Source of the DNA: Gammaproteobacteria bacterium
Lineage (GTDB): Bacteria; Pseudomonadota; Gammaproteobacteria; Burkholderiales; Rhodocyclaceae
Reading direction: 5' to 3'
Assembly (NCBI GenBank): GCA_018825305.1
Contig: JAHJEO010000016.1
Location: forward strand, 1 to 64,000
DNA length: 64,000 bases
Positions 1 through 64,000 of the stretch are shown here, piece by piece. The position numbers and the translations under genes were made by a program. Within the stretch, counting starts at the first letter, position 1. Every line of letters begins with the position of its first letter. The notes under the pieces were generated by a model. It saw only the letters and a program-made list of their open reading frames with translations. It searched no databases and was not told where the DNA came from.

Positions 1-143
1 ATGGTGGCGCGGGCCTGCAACATCGTCTCGAACCAGTGCTCGTTCAGGCACTCGTCGCGAAACTTGCCGTTGAAGCTCTCGATGTAGCCATTCTGCATCG
101 GCCGGCCGGGTTCGATCAGGATATGGCGGATGCCGTGGGTTGC
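1..143 (-). pseudogene. IS3-family transposase, C-terminal fragment (cut by window edge)
   Basis: Read on the minus strand this translates to ...ATHGIRHILIEPGRPMQNG followed by YIESFNGKFRDECLNEHWF. That is the hallmark block of the integrase core of IS3-family OrfB transposases, and the Glu of YIESFNG is the third residue of the DDE triad. The reading frame is intact to position 1, so the rest of the gene, if present, lies outside the window. At about 143/144 it joins abruptly to an integrase-like sequence in another frame, with no IS end visible. The N-terminal part of the transposase is therefore absent and the fragment is unlikely to be active alone. Confidence 0.85.
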
Positions 144-330
144 CTAAGCACGGAATCAGATGCTCGTTGATGACGCGGATGTAGTCAGCGTAAGAGACCT
201 TGCCCTTACCGCTGGCCGTCTCTTCGTTCATCCGTTCAATCGCAAGCTTGGCGACATTCGAGAACTTGCGTGTGACGACAGGCAGATTGGAACGCTTGCG
301 TATCAAGCGGCCTAGCGATAGTGAGTGGAA
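144..330 (-). pseudogene. Tyrosine (phage-type) integrase, N-terminal domain fragment
   Basis: The minus-strand frame reads LGRLIRKRSNLPVVTRKFS, then NVAKLAIERMNEETASGKG and KVSYADYIRVINEHLIPCLG. This resembles the SAM-like DNA-binding domain that precedes the catalytic domain in phage and ICE integrases, where the core usually begins after a stretch like YxRVINxxLIPxxG. No clear start codon or upstream arm domain is seen, and the downstream catalytic half is replaced by the IS3 fragment. It is a remnant. Its place just downstream of a tRNA 3' end is where tRNA-targeting elements normally keep int. The family call rests on pattern recognition only. Confidence 0.55.
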
Positions 331-361
331 GCTTGCAGACGATTGCCGTAGCTGAAGAAAA

Positions 362-391
362 AAGAGGACTGTCGCAATCGACAGTCCTCTT
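362..391 (-). terminator. Rho-independent terminator after tRNA-Ile
   Basis: There is a perfect 13-bp stem (AAGAGGACTGTCG / CGACAGTCCTCTT) with a 4-nt loop. On the minus strand it is followed by a run of T residues (CTCTTTTTTCTTC). It begins 5 nt beyond the tRNA CCA end and is therefore placed to end the tRNA transcript. Confidence 0.85.
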
Positions 392-396
392 ACCGT

Positions 397-678
397 TGGT
401 GGGCCCACTTGGACTTGAACCAAGGACCAAAGGATTCGGGTTTGTGTAGCTTTCGCTACTCCCTGGACTATGCCTTCACCGTAGCTCTCGCCTTAGGTGG
501 GTGCCGTCTAGTCTCTACACCTTCAACAAGCATTTCTGCTTGAAGCTTGGCTCGGCGTTGCCGTATGCATTGCTGCACTTAGGTTTCTCCGAATTTGACA
601 CCATCCCATACGCAGTTTCCAAGCGTATGGCACATTTTCATATGAGTCCTCTGCTCTAACCAACTGAGCTATGGGCCC
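397..678 (-). tRNA. tRNA-Ile (CAU anticodon, Ile2 type), interrupted by a group I intron
   Basis: Exon 1 is 642-678 (GGGCCCATAGCTCAGTTGG...GACTCAT) and exon 2 is 397-436 (AATCCTTTGG...GTGGGCCCACCA). Joined, they give a full cloverleaf: 7-bp acceptor stem GGGCCCA/TGGGCCC, anticodon stem GAGGA with loop CTCATAA, T-arm TTGG-TTCAAGT-CCAA, and an encoded CCA. The CAU anticodon combined with GACTCATAATC and the TTGGTC variable region matches tRNA-Ile2, which is read as AUA-specific after lysidine modification by TilS, rather than tRNA-Met. The 205-nt insert sits between positions 36 and 37, directly after the anticodon. This appears to be the only complete copy in the window. The neighbouring copy at 832-872 is broken. 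Confidence 0.93.
437..641 (-). ncRNA. Group I self-splicing intron in tRNA-Ile(CAU), Azoarcus type
   Basis: The insert is 205 nt long and closely follows the known Azoarcus tRNA-Ile ribozyme. The internal guide GTG pairs with the exon-end CAT, forming a P1 hairpin CATAT-GAAA-ATGTG. P2 is CCATACGC/GCGTATGG. The core contains GATGGTGTCAAATTCGG, GAAACCTAAG, AGACTAGACGGC and ACCCACCTAAGGC, which are the P4-P6 and P7 strands. P6a is CAAGCA-GAAA-TGCTTG and P9 is GTAGC-GAAA-GCTAC. The last intron base is G (omega-G), before exon AATCC. Several stems differ from my recollection of the Azoarcus sequence by paired changes, which argues for a functional RNA. No ORF is encoded. Confidence 0.93.
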
Positions 679-831
679 GTAAAACCTATTTTAGTTGTTC
701 GACGACTGCAAAAAACGGTGCTGCTACTGCTGAAAGTGTGTAAGTGGTGTGTAAGCACTTTTTCACACTGCGAAAACGCGGAAACCGTTGCTACTACAGG
801 GCTTGCGGACTTTAAGCTATCTGGTTGAATA
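679..831. other. Spacer between the two tRNA-Ile copies; possible attachment-site remnant
   Basis: There is no convincing gene here. It contains a direct repeat GTGTGTAAG at 736-744 and 747-755, followed by TTCACAC in the opposite sense at 762-768. Spaced repeats of this kind occur in integrase arm-binding regions of attP-type sites, but they could also be chance. It separates the intron-bearing tRNA from the broken tRNA half. Confidence 0.35.
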
Positions 832-872
832 GATTATGAGTCCTCTGCTCTAACCGACTGAGCTACAGGCCC
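832..872 (-). pseudogene. tRNA-Ile(CAU) 5' half, truncated after the anticodon loop
   Basis: The minus strand reads GGGCCTGTAGCTCAGTCGG, then TTAGAGCAGAGGACTCATAATC, after which tRNA similarity stops. It matches exon 1 of the complete tRNA at 34 of 37 positions. The differences lie in the acceptor stem and D-loop. The missing 3' half means it cannot fold as a tRNA. It lies about 95 bp past the rpoD stop on the same strand. That is where I expect the resident tRNA-Ile2 in this group, so this is probably the original gene, cut at the anticodon loop. Confidence 0.85.
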
Positions 873-966
873 TCAGTTCGGGCGCAATTTTGTCGACTTC
901 GCCTTGCCGTGCTGTTCGCACTGCCTTCGGCTCGTCTTCGCGTCACGCCCGCGCTGAATTCTTAAC

Positions 967-3141
<2,175 letters not shown>

Positions 3142-3263
3142 GTCTTTCCTCAACGTCGGGCAGCTCTCGCGTGACACCGACACGGCGGCACGACACAAGT
3201 GGTGTTCAAGTGTGTCGTTACTGCTTGCCGGTCGGTACCGAGGGATATTCGGGAAAACGTTAA

Positions 3264-3292
3264 ATTATATAGCAAAATCAGCCCCCTTTCGA
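3264..3292 (-). promoter_or_regulatory. Probable sigma-70 promoter of rpoD
   Basis: The minus strand shows TCGAAA (3287-3292, 4 of 6 matches to TTGACA), a 17-nt spacer, and a perfect TATAAT (3264-3269). It overlaps the dnaG stop codon and lies about 120 nt before the rpoD start. An rpoD promoter at the dnaG end is also known from enterobacteria. Confidence 0.65.
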
Positions 3293-5092
3293 GGGTTCTG
3301 TGGCGTGTCCGGCGGCGGGTACAGAAGCCGCCGCGCCGCGGGTCTTGCGTGTCAGCAGCGCCTTGAGCCTGTCGAGTTCGTCGGGGTTGAGCGCGGCGAC
3401 GCGCGCCTTGGCGCTGAGCGCGGCGATTTCCTGCGCCAGACCGCTTTGTCGCAGGCGGTCGAGTATGTCGGTGAATACCGTTTCCAGGGCGCCTTCGTCC
3501 ATGTCATCGGTCAGCGTGGTCGCAATGCCCGCAATCAGGGCCTCGTGCGGGCTGCCGCGGAAGCGCTCCAGCAGTTGTCCTACGCCATGCGCGGGGAGTT
3601 CGCCATGTTCGAAGGCTTCGGCGATGGCACGCAGCGCCTGGCCTTCCGCACTGTCGAGAGACACGCTGTCCCACGGCAGGCGTCCGGCGCGTTCCGGGCG
3701 ACGCAGCACCAGTTCGAGCAACTGATGCTCGATCGAATTGGGTGCCCGGCGGTGCTGCATCTGGGCCGGCGCATAACGCGTGCGGGCCAGCGGCTTGAGT
3801 CCGCACTGGGCTTCGACTTCGGCCTGGCTGAGTCCCGCCAGGTCCGCGATCGCCTTGGTGATCTGCACGCGCAATATCGGGGCGGAGATGCGCTGCAACA
3901 GCGGCTTGGCTTCCTGAACCAGTTGCGCCCGACCCTCGGCACTTGCCAGGTTGAACTGCCTTTCGATGGGCTCGCCGACCGGCTTGCGCACTTCTCGAAC
4001 CAGGAACTCGGAAAGCCGGGTCGCACCGTCGCGCAGCAGCGTTTCGAAAGCTGCGCGCCCATGCTCGCGAATGTATTCATCCGGGTCCTGGTTGCCGGAC
4101 ATTTGCAGAATCTCGACGCTCTTGCCGTCCGCGAGGAATTCGAGGCTGTTCTCCATGGCCCGCCGCGCCGCGCGGTCGCCGGCGCTATCGCGGTCGAAAC
4201 AGAAAACCACGCGATTGGCCTGTTTGAGCAGTCGCTGGACGTTATGCCCGGTGGTGGCCGTGCCGAGCGAAGCCACGGCATTCTCCACGCCAAGCTGCGC
4301 CAGACCGACCACATCCATGTAGCCCTCGACGACGATTACCGTATCGGTTTCGTGAATGGCCTTGCGCGCCTGCGGCAATCCGTAGAGTTCGCGGCCCTTC
4401 TCGAACAGCGGAGTTTCGGGCGAGTTGAGATATTTCGGTTCGCCGTCGCCGATCACCCGCCCACCGAAGCCGATGACGTTGCCGCGCTGATCGAGTATGG
4501 GGAACATGATGCGATCGCGGAAGCGGTCATAGCGTCGCCCCTGTTCGTTTTCGATCACCAGTCCGCACTCGACCAGTCCGGAGTCCCGGTAGTCCGGGAA
4601 TGCGCGCTCCAGCGCCTGCCATTCGTCCGGGGCGTAGCCAAGGCCGAAGCGTGCCGCGATCTCGCCGGTGAGGCCGCGCTGCTTGAGGTAATCGATGGCC
4701 TTCGGCGTGGTTTTTAGTTGCTCGCGGTAATACTTCATGGCCCGCGCCATCAGTTCCGTGAGCGGCGCCTTCCTGGCGCGTTCGACTTGGGCGTGGGCAA
4801 GCTCGCGCGGCACCTGCATGCCGGCCGACTGGGCAAGCTCCTCGACGGCGTCGATGAAGCCGAGGCCGGCGTACTGCATGACGAAGCCAATGGCGCTGCC
4901 GTGTGCGCCGCAGCCGAAGCAATGGTAGAACTGTTTCGACGGACTGACGCTGAAGGACGGCGTCTTTTCCGAATGGAAGGGACAGCAGGCCTGATAGTTT
5001 GCCCCGGCTTTCTTGAGCGGCAGGTAGCGCTCGATCACGTCGACGACGTCGACGCGGGCGAGCAGCTCTTGAATGAAGCTTTCCGGGATCAC
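3278..5092 (-). CDS. dnaG: DNA primase DnaG
   Basis: This primase of 604 residues makes RNA primers for the replication fork together with DnaB helicase. The N-terminal zinc ribbon uses C37, H40, C58 and C61 (ACCPFHSEKTPSF ... FYHCFGCGAHG). The TOPRIM catalytic core shows VIVVEGYMDVVGL and then CFDRDSAGDRAARRA. The C-terminal third is the DnaB-interacting domain. The length is usual for the family. The start MIPESFIQELLARVDVVDVI matches typical primases. It lies 7 nt downstream of yqeY, so it is part of the macromolecular synthesis operon. Confidence 0.97.
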   Translation of the reverse strand: MIPESFIQELLARVDVVDVIERYLPLKKAGANYQACCPFHSEKTPSFSVSPSKQFYHCFGCGAHGSAIGFVMQYAGLGFIDAVEELAQSAGMQVPRELAHAQVERARKAPLTELMARAMKYYREQLKTTPKAIDYLKQRGLTGEIAARFGLGYAPDEWQALERAFPDYRDSGLVECGLVIENEQGRRYDRFRDRIMFPILDQRGNVIGFGGRVIGDGEPKYLNSPETPLFEKGRELYGLPQARKAIHETDTVIVVEGYMDVVGLAQLGVENAVASLGTATTGHNVQRLLKQANRVVFCFDRDSAGDRAARRAMENSLEFLADGKSVEILQMSGNQDPDEYIREHGRAAFETLLRDGATRLSEFLVREVRKPVGEPIERQFNLASAEGRAQLVQEAKPLLQRISAPILRVQITKAIADLAGLSQAEVEAQCGLKPLARTRYAPAQMQHRRAPNSIEHQLLELVLRRPERAGRLPWDSVSLDSAEGQALRAIAEAFEHGELPAHGVGQLLERFRGSPHEALIAGIATTLTDDMDEGALETVFTDILDRLRQSGLAQEIAALSAKARVAALNPDELDRLKALLTRKTRGAAASVPAAGHATEPSKGG

Positions 5093-5099
5093 TCGGCCA

Positions 5100-5549
5100 T
5101 TATGCCGGAGTGAGTTTGGCCTTAATGAGTTTCGATACTTCGCCCATGTCGGCCCGACCGGCGACCTGCGGCTTGACCAGCGCCATCACCTTGCCCATGT
5201 CGGCGGGCGCCTTGGCGCCGGAGTCGGTCAGGGCACGGACGACGAGGGCCTCCACTTCGGCTGCACTCATCGCCTGCGGCATGTAGGTCTGCAGCACCAC
5301 TACCTCGAACTTCTCGACATCGGCCAGATCCTGGCGGTTGGCGGCCTCGTACTGCGTGATCGAGTCCTTGCGCTGCTTGAGCATTTTCTCGATGACTGCG
5401 ATGACCGCGGTGTCATCGAGTTCGATGCGCTCGTCGACTTCCCGCTGTTTCATGGCCGCCATCAGCAGGCGGATGGCCGCCAGCCGGGTGCTGTCCTTGG
5501 CTTTCATGGCGGTTTTCATGTCTTCGTTGATGCGGATCTTCAGCGACAT
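5100..5549 (-). CDS. yqeY: GatB/YqeY-domain protein
   Basis: This small helical protein of 149 residues resembles the tail domain of the GatB amidotransferase subunit, which binds tRNA. Visible signatures are MSLKIRINEDMKTAMKAKD, RLAAIRLLMAAMKQREVDE and YMPQAMSAAEVEALV. Its exact role is not settled, and a part in tRNA-dependent amidation is inferred from the domain. Its place between rpsU and dnaG is conserved in betaproteobacteria and many other bacteria. It follows rpsU after a double hairpin. Confidence 0.93.
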   Translation of the reverse strand: MSLKIRINEDMKTAMKAKDSTRLAAIRLLMAAMKQREVDERIELDDTAVIAVIEKMLKQRKDSITQYEAANRQDLADVEKFEVVVLQTYMPQAMSAAEVEALVVRALTDSGAKAPADMGKVMALVKPQVAGRADMGEVSKLIKAKLTPA

Positions 5550-5582
5550 GGCGCGACTCTCCTGATTGCGGCAGAAACGACA

Positions 5583-5625
5583 AAACCGCCGTGAGGCGGT
5601 TTATCTAGAACCGCCCGGAGGCGGT
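5583..5625 (-). terminator. Tandem hairpins between rpsU and yqeY (attenuator)
   Basis: In minus-strand order, the first hairpin is ACCGCC-TCCG-GGCGGT (5610-5625). The second is AAACCGCC-TCAC-GGCGGTTT (5583-5602), followed by TGTCGTTTC. The second stem ends in a short U-rich run, so it would act as a weak terminator. This matches the partial terminator after rpsU in the E. coli operon, which lets rpsU be made in excess over dnaG and rpoD. Confidence 0.7.
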
Positions 5626-5649
5626 CTCGTCACGATTCGGTGGCGAAGC

Positions 5650-5862
5650 TTAGTACAGCTTCTGCGGCAGCTGCTGGCTGCGGATGCGCTTGTGATGGCG
5701 CTTCACTGCGGCGGCGGCTTTGCGCTTGCGCTCGGAAGTGGGCTTCTCGTAGAACTCGCGTGAGCGCAGTTCGGGCAACGTGCCAGCCTTCTCGATGGTG
5801 CGCTTGAAGCGGCGGATGGCGACCTCGAAAGGCTCGTTTTCCTTGACGCGGATACCGGGCAT
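5650..5862 (-). CDS. rpsU: Small ribosomal subunit protein bS21
   Basis: This ribosomal protein S21 has 70 residues: [19 protein letters not shown], then [29 protein letters not shown]. It is a basic protein of the 30S subunit, involved in initiation. Length and sequence are standard for the family. It is the first gene of the operon and is preceded by a strong promoter (5902-5929). Confidence 0.97.
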
Positions 5863-5901
5863 TGCGTGTTTCCCTTGGTGGTTGATGCAGAAGAGGGGCG
5901 C

Positions 5902-5929
5902 ATTCTAGCCGCTTTCCCGGGTTTGTCAA
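5902..5929 (-). promoter_or_regulatory. Sigma-70 promoter for the rpsU-dnaG-rpoD operon
   Basis: The minus strand has a perfect TTGACA (5924-5929), a 16-nt spacer, and TAGAAT (5902-5907). Transcription would begin near 5895, about 33 nt before the rpsU start. The box sits in the gap to the divergent tsaD, whose start is within 20 nt of the -35. Confidence 0.82.
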
Positions 5930-5947
5930 AGTAGAATGGCCGGCCCC

Positions 5948-6964
5948 ATGCTCACCCTTGGCATCGAATCCTCCTGCGACGAGACCGGGCTGGCGCTCTA
6001 CGACACGGCGCGTGGCCTGCTCTCCCATGCCGTGCATTCGCAGGTGGCGATGCACGAGGAATACGGCGGCGTCGTGCCGGAACTGGCCTCCCGCGACCAC
6101 ATCCGGCGCCTGATTCCCCTGTTGCGCGGCGTGCTGGAAACCGCCGGCGTGGTGCGGACCGACATTGATGCGATAGCCTACACGGCCGGCCCCGGCCTGG
6201 CCGGGGCGCTGCTGGTCGGCGCCAGTTTTGCCGAATCGCTGGCGCTGGCGCTGGGGATTCCCGCGCTGCCGGTGCACCACCTCGAAGGCCATCTGCTGTC
6301 GCCGCTGCTGTCCAGCGAGCCGCCGGAATTTCCATTCGTCGCCCTGCTGGTGTCGGGCGGCCATACCCAGTTGATGCATGTCGCCCGCGTCGGTGCTTAC
6401 GAACTTATGGGCGAGTCGCTAGACGATGCCGCCGGCGAGGCCTTCGACAAGACTGCCAAGCTGCTCGGCCTCGGCTATCCCGGCGGGCCGGCGCTGGCGC
6501 GGTTGGCCGAAGACGGCCACCCGGGCCGGTTCAAGCTGCCGCGGCCGATGCTGCACAGCGGCGACCTCATGCTCAGTTTTTCCGGCCTCAAGACGGCGGT
6601 GCTTACCGCCGCGCGCGAGCGCGAACTGACCGCAGCGGAACGTGCCGACCTCGCGGCCGAATTTCAGGAAGCGGTGACGGAAGTGCTTGCCGCCAAGGCG
6701 ATTTCGGCGTGCCGCCAGCGCCGACTTTTCACGCTGGTGGTGGCAGGCGGCGTCGGCGCCAATCGCCGCCTGCGCACACGCCTCGACGAGATGGCGGCGC
6801 GCCACGACATCCGCGTCTTCTATCCCGAACTGGAACTGTGCACCGACAACGGTGCCATGATCGCCTTCTGCGGTGCCCAGCGGCTGCTGCAGGGCGAGCC
6901 GGCGAAGGGCGGCGGTGCCTTCGCGGTGCGCCCGCGCTGGCCGCTCAGCGAGGTCGTCGGCTAA
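5948..6964 (+). CDS. tsaD: tRNA N6-adenosine threonylcarbamoyltransferase TsaD
   Basis: TsaD transfers the threonylcarbamoyl group from TC-AMP to A37 of ANN-decoding tRNAs, working with TsaB and TsaE in the cytoplasm. The start [19 protein letters not shown] is the family N-terminus. The metal-binding histidines are in [22 protein letters not shown] and [19 protein letters not shown] are also standard. An in-frame ATG lies 12 nt upstream (5936), and neither start has a clear ribosome site. I prefer 5948 because it aligns with homologues. It is divergent from rpsU, as in many proteobacteria. A copy of the dispersed motif lies inside at 6706-6730. Confidence 0.95.
6706..6730 (+). repeat. Dispersed motif copy 1 (in tsaD)
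   Basis: GCCGCCAGCGCCGACTTTTC at 6711-6730, preceded by GGCGT. It is a full match to the 17-nt core GCCAGCGCCGACTTTTC, in the same sense as tsaD. Confidence 0.8.
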
Positions 6965-7557
6965 GCTTTTTTGCCGCCGCCGATGCCGCCTTCGGTGCCG
7001 GCGGCCAGGTTGGCTATGTTGGAGCGGTGGCGCCACAGCAGCAGGGCGCACATGAATATGACCGCCGAACTGACGGCGCCAATGCCGAATTTCTCCAACG
7101 CCAGCGTCGGCGCCACGCAGGCGGCAGCCACGGCGGCCAGCGAGGAATAGCGGCTGATGACGGCGACGCCCAGCCAGGTAGCGGCGACCAGTGCGGCGAG
7201 CATGCCGTCGATACCGATCAGCACGCCCAGTGCCGTGGCCACGCCCTTGCCGCCCTTGAACCTGAGGAAGAGCGGAAAAACATGGCCGAGGAAGGCCGCG
7301 ACTCCTGCCACGGCGGCGCCGGTGGCGTCGGCGCCAAGCAGGCCCGCCAGCACCATGGCCAGCCAGCCCTTGGCGGCGTCGCCCAACAGGGTCAGCCCCG
7401 CCGCCAGCTTGTTGCCGGTGCGCAGCACATTGGTGGCGCCGGGATTGCCCGAGCCGAAGCTGCGCGGGTCGGCCAGGCCGAAGGCCTTGGAGACGATCAC
7501 GGCGAAGGGCAGGGAGCCGAGCAGGTAGCCCAACAGCGCAAAGACAAGCGGATTCAT
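6961..7557 (-). CDS. plsY: Glycerol-3-phosphate acyltransferase PlsY
   Basis: PlsY is an inner-membrane enzyme of 198 residues that uses acyl-phosphate to acylate glycerol-3-phosphate, the first step of phospholipid synthesis. The family signatures are [32 protein letters not shown] and [13 protein letters not shown], the last being the phosphate-binding loop. It has about five membrane segments. It converges with tsaD, with a 4-bp overlap of the stop codons, and is divergent from folB. The N-terminus [14 protein letters not shown] is typical. Confidence 0.95.
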
Positions 7558-7568
7558 CGGGGATTTCC

Positions 7569-7587
7569 TAGAATGACCGGCATTCTA
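7569..7587. promoter_or_regulatory. Palindrome with two opposed -10-like boxes between plsY and folB
   Basis: TAGAATGACCGGCATTCTA has 7-bp perfect arms around a 5-nt centre. Each arm contains TAGAAT, one facing folB and one facing plsY. Both genes begin within 30 nt. No good -35 is seen for either, so this may be a shared promoter core or an operator. Confidence 0.45.
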
Positions 7588-7601
7588 TCGGAGGCCGGAT
7601 C

Positions 7602-7982
7602 GTGGATTTCATATTCATCGACGACATGCGCGTCGAGGCTCATGTTGGCATCTATCCGCGCGAGCGTGCCGCGCCGCAGACGCTGGAAATCTCGCTTACC
7701 TTCGGCGTGCCCGACGAGGCCGCGCGCGACGACGATATCGCCAAGACCATCGACTACGCTGTGGTGATTTCCCGGGTTCGCGCCGAACTGGCGGCGAGAC
7801 ACTTCAATCTGCTGGAAACTCTTGGCGAGTATGTCATCGGCCTGATGCTCGAAGAGTTCGGCGCGCCATGGATCAAGATATCCATCGCCAAGGTCGGCAT
7901 TGCCAAGGGGGTGCGTCGTGTCGGTGTGCAGATCGAACGCTCGCGGAGCGAGGTAACGCCTCCCGACAGGGCGCCGCGCTGA
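7602..7982 (+). CDS. folB: Dihydroneopterin aldolase FolB
   Basis: FolB cleaves dihydroneopterin to 6-hydroxymethyl-dihydropterin in folate synthesis. The protein has 126 residues: MDFIFIDDMRVEAHVGIYPRE is the N-terminal strand and LETLGEYVIGLMLEEF lies near the pterin site. Then comes ISIAKVGIAKGVRRVGVQIER. The start codon is GTG, with GGAGG 7 nt upstream. The folB-plsY-tsaD neighbourhood is conserved in proteobacteria. The last 10-15 residues (SEVTPPDRAPR) look like a non-conserved tail. Confidence 0.93.
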   Translation: MDFIFIDDMRVEAHVGIYPRERAAPQTLEISLTFGVPDEAARDDDIAKTIDYAVVISRVRAELAARHFNLLETLGEYVIGLMLEEFGAPWIKISIAKVGIAKGVRRVGVQIERSRSEVTPPDRAPR

Positions 7983-8013
7983 ATGCTGGCCGCCGCCGGG
8001 CGACGCCAGGCGG

Positions 8014-8358
8014 CTACGGCGCCGGCTTTGTCCTTACCTCGCGGCAGACCGCGATCTCCTCGTCGCTCATGGCCGGTTTGATGACGCAGCGCGCCGCCCA
8101 GGCCTGCTGCTTCGCCAGTCGCTCCCGCTTCTTCTCTTCCGCCGCCAGCCGCTGCATTTCCTTTTTCTCGGCCGCCTTGCGCTTTTCTTCTTCGCGGTTG
8201 GCCATCTCGATGAGATCGGGTTTTGCAACCTCGGTCGTGGCCGACTTGTTCTCGCCTGCGGTTTCCTCTGCCGGCTTTTCTTCCGCCCTTGCGGCGGAGC
8301 TCATTGCCAGCGTAGCGCCTACTGCCAGGATCGCGGCCAGCGTCGTCATTTGCTTCAT
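8014..8358 (-). CDS. Small exported charged protein, function unknown
   Basis: The protein has 114 residues. A signal peptide (MKQMTTLAAILAVGATLAMS, cleavage near ARA-EE) is followed by an acidic linker. Then comes a strongly charged stretch rich in E, K, A and R (about 50-90) that would form a single long helix or coiled coil. The C-terminal segment has two cysteines (ARCVIKPAMSDEEIAVCREV) and could form a disulphide in the periplasm. I recognise no family. The start codon overlaps the ybaK stop (ATGA), so the two are probably translated together. Confidence 0.8.
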   Translation of the reverse strand: MKQMTTLAAILAVGATLAMSSAARAEEKPAEETAGENKSATTEVAKPDLIEMANREEEKRKAAEKKEMQRLAAEEKKRERLAKQQAWAARCVIKPAMSDEEIAVCREVRTKPAP

Positions 8359-8861
8359 GGTTCGGTTCTCCCGTCCTGTGTTGCGACTTCGACAATTTTT
8401 GGGGTCAGCACGCGCAGGATGTCGTGCGGGTGCACGCCGACCAGATAGCCGCGCCGGCCGCCGTTAATATAGACCAGCGGCAGGTCGAGGATGGACTTTT
8501 CCATGTAGACCGGAAGCATTTTCTTGGTGCCGAAGGGCGAGGTGCCGCCGACCATGTAGCCGGTGTGGCGCTGCGCCACCTCAGGCTGGCAAGGCGCGAT
8601 CTTCTTCACCCCGATCTGGCGCGCCAGCTCCCTGGCGTTGACCTTGCGGTCGCCGTGCATCAGCACGATCAGCGGCTGGGCCGACTCGTCTTCCATCACC
8701 AGCGTCTTCACGACGTGGTGCTCGGGGACGTTGAGCGCCCGCGCCGACACCTTGGTGCCGCCGTGTTCCTCGTAGTCGTAGAGGTGGTTGGAATGGGCGA
8801 CGCGGTGCTGGTGCAGAAAACGCGTTGCCGGGGTTTCGGGGGCGTGGGTTTCTTGTTTCAT
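8355..8861 (-). CDS. ybaK: Cys-tRNA(Pro)/aminoacyl-tRNA deacylase YbaK
   Basis: This is a 168-residue trans-editing enzyme that hydrolyses misacylated Cys-tRNA(Pro). Signatures are the N-terminal ATRFLHQHRVAHSNHLYDYEEH and VVKTLVMEDESAQPLIVLMHGD. KVNARELARQIGVKKI contains the catalytic Lys region. The end of the fold is GYMVGGTSPFGTKK with VYINGGRRGYLVGVHP. I chose ATG 8861 (MKQETHAPE). A longer open frame upstream lacks homology and a ribosome site. It may be coupled to the small exported protein downstream. Confidence 0.93.
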   Translation of the reverse strand: MKQETHAPETPATRFLHQHRVAHSNHLYDYEEHGGTKVSARALNVPEHHVVKTLVMEDESAQPLIVLMHGDRKVNARELARQIGVKKIAPCQPEVAQRHTGYMVGGTSPFGTKKMLPVYMEKSILDLPLVYINGGRRGYLVGVHPHDILRVLTPKIVEVATQDGRTEP

Positions 8862-8916
8862 CGTTGGATTCGTCTGCAGTGGATGGTATTCCCCTTGAAG
8901 CATAGCGGAATCCGGC

Positions 8917-9954
8917 TCACGGCGCGGGATTGGCGTTGACCAGGTGCGTCTGGTCGATCGCGGCCAGCACATCCGCACTCAGGGGCGTCTCACAGGCGTC
9001 CAGGTTTTCGCGCAATTGGCCGAGTGACGAAGCGCCGACGATGGTGCTGGCGACGAACCAGCGCGAGAGGACGAAGGCCAGCGCCAGTTGCGTCGGCGTC
9101 AGGCCATGTGCGTGCGCCAGCGAACAGTAGGCCGCGACCGCCGGGGCGACGCCCGGTTTTTCGTAACGCTGGCCAAAACCCTTGAAGCGGTTGATGCGCC
9201 CCGCGGCATCCGCGGCCACAAGATACTTGCCGGTGAGGTGGCCGAAAGCCAGCGGCGAATAGGCGAGCAGGCTGACGTTCTCGCGGTGGCACACTTCCGC
9301 CAGCCCGCACTCGTAGGTCCGGTTCAGCAGGTTGTAGGCGTTCTGGATGGAGGCGACGCGTGGCAGGCCGAACTCGTCGGCGTGGCGCACGAACTGCATT
9401 ACCCCCCAGGGATGCTCGTTGGACAGGCCCACCGCGCGAATCTTGCCGGCCTGAACCAGTTCCGCCAGAACTTCGAGCTGGGCGCGAATGGGGCTGTGGT
9501 CACGCTCCTGCGCGGGGTCGTATTGCCACTGGCCGAACATTGGCTGGTTGCGCGCGGGCCAGTGCAACTGGTAGAGGTCGACGTATTCGGTTTGCAGGCG
9601 GCGCAGCGAGGCGTCCAGCGCCGAGCGCAGGTTGTCGCGGGTGAAGTCGAGGGCGCCGCCGCGTATCCACGGCATGTGTCGCGCCGGACCCGCCGCCTTG
9701 GTGGCCAGCACGATGGCGCTGCGGTCGCGGCGGGCCAGCCAGCGGCCGACGATGGTCTCGGTGGCACCGTAGGTCTCGGCCCGGGGCGGCACGGCATACA
9801 GCTCGGCTGTGTCGATGAAGTTGATGCCTCTTTCGAGGGCGAGGTCCAGTTGCGAATGGGCGTCATCCTCCGCCGTCTGTTCGCCGAAGGTCATGGTGCC
9901 GAGGCAGACGGGCGTCACGGACAAGGAACTGGAACCCAACGGGCGGGTTTGCAT
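8917..9954 (-). CDS. tas: Aldo/keto reductase, Tas-like
   Basis: This NADPH-dependent oxidoreductase of the AKR fold has 345 residues. MQTRPLGSSSLSVTPVCLG and TMTFGEQ begin the barrel. DTAELYAVPPRAETYGATE holds the catalytic Asp and Tyr, LATKAAGPARHMPWIRGG the Lys, and YVDLYQLHWP the His. The motif around PPRAETYGATE with LHWPARNQPMFGQ matches E. coli Tas rather than other AKRs. The natural substrate is unknown. It lies 30 nt after xerD on the same strand and could be co-transcribed. Confidence 0.9.
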   Translation of the reverse strand: MQTRPLGSSSLSVTPVCLGTMTFGEQTAEDDAHSQLDLALERGINFIDTAELYAVPPRAETYGATETIVGRWLARRDRSAIVLATKAAGPARHMPWIRGGALDFTRDNLRSALDASLRRLQTEYVDLYQLHWPARNQPMFGQWQYDPAQERDHSPIRAQLEVLAELVQAGKIRAVGLSNEHPWGVMQFVRHADEFGLPRVASIQNAYNLLNRTYECGLAEVCHRENVSLLAYSPLAFGHLTGKYLVAADAAGRINRFKGFGQRYEKPGVAPAVAAYCSLAHAHGLTPTQLALAFVLSRWFVASTIVGASSLGQLRENLDACETPLSADVLAAIDQTHLVNANPAP

Positions 9955-9984
9955 GTGAACTCCTAAGCCGGGCGCGCTTCGATT

Positions 9985-10893
9985 CTAGCCACGGGGGTGG
10001 TGCTGCTGGTGAAGCTGCTTGAGGCGTTCCCGCGCGACGTGGGTGTAGACCTGCGTCGTCGAGATGTCGGCATGGCCCAACAGCATCTGCACCGCGCGCA
10101 GGTCCGCGCCGTGGTTGAGGAGGTGGGTGGCGAAGGCGTGGCGCAGCACGTGGGGCGACACCCGTTCGCGCGGGATGCCGGCTGTCACGGCGTGCTTCTT
10201 GATCAGCGTCCAGGCCATCTGCCGCGTCATGCCGCTTCCCCGGGCGGTGACGAATACCGCGTCGCAACCGCGGCCCTTGAGGATTTCGCCGCGGGCCTGT
10301 GTCAGGTAGCGCTGCAGCCACTCCGCCGCCACTTCGCCCAGCGGCACCAGCCTTTCCTTGGCGCCCTTGCCGAGGGTGCGCACCACGTTGTCCTGCAGGC
10401 TGACCTCGAACAGCTTGAGGCCGATCAGTTCGGAAACGCGCAGGCCCGTGGCGTAGAGAAGTTCCAGCAGGGCGCGGTCGCGCAGGCCGAGGGGCGTCGC
10501 CAGGTCGGGTGCCGCGAGCAGCGCCTCGACCTGCGCTTCGCTCAGTGTCTTGGGAAAACGCTCTGCCCGTATCGGCCGCTCGATGTTGAGCATGGGGTCG
10601 GCCTGGAGCCGGCCGCGCTCTATCAGCCAGCGGTAGAGGCGCTTCAGCGCCGAATGCAGCCGCCGCTGGCTGGCCGGCTTGATGCGTTCCGGACGCGTGT
10701 GCAGGTGGGCGAGGTAGGCGTTGATGTCGCCTTCGCCCGCCGTGGCAAGCGACCCGCCACGCGCCGCGAGCCAGGCGCCGAACAGCCCGAGGTCGGAGCG
10801 GTAGGCGGCAAGGGTGTTCTTGGCCAGGCCATCGGCCAGCCAGAGGGCATCGACAAATTCGTCGAGCAGGGCGGTGTCAGCTTCTTGTGGCAT
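9985..10893 (-). CDS. xerD: Tyrosine recombinase XerD
   Basis: XerD, with XerC, resolves chromosome dimers at dif. The protein has 302 residues. The N-terminal SAM-like domain is LLDEFVDALWLADGLAKNTL. The catalytic domain shows all active residues: R in ATGLRVSELIGLK, HxxR in SPHVLRHAFATHLL, and H...Y in LLGHADISTTQVYTH. I chose ATG 10893 (MPQEADTALL). The start overlaps the ogt end by 17 nt. Length and the C-terminal RLKQLHQQHHPRG match chromosomal XerD rather than a phage integrase. Confidence 0.95.
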   Translation of the reverse strand: MPQEADTALLDEFVDALWLADGLAKNTLAAYRSDLGLFGAWLAARGGSLATAGEGDINAYLAHLHTRPERIKPASQRRLHSALKRLYRWLIERGRLQADPMLNIERPIRAERFPKTLSEAQVEALLAAPDLATPLGLRDRALLELLYATGLRVSELIGLKLFEVSLQDNVVRTLGKGAKERLVPLGEVAAEWLQRYLTQARGEILKGRGCDAVFVTARGSGMTRQMAWTLIKKHAVTAGIPRERVSPHVLRHAFATHLLNHGADLRAVQMLLGHADISTTQVYTHVARERLKQLHQQHHPRG

Positions 10894-11380
10894 CGGCGAA
10901 CGGCCCGGCCCCTTCATGCGCCAGCAGCCAGCGCTTGATGTCGAGCAGGAAGCCGCCGCGGCTCCGGGCGAAGCCACCCAGACCGCCATTGGCGCCGCCG
11001 GCCGCGACGACGCGGTGGCAGGGAATGACCAGCGGGTAGGGGTTGGCGCCGCAGGCGCCGCCGACCGGGCGCGGCGCGCTGGCGAGGTCGGCTGCGAGTT
11101 CTCCATAAGTGCGGGTCGCGCCGCGGGGAATGGCGGCGATCCGCTGCCAGACGCGGCGCTGGAAGGCGGTGCCGGCTGGGGCCAGCGGCAGGGTGAACTC
11201 GAAGGACGGGTTCGCCAGATAGGCGCGCAACTGGCGCACCGCCTCATGTGCCAGCGGCGTTACGGGCTTCACTGCGGCACGTGGTTCGAGATAGACGATT
11301 TCGCAGATTTCGTCGGCCGAGCAGTGGATCCCCAAGGAAAAACTCGGCCCGGACAGCACGGCGGAAAAACCCGGGTTCAT
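10877..11380 (-). CDS. ogt: Methylated-DNA--protein-cysteine methyltransferase
   Basis: This suicide repair enzyme removes alkyl groups from O6-alkylguanine. The protein has 167 residues. The C-terminal domain has RVWQRIAAIPRGATRTYGELA (helix-turn-helix) and the acceptor motif PYPLVIPCHRVV, with Cys in the PCHR box, then GGLGGFARSRGGFLLDIKRWLL. It lacks an Ada regulatory domain. The start follows AGGAG and overlaps the upstream gene stop (ATGA). It overlaps xerD downstream, so this is a tightly packed run of genes. Confidence 0.94.
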   Translation of the reverse strand: MNPGFSAVLSGPSFSLGIHCSADEICEIVYLEPRAAVKPVTPLAHEAVRQLRAYLANPSFEFTLPLAPAGTAFQRRVWQRIAAIPRGATRTYGELAADLASAPRPVGGACGANPYPLVIPCHRVVAAGGANGGLGGFARSRGGFLLDIKRWLLAHEGAGPFADATRS

Positions 11381-11751
11381 GGCGGACAACTCCTGATCTC
11401 GATCACCGTCGTATTGTCGATCCCCGGCAGGTGCGCGGCAAGCGGTGCGCAGCGATCGGCGATGCACAGTTCGTAGCCGCCGGCGTGGGGCGAGTGGGTC
11501 AGGCGCAGCACTGCCTGCGGCGGCAACGTGGGGCGATAACGCCAGACGCCGTGTTCGAGCACGGCGCCCGGCGGCGGCTCCATGCCGGCGCCGCTGCCGC
11601 GAATGCGGGCCTGATCCAGCACCAGCTGGCGCCCTTCGACGCGCCAGTCTTCCTCCCAGCGGATCTTCTCTATCGAGTGCACCCAGGCCAGGGTGAAGGT
11701 ATCGATGGCCAGGGTCGCCGCGACGGCGCCGGCGGCAAGGCACAGTGGCAT
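11377..11751 (-). CDS. DUF1850 protein, partner of the TAXI-TRAP transporter
   Basis: The protein has 124 residues with an N-terminal hydrophobic segment and the DUF1850 motifs FTLAWVHSIEKIRWEEDWRV and GVWRYRPTLPPQAVLRL. Proteins of this family are usually encoded directly after TAXI-type fused TRAP permeases, as here (13 nt after the permease stop). A periplasmic or membrane accessory role is inferred from that pairing, and no activity is known. I chose ATG 11751. Its stop overlaps the ogt start. Confidence 0.82.
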   Translation of the reverse strand: MPLCLAAGAVAATLAIDTFTLAWVHSIEKIRWEEDWRVEGRQLVLDQARIRGSGAGMEPPPGAVLEHGVWRYRPTLPPQAVLRLTHSPHAGGYELCIADRCAPLAAHLPGIDNTTVIEIRSCPP

Positions 11752-11764
11752 CGGGTGGCCGCCC

Positions 11765-13843
<2,079 letters not shown>

Positions 13844-13864
13844 GGGACCGTGCCGGCCGCCGGC

Positions 13865-14809
13865 TTACTTGATCAGGCCGGCTTCGCGGTAGTACTTCTC
13901 GGCACCCGGATGCAGCGGAGCCGGGGGGGCCTTGAAGGCGTTCTCTTTCTTGATCGCCTTGGCGGCGGCATGCGCGGCGACCATCTGGTCGAGGTTGTCG
14001 AACATGGACTTGGTCATGGCATAGACGGTGTCTGCCGGCACGCCCTCGTGGGTGACGAGGAAGTTCTGGATCGCCACGGTGGCGACTTCCTCGGTCTGGC
14101 CGTTGTAGGTGTTGGCCGGAATGGCGCCGGACTGGTAGGCGGGATCGCCGACCTTGGCGACGACGTCGGCCGGCACCGGCACGATGACGATCTTGACAGC
14201 GGTGGCGAGGTCGCGGACCGCCGCGACACCGAGGCCGGCCGAGATCAGCGTGGCGTCGAGCTGGCGGTTCTTGATGAGTTCCACCGACTCGCCGAAGGGC
14301 AGGTATTCGGTCTTGGCGAAGTCCTTGTAGCTCATGCCGGCGGCCTTGAAGATGTTGCGGGCGTTGAGCTCGGTGCCGCTCTTGGGTGCGCCGACGGCGA
14401 CGCGCTTGCCCTTGAGGTCCGCCAGCGTCTTGATGCCGGAGTCGGCGGCGGCAACGATCTGGATGTGGTTCGGGTAGATGGCGGCCAGGGTGCGCAGCTT
14501 CTTCAGCGGCGTCTTGAAGCCGGCTTCCTCGTCGCCCTTCCAGGCATCGGAGAAGGCATCGCCCAGCGAGAAACCGACTTCGCCGCGGCCCGCCTGCAAC
14601 AGGTTGAGGTTTTCGGAACTGGCCTTGGTGGCCTGCACCGACGCCTTGGCGTTGGGTAGTGCCTTGCCATAGATCTGGGACAAAGAAACGCCGAGTGGAT
14701 AATAGACACCGCTGGTGCCGCCGGTGAGTACGTTGATGAAGTCCGCCGCGTGGGCCGAGACGGAAAGCAGGGCGCCGGCGCAAAGTCCGAGCAGGGTGCG
14801 CTTGTTCAT
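13865..14809 (-). CDS. TAXI-family TRAP solute-binding protein
   Basis: This periplasmic receptor of 314 residues feeds the fused TRAP permease next to it. A signal peptide (MNKRTLLGLCAGALLSVSAHA) is followed by the TAXI block FINVLTGGTSGVYYPLG, which names the family, and NLLQAGRGEVGFSLGDAF. The start at 14809 follows AGGAGGAGACACC. A TATAAT box on the minus strand (14842-14847) is well placed for a promoter, but no clear -35 is seen. The ligand cannot be predicted. Confidence 0.94.
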   Translation of the reverse strand: MNKRTLLGLCAGALLSVSAHAADFINVLTGGTSGVYYPLGVSLSQIYGKALPNAKASVQATKASSENLNLLQAGRGEVGFSLGDAFSDAWKGDEEAGFKTPLKKLRTLAAIYPNHIQIVAAADSGIKTLADLKGKRVAVGAPKSGTELNARNIFKAAGMSYKDFAKTEYLPFGESVELIKNRQLDATLISAGLGVAAVRDLATAVKIVIVPVPADVVAKVGDPAYQSGAIPANTYNGQTEEVATVAIQNFLVTHEGVPADTVYAMTKSMFDNLDQMVAAHAAAKAIKKENAFKAPPAPLHPGAEKYYREAGLIK

Positions 14810-14885
14810 GGTGTCTCCTCCTGTTGTGGTTGTGCGGCCGATTATAGACACACCACACCAACAACAGACCTCGCCGCGAAGAGGG

Positions 14886-16142
14886 CTAAGCCCGCACCTC
14901 GCCGTCGCCGAGGACGATCCATTTCTGCGAGGTCAGCCCCTCGAGACCGACCGGGCCGCGGGCGTGGAACTTGTCGGTGGAAATCCCGATCTCGGCGCCG
15001 AGGCCATACTCGAAGCCGTCGGCGAAGCGGGTCGAGGCGTTCACCATCACCGAGCTCGAATCCACCTCGCGCAGGAAGCGCATGGCGTGGCTGTAGTCCT
15101 CGGTGACGATGGACTCGGTGTGGGCCGAGGAATACTTGTTGATGTGTTCGATGGCTTCGCCGACGTCGGCGACGATCTTTACCGAGATGATCGCGGCGAG
15201 ATACTCGGTGTAGTAGTCCTCGTCGCTGGCGGGCTTGGCGTTCGTCACCAACGCCTGCGTCTCGGCGCAGCCGCGGATCTCGACCCCCTTGGCCGTCAGC
15301 ATGGCGCATAAAGTCGGCGCTAGCGCCACGGCGACCGGGCGGGCGATCAGCAGCGATTCGGCGGTGTTGCAGGTGCCCAGGCGCTGGGTCTTGGCGTTCT
15401 CGACGATCTTCAGCGCCTTGGCCGGATCGGCGGCGGCGTCGACATAGACGTGGCAGTTGCCGTCGAGGTGCTTGATCACCGGTACCTTCGCCTCGCGGCT
15501 GATGCGCTCGATCAGGCCCTTGCCGCCGCGCGGCACGATGACATCGACGTACTGCGGCATCGCCACCAGTTCGCCGACGGCGGCGCGGTCGGTAGTTTCG
15601 ATCACCTGCACGGCGGTTTCCGGCAGGCCGGCGGCCTTGAGGCCGGCACGGACGCAGGCGGCGATGGCCTGGTTGGCGCGGATGGCCTCCTTGCCGCCGC
15701 GCAGGATCGCGGCGTTGCCCGACTTGAGGCACAGCGCCGCAGCGTCGGCGGTGACGTTGGGCCGTGCTTCGTAGATGATGCCGACCACACCCAGCGGCAC
15801 GCGCATCTTGCCGACCTGGATGCCGCTGGGGCGGCGCTTCATGTCGGTCATTTCTCCGACCGGGTCGGGCAGGGCGGCAACCTGCTCCAGTCCCTGCGCA
15901 ATGCTTTCGACACCCTTTGCGGTCAGCGTCAGGCGGTCGATCATCGCTGCGTCCAGCCCGTTGGCCCGGGCCTCGGCGAGGTCCTCGGCGTTGGCGGCGA
16001 GCAGGCCGGCGCTGCCGTCGCGGATGGCCTGCGCCATTGCCAGCAGCGCCGCGTTCTTGGCGGCGGTCGAGGCCTTCGCCGTTTCCCGCGAGGCCGCGCG
16101 GGCGGCGCGGCCGACGTTTTCCATGTAGTCCTTGATGTCCAT
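14886..16142 (-). CDS. proA: Gamma-glutamyl phosphate reductase ProA
   Basis: ProA reduces gamma-glutamyl phosphate to glutamate semialdehyde with NADPH in proline synthesis. The protein has 418 residues with an aldehyde dehydrogenase-like fold. Motifs are [33 protein letters not shown], the catalytic Cys in [11 protein letters not shown], and [19 protein letters not shown]. The start at 16142 ([15 protein letters not shown]) has GAGGAA upstream. It follows holA by 11 nt and closes the leuS-lptE-holA-proA operon. Confidence 0.96.
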
Positions 16143-16153
16143 CAGGCAGTTCC

Positions 16154-17068
16154 TCAATTGGCTCGGCTCATGCGCAGCGACAGCTGCAGGAACTCGTCCC
16201 ACAAATCGCCCTTTGCCACGCCTTTAATCATGCGGTCAATGCGCGCGGCGTGCAACAGGGCGTTTCGCGCCGCGCGGCGGCGCCCCGGGTTCTTCTGGAA
16301 CAGGCTGCGGGCTTCGGTGGCAATCGCCCACAGCACCAGCGGCGGTGCCGCATCCTCGGCGCGCAGGCCCTCGATGACGCGGGCGCAGCGTGCCGGGTTG
16401 CCCTCGGTCAGTGCCTGGCGCAGCTTGCCGATGTCGTAGCGGGCGACATTGAGCACCGCGCCTTCGATCTGCGTCGGCGTCAGCGCGCCCTCGGGGTAGA
16501 GCAAGCCAAGCTTCTGGATTTCCTGGTGGGCGGCGAGCAGGTTGCCCTCGACATGGGCGGCGATGAATTCCAGCGCCTCGCGCGGCGTGGTCTGCTTCTG
16601 GCGCTGCAGCCGCGCGGCGATCCAGTCCGGCAGTCGCGCCAGCGGCGGCGCGTTGGCTTCGATGGCGACGCCAGTGCCGACGAGGGCCGAGAACCAGGCG
16701 CTCTTCTTCACCTGCCAGTCGAGTTGCGGCAGCGTCACCAGCGTCACCACGCCCTGCGGCAGTTGCTTGCAGTAGCGTTGCAGGGCCTCGCCGCCTTCGC
16801 GCCCGGGCTTGCCGGTGGGCAGGCGCAGGTCGATCAGCTTGTCGCCGCCGAACAGCGAGAGGTTGCCGGCGGCGAGGAACAGTTCGTCCCACTTGAACCC
16901 GGCGCTCGCCACCAGCACCTCGCGCTCGGCGAAGCCCTGGGCGCGCGCGGCGCCTCGGATCGCATCGGCGGCCTCGATCACCAGCAGTGGCTCGTCGCCA
17001 TGCAGGACGTACAGGGCCTGGAGCGGCTGGGCGATGTGGGCGGCGAGCTGTTCCGGCCGGAGTTGCAT
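16154..17068 (-). CDS. holA: DNA polymerase III delta subunit HolA
   Basis: HolA is the clamp-loader subunit that opens the beta clamp. The protein has 304 residues: [38 protein letters not shown], then [18 protein letters not shown] and [19 protein letters not shown]. It has no Walker A motif, as expected for delta. I chose ATG 17068. An upstream extension in frame is antisense to lptE and has no homology. LptE and HolA side by side after leuS is a standard proteobacterial order. Confidence 0.94.
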
Positions 17069-17075
17069 GGCCGTC

Positions 17076-17596
17076 TCAGTCGGCCGCGGCGGCAGGTGTC
17101 GCTGGCGGCTTTGCAGCCGACAGCCGGCGCAGCATCTGCTGCGCCAGGTCGCCCTGCATGTCGCGCCAGAGCAGCGCCTCTTCGGCTTCCTTGGACAGCA
17201 CCTGGGTATCGCTGAAACTGATGTCGCGATGCAGTGCGACCCGGGACTGCGGCAGCCAGTCGCGCCCGGCGGCATCATGGACGCGGTAGGTGACGGTGCG
17301 CAGCAGCTGGAATTCACGGACGCGGCCGGAGGTGTCCAGCGAAAGGATATTCTTGCTCGGGGCGTCGCCGAGGATGCTGAGGATGACCTGCGCCTCCTTG
17401 GCGCTGTCCACCACCCGCGTCTTGGTCGAGGCCTCGATGCTGCGCTTGAGCATGGCGTGCAACTCGCTGGTTGCCGGCAGCGTAATGTACACAGTGTCGA
17501 ACGGCAGGGTGTAGCTGCCGCGCAACTGGAAGCCGCAGGCCGAGAGCAGCAGGACGCTGGCGAGGAGCAGTAGCTTGCGCATGGTCATCACGCTCA

Positions 17597-17597
<1 letters not shown>
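17076..17597 (-). CDS. lptE: LPS-assembly lipoprotein LptE
   Basis: This outer-membrane lipoprotein plugs the LptD barrel for LPS export. The protein has 173 residues. The lipobox LSAC-GF (Cys at about residue 21) follows the signal segment MRKLLLLASVLLLSACGFQL. The body includes RGSYTLPFDTVYITLPATSE. The start overlaps the leuS stop (TGATG), which suggests coupling. Internal ATGs at 17588 and 17582 are alternative starts and would give a more standard signal peptide. Confidence 0.92.
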
Positions 17598-20761
<3,164 letters not shown>

Positions 20762-20839
20762 TCATGCTTGTGGGTAAAGATAATGCGCCGCAACACGGCG
20801 CGGCGGCCGCTTTGACACGGTCGTTATAATTGCCCGACC

Positions 20840-23032
20840 ATGTCCGACCTCCTGCGCGGCCTCAATCCGGAACAGCTGGCCGCCGTCACGCTGCCGCCGC
20901 AGCACGCCCTGATCCTGGCCGGCGCAGGCAGTGGCAAAACGCGCGTGCTGACGACGCGCATCGCCTGGCTGATCTCGACCGGCCAGGCCAGCCCGCAGGG
21001 CGTGCTCGGCGTGACCTTCACCAACAAGGCGGCGCGCGAGATGCTGACGCGTTTGTCGGCCATGCTGCCGATCAACACCCGCGGCATGTGGATCGGCACC
21101 TTCCACGGACTCTGCAACCGCCTGCTGCGCGCCCACCATCGCGACGCCGCCCTGCCGCAGCTGTTCCAGATCCTCGATTCGGCCGACCAGCTTTCGGCCG
21201 TAAAGCGCCTGCTGAAATCGCTCAACATCGATGATGAAAAATTCCCGCCGCGCGAGCTGTGCCACTTCATCAACGCCCAGAAAGAGGCCGGCCTGCGCGC
21301 CAGCGCGGTCGAAGCCTGGGACGACTACAGCCGCCGCCGCGTCGAGTTCTACGCCGCTTACGATGCCCAGTGCCAGCGGGAAGGCGTGGTTGATTTCGCC
21401 GAGCTGCTGCTGCGCTCCTACGAGCTGCTGTCCCGCAACGAGCCGCTGCGCCGCCACTATCAGGAACGCTTCCGCCACATTCTCGTCGACGAATTCCAGG
21501 ACACCAATGTCCTCCAGTACAAGTGGCTGAAGCTGCTGGCGGGCGGCGGCGCGGCGATGTTCGCGGTGGGGGATGATGACCAGTCCATCTACGCCTTCCG
21601 CGGCGCCGACGTCGGCAACATGCGCGACTTCGAGCGCGAGTTCAAGGTGGCGAACGTGATCCGCCTCGAGCAGAACTACCGCTCGCACGGCAACATCCTC
21701 GACGCCGCCAACGCCATCATCAAGAACAATGCCCGGCGGCTCGGCAAGAACCTGTGGACCGAGGCCGGCAGCGGCGAGCCGATCCGCGTCTTCGAGGGCT
21801 ATTCCGACCTCGACGAGGCGCGCTGGATCGTCGAGGAAATCAAGGCGCTGGCGCGCGACGGCCATGCCCGTGTCGAGATCGCGCTGCTCTATCGCAGCAA
21901 CGCCCAGTCGCGCGTGCTTGAACACGCCTTGTTCTCGGCCGGCCTACCCTATCGCGTCTATGGCGGCCTGCGCTTCTTCGAACGGCAGGAGATCAAGCAC
22001 GCGCTGGCCTACCTGCGCCTGATCGCCAATACCGACGACGATACCGCCTTCGCCCGCGTGGTGAATTTCCCGACGCGGGGCATCGGCGCGCGCAGCCTCG
22101 AACTGCTGCAGGACGCCGCCAGGGCTGCCGGTAGCAGCCTCCACGCGGCCATTCCTGCGGTCGCGGGCGCCGGCGGCGCCAAGCTCGCCGGCTTCGCCGC
22201 GCTGATCGCGAAAATGCGCGAGGCCGCCGACTTGCCGCTGCCCGAACTCATCGACCATGTCGTCGAACTCTCCGGCCTGCGCGCGCACTACCAGAACGAG
22301 AAGGAGGGCCAGGACCGCCTCGCCAACCTTGACGAACTGCTCAACGCCGGCGCCAACTTCATCGGCGAGGAAGGCGCGCTGGGTGCTGCGGGAGAAGAGG
22401 GTGGGCAAACGGGCGAACAGACTGGCGAACTGCGGGCCGACCTCGCCTCCTTCCTCGCCCATGCCGCGCTAGAGGCCGGCGAACACCAGGCCGGCGAGGG
22501 CGACGACGCGCTGCAGCTGATGACCGTGCATTCGGCCAAGGGCCTCGAATTCAACGTCGTCTTTGTCAGCGGCCTCGAAGAAGGCCTGTTCCCGCACGAG
22601 AACGCCATCCTCGAAGCCGACGGGCTGGAAGAGGAGCGCCGCCTGATGTACGTCGCGGTGACGCGGGCGCGGCAGCGGCTCTACCTCTCGCATGCGCAGA
22701 CCCGCATGCTGCATGGCCAGACCCGCTACAACCTGCCCTCGCGCTTCCTCGATGAAATCCCCGCCGGCCTGCTCAAGTGGCTGACGCCGAAGGCGGGAAA
22801 GAACGGCTTCGCCGCCGTGGCGCCAGCGCCGAGTTTTTCCGGCGCGCCCCGCCGCAGCGATGCGGACGGCAACGGCCTGCGCATCGGTCAGGGTGTCCTC
22901 CACGCCAAGTTCGGCGAGGGCGTCGTCGTCAATCTCGAAGGTGCCGGGCAGGATGCTCGCGCCCAGATCAATTTCGGCGGCGCCGGCATGAAGTGGCTGG
23001 CGCTGTCGGTCGCCAAGCTCACCCCGGTTTGA
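20840..23032 (+). CDS. uvrD: UvrD-like DNA helicase (helicase II)
   Basis: This 3'-5' superfamily 1A helicase has 730 residues and acts in mismatch and nucleotide excision repair. Motif I is ALILAGAGSGKTRVL (Walker A near residue 28). Motif Ia is VTFTNKAAREM. Motif II is ILVDEFQDTN, motif III is VGDDDQSIYAFRGA, and motif IV is RLEQNYRSHGNIL. Motif V is MTVHSAKGLEFNVVF and motif VI is LMYVAVTRARQRLYL. The C-terminal tail with KFGEGVVVNLEGAG is the Tudor-like UvrD end. A copy of the dispersed motif lies in the linker before that tail. Confidence 0.96.
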   Translation: MSDLLRGLNPEQLAAVTLPPQHALILAGAGSGKTRVLTTRIAWLISTGQASPQGVLGVTFTNKAAREMLTRLSAMLPINTRGMWIGTFHGLCNRLLRAHHRDAALPQLFQILDSADQLSAVKRLLKSLNIDDEKFPPRELCHFINAQKEAGLRASAVEAWDDYSRRRVEFYAAYDAQCQREGVVDFAELLLRSYELLSRNEPLRRHYQERFRHILVDEFQDTNVLQYKWLKLLAGGGAAMFAVGDDDQSIYAFRGADVGNMRDFEREFKVANVIRLEQNYRSHGNILDAANAIIKNNARRLGKNLWTEAGSGEPIRVFEGYSDLDEARWIVEEIKALARDGHARVEIALLYRSNAQSRVLEHALFSAGLPYRVYGGLRFFERQEIKHALAYLRLIANTDDDTAFARVVNFPTRGIGARSLELLQDAARAAGSSLHAAIPAVAGAGGAKLAGFAALIAKMREAADLPLPELIDHVVELSGLRAHYQNEKEGQDRLANLDELLNAGANFIGEEGALGAAGEEGGQTGEQTGELRADLASFLAHAALEAGEHQAGEGDDALQLMTVHSAKGLEFNVVFVSGLEEGLFPHENAILEADGLEEERRLMYVAVTRARQRLYLSHAQTRMLHGQTRYNLPSRFLDEIPAGLLKWLTPKAGKNGFAAVAPAPSFSGAPRRSDADGNGLRIGQGVLHAKFGEGVVVNLEGAGQDARAQINFGGAGMKWLALSVAKLTPV
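22814..22838 (+). repeat. Dispersed motif copy 4 (in uvrD)
   Basis: GCCGTGGCGCCAGCGCCG followed by AGTTTTT. It has GAG for GAC in the core and encodes VAPAPSF in the poorly conserved linker. Confidence 0.75.
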
Positions 23033-23043
23033 AAGGACGCCCC

Positions 23044-23832
23044 ATGAAGATCCGCTGCAACGGCATCGAGGTCAATTACGAAATCTCCGGCAGCGGCCCC
23101 TGCGTGGTGCTGGCCCACTCGCTCGGCAGCGACCTGTCGATCTGGGAAGCGCAAAAGTCGGCGCTGGCGGCACGCCACACCGTGGTGCGCTACGACTTGC
23201 GCGGCCATGGCGGCACCCAGCACGCGCCAGGCATGCCGCCGGGCGCCTATGATTTCGACCTGCTGGCGGCCGACGTCGTCGACCTGCTCGACATGCTCAA
23301 GATCCAGCGCGCCAGCTTCGTCGGCATCTCGCTCGGCGGCATGATCGGCCAGGCGCTGGCGCTGGCCGCGCCCAACCGCCTTGACAAGCTGGTGCTGGCC
23401 GACACCGCCGGCCGCTATCCGCCCGAAGTTCAGGCCAGCTGGCCCGAGCGCATCCGCCAGATCGAAGCCGGCGGGCTGGAGCCGCTAATCGGCCCGACGC
23501 TGGAGCGCTGGTTCACCGCGCCCTACCGCGCCGCGCATCCCGAGGTGCTGGAGCGCATCGGCGGCATCATCCGCGCCACGTCGCTGGCGGGCTACACCGG
23601 TTGCTGCCATGCCATCGCCGGACTGGATTTCCTCGACCGGCTGGCGACGGTGAGTCTCCCGACGCTGGTGCTGGTCGGCGACCAGGACCCGGGCACGCCG
23701 CCCGCCATGGCGCGCGAACTCGCCACCGCGATTCCCGGCTCGCGGCTGGAGATAATCGCCGGCGCGGCGCACCTGTCGAACATCGAGCAGTCGGAAGAAT
23801 TCAATCGCCTGCTGCTGGCGTTTCTCGGCTAA
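23044..23832 (+). CDS. Alpha/beta hydrolase, 3-oxoadipate enol-lactonase-like
   Basis: The protein has 262 residues with the alpha/beta-hydrolase fold. The oxyanion loop is VLAHSLGSDLSIWE. The nucleophile elbow is VGISLGGMIGQALAL (Ser in G-I-S-L-G). The acid is in LVLVGDQDPGTPPAMA, and the His in IIAGAAHLSNIEQ. The sequence is closest to PcaD (beta-ketoadipate pathway), but no other pca gene is nearby, so the substrate is uncertain. It begins 11 nt after uvrD with GAAAGGA upstream. A dispersed motif copy falls at residues about 37-45. Confidence 0.85.
   Translation: MKIRCNGIEVNYEISGSGPCVVLAHSLGSDLSIWEAQKSALAARHTVVRYDLRGHGGTQHAPGMPPGAYDFDLLAADVVDLLDMLKIQRASFVGISLGGMIGQALALAAPNRLDKLVLADTAGRYPPEVQASWPERIRQIEAGGLEPLIGPTLERWFTAPYRAAHPEVLERIGGIIRATSLAGYTGCCHAIAGLDFLDRLATVSLPTLVLVGDQDPGTPPAMARELATAIPGSRLEIIAGAAHLSNIEQSEEFNRLLLAFLG
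23151..23176 (-). repeat. Dispersed motif copy 5 (antisense in hydrolase)
   Basis: The plus strand reads GCAAAAGTCGGCGCTGGC followed by GGCACGCC. It matches the core except the final C of the minus-strand sense. It encodes KSALAAR in the hydrolase. Confidence 0.78.
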
Positions 23833-23850
23833 CGGCGCGCCCCTGACAGT

Positions 23851-23905
23851 CGAGCGCAGCGAGCCAAGAGCCGCCCCATCCGCGAGGAAGGGGCCGGGGG
23901 ATGGC
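23851..23905. repeat. Intergenic repeat, first copy (second copy 33697-33825)
   Basis: It contains CGAGCGCAGCGAGC (23851-23864), a CCCCATCCGCGAGGAAGGGG stem, and GGGGCCGGGGGATGGC (23890-23905). The last block recurs exactly at 33810-33825 and the first recurs with one insertion at 33697-33711. It lies between two convergent genes. Confidence 0.6.
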
Positions 23906-23911
23906 CGGCGT

Positions 23912-24565
23912 TCAGTCTCCGCCGCCACAGCCCCCGCCGCCGCCGTCTCCGCCGGAGTCGCTTGAGTCGCCGCTGCCGCCATCGCTGCCGTCACCACCGC
24001 CCAGATCGCTGGCGCAGTGCGATGAGCCGCTGCTGCCGGGGGCGAGCGACTTGCAGTCCGGCGTGTAGGTGAAGCCGTCGGCAATGCCGAGCTTGCCGTC
24101 CAGCGCGAACAGCAGCGGCAGCCGCGAGGGGTTCTTCGGGCCGATGTTCTCCTCGCGGCAGCACCAGTACCAGCAGCGACGCAGGCCCGCATTGCTTTGC
24201 TGGTCGTCGGCGAGCACCACGGCGGGCGTGTGGTGGAGGAAGTGGCCGAATGCCTGGCGACAGAAGGCATCGTAGCCCTTGGTGTAGAGGATGAATTCGT
24301 GCCACAGGTCGTCGGCGACCTGCGACGGCATGGAAACGTAGCGGCCCGAGCGCAGGGCCGCGAGGAAGAACTGGCGCAGGCCGCGCGCCACCAGCGCATG
24401 GTCCTTCGGCGCCAGTTCGGGGCGACGCTTGGCCAGGCGCTCGAGCAGGCCCCTGGGCCAGGCGTATTCGCGAATGAAGCGCTCGCGCTCGAGGCGACGG
24501 TTGCGGCGCCACAGTAATATGACAAGGATGGCGAGAATCAGGAGGGCAAGCAAAACGGCGGGCAT
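23912..24565 (-). CDS. Membrane-anchored glycine-rich-domain (GRDP-like) protein
   Basis: The protein has 217 residues. One N-terminal membrane helix (VLLALLILAILVILLWRR) is followed by a basic cytoplasmic segment. The central part ADDLWHEFILYTKGYDAFCR with HFLHHTP resembles the GRDP-like (DUF1399) family. A Cys cluster (RRCWYWCCREENIGP) and a tail of Gly, Ser and Asp ending GGGGCGGGD follow. The tail resembles the low-complexity ends of TPM or DUF4136-like exported proteins. Function is unknown. The orientation is opposite to its neighbours. The start ATG 24565 lacks a strong ribosome site. Confidence 0.8.
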   Translation of the reverse strand: MPAVLLALLILAILVILLWRRNRRLERERFIREYAWPRGLLERLAKRRPELAPKDHALVARGLRQFFLAALRSGRYVSMPSQVADDLWHEFILYTKGYDAFCRQAFGHFLHHTPAVVLADDQQSNAGLRRCWYWCCREENIGPKNPSRLPLLFALDGKLGIADGFTYTPDCKSLAPGSSGSSHCASDLGGGDGSDGGSGDSSDSGGDGGGGGCGGGD

Positions 24566-24601
24566 CGGCGTAGACTATGACTTAAGGAGGAGGGGAGGAT
24601 A

Positions 24602-25387
24602 ATGGAACTGGGGATTTCCGGCCGCTGCGCGCTGGTCTGCGGCGCGAGCAGGGGTCTGGGGCGTGCCTGTGCCATGGCGCTGGCGCAGGAGGGCGTTGCG
24701 GTCACCATCGTGGCGCGCGGCGCCGAGGCGCTGGAAGAGACGGCCGCGGAGTTGAGAAAAGTCGGCGCTGGCGGCACGGCGATCTCCGCAGTGGCGGCCG
24801 ACATCACGACCCCCGAAGGGCGCGCCACCGCCTTGGCCGCCTGCCCGCAGCCCGACATCCTCATCAATAACGCCGGTGGCCCGCCGCCGGGCGATTTCCG
24901 CGACTGGTCGCGTGACGACTGGCTCAAGGCCCTCGACGCCAACATGTTGACCCCGATCGAGCTGATCAAGGCCACGGTGGATGGCATGATCGAACGCAAA
25001 TTCGGCCGCATCGTGAACATCACCTCCGGCGCGGTCAAGGCGCCGATCGACGTGCTCGGGCTGTCCAACGGCGCCCGCTCCGGCCTCACCGGTTTCGTCG
25101 CCGGCCTCGCCCGCAAGACGGTCCGGCACAACGTCACCATCAACAACCTGCTGCCCGGTTTCTTCGCCACCGACCGCATGGCGGCCGTGATCGGCGGCCA
25201 GGCCAAGGCGAAAGGCATCAGCTACGATGCCGCGCTGGCCGAGCGCGTGGCGACGATTCCCGCCGGCCGCGTCGGCGATCCGGCCGAGTTCGGTGCCGCC
25301 TGTGCCTGGCTGTGCAGTGCCCAGGCCGGCTACATCACGGGCCAGAACTGGTTGCTCGACGGCGGCGCCTACCCCGGAACCTTCTAG
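24602..25387 (+). CDS. SDR-family protein with altered active site
   Basis: The protein has 261 residues with a Rossmann NAD(P) fold: VCGASRGLGRACAMALA (TGxxxGxG variant), DILINNAGGP, and the active-site Asn in LDANMLTPIEL. Ser is present in IVNITSGAV. The Tyr and Lys of the usual YxxxK are replaced by Ser and Arg (LGLSNGARSGLTGF) when counted from the Ser. It ends GQNWLLDGGAYPGTF. It resembles FabG-like reductases by length. Whether it is a dehydrogenase is uncertain. It is followed after 24 nt by the GGDEF-EAL gene. An AGGAGG lies upstream of the start. Confidence 0.88.
   Translation: MELGISGRCALVCGASRGLGRACAMALAQEGVAVTIVARGAEALEETAAELRKVGAGGTAISAVAADITTPEGRATALAACPQPDILINNAGGPPPGDFRDWSRDDWLKALDANMLTPIELIKATVDGMIERKFGRIVNITSGAVKAPIDVLGLSNGARSGLTGFVAGLARKTVRHNVTINNLLPGFFATDRMAAVIGGQAKAKGISYDAALAERVATIPAGRVGDPAEFGAACAWLCSAQAGYITGQNWLLDGGAYPGTF
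24754..24780 (-). repeat. Dispersed motif copy 6 (antisense in SDR)
   Basis: The plus strand reads GAGAAAAGTCGGCGCTGG followed by CGGCACGGC. It matches 16 of the 17 core bases in the minus-strand sense and encodes RKVGAGGT. Confidence 0.8.
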
Positions 25388-25411
25388 CCCTTTCACCTTC
25401 ACCCCTTCATC

Positions 25412-27664
25412 ATGTCCGACCAGCCAGCCTATTCGCGTCGCCTCATCACCAGCATCGCGCTGCTGATCGCCTTCGCCGTCACGGTACTGCTGCCGGCGCT
25501 GGTGTGGTTCCAGAACTACCGCAAGGAAGTGGTGGAAATGGAATTGCTGGCCTCGGTTTTCGCCGATCAGGTGACGCAGCAGGCGGCGACCGGCGACCCG
25601 GAATTCTGGAAGAGTCATGCGCAGCCGCTGGCCGACGTGCTTGGCGCGCGGCTGGACCCGACTCGCGCCGACGAGGCGCGGTTTATCGAGACAGCCGCCG
25701 GCGAGCGCGTCGTCATCGTCGGCAGAATGCCTTCGTCGCTGTCGTTGACCCGCGCGGCTTCTTTCAAGATGGCTGGCGACATGTCCGGCCGCGTGGTGAT
25801 CGTGCGCTCGCAGCGCCAACTGGTCGAAGTCACGATCTTCGCCCTGCTGCTCGGCAGCACGCTCGGCTTCGGCATCTATCTCGCGCTCGCCCACCTGCCG
25901 ATGCGCGACATCGAGCGGGCCATCGACCTGCTGGCCGAGGAACGAGAACGTTCGCGCCAGATGTTCGCCCATGCCCGCGACGGCATGCTGAGCTACGACG
26001 ACTACCTGAAGATCACCGACGCCAACAAGGCGGCCGAGCTGCTGTTCGGCCGCGACCGCTCGACCATTGTCGGCCAGCACCTGCAGACGCTGTTCGACGT
26101 CGCCGGCACTCGCGGGCAGCGCGACGGCAATCTCTGGCTGGAATCGGGCAAGGACTTCGAGGTGTCGGCGCGCGGTTCCGACGGCAGCCTGATCCCGGTC
26201 GAGGTGTCGGTCGGTCGCATCGAGGATCGCAAGGAAGTCTGTCGCATTGCGATCGTCCGCAACCTTACAGCGCGCCGTGCGGTCGAGTCCGACCTCAACC
26301 TCTTCGTCAACTACGACAGCCTGACCCGCCTGCCCAATCGCGACTACTTCCGCGAGTTGCTGAGCGAGGCGCTGTTCCGTGCGCAGCGTCGCGGCTCCAG
26401 CGTCGGCCTGCTGTTCCTCGACCTGTCCCGCTTCAAACTGGTCAACGATGCCCTCGGCCATGCCGTCGGCGACAAGCTGCTGTGCGCTACGGCGCGGCGG
26501 CTGCAGCAGACGCTCGCCCATGCCGAATGGCCGGGTCGCGGCCTGTCTGGCCTGGCCAAAAAGGAGGCGCTGGTGTCGCGCCTGGGCGGCGACGAATTCG
26601 CCATCATCCTGGAGGAACTGACCGATCCGGCGGGCGCCGAGAAAGTGGCGCGGCAGGTGATCGACGCCATTCGCGAGCCCTTTGACATCGAGGGCCACGA
26701 AGTATCCATCGGCAGCAGCGTCGGTATTGCCATCTTCCCGGAACATGCCGATTTCGTCGGCAAGCTAATCCGCGCCGCCGATCTCGCCATGTACCAGGCA
26801 CGGACCATTGGGCACAACTCGTTCCACGTCTGGTCCGAGTCGCTCGAGACCGGTCGCCAGGAACGCCTCGACCTCGAGGCCCGACTGCGGCGCGGCCTGG
26901 CCGCCGAGGCCTTTGAACTGCATTACCAGCCCATCCTCGGCCTGTCGGCGGACGTGGTGGAAGGCGTCGAGGTGCTGTTGCGCTGGCAGGACGGAGAAGA
27001 CAACCTGCTGCTACCGCCGGATTTCATCGACGTGCTCGAAGACATCGGCATGATCCGCGAGGTCGGCGCCTGGGTCATGCGCACCGCCTGCCTGCAATTG
27101 CGGGGCTGGATCGACGCCGGCCACAGCGGACTGCGGCTGTCGGTGAACCTCTCGCAGCACCAGTTCAACGATCCCGATCTGGCGCAGACGACGGCGGCAG
27201 CCATCGCCGACAGTGGCATCGACCCGGCCTGTCTCGAACTGGCCCTGAGCGAGAACACCCTGAGCCAGTCGGCCGCCCGCAGCCACGCCACGCTGCAGGC
27301 CCTGCGCGACATCGGCGTGCGGATTGCGCTCGATCGCTTCGGCACCGGCCTGTCCTGCCTCGCCTCGCTCAAGCAGTTGCCGCTCACCACGCTCAAGGTG
27401 GACCTGTTCTTCGTCCATGACCTGGTCGAATCCGACAGCAGCCGGGCCATCGCGCAGACGGTGATCGACCTCGGCCGCGCGCTCGACCTGCAGACCATCG
27501 CCGTCGGCGTCGAGCGCGAAGAGCAGCGGCAGATGCTGCAGGCGATGGGCTGCGATCTCTACCAGGGCTTCCTGGCGACGCCGCCGATGTCGGCGCGCTC
27601 CTGCCTGGCTTGGATCGAACAGCACGGCAGCCACGGTCAGCCCAAGCTCAGTCTCGTTTCCTGA
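25412..27664 (+). CDS. Membrane PAS-GGDEF-EAL cyclic-di-GMP protein
   Basis: The protein has 750 residues. Helix 1 (about 11-31) and helix 2 (about 145-165) enclose a periplasmic domain. A PAS-like segment (MLSYDDYLKITDANKAAELLF) follows. The GGDEF domain has SRLGGDEFAIILEE near residue 392, which is intact. The EAL domain begins HYQPILGL and reads EVLLRW at the EAL site (E kept). It has LSVNLSQHQF and LELALSEN, but DRFGTGLSCL in place of DDFGTGYSSL and AVGVE in place of AEGVE. It likely makes cyclic-di-GMP. Phosphodiesterase activity is doubtful. It is probably co-transcribed with the SDR. Confidence 0.93.
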   Translation: MSDQPAYSRRLITSIALLIAFAVTVLLPALVWFQNYRKEVVEMELLASVFADQVTQQAATGDPEFWKSHAQPLADVLGARLDPTRADEARFIETAAGERVVIVGRMPSSLSLTRAASFKMAGDMSGRVVIVRSQRQLVEVTIFALLLGSTLGFGIYLALAHLPMRDIERAIDLLAEERERSRQMFAHARDGMLSYDDYLKITDANKAAELLFGRDRSTIVGQHLQTLFDVAGTRGQRDGNLWLESGKDFEVSARGSDGSLIPVEVSVGRIEDRKEVCRIAIVRNLTARRAVESDLNLFVNYDSLTRLPNRDYFRELLSEALFRAQRRGSSVGLLFLDLSRFKLVNDALGHAVGDKLLCATARRLQQTLAHAEWPGRGLSGLAKKEALVSRLGGDEFAIILEELTDPAGAEKVARQVIDAIREPFDIEGHEVSIGSSVGIAIFPEHADFVGKLIRAADLAMYQARTIGHNSFHVWSESLETGRQERLDLEARLRRGLAAEAFELHYQPILGLSADVVEGVEVLLRWQDGEDNLLLPPDFIDVLEDIGMIREVGAWVMRTACLQLRGWIDAGHSGLRLSVNLSQHQFNDPDLAQTTAAAIADSGIDPACLELALSENTLSQSAARSHATLQALRDIGVRIALDRFGTGLSCLASLKQLPLTTLKVDLFFVHDLVESDSSRAIAQTVIDLGRALDLQTIAVGVEREEQRQMLQAMGCDLYQGFLATPPMSARSCLAWIEQHGSHGQPKLSLVS

Positions 27665-27748
27665 GGCAGGCCCGGCCGCCGCCGGCGTAATGCCGGCGTC
27701 AGTGCAACAGGCCTAGAATGGGGCTCCCCAAGCCTCGCCGGTCATGCC

Positions 27749-30042
<2,294 letters not shown>

Positions 30043-30046
<4 letters not shown>

Positions 30047-30531
30047 GTTCGTTCGTAACTGACGAAGGCGTAGTCGAAACCGGCCGCGGCGCGCCCATCC
30101 TGACGCGTGACCTCGCGCCAGGTGGCGCGATCGAACTCGGGAAAATGGGCATCGCCGGTGAAGTCGGCGGCGATCTCGGTCAGCTCCAGCCGTGTCGCCA
30201 GAGGCAGCGCCTGGCGGTACAACTCGGCGCCACCAATGACGAAGGACAAGGTATCGCCGCTGGCAGCCACCATCACCGCTTCGTCGATGGAATGCACCAC
30301 GCTGGCGCCGGCGGCATGGTAATTCGTATCGCGGCTGACGACGATGTTGTGGCGTCCCGGCAGGGGCCGGAACTTTTCCGGCAGCGATTCCCACGTCTTG
30401 CGACCCATGATGACGGCATGGCCGCTGGTGAGCGCCTTGAAATGTTTCAGATCTTCCGGCAGGTGCCACGGCAGCGCATTGCCGCTGCCGATCACGCCGT
30501 TGCGGGCGATTGCGGCGATGAGTACAAGCAT
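30043..30531 (-). CDS. folA: Dihydrofolate reductase
   Basis: FolA reduces dihydrofolate to tetrahydrofolate with NADPH, completing the cycle started by ThyA. The protein has 162 residues: MLVLIAAIARNGVIGSGNALPWHLPEDLKHF with the substrate-binding Asp region, then VIMGRKTWESLPEKFRPLPG and SFVIGGAELYRQALPL. I chose ATG 30531. An upstream TTG in frame (30546) overlaps the glgA stop but is less likely. It lies 11 nt after glgA. In many relatives folA directly follows thyA, but here the glycogen genes lie between. Confidence 0.95.
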
Positions 30532-30542
30532 GGTGCGGCCGC

Positions 30543-32012
30543 TCAAGTCGTCGGCTTGCGTGCCGACGTTGCCAGCACGCGGGCGTAGAGCGCGGCGTAC
30601 TGGCGTGCCGGCTCGGCCCAGCTCAGGTCGCGCGTCATGCCGTTCTTGCGGATGCGCGCCCAGCGCGCCGGCTTGCGCCAGGCGGCGACGGCGCGTTCGA
30701 TCGCCGCTTGCAGTGCGATGGCGGTGGCCTCGGTGAAGACGAAGCCGTTGCCCTGCTTGTCGGCGTCGGCATCGATCACGGTATCGGCCAGCCCCCCGGT
30801 GGCGCGTACCACCGGCGGCGTACCGTAACGCAGGCTGTACATCTGGTTGAGGCCGCAGGGTTCGAAGCGCGAGGGCATCAGGAAGATGTCGGCGCCCGCC
30901 TCGATGCGGTGCGCCAGCGGCTCGTCGAAACCGAGACGCACGGCGAAGCGGCCGGGGTGTTGCGCCGCCAGCAGGGCGAATTCGGCCTCGATCTCCTTGG
31001 CGCCGCTGCCCAGCACCGCGAACTGCGCCGGCAGCGCCAGCAGCGCCTCGGCTATGGGCGGTACCAGGTCGAGGCCCTTCTGCTCGGTGAGGCGGCTGAC
31101 AATGCCGAGCAGCGGCAGGTCGGGGTTCGGTTCAAGACCGAGTTCGGCTTGCAGCGCCGCCTTGTTGGCGGCCTTGCCGGCAAGCTTTGCGGCATCGTAG
31201 CGGGCAGGCAGGTGCGGGTCGGTGGCCGGGTTCCAGGTATCGGGATCGATGCCGTTGATGATGCCGGAGAGGACGCCGCCGCGCGTGCGCAGCAGGCCGT
31301 CCATGCCCATGCCTTCGGCTTCGGTCTGGATCTCGGCGGCGTAGCTCGGGCTGACGGTGGTGATCCAGTCGGCGTGGCGCAGGCCGCTCTTGAGGAAAGA
31401 CAGGTAACCGTAGTACTCGACGCCGTCGATGTTCCATGCGGTAGCGTCGAGGCCGAGCTCATAGAGTGCCGCGTGGCCAAACAGGCCCTGGAATGCAAGG
31501 TTGTGTACGGTGATGATGCTCTTCGCCCGCGCGCCCGGCAGGTAGTTCAGGTAGGCCGGCGCCAGGCCGGTCTGCCAGTCGTTGCAGTGGATGATTTCGG
31601 GGCGCCACACGGTGGTGGTTGCGTCCGAGCCGAGCCAGGCGGCAGCGCGCGAGAGCAGGCCGAAGCGCAGGTGATTGTCGAGCCAGTCGTGGCCCTCGGG
31701 CCCGAGGTAGGGATTGCCGGCGCGGCTGTAGTAGGCCGGGTAGTCGAGCAGCCACAGCGGTGTGCCGTCGGCGGCGTGCGCTTCGAGAATGGCGGCGTGG
31801 GGCAACAGTCCGCCGGGTTGCTCCAGGCGGGCGATCTCCTTCGCCTCCGGAAAGGCCTCGGCCAGCGCCGGATAGCGCGGCACCAGCACCCGCACATCCA
31901 CACCCAGTGCCCGCAGCGCCGGCGGCAGCGCTCCGGCCACGTCGCCCAGGCCGCCGGTCTTGACCCAGGGCGCGATCTCGGAGGTTGCGAACAGGACTTT
32001 CACGGCTTGCAT
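30543..32012 (-). CDS. glgA: Glycogen synthase GlgA (ADP-glucose)
   Basis: GlgA adds glucose from ADP-glucose to the growing alpha-1,4 chain. The protein has 489 residues with a GT5 fold. The N-terminus KVLFATSEIAPWVKTGGLGDV carries the ADP-glucose KTGGL motif. NDWQTGLAPAYLNYL, TVHNLAFQGLFG and LMPSRFEPCGLNQMYSLRYG (catalytic Glu loop) are all present. The start ATG lies inside the last codons of pgi (13-nt overlap), so the two are likely coupled. It is the last glycogen gene before folA. Confidence 0.96.
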   Translation of the reverse strand: MQAVKVLFATSEIAPWVKTGGLGDVAGALPPALRALGVDVRVLVPRYPALAEAFPEAKEIARLEQPGGLLPHAAILEAHAADGTPLWLLDYPAYYSRAGNPYLGPEGHDWLDNHLRFGLLSRAAAWLGSDATTTVWRPEIIHCNDWQTGLAPAYLNYLPGARAKSIITVHNLAFQGLFGHAALYELGLDATAWNIDGVEYYGYLSFLKSGLRHADWITTVSPSYAAEIQTEAEGMGMDGLLRTRGGVLSGIINGIDPDTWNPATDPHLPARYDAAKLAGKAANKAALQAELGLEPNPDLPLLGIVSRLTEQKGLDLVPPIAEALLALPAQFAVLGSGAKEIEAEFALLAAQHPGRFAVRLGFDEPLAHRIEAGADIFLMPSRFEPCGLNQMYSLRYGTPPVVRATGGLADTVIDADADKQGNGFVFTEATAIALQAAIERAVAAWRKPARWARIRKNGMTRDLSWAEPARQYAALYARVLATSARKPTT

Positions 32013-33640
32013 GCGGCGATCAGTCCCGCCGTCGAACTGTCGAGCCCCGTTGCCGGAGCCTTGCCCTCGATGATGGGCAGCAGGCGGCCGGCGAGCTGCT
32101 TGCCGTATTCGACGCCCCACTGGTCGAAGGAATTGAGGTTCCACAGTACGCCCAGCGCAAAGGTTTTCTGTTCGTAGAGGGCGATCAACTGGCCCAGGGT
32201 GTGCGGGTCGATGGTCTGCAGCAGCAGCGTGGTCGAGGGCTGGTTGCCCGGGAAGACCTTGTAGGGCGCCAGGGGAAAAGTCGGTGCTGGCGCCACGGCG
32301 GTGGCAGCGGCGGCAAGCTCGGCCTGCACCTCGGCCAGCGTCTTGCCGCGCATCAGCGCCTCGGACTGGGCGAAGCAGTTGGACAGCAGCTTTTCGTGGT
32401 GGCCGGGCAGGGCGAAGTCGGCGTGCCTTGCTGCGATGAAGTCGCAGGGAATCAGCCGACCGCCCTGGTGGATGAGTTGGTAGAAGGCGTGCTGGCCGTT
32501 GGTGCCGGGCTCGCCCCAGACTACCGGGCAGGTGGCGTGGCCGAGCGGCTGGCCGTCGCGGCCGACCTGTTTGCCGTTGGATTCCATTTCGAGCTGCTGC
32601 AGGTAGCGCGACAGCAGGCCGAGCGACTGGCTGTAGGGCAGCACCGCATGGGTTTCGGCGCCGAGGAAGTTGGTGTTCCAGACGTCGAGCAGCGCCAGCG
32701 TCGCCGGCAGGTTTTCGGCGAGCGGCGCCTCGCGGAAATGGCGATCCATCGCCGCCGCGCCTTCGAGCAAACGGGTGAAATTGTCGAAGCCGATGGCCAG
32801 CGCCAGCGGCAGTCCGATGGCCGACCACAGCGAGAAGCGGCCGCCGACCCAGTCCCAGAATTCGAAGGCGTTGGCGGTGTCGATGCCGAAGGCGGCGACC
32901 GCCTTGAGGTTGGTGGAGACCGCGACGAAATGGCGCTCGACCGCGGCCTCGCCTAGCGCACCGACCAGCCAGGCGCGCGCGGAAGCGGCGTTCTGCATCG
33001 TTTCCTGGGTGGTGAAGGTCTTGCTGGCGACGACGAACAGGGTAGTGCGCGGCTGCAGTTGCTCCAGGGTGGTGGCAAGGTCGGCGCCATCGAGGTTGGC
33101 GACGTAATGCACCCTGACATCGCGGTGGCGGTGCGCGGCCAGCGCCTGCGTCGCCATGCGCGGGCCGAGGTCGGAGCCGCCGATGCCGATGTTGACGATG
33201 TCGCTGATCGGCTCACCGGTGGCGCCGCGCCAGTGGCGACCGTGGATGGCGTCGCAGAACGACTTGATGTGGTCGAGCACGCGGCGCACGTCGGGCATGA
33301 CGTCGCGGCCGTCGTGCATCACCGCGCTGTCGCCGCGATGGCGCAGGGCGTGGTGCAGCACCGCGCGCTGCTCGGTGTGGTTGATCGCCTCGCCGGCAGC
33401 CAGCCGTGACTGCCAGCCGGCCACGTCGGCCGCGCGCCAGAGGTCGTGCAGCAGGCCCAGCGTTTCTGTCGTGACGCGCTGTTTCGAGTAGTCGAGCAGC
33501 ATCCCCTCGGCTTCGAAGGAGAGGGAAGCGAAACGCCCGGGGTCGGCGGCGAACAGGTCGCGCAGGTGGAGCTTGCGGGTGGCGTCGGCATGTGCCCCAA
33601 GGGCACTCCAGGCGGCGGTGTTGAGCAAGGGATTGGTCAT
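32000..33640 (-). CDS. pgi: Glucose-6-phosphate isomerase
   Basis: Pgi interconverts glucose-6-phosphate and fructose-6-phosphate. The protein has 546 residues. Motifs are IVNIGIGGSDLGPRMATQAL, VVASKTFTTQETMQNA and VWGEPGTNGQHAFYQLIHQGG. The catalytic Glu and His are in GEPGTNGQHAFYQL, and Lys in LWNLNSFDQWGVEYGKQLA. It links the glycogen genes to glycolysis. The upstream gap to glgP holds a repeat and a large hairpin. A dispersed motif copy lies at 32273-32299. Confidence 0.96.
   Translation of the reverse strand: MTNPLLNTAAWSALGAHADATRKLHLRDLFAADPGRFASLSFEAEGMLLDYSKQRVTTETLGLLHDLWRAADVAGWQSRLAAGEAINHTEQRAVLHHALRHRGDSAVMHDGRDVMPDVRRVLDHIKSFCDAIHGRHWRGATGEPISDIVNIGIGGSDLGPRMATQALAAHRHRDVRVHYVANLDGADLATTLEQLQPRTTLFVVASKTFTTQETMQNAASARAWLVGALGEAAVERHFVAVSTNLKAVAAFGIDTANAFEFWDWVGGRFSLWSAIGLPLALAIGFDNFTRLLEGAAAMDRHFREAPLAENLPATLALLDVWNTNFLGAETHAVLPYSQSLGLLSRYLQQLEMESNGKQVGRDGQPLGHATCPVVWGEPGTNGQHAFYQLIHQGGRLIPCDFIAARHADFALPGHHEKLLSNCFAQSEALMRGKTLAEVQAELAAAATAVAPAPTFPLAPYKVFPGNQPSTTLLLQTIDPHTLGQLIALYEQKTFALGVLWNLNSFDQWGVEYGKQLAGRLLPIIEGKAPATGLDSSTAGLIAACKP
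32273..32299 (-). repeat. Dispersed motif copy 7 (in pgi)
   Basis: The plus strand reads GGGGAAAAGTCGGTGCTGGC followed by GCCACGG. It has one core mismatch (GTG for GCG) and encodes AVAPAPTFP in Pgi. Confidence 0.75.
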
Positions 33641-33696
33641 CGCGGAAGCGGTGTTTCAAGTAAGGATGTGGTTCGGTCGAAGCGACCCGTGATACA

Positions 33697-33825
33697 CGAG
33701 CGCAAGCGAGCAAGCAAGTCACCCCTTCCGCGAGGGTCGAGGCGGGGTTTCGCAAGGCACCGCCTTGTGCCGCAGATACGGGCAAGCGGTGCAATGCGAG
33801 CCCTGGACAGGGGCCGGGGGATGGC
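33697..33825. repeat. Intergenic repeat, second copy
   Basis: CGAGCGCAAGCGAGC (33697-33711), CCCCTTCCGCGAGGG and GGGGCCGGGGGATGGC (33810-33825) are shared with 23851-23905. Here the parts are spread over about 130 bp by extra sequence. It lies between glgP and pgi. There is no gene in this 238-bp gap. Confidence 0.55.
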
Positions 33826-33844
33826 GGGCCCGCCTGTGCCCTCA

Positions 33845-33891
33845 GGCATGGCTGTGAATATCCGCCAACGGCGGAAATTCACAGCCATGCC
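33845..33891 (-). terminator. 47-nt near-perfect hairpin across the glgP stop codon
   Basis: The arms are GGCATGGCTGTGAAT and ATTCACAGCCATGCC (15 bp). After one A/A mismatch comes an inner stem TCCGCC/GGCGGA with loop AAC. The minus-strand outer arm includes the last glgP codons (Ala-Trp-Leu-stop). No U tract follows, so it may stabilise the glgP mRNA 3' end rather than terminate transcription. Confidence 0.65.
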
Positions 33892-36434
33892 ATCATCCCC
33901 ATTTCCAGGGGGTGGGTGAGCAGGGGGTGTGTCGGATGGGCACGCACGCGGTATTCCAGCTTGCCGCACTGGTCGGGCGTGAGGTCGCGCACGAAGAGGT
34001 GCTCGCCGTTGGCCAGTGCCTGATGCTGCCGTAGTGGAAAACGCTTGGAACGAACGGGATTGCGTTCGTTGGGGCGGTTGAATACGAGTTCGACCGAAAG
34101 GTCGCTCGGGTCGAGGCCGTTGAGCTGGACGGCGACTTCGATGCGAACCATCTCGCCGTAGCGGACGCGGGTCGTCGGCAGGTCAACGCGGCGTAGCGTG
34201 ATGCCGGACCAGGCGGCCCGCACCTTGTCCTTCCAGTCGGCGAGGCTGCGCATGCCGGCGAAATTGTCGGGCGACACCTTGCGCCAGTGTGCCGATGCCG
34301 GGGCGTAAAATTTCTCGACGTATTCACGCAGCATGCGCTCCATGTTGAAGCGCGGCATGATGGTGGCGATCGAGCGCTTGGCCATCGCCACCCAGTCCGG
34401 CGAGTAGCCGAGCGAGGTGTTGCGGTAGTACAGCGGCACCACGCGATCCTGCAGCACCTCGTAGAGCGTGCGCGATTCCTCGGCATCGCGCTGGCCGGGA
34501 TCGAGCGCGTCGGCCACCGGCTTGATGCCCCAGCCGTTTGATCCGTCGTAGGCCTCGCCCCACCAGCCGTCGAGCACCGACAGGTTGATGGCGCCGTTGA
34601 TTGCCGCCTTCATGCCCGAGGTGCCCGACGCCTCGAGCGGGTAGATCGGATTGTTGAGCCACACATCGACGCCCGAAACGAGGCGGCGCGACAGGTGCAG
34701 GTCGTAGCCTTCGAGCAGCAGGATGCGGCCCTCGAACTCGGGGCGGCTGGCGACCGACTGGATCACGCGGATCATGGCCTGGCCCGGCTCGTCGGCGGGG
34801 TGGGCCTTGCCGGCGAAGATGAACAGCACCGGCCGTTCGTTGTTGCAGAGGATCTGGCGCAGCCAGTCGAGGTCGCGGAACAGCAGCGTGGCGCGCTTGT
34901 AGGTGGCGAAGCGGCGGGCGAAGCCGATGGTAAGCACTGTCGGGTTGGCCGGGTCGGCGAAACGCAGCAGGCGGTCGAGGTGGGCCTCGGAGCCGTGGTT
35001 GCGCGTGTGCTGCTCGCGCACCCGCGCACGCACCAGGTGCAGCATCTGCGCCTTCAGCGACTGGCGGATGCTCCAGAACACCTGGTCGGGAATGCGGTGG
35101 ATGCCGGCCCAGCAGCCGTGGTCGGTGAGGCGGTGCATCCAGCCCAGGCCGAGATGGCGGTCGAAAGTTTCGTACCAGTCGGTGGCGAGGAAGCTCGGGA
35201 CATGGGCGCCGTTGGTGACGTAGTCCATGGGGTTTTCTTCGGGCTCGACCTGCGGCCACAGTTCGGCGCAGATGCGCGAGGAAACGCTACCGTGGATGCG
35301 CGAGACGCCGTTGTGATAACGCGAGCCGCGCAGCGCCAGCGCGGTCATGTTGAACTCGCGCTGGCCGTCGATGCGCCCGAGCGACAGCAGGTTGTCGACG
35401 TCGCAGCCCATCTCGCTGCAGCAGACCTCGAAGTAGCGCCGCACCGTGCTTTCGTCGAAGTGGTCGTGGCCGGCCGGCACCGGCGTGTGGGTGGTGAACA
35501 CCGTGTTGCAGGCGACGATTTCCAGCGCGGCGTTGAAGGGCATGCCTGCCGCGACGAAGCCGCGCACGCGCTCGAGGATGAGGAAGGCGGCATGGCCCTC
35601 GTTGATGTGCCAGACGCTCGGCTTCACCCCGATCTCTTCGAGGGCGCGCACGCCGCCCATGCCGAGCACGATCTCCTGCTCGATGCGGGTGGTGCGGTCG
35701 CCGCCGTAGAGGCGGTGGGCGATGTTGCGGTCGTGCTCGGAGTTCTCCGGCAGGTGGGTGTCGAGCAGGTAGAGCGTGGCATGACCGACCTGGGCCTTCC
35801 ACACCTTGATCGAAACCTCGCGCCCCGGCAGGTGGGTGCTGACCTTGAGGTCGCTGCCGTCGTCGCGCAGCACCGGCGCGATCGGCATGTCGTCGAAATC
35901 GTTGTCGCCGTAGTGTGCGTCCTGGCGGCCGTCGCGGTCGATGGTCTGGGTGAAGTAGCCCTGGCGGTAGAGCAGGCCGACGGCGACGAAGGGCAGGCGC
36001 AGGTCGGAAGCGGCCTTGCAGTGGTCACCGGCGAGGATGCCGAGGCCGCCCGAGTAGATCGGCAGGCTTTCATGGAAGCCGAACTCGGCGCAGAAATAGG
36101 CGATCTGGTCGGTATGCACCAGCGGCTGCTTGCCGGGCAGCGTGATCTGCGAGTGCATCTGGGTGTAGGTGTCGTAGGCCGACAGCACCTTGTTCATGGT
36201 GCCGAGGAAGATCGGATCCTCGGCGGCCTCCTTCAGCCGCTTCTGGTCGATGCGCTTGAGGAAGGCCTTGGGGCTGTGGTTGACCGCGCGCCACAGCGCC
36301 GGGTGCAGGCGCGAGAACAGTGCGCGCGTCGGGCGATCCCAGCTGTACCAGAGGTTGTTGGCGAGTTCCTCGAGGCGGGCCAGTCGCGGCGGGATGTCCG
36401 GATTGACTTCAAGCAGATAGCGGGTGCCAGCCAT
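33879..36434 (-). CDS. glgP: Alpha-glucan (glycogen) phosphorylase
   Basis: This PLP enzyme releases glucose-1-phosphate from glycogen chain ends. The protein has 851 residues of the shorter alpha-glucan phosphorylase type. The N-terminus PPRLARLEELANNLWYSWD and AYFCAEFGFHESLPIYSGGLG are typical of that family. The PLP lysine site is PLEASGTSGMKAAINGAINL. LSVLDGWWGEAYDGSNGWGI follows. FARRFATYKRATLLFRD lies in the glucosyl-binding half. It follows the GH57 gene by 30 nt. Confidence 0.95.
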   Translation of the reverse strand: MAGTRYLLEVNPDIPPRLARLEELANNLWYSWDRPTRALFSRLHPALWRAVNHSPKAFLKRIDQKRLKEAAEDPIFLGTMNKVLSAYDTYTQMHSQITLPGKQPLVHTDQIAYFCAEFGFHESLPIYSGGLGILAGDHCKAASDLRLPFVAVGLLYRQGYFTQTIDRDGRQDAHYGDNDFDDMPIAPVLRDDGSDLKVSTHLPGREVSIKVWKAQVGHATLYLLDTHLPENSEHDRNIAHRLYGGDRTTRIEQEIVLGMGGVRALEEIGVKPSVWHINEGHAAFLILERVRGFVAAGMPFNAALEIVACNTVFTTHTPVPAGHDHFDESTVRRYFEVCCSEMGCDVDNLLSLGRIDGQREFNMTALALRGSRYHNGVSRIHGSVSSRICAELWPQVEPEENPMDYVTNGAHVPSFLATDWYETFDRHLGLGWMHRLTDHGCWAGIHRIPDQVFWSIRQSLKAQMLHLVRARVREQHTRNHGSEAHLDRLLRFADPANPTVLTIGFARRFATYKRATLLFRDLDWLRQILCNNERPVLFIFAGKAHPADEPGQAMIRVIQSVASRPEFEGRILLLEGYDLHLSRRLVSGVDVWLNNPIYPLEASGTSGMKAAINGAINLSVLDGWWGEAYDGSNGWGIKPVADALDPGQRDAEESRTLYEVLQDRVVPLYYRNTSLGYSPDWVAMAKRSIATIMPRFNMERMLREYVEKFYAPASAHWRKVSPDNFAGMRSLADWKDKVRAAWSGITLRRVDLPTTRVRYGEMVRIEVAVQLNGLDPSDLSVELVFNRPNERNPVRSKRFPLRQHQALANGEHLFVRDLTPDQCGKLEYRVRAHPTHPLLTHPLEMGMMAWL

Positions 36435-36464
36435 GATGCGGTTTCCCTTCTTAGGCTCTCGATT

Positions 36465-38483
36465 TTACGCCAGAGGGGAGAACTCCAGCGTCAGCACCTG
36501 CTCGGTGCCGGCCACCAGCGGCCACGACAGGGTGAGTTCGACCGCCTGCATCACCTTTTCGAAACCGGCCTCGGATTGCGATACCGTGCGGTGGGCGCGC
36601 GCCGCGATGTGCGCGGGCAGCGCGGCGGTCAGGCGCAGGCGGCCGGCGAGGACACCGTCTTCCAGTGTCAGCTGCGTCGCGTGGTCGAGGTCCAGCGGGT
36701 CGCCGAAGCCGCACGGGATTTCGCCCGAGGCGAGGATGTAGCGGCCGAGGAAGCCATCGCAGCTGGGCATGGCGAGATTGATGCGGGTGGACAGCGTGCC
36801 GCCGATGTCGGCGGCGGCAAGCCGCACCGTCAGATGCGGTCCCGACAGCGAGATGTTCTTGGCGATCCGGCCGCGGCCGACTTCGGCGACGAAACCGATG
36901 CTGCCATTGCGCTGCGATGATCCATCGGGCCGGTAGCTGGCGACCGGTTCGACGCCGCCGTCGAGCGCGGTCCATTCTTCCATGAACAGGCTGCGCGGCC
37001 GGCTGTCGGGCCGGGCGTCGTCCGCCACGATCTCGTGGCGGAAGGCGACGCGGTCGTGCGGCGAGGCGATGCCGCCGTGTTCCGCGGCGGCCTGCTGCAC
37101 CTGCTGGATCTTGTCATGGTAGGCCTCGTCGTAGCGGCGCAGGGTGTCGCCGAAATTGTGGGCGCGCTCGAAGGCGTCGAACTCGACGATGGCAGCGTCG
37201 CCGTCGGCGCGGATCACCGCCTGCAACTGGTCGCCATGCAGCACGATTTCGTCACGGCCGTCGTGGTCGATGTCGCCGCGCTCGATGGCGGGGCGCGGCG
37301 ACAGCGTGTCCAGCGCGGCTTCGAGGGCCAGCAGGTTGTTCCAGATGGCGCGGCGCAGGTGGGGCAGGTAGAGGCCGCCGAAGAGGCCGTGCCAGTAGGC
37401 GTCGTTGGCCTGGCAGCGGTGCAGCAACTCGCGGCGCTCGGCCGTCTGCTGCTTTTTGGGCAGGGCGTTGAAACGGTTCGACACCTGCAGCATGCGCTTG
37501 TGCATCCAGTTCGACTCGGGATAGCGCGAGAAGAAGTTGCGCCAGATGCCGCCACGCAGATAGGGCTTGCGCCGCTCGAAGCGGCCGCCCGCCTTTTCAT
37601 CTTCGAGCAGGGCGTGGTATTCGCGCGCCGCCGGGCCGGGCAGCGTCCATTCGTTCATTTCGATGTAGGACGCGGTCGGCAGATAGACGATGCCGTGCGT
37701 GCGGTTGGCGGCGTGGAACTCGTCGAAGCTGGCGGTGCGGATCAGCGGCGATGCCAGTACGCCCTCGATGAACCGGGTGAGCCATTCCTTTTCATAGACC
37801 CATTCGTAGGTCTCGGGCCAGATGCCGAATTTCTCGATGTCGTCGAAGTAGATCGCGGCGCGCTGGCCGGTGCGGGCGAGGCCTTCGAGCCAGGCCACGG
37901 CCTCGTTGGCCGGCGAGAAGGGAAAACGGTAGCGGGTGTCCTCGGAGATCGGGAAGAGGTCGAGCGCGAGGCCCGATTCCTCGGTGGTGTGGAAGCTGTC
38001 GAGCTTGGCCGGGTCGGCGCCGGCGCAAAGGAAATGGTAGTCGTCGACAGCGACATACTCGATGCCGGATTCGGCCAGCGAGGCGACCACGGCCGATTCC
38101 CAGACGCGCTCGGTGAGCCAGGCGCCCTTGGGGCGCTGGCCGAAGCGCTTTTCCAGTTTGTCGGAGAGTGTGTTGATCTGGGTTACCCGGTCGCGGTGCG
38201 GAATCGCCGCCAGCACCGGTTCGCAGTCGCCCGAGCCAAACCATTCGACCTGGCCGCGCGCCGTCATCGCGGCCATGCGCTGCATGTCATCCGGATAGCG
38301 CTCGGCCAGCACGTCGAGCAGCCAGCCGGAAAAATGCGCGGCGAAGCGGAACTCCGGATAGTTTTCCAGCACCTCGAAGAACTTGGCGTAGCAGCGCAGG
38401 TGCGCTTCTTCGATGACTTCCGGGAAATTGCCGACGGGCTGGTGGGCGTGTACGCCGAAGAGCAGGGTGATGGGGGTGGTCAT
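36465..38483 (-). CDS. GH57 alpha-glucanotransferase/amylase-like enzyme
   Basis: The protein has 672 residues. The GH57 motifs are ITLLFGVHAHQPVGNFP (motif 1), EWFGSGDCEPVLAAIPH (motif 2), KGAWLTERVWESAVVA (motif 3 with the catalytic Glu) and YVAVDDYHFLCAG. The second half carries DUF1925/1926-like domains, as in Thermococcus 4-alpha-glucanotransferase. It likely transfers or trims alpha-1,4 glucans. The substrate is inferred from its place between glgP and the second GH57 gene. No signal peptide is seen, so it should act in the cytoplasm. Confidence 0.9.
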   Translation of the reverse strand: MTTPITLLFGVHAHQPVGNFPEVIEEAHLRCYAKFFEVLENYPEFRFAAHFSGWLLDVLAERYPDDMQRMAAMTARGQVEWFGSGDCEPVLAAIPHRDRVTQINTLSDKLEKRFGQRPKGAWLTERVWESAVVASLAESGIEYVAVDDYHFLCAGADPAKLDSFHTTEESGLALDLFPISEDTRYRFPFSPANEAVAWLEGLARTGQRAAIYFDDIEKFGIWPETYEWVYEKEWLTRFIEGVLASPLIRTASFDEFHAANRTHGIVYLPTASYIEMNEWTLPGPAAREYHALLEDEKAGGRFERRKPYLRGGIWRNFFSRYPESNWMHKRMLQVSNRFNALPKKQQTAERRELLHRCQANDAYWHGLFGGLYLPHLRRAIWNNLLALEAALDTLSPRPAIERGDIDHDGRDEIVLHGDQLQAVIRADGDAAIVEFDAFERAHNFGDTLRRYDEAYHDKIQQVQQAAAEHGGIASPHDRVAFRHEIVADDARPDSRPRSLFMEEWTALDGGVEPVASYRPDGSSQRNGSIGFVAEVGRGRIAKNISLSGPHLTVRLAAADIGGTLSTRINLAMPSCDGFLGRYILASGEIPCGFGDPLDLDHATQLTLEDGVLAGRLRLTAALPAHIAARAHRTVSQSEAGFEKVMQAVELTLSWPLVAGTEQVLTLEFSPLA

Positions 38484-38502
38484 TTATTGGTATGCGTGGA
38501 AA

Positions 38503-40188
38503 TCAGTGTTCCGTGGCGCGGCGCATCGAGCCGTCCGCCGCGGTATCGGAGCCGGTGGAGATGGCCAGGTCGAGTTCGGCCGGCGGCGCCAGTTCGAGGC
38601 TGCGGTAAAGGTTGGCGAGATTGCGGCGGAAGAGCTGGTCGAAGCTGGCGACCGCCTGCGCCGGGTTGTAATCGCCGAACCACCAGAACCAGTCGGAGCT
38701 TTCGCAGATCGCCAGTTGCCGTTCCGCCAGCGCCGACTTTTCGGGATCGAGGCGGCCGCTGGCCATGACGAGGTCGTAGCTTTGCTTGGCGGCGCAGAGC
38801 ATGTCCCAGGCGTGGTTCTTGTCCTTCTCGCCGATCCAGGTGGATAGCGTGCCATAGACCCAGCTGCCGGCCACGATGTCCGGCAGCTGGCCGACCTGCA
38901 GCGGCTCCTTGCGCGCCAGCAGTTCGGCGAAGGTGGTGGTGCGGATGGTCGGGTGCGCTTCGAGCAGGCCGTAGAGATCCTCGAAGAAGTAATGGCCGTT
39001 GTAGGGGTAGTGCTCCCAGGCGTTCTCGCCGTCGAGCATGACGCAGACGACCGGGTTCTCGCCCGCCGGACTGTCCTTGAGGATGGCTTCGACCTGGCCG
39101 ACGAAGTGGCGCGCCGCATCCCGCCCGTGCCACTTCGAGTACTCGAAGCCGATCAGGTCGGACAGCCTCTCGTCGCGGAAGAACAGGGTTGTCTGCGGCG
39201 CATCGGCGAGTCGCCAGGGATGGAAGGCGGCACGCGTTTCCTCCTGCTTGGCGCGATGCAGGGTGTTGCGCAGCACGCCCTCGCCGCTGGCGACCCAGCC
39301 GCAGTCGGTCGCAGCCAGTTGGCGGACGAAAGCGTTCGAGATGGCGCCTTCGGCCGGCCACATGCCAGCGGGGCGCCGGCCGAAGCGCTGTTTGTGCGTT
39401 GCCATGGCCGAGTCGATGTGTGCCTGGACGCGCGAACGGCCGCCGGGGTAGTTGGCAGCCTTGGGCAGCGGCGCATCGGGCTGGGTATCGCGGGCGACAG
39501 CGAAGTCGAGCAGCAGCGGCGAAAGCGGGTGGGTGTGCGGCGTCGACGATATCTCGACGCGGCCCGATTCGGCCAGCTGCCGATAGCGGGGAACCAGATC
39601 CTTGAGCATGCCGCCGAGCAGGGCAACCAGCGCCAGGCGGTCGCCCAGGCTGTAGCCCTCGCCCTTGCTCATCAGTTCGGCCAGCAGGGGATGGCGGCGG
39701 CGCTCGGTCTCGCCGGTCCAGGCCAGGTGGTACCAGGTGACGAGGTCGGCGAGATAGGCGCCGGACAGGTAGGACAGCGCCACCTCGCCGGCGTGTTCCA
39801 GCCCGCTGTAGATGTCGTGCAGCCGCTGGTAGCGCGGGAAGGGCGCCAGCATGGTGTGGTGGTTGCTGCGGAAGCAGGCCATCAGCAGCAGGTCGCGGTC
39901 GGCCGCTGCGATATGGTCGAGGTCGGGCTCGGCCAGCAGGCGCAGCAAGGGATCGCGGAACGTCCCACTGTCGAACTGCGCGACGTAGTCGTCGATCTGG
40001 TCCAGCAGCACCGGCACGAAATTGACCACGGCATGAATGCCCGGATGGCGTTCGAGGTGCGCCGCCATGTCCGTGTAGTCCTTGATCGCGTGCAGATAGA
40101 CCCAGGGCAGCACGAACTCCCCGCTGGTGTGGTCGCGGTAGTCCGGCTGGTGCATGTGCCAGAGGAAGACCAGGTCGATGTGTTTCAC
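38503..40188 (-). CDS. GH57 glycoside hydrolase (alpha-amylase-like)
   Basis: The protein has 561 residues. The N-terminus HIDLVFLWHMHQPDYRDH is motif 1. GMWPAEGAISNAFVRQLAAT holds the catalytic Glu region. VVCVMLDGENAWEHYPYNG holds the Asp motif. The protein lacks the extra C-terminal domains of its neighbour. The start is GTG 40188, with GGAGG 5 nt upstream, provided by a repeated hairpin (40192-40218). It likely degrades or remodels glycogen. It lies 19 nt before the other GH57 gene. The exact activity is not predictable. Confidence 0.88.
   Translation of the reverse strand: MKHIDLVFLWHMHQPDYRDHTSGEFVLPWVYLHAIKDYTDMAAHLERHPGIHAVVNFVPVLLDQIDDYVAQFDSGTFRDPLLRLLAEPDLDHIAAADRDLLLMACFRSNHHTMLAPFPRYQRLHDIYSGLEHAGEVALSYLSGAYLADLVTWYHLAWTGETERRRHPLLAELMSKGEGYSLGDRLALVALLGGMLKDLVPRYRQLAESGRVEISSTPHTHPLSPLLLDFAVARDTQPDAPLPKAANYPGGRSRVQAHIDSAMATHKQRFGRRPAGMWPAEGAISNAFVRQLAATDCGWVASGEGVLRNTLHRAKQEETRAAFHPWRLADAPQTTLFFRDERLSDLIGFEYSKWHGRDAARHFVGQVEAILKDSPAGENPVVCVMLDGENAWEHYPYNGHYFFEDLYGLLEAHPTIRTTTFAELLARKEPLQVGQLPDIVAGSWVYGTLSTWIGEKDKNHAWDMLCAAKQSYDLVMASGRLDPEKSALAERQLAICESSDWFWWFGDYNPAQAVASFDQLFRRNLANLYRSLELAPPAELDLAISTGSDTAADGSMRRATEH
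38721..38742 (+). repeat. Dispersed motif copy 8 (antisense in GH57)
   Basis: GTTCCGCCAGCGCCGACTTT followed by TC. This is the full 17-nt core. It encodes EKSALAE on the other strand. Confidence 0.8.
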
Positions 40189-40191
40189 GAC

Positions 40192-40218
40192 GCCTCCGCC
40201 GGGCCGCCCCAAGGAGGC
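40192..40218 (-). promoter_or_regulatory. Hairpin repeat carrying the Shine-Dalgarno of the GH57 gene
   Basis: On the minus strand GCCTCC pairs with GGAGGC, with inner GGG/CCC and mismatched flanks. The GGAGGC arm is itself the ribosome site of the gene starting at 40188. A near-identical element lies before mog (54221-54247). Confidence 0.6.
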
Positions 40219-40275
40219 GGCAGTACAAGGATGCGGAAGCCGCGCAGCGGCTGAACAACCGTCACCGCCGCCCTT

Positions 40276-40300
40276 GGGGCGGGGGGTGGGGGGTGGGGGG
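40276..40300 (+). other. Four-tract G-run (G-quadruplex-forming) after glgC
   Basis: The plus strand has GGGG-C-GGGGGG-T-GGGGGG-T-GGGGGG, four G tracts with single-base loops, preceded by CCGCCCTTGGGGCGG. It lies 9 nt beyond the glgC stop, in the 121-bp gap before the GH57 gene. Confidence 0.75.
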
Positions 40301-40309
40301 TGTTTTTCA

Positions 40310-41614
<1,305 letters not shown>

Positions 41615-41655
41615 GGCCTGTTCCCCCGCGGGTATACAATGACTGTGGTGTCTCT

Positions 41656-43842
41656 ATGGATTCTATGATGATTGACGTATCCCTGCGACCGCTTACCGAA
41701 GCGCGCGAGCACGACCCCTTCAGCATACTCGGCTGGCACCGCGACGGCAGCGGCTGGCGCCTGCGGGTGTTTCGTCCGCACGCGACCTCGGTGGCGGCGC
41801 AGGTCGACGGCCAGTGGCAGGCGCTGCGCCGTGTCGCCAGAACCGACTTTTTCGAATGGACGGGCGCGGTGGCCGACGCATCCCCGGCGCGGCTGAAGAT
41901 CGACGAGGGCGACCATGCCTTCGAGTGCATCGACCCCTACGGTTTCCCGCCGCGGCCGCTCGAACAGGCACTCCATTACTTCGCCGAAGGCACCAACTAC
42001 CAGAGCTACCGCCTGCTTGGCGCCGTGCCCGAAACGCGCGACGGCGTCGCCGGCACGACCTTCCGCGTCTGGGCGCCGAATGCCGCACGTGTCTCGCTGG
42101 TCGGCGAATTCAACCGCTGGGACGGCCGCACCCATCCGTTGTGTTCGCTCGGTGCCTCGGGTGCGTGGGAACTCTTCATGCCCGGCCTGGCCGCTGGCGC
42201 GCTCTACAAGTTCGAGATCCGCAACCGCCACAGCGGTGCGGTGCTGACCAAGACCGACCCCTATGCCCGTGCCTACGAACGGCGGCCGGCGACGGCGGCA
42301 CGCGTTACCGCCGAATCGGACTATGCCTGGGGCGACTCCGACTGGCTGGCGCGGCGTGCCCAGTGGGACTGGCAGCATGCGCCGATGAGCACCTACGAGC
42401 TGCATCCGGGCTCGTGGATGCGCCATCCCGACGGCAGCTTCTACAGCTACCGCGAACTGGCCGAGCGTCTGGTGCCCTACGTCAAGGAGCTCGGCTTCAC
42501 CCACATCGAACTGATGCCGGTGATGGAACACCCGCTCGACGAATCCTGGGGCTACCAGTGCACCGGCTATTTCGCGCCGAGCTCGCGCTTCGGCACGCCC
42601 GACGACCTGCGCTGCCTCATCGACACCTGCCATCGGGCTGACATCGGCGTGCTGCTCGACTGGGTGCCGGGCCACTTCCCGATGGACGACTGGTCGCTGG
42701 CCAAGTTCGACGGCACCGCGCTCTACGAACACGCGGACCCGCGCCTCGGCGTGCACCAGGACTGGGGCACCCACATCTTCAACTACGGCCGCAACGAGGT
42801 GAAGAGCTTCCTGCTGTCCTCGGCCGACTACTGGCTGCGCGAGTTCCACGCCGACGGCCTGCGCGTCGATGCCGTCGCCTCGATGCTCTATCTCGACTAT
42901 TCGCGCAAGGCCGGCGAGTGGCTGCCCAACAAGCATGGCGGCCGCGAGAACCTCGAGGCCATCGACTTTCTGCGGCAGATGAACGAGATGGTGCATCGCG
43001 AGTTTCCCGGCGCGGTGACCCTCGCCGAGGAGTCGACCTCGTGGCCGATGGTGTCGCGGCCGGTCTATCTGGGCGGCCTCGGTTTCTCGATGAAATGGAA
43101 CATGGGCTGGATGAACGACACGCTCGACTACATGAGCCAGGATCCGGTGCATCGCCGCTACCACCATGAGCGACTGACGTTTGGCCAGCTCTACGCCTAT
43201 ACCGAGAACTTCGTGCTGCCCTTCTCCCACGACGAAGTGGTGCACGGCAAGGGTTCGCTGCTGGGCAAAATGCCGGGCGACGAATGGCAGCGCTTCGCCA
43301 ACCAGCGCCTGCTGTTGACCTACCAGGCGGCGGCCTCCGGCAAGAAGCTGATGTTCATGGGCATCGAACTCGGCCAGCCCTCGGAATGGAGCGAAAAGGG
43401 CGAACTGCCCTGGCATCTGCTGCAGTTTTCGCCGCACGCCGGCATGCAGCGACTGGTCGGCGACCTTAACCGCCTCTATGCCGCAACGCCGGCGCTGCAT
43501 GACCTCGATTTCGAGCACGCCGGATTTTCCTGGATCGATTGCCACGATGTCGAACAGTCGGTGGTGAGCTGGCTGCGTTATGCGCGCGACGGCAGCTTCG
43601 TTGCGGTGGTGCTCAACTTCACGCCGGTGCCGCGCCAAGGCTATCGGCTGGGGGTGCCCGAAGGCGGCACCTATCGCGAGTTGCTCAACAGCGATTCCAG
43701 CCATTACGGCGGCAGCGATGTCGGCAATGGCGGTTCGCTGCAGGCCCAGCCGATCCCATGGATGGGCCGGCCGGCATCGATTCAGCTGACGCTGCCTCCG
43801 CTCGGCGGAGTCATTCTGGCGCTGGTCCCCGAGCAAGGCTGA
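41656..43842 (+). CDS. glgB: 1,4-alpha-glucan branching enzyme GlgB
   Basis: GlgB creates alpha-1,6 branches. The protein has 728 residues: an N-terminal CBM48-type domain ([33 protein letters not shown]), then a GH13 barrel. The barrel has [21 protein letters not shown], the nucleophile region [15 protein letters not shown] (Asp), the acid [13 protein letters not shown] (Glu), and [15 protein letters not shown]. It is the only glycogen gene on the plus strand. ATGs at 41656, 41665 and 41668 are all possible, and a TATACAAT box just upstream could be its promoter. A dispersed motif variant lies near residue 60. Confidence 0.96.
41828..41852 (+). repeat. Dispersed motif variant copy 13 (in glgB)
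   Basis: GCCGTGTCGCCAGAACCG followed by ACTTTTT. It matches the consensus except AA for GC in the centre. It is a weaker copy encoding RVARTDF. Confidence 0.55.
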
Positions 43843-43870
43843 CGGCGCAGCGCCGCAGCCTTGTCCCGCT

Positions 43871-44242
43871 TCAGGGATTGAGGCGGCCGTCTGCCAGCAG
43901 CTGGTCGATTTCCTTCGAGGCCTGTTCCCAGTCCGCCAGCTCCCTGCCGCTGCTGAAGCCGTGGCGCTCGGCGATGTAATAAGCCGCCACCTCGATGTAG
44001 TAGCGGCGCTGGTCGTCGGCAACCGGTGCGCGCTTGGCCTTGGCGGCGGGTTTCGCCGCCGGCTTGGCGGCCTTGGGCTTGGCAGCGGCAGCCTTGGGGG
44101 CGACCGTTTTCACCGGCTTGGCGGCCGCCTTCGCCGGTGCCTTGGCCTTGACGGCGGGTGTCTTCTTGGGTGCTGCCCTGGCGGCGGTCTTGGCCGGAGC
44201 CTTCGCCGCTTTGGCGGCTGTCTTGCTGGTGCTGGTTGCCAT
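43871..44242 (-). CDS. Lys/Ala-rich DUF2934 protein (histone-like tail)
   Basis: The protein has 123 residues. The first 80 are almost only Ala, Lys and Pro (repeats of AKAPAKTAA and KPAAK type), like histone H1 or AlgP tails. The last 40 (YYIEVAAYYIAERHGFSSGR, then ELADWEQASKEIDQLL) form a DUF2934 domain. The start ATG 44242 has AGGAG upstream. A nucleic-acid-binding role is inferred from composition. A link to glycogen is not supported beyond position. It lies between glgB (opposite strand) and glk. Confidence 0.87.
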   Translation of the reverse strand: MATSTSKTAAKAAKAPAKTAARAAPKKTPAVKAKAPAKAAAKPVKTVAPKAAAAKPKAAKPAAKPAAKAKRAPVADDQRRYYIEVAAYYIAERHGFSSGRELADWEQASKEIDQLLADGRLNP

Positions 44243-44345
44243 GCTGATGTCTCCTGAATCGGTGGTGATCGATTTGATTTTTGTAGTTATTGTTTCAGGG
44301 CGGGATTCTACGTTACCGAAACGACATTTCCATATTCTTCTGACG

Positions 44346-45284
44346 CTATATTCCTGAGTTATCAAGGGCGAGTCGGGCGGCGCCGCGCAGCCCGAGCAGG
44401 GGGTCCGTCACCACATGCAGCGGCATGTCGGTGACCAGCCCGGAATGTTCGGCCTTGGCGTTGAATGCGGCGACCAAGGCGCCGGAGCGCAGCAGCGGCA
44501 GCATCTTCGCCGCGATGCCGCCGGCCAGATAGACACCGCCGCGCGCCATCACCGCCATCGCCATGTCGCCGGCGAAAGCACCGTAGGCCGCTAGGAAAAC
44601 CTCCACCGACTGCCGCGCCGCCGCGTCACCGGCCAGCGCCCGTTCGCTGATCGTTTCGGCGGCGACCGTCTCGCCGGCGAGGATGCGGTGGATGGACTCA
44701 AGTCCCGGTCCCGAGATCACCCGCTCGCTGGTGACGCGACCGTGCTCGCGGAACAGTTCGGTCCAGATGCGCGCCTGCGTCTCGTCGGTCGGCGCGAAGC
44801 CGACATGGCCGCCCTCGCTCGCCAGCGCTCGCCAGCGTCCGCCTTCGCCGACCAGCACGGCCATGCCCAGCCCGGTGCCGGCGCCGACCACCAGCTTGAC
44901 GCCGCCTGCCTGCGGCTCGCCGGCCTGCAGGGTGACGAGTTCGGCGGGCGCCAGCACCGTGACGCCCATCGCCGCGCCGGCGAAATCGTTGACCAGCCGC
45001 AGGGAGCCCGCTGCGATGGCGAACTCGCGCTCGAGCGTCGCGGTGTCGATGGTCCAGGGCAGGTTGGTGATCTTGGCCGAGCGGCCATCGTCGGCCACCG
45101 GTCCGGCCACGGCCAGGCAGCCGCCCGAAACGTCCGTGCCGGCCTCGCGCAGGAACTCGCCGAGCAGCGGCGCGAAATCGGAAAAGTCGGCGCTGGCGAC
45201 ACGGCGCTCGCCGACGATAACGCCCGCGTCATCGACCAGCGCCAGCAGTACCTTGGTGCCGCCGATGTCGCCCGCGAGCTTCAT
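44346..45284 (-). CDS. glk: Glucokinase Glk
   Basis: Glk phosphorylates glucose with ATP. The protein has 312 residues. The phosphate loop is [33 protein letters not shown] and [12 protein letters not shown] hold the catalytic Asp. [32 protein letters not shown] and [17 protein letters not shown] follow. It belongs to the bacterial Glk family, not ROK. The start overlaps the thyA stop (ATGA). A dispersed motif copy encodes VASADFS near residue 30. Confidence 0.95.
45180..45205 (-). repeat. Dispersed motif copy 9 (in glk)
   Basis: The plus strand reads GGAAAAGTCGGCGCTGGCGA followed by CACGGC. This is the full core on the minus strand, with TGTC before it. Confidence 0.8.
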
Positions 45285-46075
45285 ACGGCCACGGGTGCCG
45301 GAATGTGCGGATGCGGGTCGTAGCCTTCGAGGGTGAAGTCCTCGAACCTGAAGGCGAAGATATCCATCACGTCGGGATTGAGGCGCAGCGTCGGCAGCTG
45401 GCGCAGTTCGCGTGCGAGCTGCAGTTGTGCCTGTTCCAGGTGATTGGAGTAGAGGTGGGCATCGCCCAGGGTATGCACGAAGTCGCCGGGCTTCAAGCCG
45501 ACCACCTGCGCCAGCATCAGCGTCAGCAGGGCATAGGAGGCGATGTTGAAGGGCACGCCGAGGAAGATGTCGGCGCTGCGCTGGTAGAGCTGGCAACTCA
45601 GCTTGCCGTCGGCGACGTAGAACTGGAACAGCGCGTGGCAGGGCGGCAGCGCCATGCGGTCGACGTCGGCGGGGTTCCAGGCGGTGACAAGATGGCGGCG
45701 CGAATCCGGGTTCTTCTTCAGGCCTTCGACCAGCTGCACGATCTGGTCGATCTCCAGTCCGTCACGCGCCGGCCAGTGGCGCCACTGGTGGCCATAGACC
45801 GGGCCGAGGTCGCCGTTGTCGTCGGCCCACTCGTCCCAGATGCGGACGCCGTTGTCCTTGAGGTACTTGATGTTGGTGTCGCCCTTCAAGAACCACAGCA
45901 GCTCGTGGACGATCGAGCGCAGGTGCAGCTTCTTGGTGGTCAGCATGGGGAATCCGGCGGCAAGGTCAAAGCGCATCTGCCAGCCGAACACCGAGCGCGT
46001 GCCGGTGCCGGTGCGGTCGGACTTCACGTTGCCGTGCTCGAGCACGTGGCGCATCAGGTCGAGATACTGTCGCAT
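45281..46075 (-). CDS. thyA: Thymidylate synthase ThyA
   Basis: ThyA methylates dUMP to dTMP using methylene-tetrahydrofolate. The protein has 264 residues, the same as E. coli Thy[21 protein letters not shown], then [18 protein letters not shown]. The catalytic Cys is in [32 protein letters not shown] and [17 protein letters not shown] follow. I chose ATG 46075. The gene usually precedes folA. Here the glycogen cluster sits between. Confidence 0.97.
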
Positions 46076-46137
46076 GGGGAAAGGAAGTGGCGGCCCATAT
46101 AATCGGCCGCACATTCTACTCGCGAGACTTTTCCATC

Positions 46138-47577
46138 ATGTCGCTGCCAAAGATCACCCACGTCGCCGCGGATGCCGCCAGCCATCTGCTTTATCTGCTG
46201 CCGCGGGCCAGGACGCTGCCCGCCGAACTGGCCGAGGGCAAGCGCTGGCAGGCCGCGCTGAAGCGGCGCGACATGAAGGTAGAGGAACTGGCCAAGTCGC
46301 CACTGGCGCTGGATCTCGCCGACGGTCGCCGCGCCGTCTGCGCCATGATAGATCCCAAGGCCTCGCGCTTCGAGCGCCTCACGCTGTTGCGCAAGGCCGT
46401 GATGGCCCTGCTCGACGAGGCGCCTAAGACGCTGGCGATTGTTCCGCTCGGCATCGACGAGGCCAGCCTGAACGACGCTATCTACGTCGCCTTGCTCAAC
46501 GGTGTCGCACTGCCGGCGCGCAAGAAGAAGCCGGCCAAGCCCTTGCAGGCTGTCGGCATCGCCGGTCGCCGTGCCGCCAGCGCCGAGTTTTCGGCGCCCA
46601 TGCATCTGGCCTCCGCCAACACCCTGGCGCGCGAACTGACCGCGCTGCCGCCCAACGAGTTGCCGCCGGCCGCCTATCGCAAGCGCGTGCGCGCGCTGGC
46701 CAAGGCCCAGGGCTGGAAAGTCGAGGAGTACGATTTCAAGCGCCTGAAGAAAATGGGCGCCGGCGCCTTCTGCGCCGTGGCACAGGGATCGAATCACCAG
46801 GACGCCGCCATCGTCCATCTGGCGCATCGCCCCAAGGGTGCGCAGGCGCGCATCGCTCTGGTGGGCAAGGGCATCTGCTTCGACACCGGCGGCCACAATC
46901 TCAAGCCGGCGAAATACATGGCCGGGATGCACGAGGACATGAACGGCTCTGCCGTGGCGCTGGCGCTGACCCAGGCCATCGCCGACCTCAAGCTGCCCGT
47001 GGCCGTCGACTGCTGGCTGGCCATCGCCGAGAACCATCTGTCGCCCGAGGCCTACATCCAGGGCGATATCGTGACGGCCCTCGACGGCACTACCATCGAG
47101 ATCGTGCACACCGATGCCGAAGGCCGCCTGGTGCTGGCCGATACGCTGGCCCTGGCGAGCAAGGCGAAGCCCGACCTCATCGTCGATTTCGCCACCCTCA
47201 CCGGCAGCATGCACTACGCGCTGGGCAGCCGCTATTCGGGCATCTTCGCCAGCGAGGACAAGCTGGGTGCGCTGGCCGTCGCGGCCGGCGTCGCGGCCGG
47301 CGAGCGCGTCTGCGCCTTTCCGCTCGACGCCGACTATGAGCCTGCACTCGACTCCAAGGTAGCCGACATCAAGCAATGCACCCTCGACGGCGAAGCCGAC
47401 CACATCCTCGCCGCGCGCTTCCTCAAGCGTTTCACCAAAGACCTGCCCTGGCTGCACATGGACCTCTCGGCATCGAGCTGCAGCGGCGGCCTCGGCGCGA
47501 CGGCGTCGGACCTCACCGGGTTCGGCGTGGCCTGGGGCGCGACCTTCGTCGAGTCCTGGCTGCGACAGAAGCCATGA
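46138..47577 (+). CDS. Leucyl aminopeptidase family (M17) protein
   Basis: This dimetal cytosolic aminopeptidase has 479 residues. The M17 core shows VGKGICFDTGGHNLKPAKYM (Lys and Asp ligands), HEDMNGSAVALALTQAI, and IVHTDAEGRLVLADTLAL. The last is the family box NTDAEGRL with His for Asn. LTGSMHYALGSRYSG and SASSCSGGLGATASDLTGF follow. It differs from classical PepA in the N-terminal domain and some core residues, so it is likely a divergent member. It is divergent from thyA. The start ATG 46138 has no strong ribosome site. Confidence 0.9.
   Translation: MSLPKITHVAADAASHLLYLLPRARTLPAELAEGKRWQAALKRRDMKVEELAKSPLALDLADGRRAVCAMIDPKASRFERLTLLRKAVMALLDEAPKTLAIVPLGIDEASLNDAIYVALLNGVALPARKKKPAKPLQAVGIAGRRAASAEFSAPMHLASANTLARELTALPPNELPPAAYRKRVRALAKAQGWKVEEYDFKRLKKMGAGAFCAVAQGSNHQDAAIVHLAHRPKGAQARIALVGKGICFDTGGHNLKPAKYMAGMHEDMNGSAVALALTQAIADLKLPVAVDCWLAIAENHLSPEAYIQGDIVTALDGTTIEIVHTDAEGRLVLADTLALASKAKPDLIVDFATLTGSMHYALGSRYSGIFASEDKLGALAVAAGVAAGERVCAFPLDADYEPALDSKVADIKQCTLDGEADHILAARFLKRFTKDLPWLHMDLSASSCSGGLGATASDLTGFGVAWGATFVESWLRQKP
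46568..46592 (+). repeat. Dispersed motif copy 10 (in M17 peptidase)
   Basis: GCCGTGCCGCCAGCGCCG followed by AGTTTTC. It has GAG for GAC and encodes RAASAEFS, the same peptide as the TRAP permease end. Confidence 0.78.
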
Positions 47578-47642
47578 CGACGGGCTGGATTTTGGTTTAA
47601 GCTTCGACTTCCTTACGGCTTCCTGACGCGGGGCGCTACCTG

Positions 47643-49130
47643 ATGCTTGGATCACTCTTTTCATCGAAACCGGATCATCCGCTCGCCGACGCCAAGGAGG
47701 CCAGGCGTATCTTCACCGCGCTGCAGAGCCGGGAGCCGGCGACCGCCATCGACGAGGCCACGGCACTGCTCGAATCGCTGGTCGGGGTCGAGGGCTTCAA
47801 GCCGGAACAGCGGCTGGGGCTGATCCTGCAACTGGACGAGGCCGCCATCGTGCCGGCGCGCCGGCTTGGCCGGGAGTACGTCTCGGCGCGGCTCACCCGG
47901 CCGCAGGAGCAGGCGCTGTGGCTGGCCAATCGCGACTACTGGGCGACGTTGATCGCGGCGCTGGAAGACAACCTGCGCCGCTTCGACGCCAACGAAAAGG
48001 GTGCCGAGGCCATCAAGCCGACCCTGCCGCTGCTCTATGGCCGGTTGCTGCACGCCGCGCGGCAGCGCCTGAAGTGGGAGCAGTTCCGCTATGGCCCGGT
48101 GGATGGTGCACTGTGGCAACTGATGGGCCGCATCTACCTCGCGGCCGCCGGCACCCGGCTGGCCGAGCGCGAACTGGAGCTCTACTCCGGCAGCGGCAGC
48201 ACGACGGCGGCAGGCGAATACCTCAAGGCCCTGGTGTTTCACGCCTCGTCGATGGACAACCTGCTGCCGGTCGAGATCGAACTGGCCGAGCACCTGATCG
48301 CCCACTTCCTGCCGCACTTCGTCTTTACCGCCGAGGTGCGTCCCGACAACGTCTATTGGGCCGATGCCGCCAAGCCCCTGCCGCCGGCGCGGCTGGCGCG
48401 GCCGCCGGAGATTTCGTCGACGCTGCGCTTCTTCAACTCGATCCCCGCGGTCGAGGCCATCGAACAGTTGCGCGGCGTTATTGGTCGCGACGGCCGCGTG
48501 CCGCCGGAGCTCAATCTCGGCGGCCAGTACGCGATCGAGGCGGTGCTGCCGGTGCTAGACCACCTCGCCATGTGCTGGGCGCCGACGCCGCCGATGCGCA
48601 AGGACGCCCGCCATCGCGTCAAGTCGCGGCTCGCCGTGGTGCATGGCGTGGCCGAGATCCATCACCAGTTGCAGGGCCATAGTGAATTCGGCGAGAGTGA
48701 GTCATGGGTGGTCGATGATGTCAGCCTCGGCGGCATGGGCGCCAAGGTGGCGCTGGGGGCCAGCGACTGGGTTCGCATCGGCTCACTCATCGGCCTGCAG
48801 CCGGACGGTGGCGGCAACTGGCTGGTCGGCATGGTGCGGCGCTTCTCGCGCGACAGCAACGCGGTCGGCTCGGTCGGCATCGAAACCCTGTCCAAGTCGC
48901 CGCGCGCCATCGTCGCCGATGCCGGCGGCCTGCAGACCGAAGGCATCCTGCTCGACGCGCCGCAGCAGGGCGAATCGGTGCGCGTCGCCCTGCCGGCGGA
49001 TTCCTGGGAAGAGGGGGTGAGCCTGCTGTTTGCGCTCGACGGTGCGCGGGTGCGCCTCTTCCCCGAGGCCGAGCTGGAACGCAGCTCCGACATGGTGCTC
49101 GGCCGCTGCTTCGTGCAGTCGATCGAGTAG
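47643..49130 (+). CDS. Large protein with PilZ-like C-terminal region, function unknown
   Basis: The protein has 495 residues and no signal peptide. The first 300 are mainly helical (ANRDYWATLIAALEDNLRRF and others) without a family I recognise. From about 350 to 430, SWVVDDVSLGGMGAKVALG followed by VRIGSLIGLQPDGG and WLVGMVRRFSRD resembles the DxSxxG part of PilZ domains, which bind cyclic-di-GMP. An RxxxR motif before it is only weakly seen (RHRVKSRLAVVHG). It could be an effector for the GGDEF-EAL protein in the window, but this is inference. Confidence 0.8.
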   Translation: MLGSLFSSKPDHPLADAKEARRIFTALQSREPATAIDEATALLESLVGVEGFKPEQRLGLILQLDEAAIVPARRLGREYVSARLTRPQEQALWLANRDYWATLIAALEDNLRRFDANEKGAEAIKPTLPLLYGRLLHAARQRLKWEQFRYGPVDGALWQLMGRIYLAAAGTRLAERELELYSGSGSTTAAGEYLKALVFHASSMDNLLPVEIELAEHLIAHFLPHFVFTAEVRPDNVYWADAAKPLPPARLARPPEISSTLRFFNSIPAVEAIEQLRGVIGRDGRVPPELNLGGQYAIEAVLPVLDHLAMCWAPTPPMRKDARHRVKSRLAVVHGVAEIHHQLQGHSEFGESESWVVDDVSLGGMGAKVALGASDWVRIGSLIGLQPDGGGNWLVGMVRRFSRDSNAVGSVGIETLSKSPRAIVADAGGLQTEGILLDAPQQGESVRVALPADSWEEGVSLLFALDGARVRLFPEAELERSSDMVLGRCFVQSIE

Positions 49131-49248
49131 GGCCGGGACGCCGTTGCGTTGTTGCCGGCTGGCCGACCGCGCGGCGCGAAGCACTTTATCCGGGCGCCGC
49201 GCCGGGATTACCTTGAAGCGATACCAAGTCCGTGGCCGCAGACAATTC

Positions 49249-50664
49249 TCATTCGCCACCTTCCCGTTCGTGGCACAGCAGCACTGATCCCTTGCCATCC
49301 CGGGTGGCGGTGAGTTCCGGAGCCTCGCCCGAACGGCTGCTTGCCGACGGCCTGAAGTCTGATCCGAAGCGCGACTTGATGGCTTTTTGCGCTTCGACCA
49401 GCGGCGCATCGAAGGCCAGCGCGTGCAGATCCTGTGTTCCAGGCACGATCACCTCGCGGACCTGCAGACCGAATGCCGCGTCGATCACGCGAAAGTGGTA
49501 GAGGCCATCCCCCTCCTTGTAGGGCTGCAGCCCCCGCTCGCTGAAGTAGATATGACTTTTCCCATCCCACGGTGCATGAAACAGGCCAGGGAAGCGACAG
49601 CGCGCAATATCGGCGAAGGCCGAATCGAGAGTTGCCGCAACGCGTGCCGGTGTCCCGGATTTCACGGGTACTGCGCTGCCGCCACCGAGGAATCCCGGCG
49701 GGCCGGCCGGTGCCGGCCAGTCCTGGCATAGCAGCCGCCACTGCGCGGACTTGAATTCCCCCGACTGGCAGGCCGTTTCGGCAAGGCGCTCACGCGAATG
49801 CCAAAGCGCCATCACCGAGGGCGTGCGCCTTCCTTCCGAAATCTGCAGCAAGCCGGTCGTACCACGGCGCCCGAGGATGTCCTCGCCACCGGTGTCGACG
49901 CCGAACTTGCCGGCGGCGACACCCTCGAAGCGCTCGAACCAGTCCTTGGCCGCAGGCCACTGCTCCGGCGCGAACGCAATGCGGATGCGCCGCAATCCCT
50001 CCGGGCCGAAGAAAAAGGCGATGACCTGTGACGGTATGCCGTCGATGTTGTTCGCCAGTGTCCAGCAGACCAGGGTGTCGCTCTCCTCGATCTTGCTCTG
50101 GCGATCCAGATTGCCGTAACAGCGCATGCGGAACCCGTCGGCCGAAAGGCGCTTGCGGATTTTCTCGGCGGGAATTCCGCCGACGAAATCGTTGAGGCTG
50201 TACTTCCAGGCCGGCGCCTTCTGGCGTTCCGCTTCATCCTCAGCCAGCCACTGGTCCGCCTGGTTCACGCGGATGTACCAGAAGGCCCAGACCCCAAGAA
50301 CGAGCAGCACCCCGATGCGAACCGCTTTCCAGTCGCCTAACAATGGCGCCTCGCGCCGTACCGCTACCGCCGACTTTTCCGGCCCGGGCGCGCCATCCGT
50401 GCGCGCCGCGTAGATCAGCGAACCGGTCACGGCAATGGTGATGCCGGCCGTTGCCTGGACTGCCGCCGCCAGCGTCGTCGGCCACCAGAGCTCGGGCAGG
50501 GCCATGAGCGCCGCGAGCACCCCGCTGGCGACGAAGAATCCGCCCAGCATCGCCGTTCCGCCCGGACCCCGCATCATGCTTGCGGCGTCAGCCGAATATC
50601 GCTTCGCACATGCGTCGAGCTGCTCAGGCCGGTGCTTACCGGGCCACAAGGGGGCAGCCGGCAC
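49249..50664 (-). CDS. Membrane protein of unknown function, rhomboid operon
   Basis: The protein has 471 residues. The first 150 carry about three membrane helices (GVLAALMALPELWWPTTLAA and others), the last being AVRIGVLLVLGVWAFWYIRV. A large domain of over 300 residues follows (EKIRKRLSADGFRMRCYGNL...), probably periplasmic, with several Cys and Trp residues. No family is recognised. The GTG at 50664, 4 nt after the rhomboid stop, is my choice. ATG 50577 is an alternative. Being last in the operon, it could be a partner or substrate of the rhomboid protease. Confidence 0.72.
   Translation of the reverse strand: MPAAPLWPGKHRPEQLDACAKRYSADAASMMRGPGGTAMLGGFFVASGVLAALMALPELWWPTTLAAAVQATAGITIAVTGSLIYAARTDGAPGPEKSAVAVRREAPLLGDWKAVRIGVLLVLGVWAFWYIRVNQADQWLAEDEAERQKAPAWKYSLNDFVGGIPAEKIRKRLSADGFRMRCYGNLDRQSKIEESDTLVCWTLANNIDGIPSQVIAFFFGPEGLRRIRIAFAPEQWPAAKDWFERFEGVAAGKFGVDTGGEDILGRRGTTGLLQISEGRRTPSVMALWHSRERLAETACQSGEFKSAQWRLLCQDWPAPAGPPGFLGGGSAVPVKSGTPARVAATLDSAFADIARCRFPGLFHAPWDGKSHIYFSERGLQPYKEGDGLYHFRVIDAAFGLQVREVIVPGTQDLHALAFDAPLVEAQKAIKSRFGSDFRPSASSRSGEAPELTATRDGKGSVLLCHEREGGE
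50356..50379 (+). repeat. Dispersed motif copy 11 (antisense in membrane gene)
   Basis: GCCGTACCGCTACCGCCG followed by ACTTTTC. Two core mismatches are in the 5' half. The GCCGACTTTTC end is intact. It encodes EKSAVA. Confidence 0.65.
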
Positions 50665-50668
50665 CGTA

Positions 50669-52417
50669 TCACTTCTTGCCCTTTTCGTTCTGGCGCTCGT
50701 CCGCCTTGAGTTTCGCGGCGGCGAGGATGGCGTTGGCTTGGTCGAGCTTGGCCTTGCCCGCAAGCATCAGTGTTTCATCCTGGCGCGCCAGGCCTTCCCG
50801 CAGGTCTTCCAGTGATGCGGTCTTGAGATGGATGAACTGCGCCATGGGATCGCGGACTTCGCGGCTGCGAACGGTCAGGCGTGTCAGTGGTGCGATGCGC
50901 CGATTCTGCTCCTGCCAGCCCTTGAGGATTTCCGTGTCCAGCCTCCTCACAAATTCATCTGCCGGCATCGACTTGAGCGACGCGAACAAGGACTTTGCCT
51001 TAGCGTTGAGCTGTTCCTCGGCGGGTGCAAATGTGACGAGGAAGGCACGGAACGCCGGTTCGTCGCGGACCGGCTCCGCCATCTCGACGGCTCGTGCCGC
51101 GCCCATGCCGAGCAGGGCCACCGTCGCCGCCACCGACGCCCACATGCGCTGCGCAGACGCGACCAACCCGGCCCCGAGCAGCGCACCGGCCAACAGGCCG
51201 CCGAGGTGGGCAGCATTGTCGATGCCGGTCTTGGCGAAGCCATTGAGCAGCGAGTAGGCGACGAACACAGCCATGCTCGCCGTCATTTGCCTGGCCACCG
51301 ACAGCGGCAGCATGTCCTTGCGCAGGGCGAGCGCAGCCAGTAGCGCGCCGTATACCCCGAAAACGGCGCCGGATGCCCCGACCCCCACGAAGTCCTGCTG
51401 CCAGTTGATGCTGGCCAGTGCGCCGAGCAAACCGGCAGCCAGATACACCATGGCGAATGTGCCATGTCCGAACAGGCGCTCGGCAATCCGGCCGGCCTCC
51501 CAAAGCGCCCACATGTTGAGGGCGACATGCATCAGGCCGGCATGAAGGAACATCGAAGTGGCCAGGCGCCACCATTGGCCGAGGGCGGTCGATGCGGCGA
51601 AATTTCCACCCAGGTCGTACAGCACCATGGTGTTGCCGGACATCCAGCCCGCCCCCTTGGCGCCGGCAACGAGGTACATGATCACGTTGGCGGCGATGAT
51701 TGCCAGAGTCACGAGTGGCGTCCCGCTTTCCTGGAGAAAGCGGGAGAACTCGTGCGCATCGGCCTTAGCCCTGGCGCCATCGACAGATAGCCGCGTGGGC
51801 AGGCGGGCAGCAAGTTCGCTTGCCGCTGCCGGGGTGGCCAGTCGCAACAGGCGCGGAAGCTTCGCCGCCTGCCCTGCCACCCGGAAACGGACCAGCCGGC
51901 CGTCAACGATCACGTCATGGATATCCAGCAACGGGATGCGCTCGTCGCTCCGGCCGAAGGCGAACAGGCGCCGGCGCCGGCCGTGGACGATCAGCGCCCC
52001 GTCCGCCATGCAAACGGATCCCTTGCCCAGGCGCAAGGGATCGGCGTGACCGGCGAAGGTCTGAAACTCCACGGTCTGTGTCGCGTAGTCAGGTGCCGAT
52101 GCCGCAGGGGCGAACAGGCCGGGAACCGCAACTGCCGCAAGGGCTTGCCCCGTTGCCGTGTGGCGCAACACGGAATCGGGCGTGACCATGCCCTGTTCCT
52201 TGAAGCGCTGTAGCTGTGCCAATCCGAACGGCCCGTGCTCGCGTTCGCCGGCCTGCAGGAACCAGCGAGCCGGCTCCGGGTCATTGTTGCGGGCCGCAGT
52301 CTCGCGCCGCACGGCCGCCTCGGCCCGACGCTGGCCGCGCGCGGTAAGCCAGACGAAGAACCACACCAGTCCCAGCAGAAATGCCGGGACGAGGAGTATC
52401 ACCAGAGCACCCAGCAT
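50669..52417 (-). CDS. Rhomboid intramembrane protease with GYF-like and PH-like N-terminal part
   Basis: The protein has 582 residues. One N-terminal helix is followed by a GYF_2/DUF4339-like domain (RWFLQAGEREHGPFGLAQLQ). A beta-rich PH-like region comes next (about 120-200). The rhomboid domain then has HAGLMHVALNMWALWEAGR (Asn of the oxyanion hole), VGVGASGAVFGVYGALLAAL (nucleophile Ser in GASG), and the catalytic His in GIDNAAHLGGLLAGALLGAG. A further C-terminal helical segment ends the protein. It is proteolytically competent on paper. The start has GGAG upstream. It sits between a TPR protein and a membrane protein. Confidence 0.92.
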   Translation of the reverse strand: MLGALVILLVPAFLLGLVWFFVWLTARGQRRAEAAVRRETAARNNDPEPARWFLQAGEREHGPFGLAQLQRFKEQGMVTPDSVLRHTATGQALAAVAVPGLFAPAASAPDYATQTVEFQTFAGHADPLRLGKGSVCMADGALIVHGRRRRLFAFGRSDERIPLLDIHDVIVDGRLVRFRVAGQAAKLPRLLRLATPAAASELAARLPTRLSVDGARAKADAHEFSRFLQESGTPLVTLAIIAANVIMYLVAGAKGAGWMSGNTMVLYDLGGNFAASTALGQWWRLATSMFLHAGLMHVALNMWALWEAGRIAERLFGHGTFAMVYLAAGLLGALASINWQQDFVGVGASGAVFGVYGALLAALALRKDMLPLSVARQMTASMAVFVAYSLLNGFAKTGIDNAAHLGGLLAGALLGAGLVASAQRMWASVAATVALLGMGAARAVEMAEPVRDEPAFRAFLVTFAPAEEQLNAKAKSLFASLKSMPADEFVRRLDTEILKGWQEQNRRIAPLTRLTVRSREVRDPMAQFIHLKTASLEDLREGLARQDETLMLAGKAKLDQANAILAAAKLKADERQNEKGKK

Positions 52418-52437
52418 GCGTCGATCTCCGTATAACC

Positions 52438-53142
52438 CTATCGGCCTGCCTGCTTCAATTCGACCTTGCCATTGCGAATGCCCTCGATGAGCCGTCCCAC
52501 CGCGGTGTCGCTCGGACTACGCTGCTGGTAGGCCGTGAGATGCTCGATCGCCTTTTGCCTGTCGCCCAGAGACAGCCAGGTCATCCCGAGGCTGTAGCTG
52601 GCCTCGGGTAGTCCGGCGGCGGCAGCCATTTCGAGATGGGGCAAGGCTTGTCGCGGCCGCGCCGATCCGGCCAGGAAGTTGCCGTAATACAGGTTTCCCC
52701 GGGCATGCGCGGGGTCGGCCTGCAGCAGCCGGCCGAACGCTGCAGCAGCCTTGTCGGCGCAGCCCGGGATGTCGAGATTGTGGCCCATGCCGTTGAGCAG
52801 GCCGGCCCGCAGCAGGAGTTCGGGATGCGGCGTGGGGCCGATCAACAGGGCATCGAGCATGCCGGCGAGGACTTTGACATCCTGAACTGCCCGCTGCCTG
52901 TCCTGCGGCGAATCGAACTGCGGCGGATAGTTGCGGGCATGTGACGCCAGCGCGCCAAGCATGCGATCCAGATATGCCACGTCCAGCCCGTGCTTCTTTC
53001 CGGCGGGCGTCTCGGTGGTGGTCAGCAGCCGCTGCGGATCGTATGCGGCATAGGCGGCGGCGAGCACTGGCAGGGGAATCAGGCTGCTGCACGCGAGGAG
53101 AAACAAGCGGACACGAAAGCCTGACGGCAGAAACCGGATCAT
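52438..53142 (-). CDS. Exported TPR-repeat protein
   Basis: The protein has 234 residues. A signal peptide (RLFLLACSSLIPLPVLAAAY) is followed by TPR/Sel1-like repeats: AFGRLLQADPAHARGNLYYG, LPHLEMAAAAGLPEASYSLG and MTWLSLGDRQKAIEHLTAY. It is likely periplasmic and a protein-protein scaffold. The start ATG 53142 has GGGGGTGAT upstream. It begins the three-gene operon with rhomboid (20-nt gap). Confidence 0.85.
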   Translation of the reverse strand: MIRFLPSGFRVRLFLLACSSLIPLPVLAAAYAAYDPQRLLTTTETPAGKKHGLDVAYLDRMLGALASHARNYPPQFDSPQDRQRAVQDVKVLAGMLDALLIGPTPHPELLLRAGLLNGMGHNLDIPGCADKAAAAFGRLLQADPAHARGNLYYGNFLAGSARPRQALPHLEMAAAAGLPEASYSLGMTWLSLGDRQKAIEHLTAYQQRSPSDTAVGRLIEGIRNGKVELKQAGR

Positions 53143-53216
53143 CGATCACCCCCTGTAGGAGGTGCGGAGGATATCAGAATGTCATGCCGTGCCGGCCGTT
53201 GTTGGCCGTGGGTCGT

Positions 53217-53618
53217 TTACATCACCTGGGAAAGATAAGAGCCCAGTCGCAAATCGGCGGTGAGGATGTGCCCGGTCAGCCAGCGCTCCAGGAACTCGAT
53301 ATGTTCATGCGCGAGGGGTTTGTCGGCGGCCAGGATCGCCTGCTGCAGTTCCTTGGCGCTGGCGATCAATTCCCGGTGTTCCGCCTTGTGCTCTTCAATT
53401 TCCGCATAACGGTACTTCAGCATCAGCCGCTCTTCGTGGCTGAAGTGCCAGACCGTGCAATTGATCAGCTCTTCCAGAGTCGCCGCAAGGTAATCCGGCG
53501 ATTCCGCATCCGTCACGGCATGGTTGAGGACATTGAAAATATTCACCAGCTTGCGGTGGTCTTCATCGATCTCGTCGATCCCGACGCTCAGTATCTCGCC
53601 CCAAACGATGTCTTTCAT
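53217..53618 (-). CDS. Bacteriohemerythrin
   Basis: This O2-binding diiron protein has 133 residues. The ligands are visible as VGIDEIDEDHRKLVNIFNVL (His), TVWHFSHEERLMLKYRY (His and Glu), EHKAEHRELI (His), and HIEFLERWLTGHILTADLRL (His and Asp). It may act in O2 sensing or delivery in a facultative anaerobe. The start ATG 53618 has AGGAGG upstream. It follows mog by 14 nt on the same strand. Confidence 0.93.
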   Translation of the reverse strand: MKDIVWGEILSVGIDEIDEDHRKLVNIFNVLNHAVTDAESPDYLAATLEELINCTVWHFSHEERLMLKYRYAEIEEHKAEHRELIASAKELQQAILAADKPLAHEHIEFLERWLTGHILTADLRLGSYLSQVM

Positions 53619-53632
53619 TGCCCGCCTCCTGT

Positions 53633-54214
53633 TCAGTTGCTTGCCGGCTTCAGCGCCGATTTCGGGCGGAAGGCCTTGATCGCTTCCTCGCGCGTTTCGA
53701 CATACGGCCCGCCGATCAGGTCGAGGCAGTACGGCACCGCGGCGAAGATGCCGTCGAGGGTCTCCTTGATGGCCTTGGGCTGGCCCGGCAGGTTGAGGAT
53801 CAGCGATTGCCCGCGAATAACGCCGACCTGCCGCGAGAGGATGGCGGTCGGCACGTACTTGAGGCTGACCGCCCGCATCTGTTCGCCGAAGCCGGGCATC
53901 ACCTTGTGGGCGACGGCCAGCGTGGCCTCGGGGGTGACGTCGCGCGGCGCCGGGCCGGTGCCGCCGGTGGTGAGCACGAGGTGGCAGCCGGCACCGTCGC
54001 AGAGTTCGATCAATATCCGTTCGATGAGCATTTGCTCGTCGGGAATCAGCCGGGTTTCCATGCGCCAGGGTGTGGCCAGCGTGGCGTCGAACCAATCCTT
54101 TAGCGCGGGGATGCCCTGGTCTTCGTAGGTGCCGCTGGAAGCGCGGTCCGAGATCGAGACCAGGCCGATCAGGAGGGTGTCATTCGCCGGCAGTTCCAGC
54201 GTCATCTGCGTCAT
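53633..54214 (-). CDS. mog: Molybdopterin adenylyltransferase Mog
   Basis: Mog activates molybdopterin with ATP for metal insertion (molybdenum cofactor synthesis). The protein has 193 residues: IGLVSISDRASSGTYEDQGI, VLTTGGTGPAPRDVTPEATL (MPT-binding motif) and VIRGQSLILNLPGQPKAIKE. I chose ATG 54214 because GGAGG sits 7 nt upstream. ATGs at 54220 and 54205 are alternatives. The ribosome site is part of the repeated hairpin 54221-54247. Mog suggests molybdoenzymes outside the window. Confidence 0.93.
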   Translation of the reverse strand: MTQMTLELPANDTLLIGLVSISDRASSGTYEDQGIPALKDWFDATLATPWRMETRLIPDEQMLIERILIELCDGAGCHLVLTTGGTGPAPRDVTPEATLAVAHKVMPGFGEQMRAVSLKYVPTAILSRQVGVIRGQSLILNLPGQPKAIKETLDGIFAAVPYCLDLIGGPYVETREEAIKAFRPKSALKPASN

Positions 54215-54220
54215 GGCCAT

Positions 54221-54268
54221 GCCTCCGCCGGGCAGCCCCAAGGAGGCATGCCCCCCCTCGCGGGGGGC
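54221..54268 (-). promoter_or_regulatory. Hairpin repeat before mog and a second C/G hairpin
   Basis: The first part (54221-54247) is the same GCCTCC/GGAGGC hairpin as at 40192-40218 and provides the mog ribosome site. The second part (54250-54268) is a 7-bp stem GCCCCCC/GGGGGGC with a 5-nt loop. A further G run (GGGGGGG near 54290) follows. The gap between yjgA and mog is otherwise empty. Confidence 0.6.
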
Positions 54269-54296
54269 AGCGAACGAATGTGAGCGTGGGGGGGCA

Positions 54297-54842
54297 TCAT
54301 TCTTCCTTCGCTGCCTCGGTCAACTCGCGCAGCACCCGGAAGATTTCGCGGAAGGCGCGCGGCGGCTTGTTGTTCTCGCGCTCCTTGAGGGCGTTGCGGC
54401 GTAGCTGGCGCAGCTGGGTGATGTCGGTGCCGGGATGGTCGCGGGCAATCTCGCCCACCACGGCCTCGTCCGCCAGAAGGCGTTCGCGCAGGCGTTCCAG
54501 CGCGTGCTGGCGGGCGTTGGCGGCGTTGGAGATGCCGTTGATCTCATCAAGCACGGCGCGGATCGGTTCGGGCTCGATGCCGCGCATCAGCTTGCCGATG
54601 TATTGCATCTGGCGGGCGACGGCGCCGTGGCTGGTGAAGCGCTGGCAATCGCGGATGGCGCCCATCAGGTTGTCCGGCAGGTCGAACTTCTTCAGCTGGT
54701 CGCGCGACAGGGCGACCAGCTCGGCGCCCATGTCCTGCAGCGCGGTCGATTCGCGCTTCTTCTGCGACTTGCTCGGGCGCAGGTCTTCTTCGCCTTCGCT
54801 GGCGGGCTCTTCATCGGTGCCGGGGACGTAGTGCTTGCTCAT
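54297..54842 (-). CDS. darP: Ribosome-associated protein DarP (YjgA)
   Basis: DarP/YjgA binds the 50S precursor near the peptidyl-transferase centre and helps its maturation. The protein has 181 residues: SKSQKKRESTALQDMGAELV, then LPDNLMGAIRDCQRFTSHGA and RQMQYIGKLMRGIEPEPIRA. All are family signatures. I chose ATG 54842 (MSKHYVPG). The pairing with divergent pmbA is conserved in beta- and gammaproteobacteria. A TATAAT-like box lies about 15 nt before the start. Confidence 0.94.
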   Translation of the reverse strand: MSKHYVPGTDEEPASEGEEDLRPSKSQKKRESTALQDMGAELVALSRDQLKKFDLPDNLMGAIRDCQRFTSHGAVARQMQYIGKLMRGIEPEPIRAVLDEINGISNAANARQHALERLRERLLADEAVVGEIARDHPGTDITQLRQLRRNALKERENNKPPRAFREIFRVLRELTEAAKEE

Positions 54843-54883
54843 CGCGGTTATGATTATAGCTTTCGCACCCACCCAATTCCGCC

Positions 54884-56236
54884 ATGCCGACCAGGTCTTC
54901 GAACGATTTCAGCCACACTCCCGAGCAATTGCGCCAGTTGGCGGCCGACATCCTCGAACATGCCCGGCGCGTCGGCGCAACGGGTTGCGAGACCGACGTG
55001 TCCGAAGGGTACGGCCAGTCGGTGACGGTGCGGAAGGGCGAGGTCGAGACCATCGAGTACAACCGCGACAAGGGCATCGGCGTCACGGTTTACCTCGGCA
55101 ACCGCCGCGGCAACGCCAGCACCTCGGACTTTTCGCCTGCGGCGCTGCGTGCCACGGTCGACAAGGCCGCCACCATCGCCCGCTTTACCGCCGAGGACTC
55201 CTGCGCCGGTCTGCCCGACGCGGCGCTTCTGGCCAAGGCCGGTGGCTCCGACCTCGACCTGTTCCATCCGTGGCAGCTGCCGATCGAGGAGTCCATCGAA
55301 CTGGCCCGACGCTGCGAGGCGGCCGCATTCGCGGTCAGCCCTTTGATCGCCAATACCGAAGGCGCCAGTGTTTCGGCACAGCAGTCGCATTTCGTCTCGG
55401 CCAACAGCCTGGGTTTCATGGGCGGTTTTGCCACCACGCGCCATTACATCTCCTGTGCGCCCATCGCCGGCAAGGGCGATGGCATGCAGCGCGACGACTG
55501 GTATTCGAGCAAGCGCGACCCCGCCGACTTCCCCGCGCCCGAGGCCATTGGCAAATACGCGGCTTGCCGCGCGCTGGCGCGGCTGAAGTCGAGGAAGCTC
55601 AAGACCTGCCAGGTGCCGGTGCTGTTCGAGGCGCCGCTGGCGGCCTCGCTGATCGGCAGCTTCGTGCACGCGGTCAGCGGCGGCTCGCTTTATCGAAAAT
55701 CCTCCTTCCTGCTCGATTCGCTCGGCAGCCAGGTTTTTCCCGATTTCGTACAGATCACCGACGATCCCTTCCTGCCCAAGGGCCTGGCATCAGGCTGGTT
55801 CGACGACGACGGCGTCGCCGTCAGCCGCCGCGAGGTAGTGAAGGGCGGCGTGCTGCAGGGCTACTTCCTGTCGACCTATTCGGCGCGCAAGCTCGGCATG
55901 CAGACCACCGGCAACGCCGGCGGCAGCCACAATCTCATCGTCAAGCCGGGTCGCCACGACTTCAAGGGGCTGCTGAAGGAAATGGGTCGCGGGCTGCTGG
56001 TTACCGAGCTGCTCGGCCACGGCGTCAATTACATTACCGGCGACTATTCACGCGGTGCCGCCGGCTATTGGGTCGAGCATGGCGAGATCCAGTACCCGGT
56101 CGAGGAAATCACCATTGCCGGCAACCTCAAGGACATGTTCCGCGGCATCGCGGCCATCGGCAAGGACGTGGTGGTGAGAGGTTCCAAGCAGGTGGGGTCC
56201 ATCCTGGTCGATCGCATGACCGTTGCCGGCAACTGA
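54884..56236 (+). CDS. pmbA: Metalloprotease PmbA (TldE)
   Basis: PmbA/TldE is the partner of TldD in a zinc protease that processes microcin-type peptides and antitoxins. The protein has 450 residues: CETDVSEGYGQSVTVRKGEV, YNRDKGIGVTVYLGNRRGNA and GFMGGFATTRHYISCAPIAG. Near the C-terminus it has GMQTTGNAGGSHNLIVKPG and ELLGHGVNYITGDYSRGAAG. As in other TldE chains, the HExxH zinc motif is absent and belongs to TldD. The tldD gene is not in the window. Confidence 0.95.
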   Translation: MPTRSSNDFSHTPEQLRQLAADILEHARRVGATGCETDVSEGYGQSVTVRKGEVETIEYNRDKGIGVTVYLGNRRGNASTSDFSPAALRATVDKAATIARFTAEDSCAGLPDAALLAKAGGSDLDLFHPWQLPIEESIELARRCEAAAFAVSPLIANTEGASVSAQQSHFVSANSLGFMGGFATTRHYISCAPIAGKGDGMQRDDWYSSKRDPADFPAPEAIGKYAACRALARLKSRKLKTCQVPVLFEAPLAASLIGSFVHAVSGGSLYRKSSFLLDSLGSQVFPDFVQITDDPFLPKGLASGWFDDDGVAVSRREVVKGGVLQGYFLSTYSARKLGMQTTGNAGGSHNLIVKPGRHDFKGLLKEMGRGLLVTELLGHGVNYITGDYSRGAAGYWVEHGEIQYPVEEITIAGNLKDMFRGIAAIGKDVVVRGSKQVGSILVDRMTVAGN

Positions 56237-56265
56237 GCTCCCCCCCCGTTCCTTTTTGCACAACG

Positions 56266-56281
56266 ATTGTGGTTTTCCGCA
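56266..56281 (+). promoter_or_regulatory. 16-bp element upstream of dctP, shared with dctQM
   Basis: ATTGTGGTTTTCCGCA lies 93 nt before the dctP start. The identical 16 bp lies at a similar distance before dctQ (60149-60164). Here it overlaps the inverted repeat CACAACGATTGTG. Confidence 0.65.
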
Positions 56282-56373
56282 GGTCCCGATGGCAACTCTT
56301 TGGGAGTAGTATCGGCGCACGATTCCTCACCCTGTGCGGAATTGCACCCCCTCAAAAATACAGGAGACGTGGC

Positions 56374-57456
56374 ATGGAACGACGTAAATTCTTGCAGAAC
56401 GCGGGTATCGCCGGCATCCTGGCGGCCGGTGCCGCCCCGGCGGTGGTCAACGCCCAGCAGGCGATCCGCTGGCGCCTGGCCTCGAGTTTCCCGAAAGCAC
56501 TTGATACCATCTATGGCGCGGCAGAGGCCTTCTCCAAGAAGGTCAAGGACATGTCGGGCGGCAAGTTCGAGATCTCGGTGCATGCCGGCGGCGAGCTGAT
56601 GCCGGCCTTCGGCGTGGTCGACGGCGTGCAGCAGGGCACAGTCGAGTGCGCGCATACCGCGCCCTACTACTTCTTCGGCAAGGACGAGACCTTCGCCATC
56701 GACTGCACCATTCCGTTCGGCCTCAACTCGCGCCAGATGACGGCGTGGATGTACCACGGCAACGGCATGAAGCTGATGCGCGAGTTCTATAGCCAGTACA
56801 ACATCGTCAACTTCCCCATGGGCAACACCGGGGCGCAGATGGGCGGCTGGTATCGCAAGCCGGTCAAGTCGCTGGCCGACATCAAGGGCCTCAAGATGCG
56901 CATCGGCGGCTTCGGCGGCCGCATCCTTGCCGGCATCGGCGGCGTGCCGCAGAACATTCCCGGCGGCGAGATCTACCAGGCGCTGGAGAAGGGCACCATC
57001 GACGCCACCGAGTGGGTCGGCCCCTATGACGACCAGAAGCTCGGCTTCTACAAGGTTGCCAAGCACTATGCCTACCCGGCCTGGTGGGAAGGCGGCCCGC
57101 AGCTGACCCTCTACGTCAACAACAAGGCCTACGACTCGCTCTCCAGCGAGAACAAGGCCATCGTCGAAGCCGCCGCGGCCTATGCCCACGTGGACATGCA
57201 GGCCAAGTACGACGCGAAGAACCCGCAGGCGCTGAAGGAACTGGTCGCTGGTGGCACCAAGCTGTTCCGTCTGCCCAAGGACGTCATGGCCGGTGCCTTC
57301 AAGTTTGCCGAAGCGCACTACGCCGAACTGTCCGCCAAGAACCCGCACTGGAAGAAGGTCTACGCCGACTACTCCGCCTTCCGCAAGGAGCAGAACCTGT
57401 GGTTCCGCTTCGCCGAGGCGGGTTTCGACAGCTTCATGCAGGCACAGAAGCTGTAA
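56374..57456 (+). CDS. TRAP transporter solute-binding protein DctP-type (Tat signal)
   Basis: This periplasmic receptor has 360 residues. The signal MERRKFLQNAGIAGILAAGA has the twin-arginine form. The DctP family body shows RLASSFPKALDTIYGAAEAF, KVKDMSGGKFEISVHAGGEL, GWYRKPVKSLADIKGLKMRI and GTIDATEWVGPYDDQKLGFY. Proteins of this subgroup (TakP-like) often bind 2-oxo acids or mannitol-type ligands. The ligand here is not certain. The start has AGGAGACG upstream. It converges with dctM across a bidirectional terminator. Confidence 0.94.
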   Translation: MERRKFLQNAGIAGILAAGAAPAVVNAQQAIRWRLASSFPKALDTIYGAAEAFSKKVKDMSGGKFEISVHAGGELMPAFGVVDGVQQGTVECAHTAPYYFFGKDETFAIDCTIPFGLNSRQMTAWMYHGNGMKLMREFYSQYNIVNFPMGNTGAQMGGWYRKPVKSLADIKGLKMRIGGFGGRILAGIGGVPQNIPGGEIYQALEKGTIDATEWVGPYDDQKLGFYKVAKHYAYPAWWEGGPQLTLYVNNKAYDSLSSENKAIVEAAAAYAHVDMQAKYDAKNPQALKELVAGGTKLFRLPKDVMAGAFKFAEAHYAELSAKNPHWKKVYADYSAFRKEQNLWFRFAEAGFDSFMQAQKL

Positions 57457-57476
57457 GCGGTTTCCGTTTCACCAAC

Positions 57477-57508
57477 AAAAAACCCGCAGGCAAGCCTGCG
57501 GGTTTTTT
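57477..57508. terminator. Bidirectional terminator between dctP and dctM
   Basis: AAAAAACCCGCAGGC-AA-GCCTGCGGGTTTTTT is a perfect hairpin with an A run on one side and a T run on the other, so it can end transcripts from both directions. It lies 20 nt after the dctP stop. Confidence 0.95.
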
Positions 57509-57548
57509 GTTGTCCGGCGAATGCAACCGGGGCCGCTTACCGCCGCGT

Positions 57549-59399
57549 CTACTTCGGATTGCCCTTCTTCTTGTCCTTGGTGAGGTCGTCCAGCAGGGCG
57601 GCGGCGGCCTCGTCGTCCTTGGCATCCTGCTCGTCCCGAGCCGGCGCCATCGCGTCGAGGTCCGCCGGCTTGTCGGCCGGGTTCGCTCCGGCGCCAGCGT
57701 CGGTCGGGGCTCCGGCCTTCGGTTCGTCGAACCAGTCGGCCGGATTGCTCGGTGCGCCGTAGCCGCGGTCGAAGCCGCTGGGCTCGAACTGCAGCTGGAT
57801 CTCGTCGGCGTTGAGCTTCTTGACCTTCTCGATGTTGCCGGTCACCAGTTGCGGGAAAGCGATGAGCAGGCCGACCATGGACATCTGGATCACCACGAAG
57901 GGCACGGCGCCCCAGTAGATCTGGCCGGTCGTGACGGGCGCGATCTTCTTCTGCGTCAGGCGGTCGATGTATTCGCTGTGTGGCGCCACGCTGCGCAGGT
58001 AGAACAGGGCGAAGCCGAAGGGCGGATGCATGAACGATGTCTGCATGTTCACCGCCATCAGGATGCCGAACCAGACGAGGTCGATGCCCATCTTGTCGGC
58101 CACCGGCGCCAGCAGCGGGATGATGATGAAGGCCAGTTCGAAGAAGTCGAGGAAGAAGGCCAGGCCGAATACCAGCAGGTTGACCACGATGAGGAAGCCG
58201 ATCTGGCCGCCGGGCAGGCCGGTGAGCAGGTGTTCGACCCAGCGCGGCCCATCCACTGCCTGGAAGCTGAGGCTGAATACCGTGGCGCCGAGCAGGATGA
58301 ACAGCACGAAGCTGGAGAGCTTCATGGTGGCTTCCATCGCTTGCGTCATCAGTTTGATGCTCAGGCGACGGCGGCTGAAGGCCATTATCAGCGCGCCCAT
58401 GGCACCCATGGCGCCGCCCTCGGTCGGTGTGGCGATGCCGAGGAAGATGGTGCCGAGCACGAGGAAGATCAGGGCCAGCGGCGGGATCAGCACGAAGGTG
58501 ACGCGCTCGGCCATGCGCGACAGCAGCCGCAGCTTCAGCACGCGGTTGGCGACGGCCAGGGTGAAGGCGGAGCCGATGCCGATGCACATCGAAACGATGA
58601 TCATCTCGTCGGTGGGCGTGCCTTCCGGGCGCGTCTTGGCGAAGGCGATGGCGGCACCGACGGATACCACCGTGAGCGCAGATAGTGAGCGCAGGCCGGC
58701 GCTGCCGTCGTCCTCGCGGATGGTGCGCGCCGACAGCGGCATGGCCGGCACGGCAGCCGGGCTGAAGATGCTGACGAGGAAGACCCAGCCAAGGTAGAGC
58801 ATGGTCAGCACGAAGCCGGGAATGAAGGCGCCGGCATAGAGGTCGCCGACGCTGCGACCCAGCTGGTCGGCGATGACGATCAGCACCAGCGACGGCGGGA
58901 TGATCTGTGCCAGCGTGCCAGAAGCGGCGATGACGCCCGAGGCGATGCGCCTGTCGTATCCGTAGCGCAGCATGATGGGCAGCGAGATCAGACCCATCGA
59001 GATCACCGAGGCGGCGACCACGCCGGTGGTGGCCGCCAGCATGGCGCCGACCAGGATCACCGCGTAGCCGAGGCCGCCGCGGATCGGGCCGAACAACTGG
59101 CCGATGGTGTCGAGCAAATCTTCGGCCATGCCCGAACGTTCGAGGATCAGGCCCATGAAGGTGAAGAAGGGGATGGCGAGCAGGGTATCGTTCTTGAGGA
59201 TGCCGAAAATGCGTAGCGGCAGCGCCTGCATCAGCGAGGCTGGCAGCATGCCCAGCTCGACGCCGAGGTAGCCGAAGAACAGGCCGCAGGCGGCAAGAGA
59301 AAAAGCCACCGAGTAGCCCATCAGCAGGAAGAAGATCAGGCCGATGAACATGACCGGGGCCATGTTGGCGTGGAGGAAATCGGTCAGCAGCGCGATCAC
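57549..59399 (-). CDS. dctM: TRAP transporter large permease DctM
   Basis: This membrane protein of 616 residues moves the solute captured by DctP. It has about 12-13 helices: FIGLIFFLLMGYSVAFSLAA, PFFTFMGLILERSGMAEDLL, and GVIAASGTLAQIIPPSLVLI. Further on are LGIATPTEGGAMGAMGALIM and MQTSFMHPPFGFALFYLRS. The last 75 residues form an unusual acidic, Ala/Asp/Pro-rich tail (ADKPADLDAMAPARDEQDAK). The start GTG 59399 overlaps the dctQ stop, with GGGAG upstream. It is the second gene of a dctQ-dctM unit. Confidence 0.94.
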   Translation of the reverse strand: MIALLTDFLHANMAPVMFIGLIFFLLMGYSVAFSLAACGLFFGYLGVELGMLPASLMQALPLRIFGILKNDTLLAIPFFTFMGLILERSGMAEDLLDTIGQLFGPIRGGLGYAVILVGAMLAATTGVVAASVISMGLISLPIMLRYGYDRRIASGVIAASGTLAQIIPPSLVLIVIADQLGRSVGDLYAGAFIPGFVLTMLYLGWVFLVSIFSPAAVPAMPLSARTIREDDGSAGLRSLSALTVVSVGAAIAFAKTRPEGTPTDEMIIVSMCIGIGSAFTLAVANRVLKLRLLSRMAERVTFVLIPPLALIFLVLGTIFLGIATPTEGGAMGAMGALIMAFSRRRLSIKLMTQAMEATMKLSSFVLFILLGATVFSLSFQAVDGPRWVEHLLTGLPGGQIGFLIVVNLLVFGLAFFLDFFELAFIIIPLLAPVADKMGIDLVWFGILMAVNMQTSFMHPPFGFALFYLRSVAPHSEYIDRLTQKKIAPVTTGQIYWGAVPFVVIQMSMVGLLIAFPQLVTGNIEKVKKLNADEIQLQFEPSGFDRGYGAPSNPADWFDEPKAGAPTDAGAGANPADKPADLDAMAPARDEQDAKDDEAAAALLDDLTKDKKKGNPK

Positions 59400-60046
59400 T
59401 TGTCGCTCCCTTCGCGCCTGTCGGCCATGTCGACGGCATCCTCTACGCGGTCGATGACTTCGGGCGCGACGTGATGGCGCTTGATTTCCTCGGCCAGTTC
59501 TTCCTCGGCAGTCTTGGTCTGCAGTGGCCGGGTCGGATCGGCGCAAAGGCCCTTCAGGAAGCCGATGCGTTTGATGAGTTCGGAGATTCCCTGCAATCCC
59601 AGCAAGGCGAAGCCGATGGGCACCAGGGCATAAACCGGCCAGCGGATCAGGCCGCCGGCGTTCTCGGACATCTCACCGGACTCGTAGGCGTTGACCACCA
59701 GCGGCCAGACCAGGTCGACGACGGCGAAGACGAAGGGCATCAGGAAGAACAGGATGCCGAAGATCTCGACCTTGACCTGGGTCTGCCGGGAAAACCGGCC
59801 GAGAATCACGTCGATCTTCACGTGGCCCTGGCGCAGCATGGTGTAGCCGGCGCCGAGCAGGAAAATCGCGGCGAACAGGTACCACTGGATTTCGAGGAAG
59901 GCGTTGGAACTGGTGTTGAACAGCTTGCGAATGACCGCATTGCTGGCACTGATGAACACGGCGACCAGCACCAGCCAGAGCACCATGCGGCCGACCCGCT
60001 CGCTCAGGCCGTCGATCAGGCCCGAAAGTTTCAACAACCCCTGCAT
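59396..60046 (-). CDS. dctQ: TRAP transporter small permease DctQ
   Basis: This four-helix membrane protein of 216 residues pairs with DctM. Helices include MVLWLVLVAVFISASNAVIR and EIQWYLFAAIFLLGAGYTML. RQGHVKIDVILGRFSRQTQV is the conserved cytoplasmic loop. The last 45 residues are charged. The start ATG 60046 has GGAGAG upstream. The promoter region contains the 16-bp element shared with dctP (60149-60164) and a TATAAA box. Confidence 0.92.
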   Translation of the reverse strand: MQGLLKLSGLIDGLSERVGRMVLWLVLVAVFISASNAVIRKLFNTSSNAFLEIQWYLFAAIFLLGAGYTMLRQGHVKIDVILGRFSRQTQVKVEIFGILFFLMPFVFAVVDLVWPLVVNAYESGEMSENAGGLIRWPVYALVPIGFALLGLQGISELIKRIGFLKGLCADPTRPLQTKTAEEELAEEIKRHHVAPEVIDRVEDAVDMADRREGSDK

Positions 60047-60148
60047 CGTTTCTCTCCCCCGCCGCCCGGCCTCACAGCACCGAATTGGCATTTTGGAACA
60101 ACAAGATGTGGGCCAGTTTATACAAAAAGCCCCGATCCCCGGCCGCGT

Positions 60149-60164
60149 TGCGGAAAACCACAAT
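60149..60164 (-). promoter_or_regulatory. 16-bp element upstream of dctQM, shared with dctP
   Basis: On the minus strand it reads ATTGTGGTTTTCCGCA, identical to 56266-56281. It lies about 103 nt before the dctQ start. It overlaps the small inverted repeat CCACATTGTGG. Confidence 0.65.
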
Positions 60165-60198
60165 GTGGTCACCGTGGTTCATGAAAATGACCGCACCG

Positions 60199-61737
60199 TC
60201 AAATGCGCGTCGTCCGATTGGCCCAGAAGGGCTCGCGCAGTTCGCGTTTGAGTATCTTGCCGGCGGCATTGCGCGGCAACTCTGCGACGATATCGACACG
60301 GGCCAGGCGCTGATATCGTGCGGCGACCCGAGCATTGATCCATTCGCGCAGTTCTTGCGCCGTGGCGCCAGCGCCGACTTTTAGCTGGACCGCCGCCGCC
60401 GGTGTTTCTCCCCATTTCTCGTCGGGAATGCCGAACACCACGGCCTCCGCCACGGCCGGATGGCGCACGATCACCTCCTCGACATCGCGCGGGTAGATCT
60501 TGACGCCGCCGCTGTCGATCATGTCCTTGATGCGGTCGACCAGCACCAGGTAGCCGTCGCCGTCGATGCGGCCGAGGTCGCCGGTATGCAACCAGCCGTC
60601 GCGGATGGCCGCTGCGGTCAGGTCGGGGCGCTTGTAATAGCCGGGCATCAGCAGCGGGCCGCGGCCGACGATCTCGCCGACCTCGTCGATGGCAGCCTCG
60701 CTGCCGTCATCGCGCAGGATGCGCAGATCGAAGAAAGGCGGCGGCACGCCGACCGAGCCCTGCTTGCGCACGGCGTCACGCCGGTCGAGGATGGTGACAA
60801 AACCCTCGGTCAGGCCGTAGAGTTCGTGGAACCGGCCGGGCAGCAACGCTTCCAGCCTTTCCTTGTGAGCCAGTGCCAGTGGCGCGCCGAGCGACACCAG
60901 CACCTGCAGCGATTCAAGTTTCTCCGCAGCGAACGCCGCCGAGTTCAGGATGGCAACGATCTGCGACGGCACCAGCATGGTGTGCGTGACCTTCTCGCGC
61001 GCCACGGTTTCGATGAAGGCGGCGGCGTCGAAGGCCTGGTGCAGCACGTAGGTCGCGCCCATGGTGAAGGCCGGCATCAGCGTGACGAAGGAACCGTTGA
61101 AAACAATGGCGCCGCCGTGGAGCACCACCGAGTCCGCCGTGATGCGCCAGGCGTTGGCCAGCAGCGTGCCATAGAGGGCGCGGATGCGGTGGGTCAGCAC
61201 GATGCCCTTGGGCATGCCGGTGGTGCCGCTGGTGTACATGATGTTGTAGATGTCGTCGGGCGCCACTTCCGCCCGCAGCGAAGGCCCGGTGTTCACTGCG
61301 ACGAATTCGGCCCAGGGCACAAAGCCATCACTGCGGCCATCGACGATCACGCGGCCGGAAATGTCGGGCAGGGCGGTGCAGGCGGTGCCGACCGGGCCGG
61401 CGGTGGCCGCGCTGGCGAAGACGAAGCGTGGTGCGGCGTCGGCCAGCAGCGAACGCAGGCCGGATTCCATCAGCAGCGGCGACAAGGGCACGGCAACCGC
61501 ACCGAGCCGGGCGCAGGCCCAGTAGATCTCCAGCAGTTCCAGGCTGTTGCCGAGCACCGTGGCAATGCGGTCGCCCGGCGCCACGCCGGCATCCTGCAGC
61601 GCCCGCGCCAGGCGATTGACCTGCTGGTCGAACTCGCGCCAGTCGAGCGCGGTGTCGCCGCAGACCACGGCGCGTGCCCCCGGTCGGTAGCGCGCGTGGT
61701 GCTGGACCAGGCCGGCGATGTTCAATGTCGCACTCAT
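60199..61737 (-). CDS. AMP-forming acyl-CoA synthetase
   Basis: This adenylate-forming ligase of 512 residues activates a carboxylic acid to its CoA thioester with ATP. Motif I is NIMYTSGTTGMPKGIVLTH, followed by FHELYGLTEGFVTIL and GWLHTGDLGRIDGDGYLVLVD. The catalytic Lys box is ELPRNAAGKILKREL. The family cannot be narrowed to a substrate. The neighbouring thiolase and SDR suggest a fatty or side-chain acid. Its start overlaps the thiolase stop (ATGA), so it is the last gene of the operon SDR-thiolase-ligase. A dispersed motif copy lies near the C-terminus. Confidence 0.93.
   Translation of the reverse strand: MSATLNIAGLVQHHARYRPGARAVVCGDTALDWREFDQQVNRLARALQDAGVAPGDRIATVLGNSLELLEIYWACARLGAVAVPLSPLLMESGLRSLLADAAPRFVFASAATAGPVGTACTALPDISGRVIVDGRSDGFVPWAEFVAVNTGPSLRAEVAPDDIYNIMYTSGTTGMPKGIVLTHRIRALYGTLLANAWRITADSVVLHGGAIVFNGSFVTLMPAFTMGATYVLHQAFDAAAFIETVAREKVTHTMLVPSQIVAILNSAAFAAEKLESLQVLVSLGAPLALAHKERLEALLPGRFHELYGLTEGFVTILDRRDAVRKQGSVGVPPPFFDLRILRDDGSEAAIDEVGEIVGRGPLLMPGYYKRPDLTAAAIRDGWLHTGDLGRIDGDGYLVLVDRIKDMIDSGGVKIYPRDVEEVIVRHPAVAEAVVFGIPDEKWGETPAAAVQLKVGAGATAQELREWINARVAARYQRLARVDIVAELPRNAAGKILKRELREPFWANRTTRI
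60359..60383 (+). repeat. Dispersed motif copy 12 (antisense in acyl-CoA synthetase)
   Basis: GCCGTGGCGCCAGCGCCG followed by ACTTTTA. The core is intact except the last base. It encodes KVGAGATA on the other strand. Confidence 0.8.
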
Positions 61738-62942
61738 TGCGCGGTGACCCCACCATCCGTTCCGGTGCGCACGGGTTCAAGGATGCTGACGTAGTTGGCG
61801 ACGGCCGATCCGCCCATGTTGAATACGGCACCGAGTTGCGGCTGGCCGACCTGCATGGCGCCGGCGCTGCCGGTAAGCTGCATCGCCGCCATCACGTGCA
61901 TGGAAACGCCGGTGGCGCCAACCGGATGGCCCTTGGCTTTGAGCCCGCCGGACAGGTTGACCGGCAGGCGGCCGTCGCGGCCTGTGCTGCCGTCCAGCGC
62001 CCGCTCCCAGCCGTGGCCGCTCGCGGCCAGGCCCATGGCTTCGTAGGCGAGCAACTCGGCCACGGTGAAACAGTCATGCACCTCGGCGAAGGACAGGTCA
62101 TCCACGGTGATGCCGGCGTCGGCATAGGCACGCGCGAAAGCCTCCTTAGGCCCGGCGAAATCTATGACGTCGCGGCGCGACATCGGCAGGAAGTCGTTGA
62201 CCTGACGGGCGGCACGAAAGCGCACCGCCTTGGCGAAGGCGGCTGCCGTGTCGGCCGCGGCGATCACCAGCGCCGCCGCGCCGTCGGCGACGGTGGAGCA
62301 GTCGGATACCTTGAGCGGTGCCGCGACCATGCGATTCTTTTCCGACTCCTGGCGGCAGAAGTCGTAGCCGAGGTCTTTCTGGATGTGCGCCAGCGGATTG
62401 AGCGAGCCGTTGAAATGGTTCTTCGCCGCGACCATCGCCAGTGCGTCGCCAAGGTCAACTTCGTCGCCGTAGCGGGCAGAGTAATCCTGCGCCATGCGGG
62501 CGAAGATGCCGGGAAAGGTCAGGCCCTGGCCGCCTTCCTCGCGCATGTAGCTGGCGCTGGCGAGGACCTTCGCCACTTCGCTTGCCGGCAGCCCGGTCAT
62601 TTTTTCTGCGCCGACCACCAGCACGATGCGGGCGCGCCTGGCGGCGATGCGATCGAGCGCGGCGTGGATTGCCGCCGAACCGCTGGCGCAGGCGTTCTCG
62701 CAACGCGTCGCCGGCTTGAAGCGCAGGCCGGCGTCCGCCTGCAGCGGCAGGCTGGCCGGAAAGGACTGCGGCTCGAAGCCCCCGAGGTTGCCGACGAATA
62801 TCGCATCGATGTCGCGGCCGTCGACGCCAGCATCGGCCATTGCATCGCAGCTGGCCCGGACGATCAGGGATTCGAGCGTTTCCTTGTCGAGGCGGCCGAA
62901 GCGGGTATGGCCCCAGCCGACGATGCAGGGCATTGTCGTCAC
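61734..62942 (-). CDS. Thiolase-family acetyl-CoA acyltransferase
   Basis: The protein has 402 residues of the SCP2/thiolase II type. The nucleophile Cys is in RCENACASGSAAIHAALD, the His in FAEVHDCFTVAELLAYEAMG, and the end motif is LSGGLKAKGHPVGATG. The N-terminus IVGWGHTRFGRLDKETLESL is typical of the thiolase-like proteins of actinobacterial and proteobacterial sterol or side-chain degradation. The start is GTG 62942 (overlaps the SDR stop) or ATG 62933. Cleavage of a 3-ketoacyl-CoA is the likely reaction. Confidence 0.9.
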   Translation of the reverse strand: MTTMPCIVGWGHTRFGRLDKETLESLIVRASCDAMADAGVDGRDIDAIFVGNLGGFEPQSFPASLPLQADAGLRFKPATRCENACASGSAAIHAALDRIAARRARIVLVVGAEKMTGLPASEVAKVLASASYMREEGGQGLTFPGIFARMAQDYSARYGDEVDLGDALAMVAAKNHFNGSLNPLAHIQKDLGYDFCRQESEKNRMVAAPLKVSDCSTVADGAAALVIAAADTAAAFAKAVRFRAARQVNDFLPMSRRDVIDFAGPKEAFARAYADAGITVDDLSFAEVHDCFTVAELLAYEAMGLAASGHGWERALDGSTGRDGRLPVNLSGGLKAKGHPVGATGVSMHVMAAMQLTGSAGAMQVGQPQLGAVFNMGGSAVANYVSILEPVRTGTDGGVTAQ

Positions 62943-63685
62943 AGGCTGAGGCCGCCCGTGACTTCGATGGTTGCGCCGTTGATGTAGCCGGCATCGTCGG
63001 AAAGCAGGAACGCCACCGTCGCTGCGATGTCCTCGGGCTTGCCCATGCGGCCCAGCGGCACCCTGGCGACGAGCGCTTCGAGCGTTTGTGGCGGCATGGC
63101 GTCGAGTATGGGGGTGGCGATGAAGCCGGGACAGATCGCGTTACTGCGAATGCCCTTGCGCCCAAGTTCCTTGGCCCAGGTGAGGGTCATGCCGATGACG
63201 CCGGCCTTGGCCGCGACGTAGTTGGTCTGGCCGAAATTTCCGTAGAGGCCGACCACCGACGAGATGTTGACGATACTGCCGCCGCCCTGTGCCAGGAAAG
63301 CCTCCACGAAGGCGCGACCGCAATTGAAGACGCCCTTGAGGTTGATGCCGATGACGCGATCCCACTGTTCCTCGGTCATCTTTTTCAGTTGCGCGTCGGC
63401 GACGATGCCGGCGTTGTTCACCAGGCCATCGATGCGGCCGTGGTGCGCCAGCACTTCGCCGGCGGCCCGCGTCACGTCGGCCAGCACCGCGACATCCACC
63501 ACCGCGCCGGAGACTTTCGCGCCGGGGGCGACCGCAATGATATGCGCGACGGCAGCGTCGATTGCCGCCGGCCGAACGTCCCAGATCACCACCGTCGCCC
63601 CCTCGCGGGCGCAACGTTCGCCGATGGCCAGGCCAATGCCCTGCGCCCCGCCGGTTACCACCACGATTCGATCACGCAGCTTCAT
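62939..63685 (-). CDS. SDR-family 3-oxoacyl/acetoacetyl-CoA reductase-like enzyme
   Basis: The protein has 248 residues with a complete SDR site: VVVTGGAQGIGLAIGERCA, DGLVNNAGIVADAQLKKMTE, INLKGVFNCGR (Asn), GSIVNISSVVGLYGNFGQ (Ser), TNYVAAKAGVIGMTLTWA (Tyr and Lys), and ending INGATIEVTGGLSL. It is closest to FabG/PhaB-type enzymes, and a 3-hydroxyacyl-CoA dehydrogenase role fits the operon. I chose ATG 63685 (GGAGAAGGAC upstream). It is the first gene of the operon and divergent from lysR. Confidence 0.92.
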   Translation of the reverse strand: MKLRDRIVVVTGGAQGIGLAIGERCAREGATVVIWDVRPAAIDAAVAHIIAVAPGAKVSGAVVDVAVLADVTRAAGEVLAHHGRIDGLVNNAGIVADAQLKKMTEEQWDRVIGINLKGVFNCGRAFVEAFLAQGGGSIVNISSVVGLYGNFGQTNYVAAKAGVIGMTLTWAKELGRKGIRSNAICPGFIATPILDAMPPQTLEALVARVPLGRMGKPEDIAATVAFLLSDDAGYINGATIEVTGGLSL

Positions 63686-63772
63686 GTCCTTCTCCATTGC
63701 CTTGCCAAATTGGACCCGGTGGATTCTCGCCCGAATGCTATTGCCTTGGCAGTGAGGTTTGTGCCACATTGT

Positions 63773-63788
63773 TGTGCATGAATGCACA
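63773..63788. promoter_or_regulatory. 16-bp palindrome over the LysR start codon
   Basis: TGTGCAT-GA-ATGCACA is a perfect palindrome with a 2-nt centre. It contains the ATG of the regulator gene and lies 88 nt before the SDR start. The position suits an autoregulatory or shared operator. Confidence 0.5.
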
Positions 63789-64000
63789 TGCCCCGCTCGA
63801 ATTCAGCGCCCTGCCGGAGTGGACCGACATGCGCTACTTTCTCGAAGTGGCGCGGGCGGGCACCCTGTCGGGCGCAGCGCGGCGACTCGGAGTCGAGCAC
63901 ACCACGGTGGCACGCCGCGTCCAACGCCTTGAAGTCGAACTGAAATCGACACTGTTCGACCGGCGCCGTGAAGGCTATGAACTGACCGAGATCGGTCAGG
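63778..64000 (+). CDS. LysR-family transcriptional regulator, N-terminal part (cut by window end)
   Basis: 74 residues are visible. The winged helix is MRYFLEVARAGTLSGAARRL, then GVEHTTVARRVQRLEVELKS and TLFDRRREGYELTEIG. This is the LysR DNA-binding domain, with HTTVARRVQRLE the recognition helix. The effector domain lies beyond the window. It is divergent from the SDR-thiolase-ligase operon and is probably its regulator. The start ATG 63778 sits inside a palindrome. Confidence 0.92.
   Translation, partial: MNAHAPLEFSALPEWTDMRYFLEVARAGTLSGAARRLGVEHTTVARRVQRLEVELKSTLFDRRREGYELTEIGQ

Follow-up and report, generated by a model that had tools for sequence, protein, structure and literature searches.

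The essential tRNA-Ile(CAU) gene (tRNA-Ile2) beside rpoD in this Rhodocyclaceae genome is broken in its anticodon loop, and we consider it likely that the element which split it carries its own copy of the gene, shielded from integrase by a group I intron in the anticodon loop of that copy. The window, that is, the whole stretch of 64,000 nucleotides that was analysed, begins with the first base of contig C19, in a genome of 3.16 Mb (29 contigs, 98.45% complete). The following features of its left end bear on the argument.

3..143, minus strand: transposase fragment with the rve_3 core domain, running to the contig end (Pfam PF13683, E 1.4e-18)
133..339, minus strand: tyrosine integrase remnant, 69 codons matched of about 453 (comparison with a relative)
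362..391, minus strand: terminator-like hairpin of 13 pairs after the replacement tRNA (one found against a shuffle mean of 0.7; weak alone)
397..678, minus strand: intron-bearing tRNA-Ile(CAU), the replacement; exon 1 678-642, intron 641-437, exon 2 436-397 (Rfam, ARAGORN)
437..641, minus strand: group I intron, 205 nt, after CTCAT and before AATCC (RF00028; family alignment)
679..831, minus strand: left end of the element, from broken half to replacement tRNA (same layout in relatives)
735..756, minus strand: pair of adjoining 11-bp repeats, GCTTACACACC / ACTTACACACT, probably arm sites of the integrase
832..840, minus strand: shared core CTCATAATC, 9 nt (common to both halves)
832..872, minus strand: attL, the resident tRNA-Ile(CAU) from its 5' end to the break in the anticodon loop (sequence, Rfam tRNA)
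967..3198, minus strand: rpoD, upstream neighbour of the target tRNA (homology)

Reading out of rpoD on the minus strand, the tRNA half comes first: 872-832 gives the first 41 nt of tRNA-Ile(CAU), with unrelated sequence after CTCATAATC. An earlier note on this DNA had taken this half for a resident tRNA-Ile(CAU) broken in the anticodon loop, and sequence and Rfam agree with it, the half scoring 26.8 bits, under the 29-bit cut-off. A genome search with the junction region of the window matched C20:632-671, and the missing 3' half, which the earlier note expected at the far end of the element, is present at C20:627-671, reading CTCATAATCCTTTGGTCC...CCACCA from C20:627 with unrelated sequence before it. 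Joined at the common CTCATAATC, the two halves yield a 77-nt tRNA with anticodon CAT (ARAGORN). The part of the core common to 29 related left junctions, CTCATAA, is the 7-nt anticodon loop, and the gene beside rpoD is intact and intron-less in 3/3 same-genus genomes searched. The proposed integration into the anticodon loop is thus borne out by both halves, by their 9-nt common core and by the uninterrupted locus in relatives. Both junctions (C19 and C20) are half genes with a short common core, the tRNA not being rebuilt; the sequence between C19:1 and C20:1 is missing from the assembly.

Fragments of tRNA genes are known to arise from other causes (PMC9897764), and the half might be an old, decayed tRNA duplicate, unconnected with integration. 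We give this reading next to no credence: it is ruled out by the 3' half on C20, which matches and carries the same core in the same genome, and 29 loci repeat the layout, as does G120, a genome in a single contig. An assembly artefact at a contig end, suggested by the start of the window at base 1 of C19 and by the 3' half lying near the start of C20, deserves practically none at all, since the junction region 397-872 lies wholly inside its contig, and the same arrangement in the single contig of G120 rules the artefact out.

The complete copy at 397-678, with an intron close to the breakpoint, is as the earlier note described it, the intron being of group I type and lying inside the crossover core. 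When introns are allowed, ARAGORN finds a 205-nt intron in the 678-397 gene, which spliced gives a 77-nt tRNA with anticodon CAT. Neither plain ARAGORN nor the RF00005 genome search reports the intron-bearing tRNA at 397-678, and since default tRNA searches missed it, such elements may be under-counted. RF00005 lists 38 tRNAs for the genome, all of which were read; two have the anticodon CAT and are presumably, from sequence features, the elongator and initiator tRNA-Met, and none is Ile(CAU) or Ile(UAU). A genome BLAST with an intact tRNA-Ile2 gave no full-length copy. The genome-wide count thus yields no second intact tRNA-Ile(CAU), an absence that is not absolute because the RF00005 list omits a tRNA-Ser(GGA) that ARAGORN calls at 54492-54586 of the window, and is therefore not exhaustive, and because tRNA-Trp and Ile(GAU) were not seen in the draft genome either. 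The genome encodes TilS, which modifies tRNA-Ile(CAU). No promoter was called ahead of the replacement tRNA.

The replacement tRNA lies about 150 bp inside the left end of the element, and about 150-350 bp inside it across the family. One more copy of the 11-bp repeat occurs near the other end of the element on C20. Relatives have similar tandem repeats in a survey that, at its settings, found none in the window. The mobile fragments that the earlier note placed on the far side of the tRNA are both confirmed: the remnant at 133-339 (minus strand) has 67% identity to residues 51-119 of a relative's integrase, and it is cut by the transposase fragment at 3-143, whose rve_3 domain we attribute to IS3-type transposases. 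Such an integrase remnant, together with the transposase fragment, means that the element is dead in the window's genome. Since the integrase is dead, the host appears locked into the intron-bearing copy, a state that looks permanent here. The integrases of relatives match phrog_1, phrog_216 or PF00589; among five full-length island integrases searched with Pfam, three had no match (P0001, P0002 and L136). No match to the G009 integrase was found among 50,697 phage records at E 1e-5. A known plasmid was rejected as a candidate for the element, the G009 integrase matching 6 of 72,556 plasmid records with less than 60% identity at the best place in each, and so was a relative on a viral contig, two stretches fitting a pattern and neither being a relative.

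The arrangement is not peculiar to the window. A search of 150 genomes gave, among the matches listed, a near-full-length intron-bearing gene in G000, G009, G120, G029 and G032. In G009, G120 and G032 a broken 5' half lies just upstream of the intron gene and the 3' half elsewhere, the two halves being 32.7 kb apart in G120; in G029 the intron gene directly follows rpoD and no tRNA-Ile2 half was found. For a broader view, an alignment of six integrases was run against 84,980 genomes, the best 80 of 93 relatives giving 78 loci, all of which were scanned by BLAST for broken halves and copies. A broken 5' half stands upstream of a full tRNA-Ile2 copy in 29 of these 78 integrase-fetched loci, and rpoD falls within the fetched stretch in 22/78. 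At each of the 29 left junctions the sequence diverges after CTCATAA, an agreement partly built in because the probe for the halves ended in CTCAT. The replacement has an intron in 23 of the 29, at CTCAT/AA in 18 (type A) and at CT/CATAA in 5 (type B). It has none in the other six, five of which have an anticodon stem changed relative to the broken half (L130, L132, L146, L165, L179); the sixth, L136 (L136:9600-18800), combines no intron with an unchanged stem and is an unprotected replacement. The 3' half of L136 lies about 8.7 kb downstream of the integrase start. At L189 the half that was used is what remains of an earlier replacement.

The remaining loci are varied. At L129 and L141 a full-length integrase is accompanied by a single intact tRNA-Ile2, as in classical islands, and at L201 a single one accompanies an integrase cut by the contig end, all three judged at the near junction only. 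Where the half or the target is not visible, an intron-bearing copy is still present in L139, L155, L164, L167, L180 and L197 and a changed-stem copy in L131 and L134. Genes for tRNA-Lys, Phe or Cys adjoin 15 of the 78 loci. L164 and L188 come from a single MAG whose title, Klebsiella pneumoniae, looks wrong, its L164 integrase being nearly the same as that of the Nevskiaceae MAG L163. A split tRNA-Ile2 with an intron-bearing copy was also seen at L393, L423 and L405, in G216, G395 and G476. In the single-contig genomes G120 and G476 the three best full-length tRNA-Ile2 matches are Lys, Phe and Ile(GAU), so that the intron copy looks like the only tRNA-Ile2 there, as judged on those three matches. 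The claim that the replacement was brought in by the element is upheld by this recurrence, which includes two single-contig genomes with no other tRNA-Ile2 seen, and neither another intact tRNA-Ile(CAU) in the window's genome nor relatives with the half and no element were found.

The intron itself matches RF00028 with 49.7 bits (E 1.9e-11; cut-off 50), and no other match occurs in the whole genome at E up to 10. Elsewhere the RF00028 scores are 49.1 bits in G029, 47.7 in G009, 51.4 in G120, 58.5 in L142, 56.7 in L167, 78.2 in L135 and 40.0 in L200; for type B introns the Rfam match is weak (L190 30.3 bits, E 7e-4; L177 no match at 0.001). Its splice borders, CTCAT/ATGAAA...CCCG/AATCC, place a U before the 5' splice site and a G as the last intron base, and, with CTCAT before it and AATCC behind it, the intron interrupts the crossover core. 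In type A, 37 of the 74 predicted pairs show compensatory changes, 28 of them within the intron or at its borders and 9 in tRNA stems; in type B the figure is 32 of 71 (24 and 8). These counts lean towards the predicted structure because RNAalifold drew the pairs on the same alignment. The type-A alignment holds 19 copies, without the near-copies L140, L153, L154, L162, L189 and L197 and the longer L135. That the intron is spliced in the cell is suggested by G120 and G476, where the intron gene is the only tRNA-Ile2 seen.

How could such an arrangement have come about? An integrative element with a tyrosine integrase would have crossed over in the CTCATAA of the rpoD-adjacent tRNA-Ile(CAU), cutting the gene in two. 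Since its attP would share a short common core only, the gene would not be rebuilt at either junction, and the element would supply a complete tRNA-Ile(CAU) instead of rebuilding the resident gene. If the anticodon arm of the carried copy were intact, that copy would be an attB site in its own right: the element's integrase could attack it, with self-destruction of the circular form, and so could later elements. As the intron would remove the core at the DNA level and be spliced out of the RNA, the copy would keep its function and lose the target. The two intron positions and the changed-stem alternative would all meet the need for a copy that is invisible to the integrase. We infer immunity to the integrase, and immunity as the reason why the intron is kept, from comparison of sequences, and the comparisons that follow lend the idea of shielding support.

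On an integrase tree of 71 rows (69 of the 78 loci with at least 300 residues, plus two; quick method), the intron label, which at L156 and L172 was scored from the 3' half and the intron end only, undergoes at least seven changes across starred branches, and 13 by parsimony. A changed anticodon stem occurs in 5/6 intron-less copies versus 4/23 intron-bearing ones (Fisher p = 0.005, which ignores relatedness). The changed-stem copies form one integrase clade (6 rows, support 99), and in the rest of the 5' half the six intron-less copies average 6.3 differences, against 1.9 and 2.6 in the others; the stem change may therefore come with a foreign tRNA.

Two loci seem to show the fate of an unprotected replacement, namely to be split by a later element. 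In G131 the elements are nested: a replacement that reads as intron-less is split by a second, later element, the 3' part of the split copy not being found in G131. An apparent intron-less replacement at L189 has likewise been split by a later element. L180 of Limnohabitans sp. Jir61 and the second G131 element have the left end in common, and their integrases are identical on the tree. In Jir61, L180 lies downstream of L138 on the same contig, the L138 copy has an intron, and L180 adjoins a bare core, where the element end meets CTCATAA and no tRNA half is present. The contrast between G131 and Jir61 is one pair and not a statistic. The tRNA-Ile2 copies of L138 and then L180 carry different introns, type A followed by type B.

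It is conceivable that the intron is a mere passenger, elements having captured tRNA-Ile2 from hosts that already bore it, with no role in shielding. This finds some support. A pattern search from the intron side, covering 399 genomes of the order and all tRNA isotypes, elements included, found the intron-core pattern in 45 genomes at 47 sites. At several sites the intron garbled the anticodon given by ARAGORN, and genes were therefore named by their 5' half; because short-flanked loci hide any upstream half, most order sites and some class sites were rescanned on longer stretches. At least 14 intron-bearing tRNA-Ile2 genes lie close to rpoD without a split half or an integrase-model match in the stretch read (L384, L385, L388, L390, L400, L401, L412, L418-L422, L424, L437), compared with 8 genomes in which a split half is seen (G000, G032, G120, G131, G347, G216, G395, G476). 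The intron is thus not confined to elements, and in the order sample genes without a visible half are no rarer than split ones. Introns also occur in other tRNAs, namely in Leu(UAA), Arg(CCU), Thr(UGU), Ser(UGA) and Asn(GUU) genes of the order sample, and in phage tRNA arrays, and the L136 replacement does without one. However, an intron is present in 23/29 replacements versus 45/399 order genomes with the pattern, denominators that differ in kind; two introns at two positions of one core are found within one integrase clade, where the Polynucleobacter locus L157 is type B among type A and the integrase lies up to several kb from the tRNA; and most intron-less replacements differ in the anticodon stem. 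We therefore regard the passenger as improbable. Either hosts inherit the intron from elements or elements take it from hosts.

Several observations were made along with this survey. Intron-bearing tRNA-Thr(TGT), Ser(TGA), Arg(CCT) and Asn(GTT) genes of the same GTDB order, at L406-L411, L414, L415 and L425-L427, showed no upstream split half. Among the matches listed, the viral contigs L208-L287 hold many intron tRNA genes, often in tRNA arrays, mostly called as tRNA-Leu(TAA) and tRNA-Tyr(ATA), the latter maybe another isotype. No related integrase was detected with the group I-like introns in other tRNAs and phage tRNA arrays. Agrobacterium phage Atu_ph07 has an unannotated tRNA-Leu(TAA) at L207:1417-1778 with a 278-nt intron (ARAGORN), which gave no RF00028 match at E 0.1.

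Could the intron instead serve some other purpose, for example by protecting the precursor from anticodon nucleases or by tuning tRNA supply? Defences that degrade tRNA have been proposed as selection on phage tRNAs (PMC10865867), and many intron tRNAs do occur in phage tRNA arrays. However, the mature tRNA would be the same after splicing, and the changed-stem alternative would be left unexplained, making this a very unlikely reading compared with the shielding that we favour.

Breaking a host tRNA and carrying a replacement is already known. In tRNA-dependent lysogeny, shown by experiment, actinophages do precisely this, with attP and attB sharing 8-17 bp, the host tRNA not rebuilt and tRNA-Ile2-CAT among the targets (Guerrero-Bustamante and Hatfull, mBio 2024, PMC10865867). 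The tyrosine integrase, the short common core and the host tRNA that is not rebuilt are alike here, whereas in place of actinophages the carriers are islands in the chromosome, next to rpoD, of Beta- and some Gammaproteobacteria, and the replacement is armoured, 'intron' occurring in the available text of that paper in a reference title only. The same authors speculate that a plasmid-borne tRNA may act as attB for a second plasmid (PMC10865867), which is the weakness that armouring would remove. Classical tDNA islands share the tyrosine integrase, the anticodon-loop crossover and a tRNA fragment at the far end, but their attP restores the tRNA (Islander, PMC4383910), whereas here nothing is restored and the element brings an entire gene. 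In the T-loop of tmRNA, group I introns likewise take several positions in one small loop of an RNA gene often targeted by integrases, but neither a replacement copy nor protection from integrases is proposed in the available text (PMC11915505). Group I introns in bacterial tRNA genes, including the tRNA-Ile of Azoarcus, have been reviewed (PMC3984707), but in our case the intron gene sits on an integrated element beside a broken resident gene, and the text of that review to which we had access has 0 occurrences of 'integrase'. No paper joining Azoarcus, group I intron, tRNA and integrase was found, and armouring of a replacement against integrase was not found in the literature, as far as the sources available to us extend.

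A possible parallel comes from Gordonia phage Daredevil, which is described as lacking a tRNA of its own and as forming clear plaques (PMC10865867). Its genome (NC_048021.1) contains, at L206:2378-2689 and beside the integrase, an unannotated tRNA-Lys(TTT) that a 238-nt intron-like insert interrupts; between tRNA and integrase lie a CTTTTAA core and arm-like repeats. The insert aligns with type-B introns and has no RF00028 match at E 0.1. The clear plaques either count against function of this tRNA-Lys or reflect another defect.

As to cargo, matches to the Zorya type I proteins ZorA1, ZorB1, ZorC1 and ZorD1 are encoded on the G120 element (L067/L068), and in G131 (L070) the integrase of the second element is followed downstream by a type I restriction-modification system. 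Two elements have confirmed DUF6641 proteins and three a confirmed second, small tyrosine recombinase; in other elements both have look-alikes by eye. L137 encodes a Rep ORF2/G2P-like protein.

The anticodon loop is a favourite target of integrases, and group I introns usually pass for neutral or selfish. A wider proposal, which is possible and which we advance tentatively, is that anticodon-loop group I introns in bacteria are kept as DNA-level shields against tyrosine integrases, islands hiding their replacement tRNA from their own and rival integrases and hosts keeping the introns afterwards. The G029 intron, which we take to be the Azoarcus ribozyme, has the same anticodon-loop position, the same core and the same Rfam score range as the intron in the window, and on the shielding proposal it would be the relic of an element. 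The broken half shares about 37 bp with the replacement, and loss of the short stretch between them would leave the intron gene directly after rpoD. The Daredevil tRNA-Lys(TTT) would be an independent case. If the proposal is true, a group I intron would benefit its bearer by hiding a gene from a site-specific recombinase while leaving the product unchanged, and a mobile element would be able to tell its own attB copy from that of the host. It would also help to explain why group I introns are found in anticodon loops, and it would offer a possible origin for the Azoarcus ribozyme.
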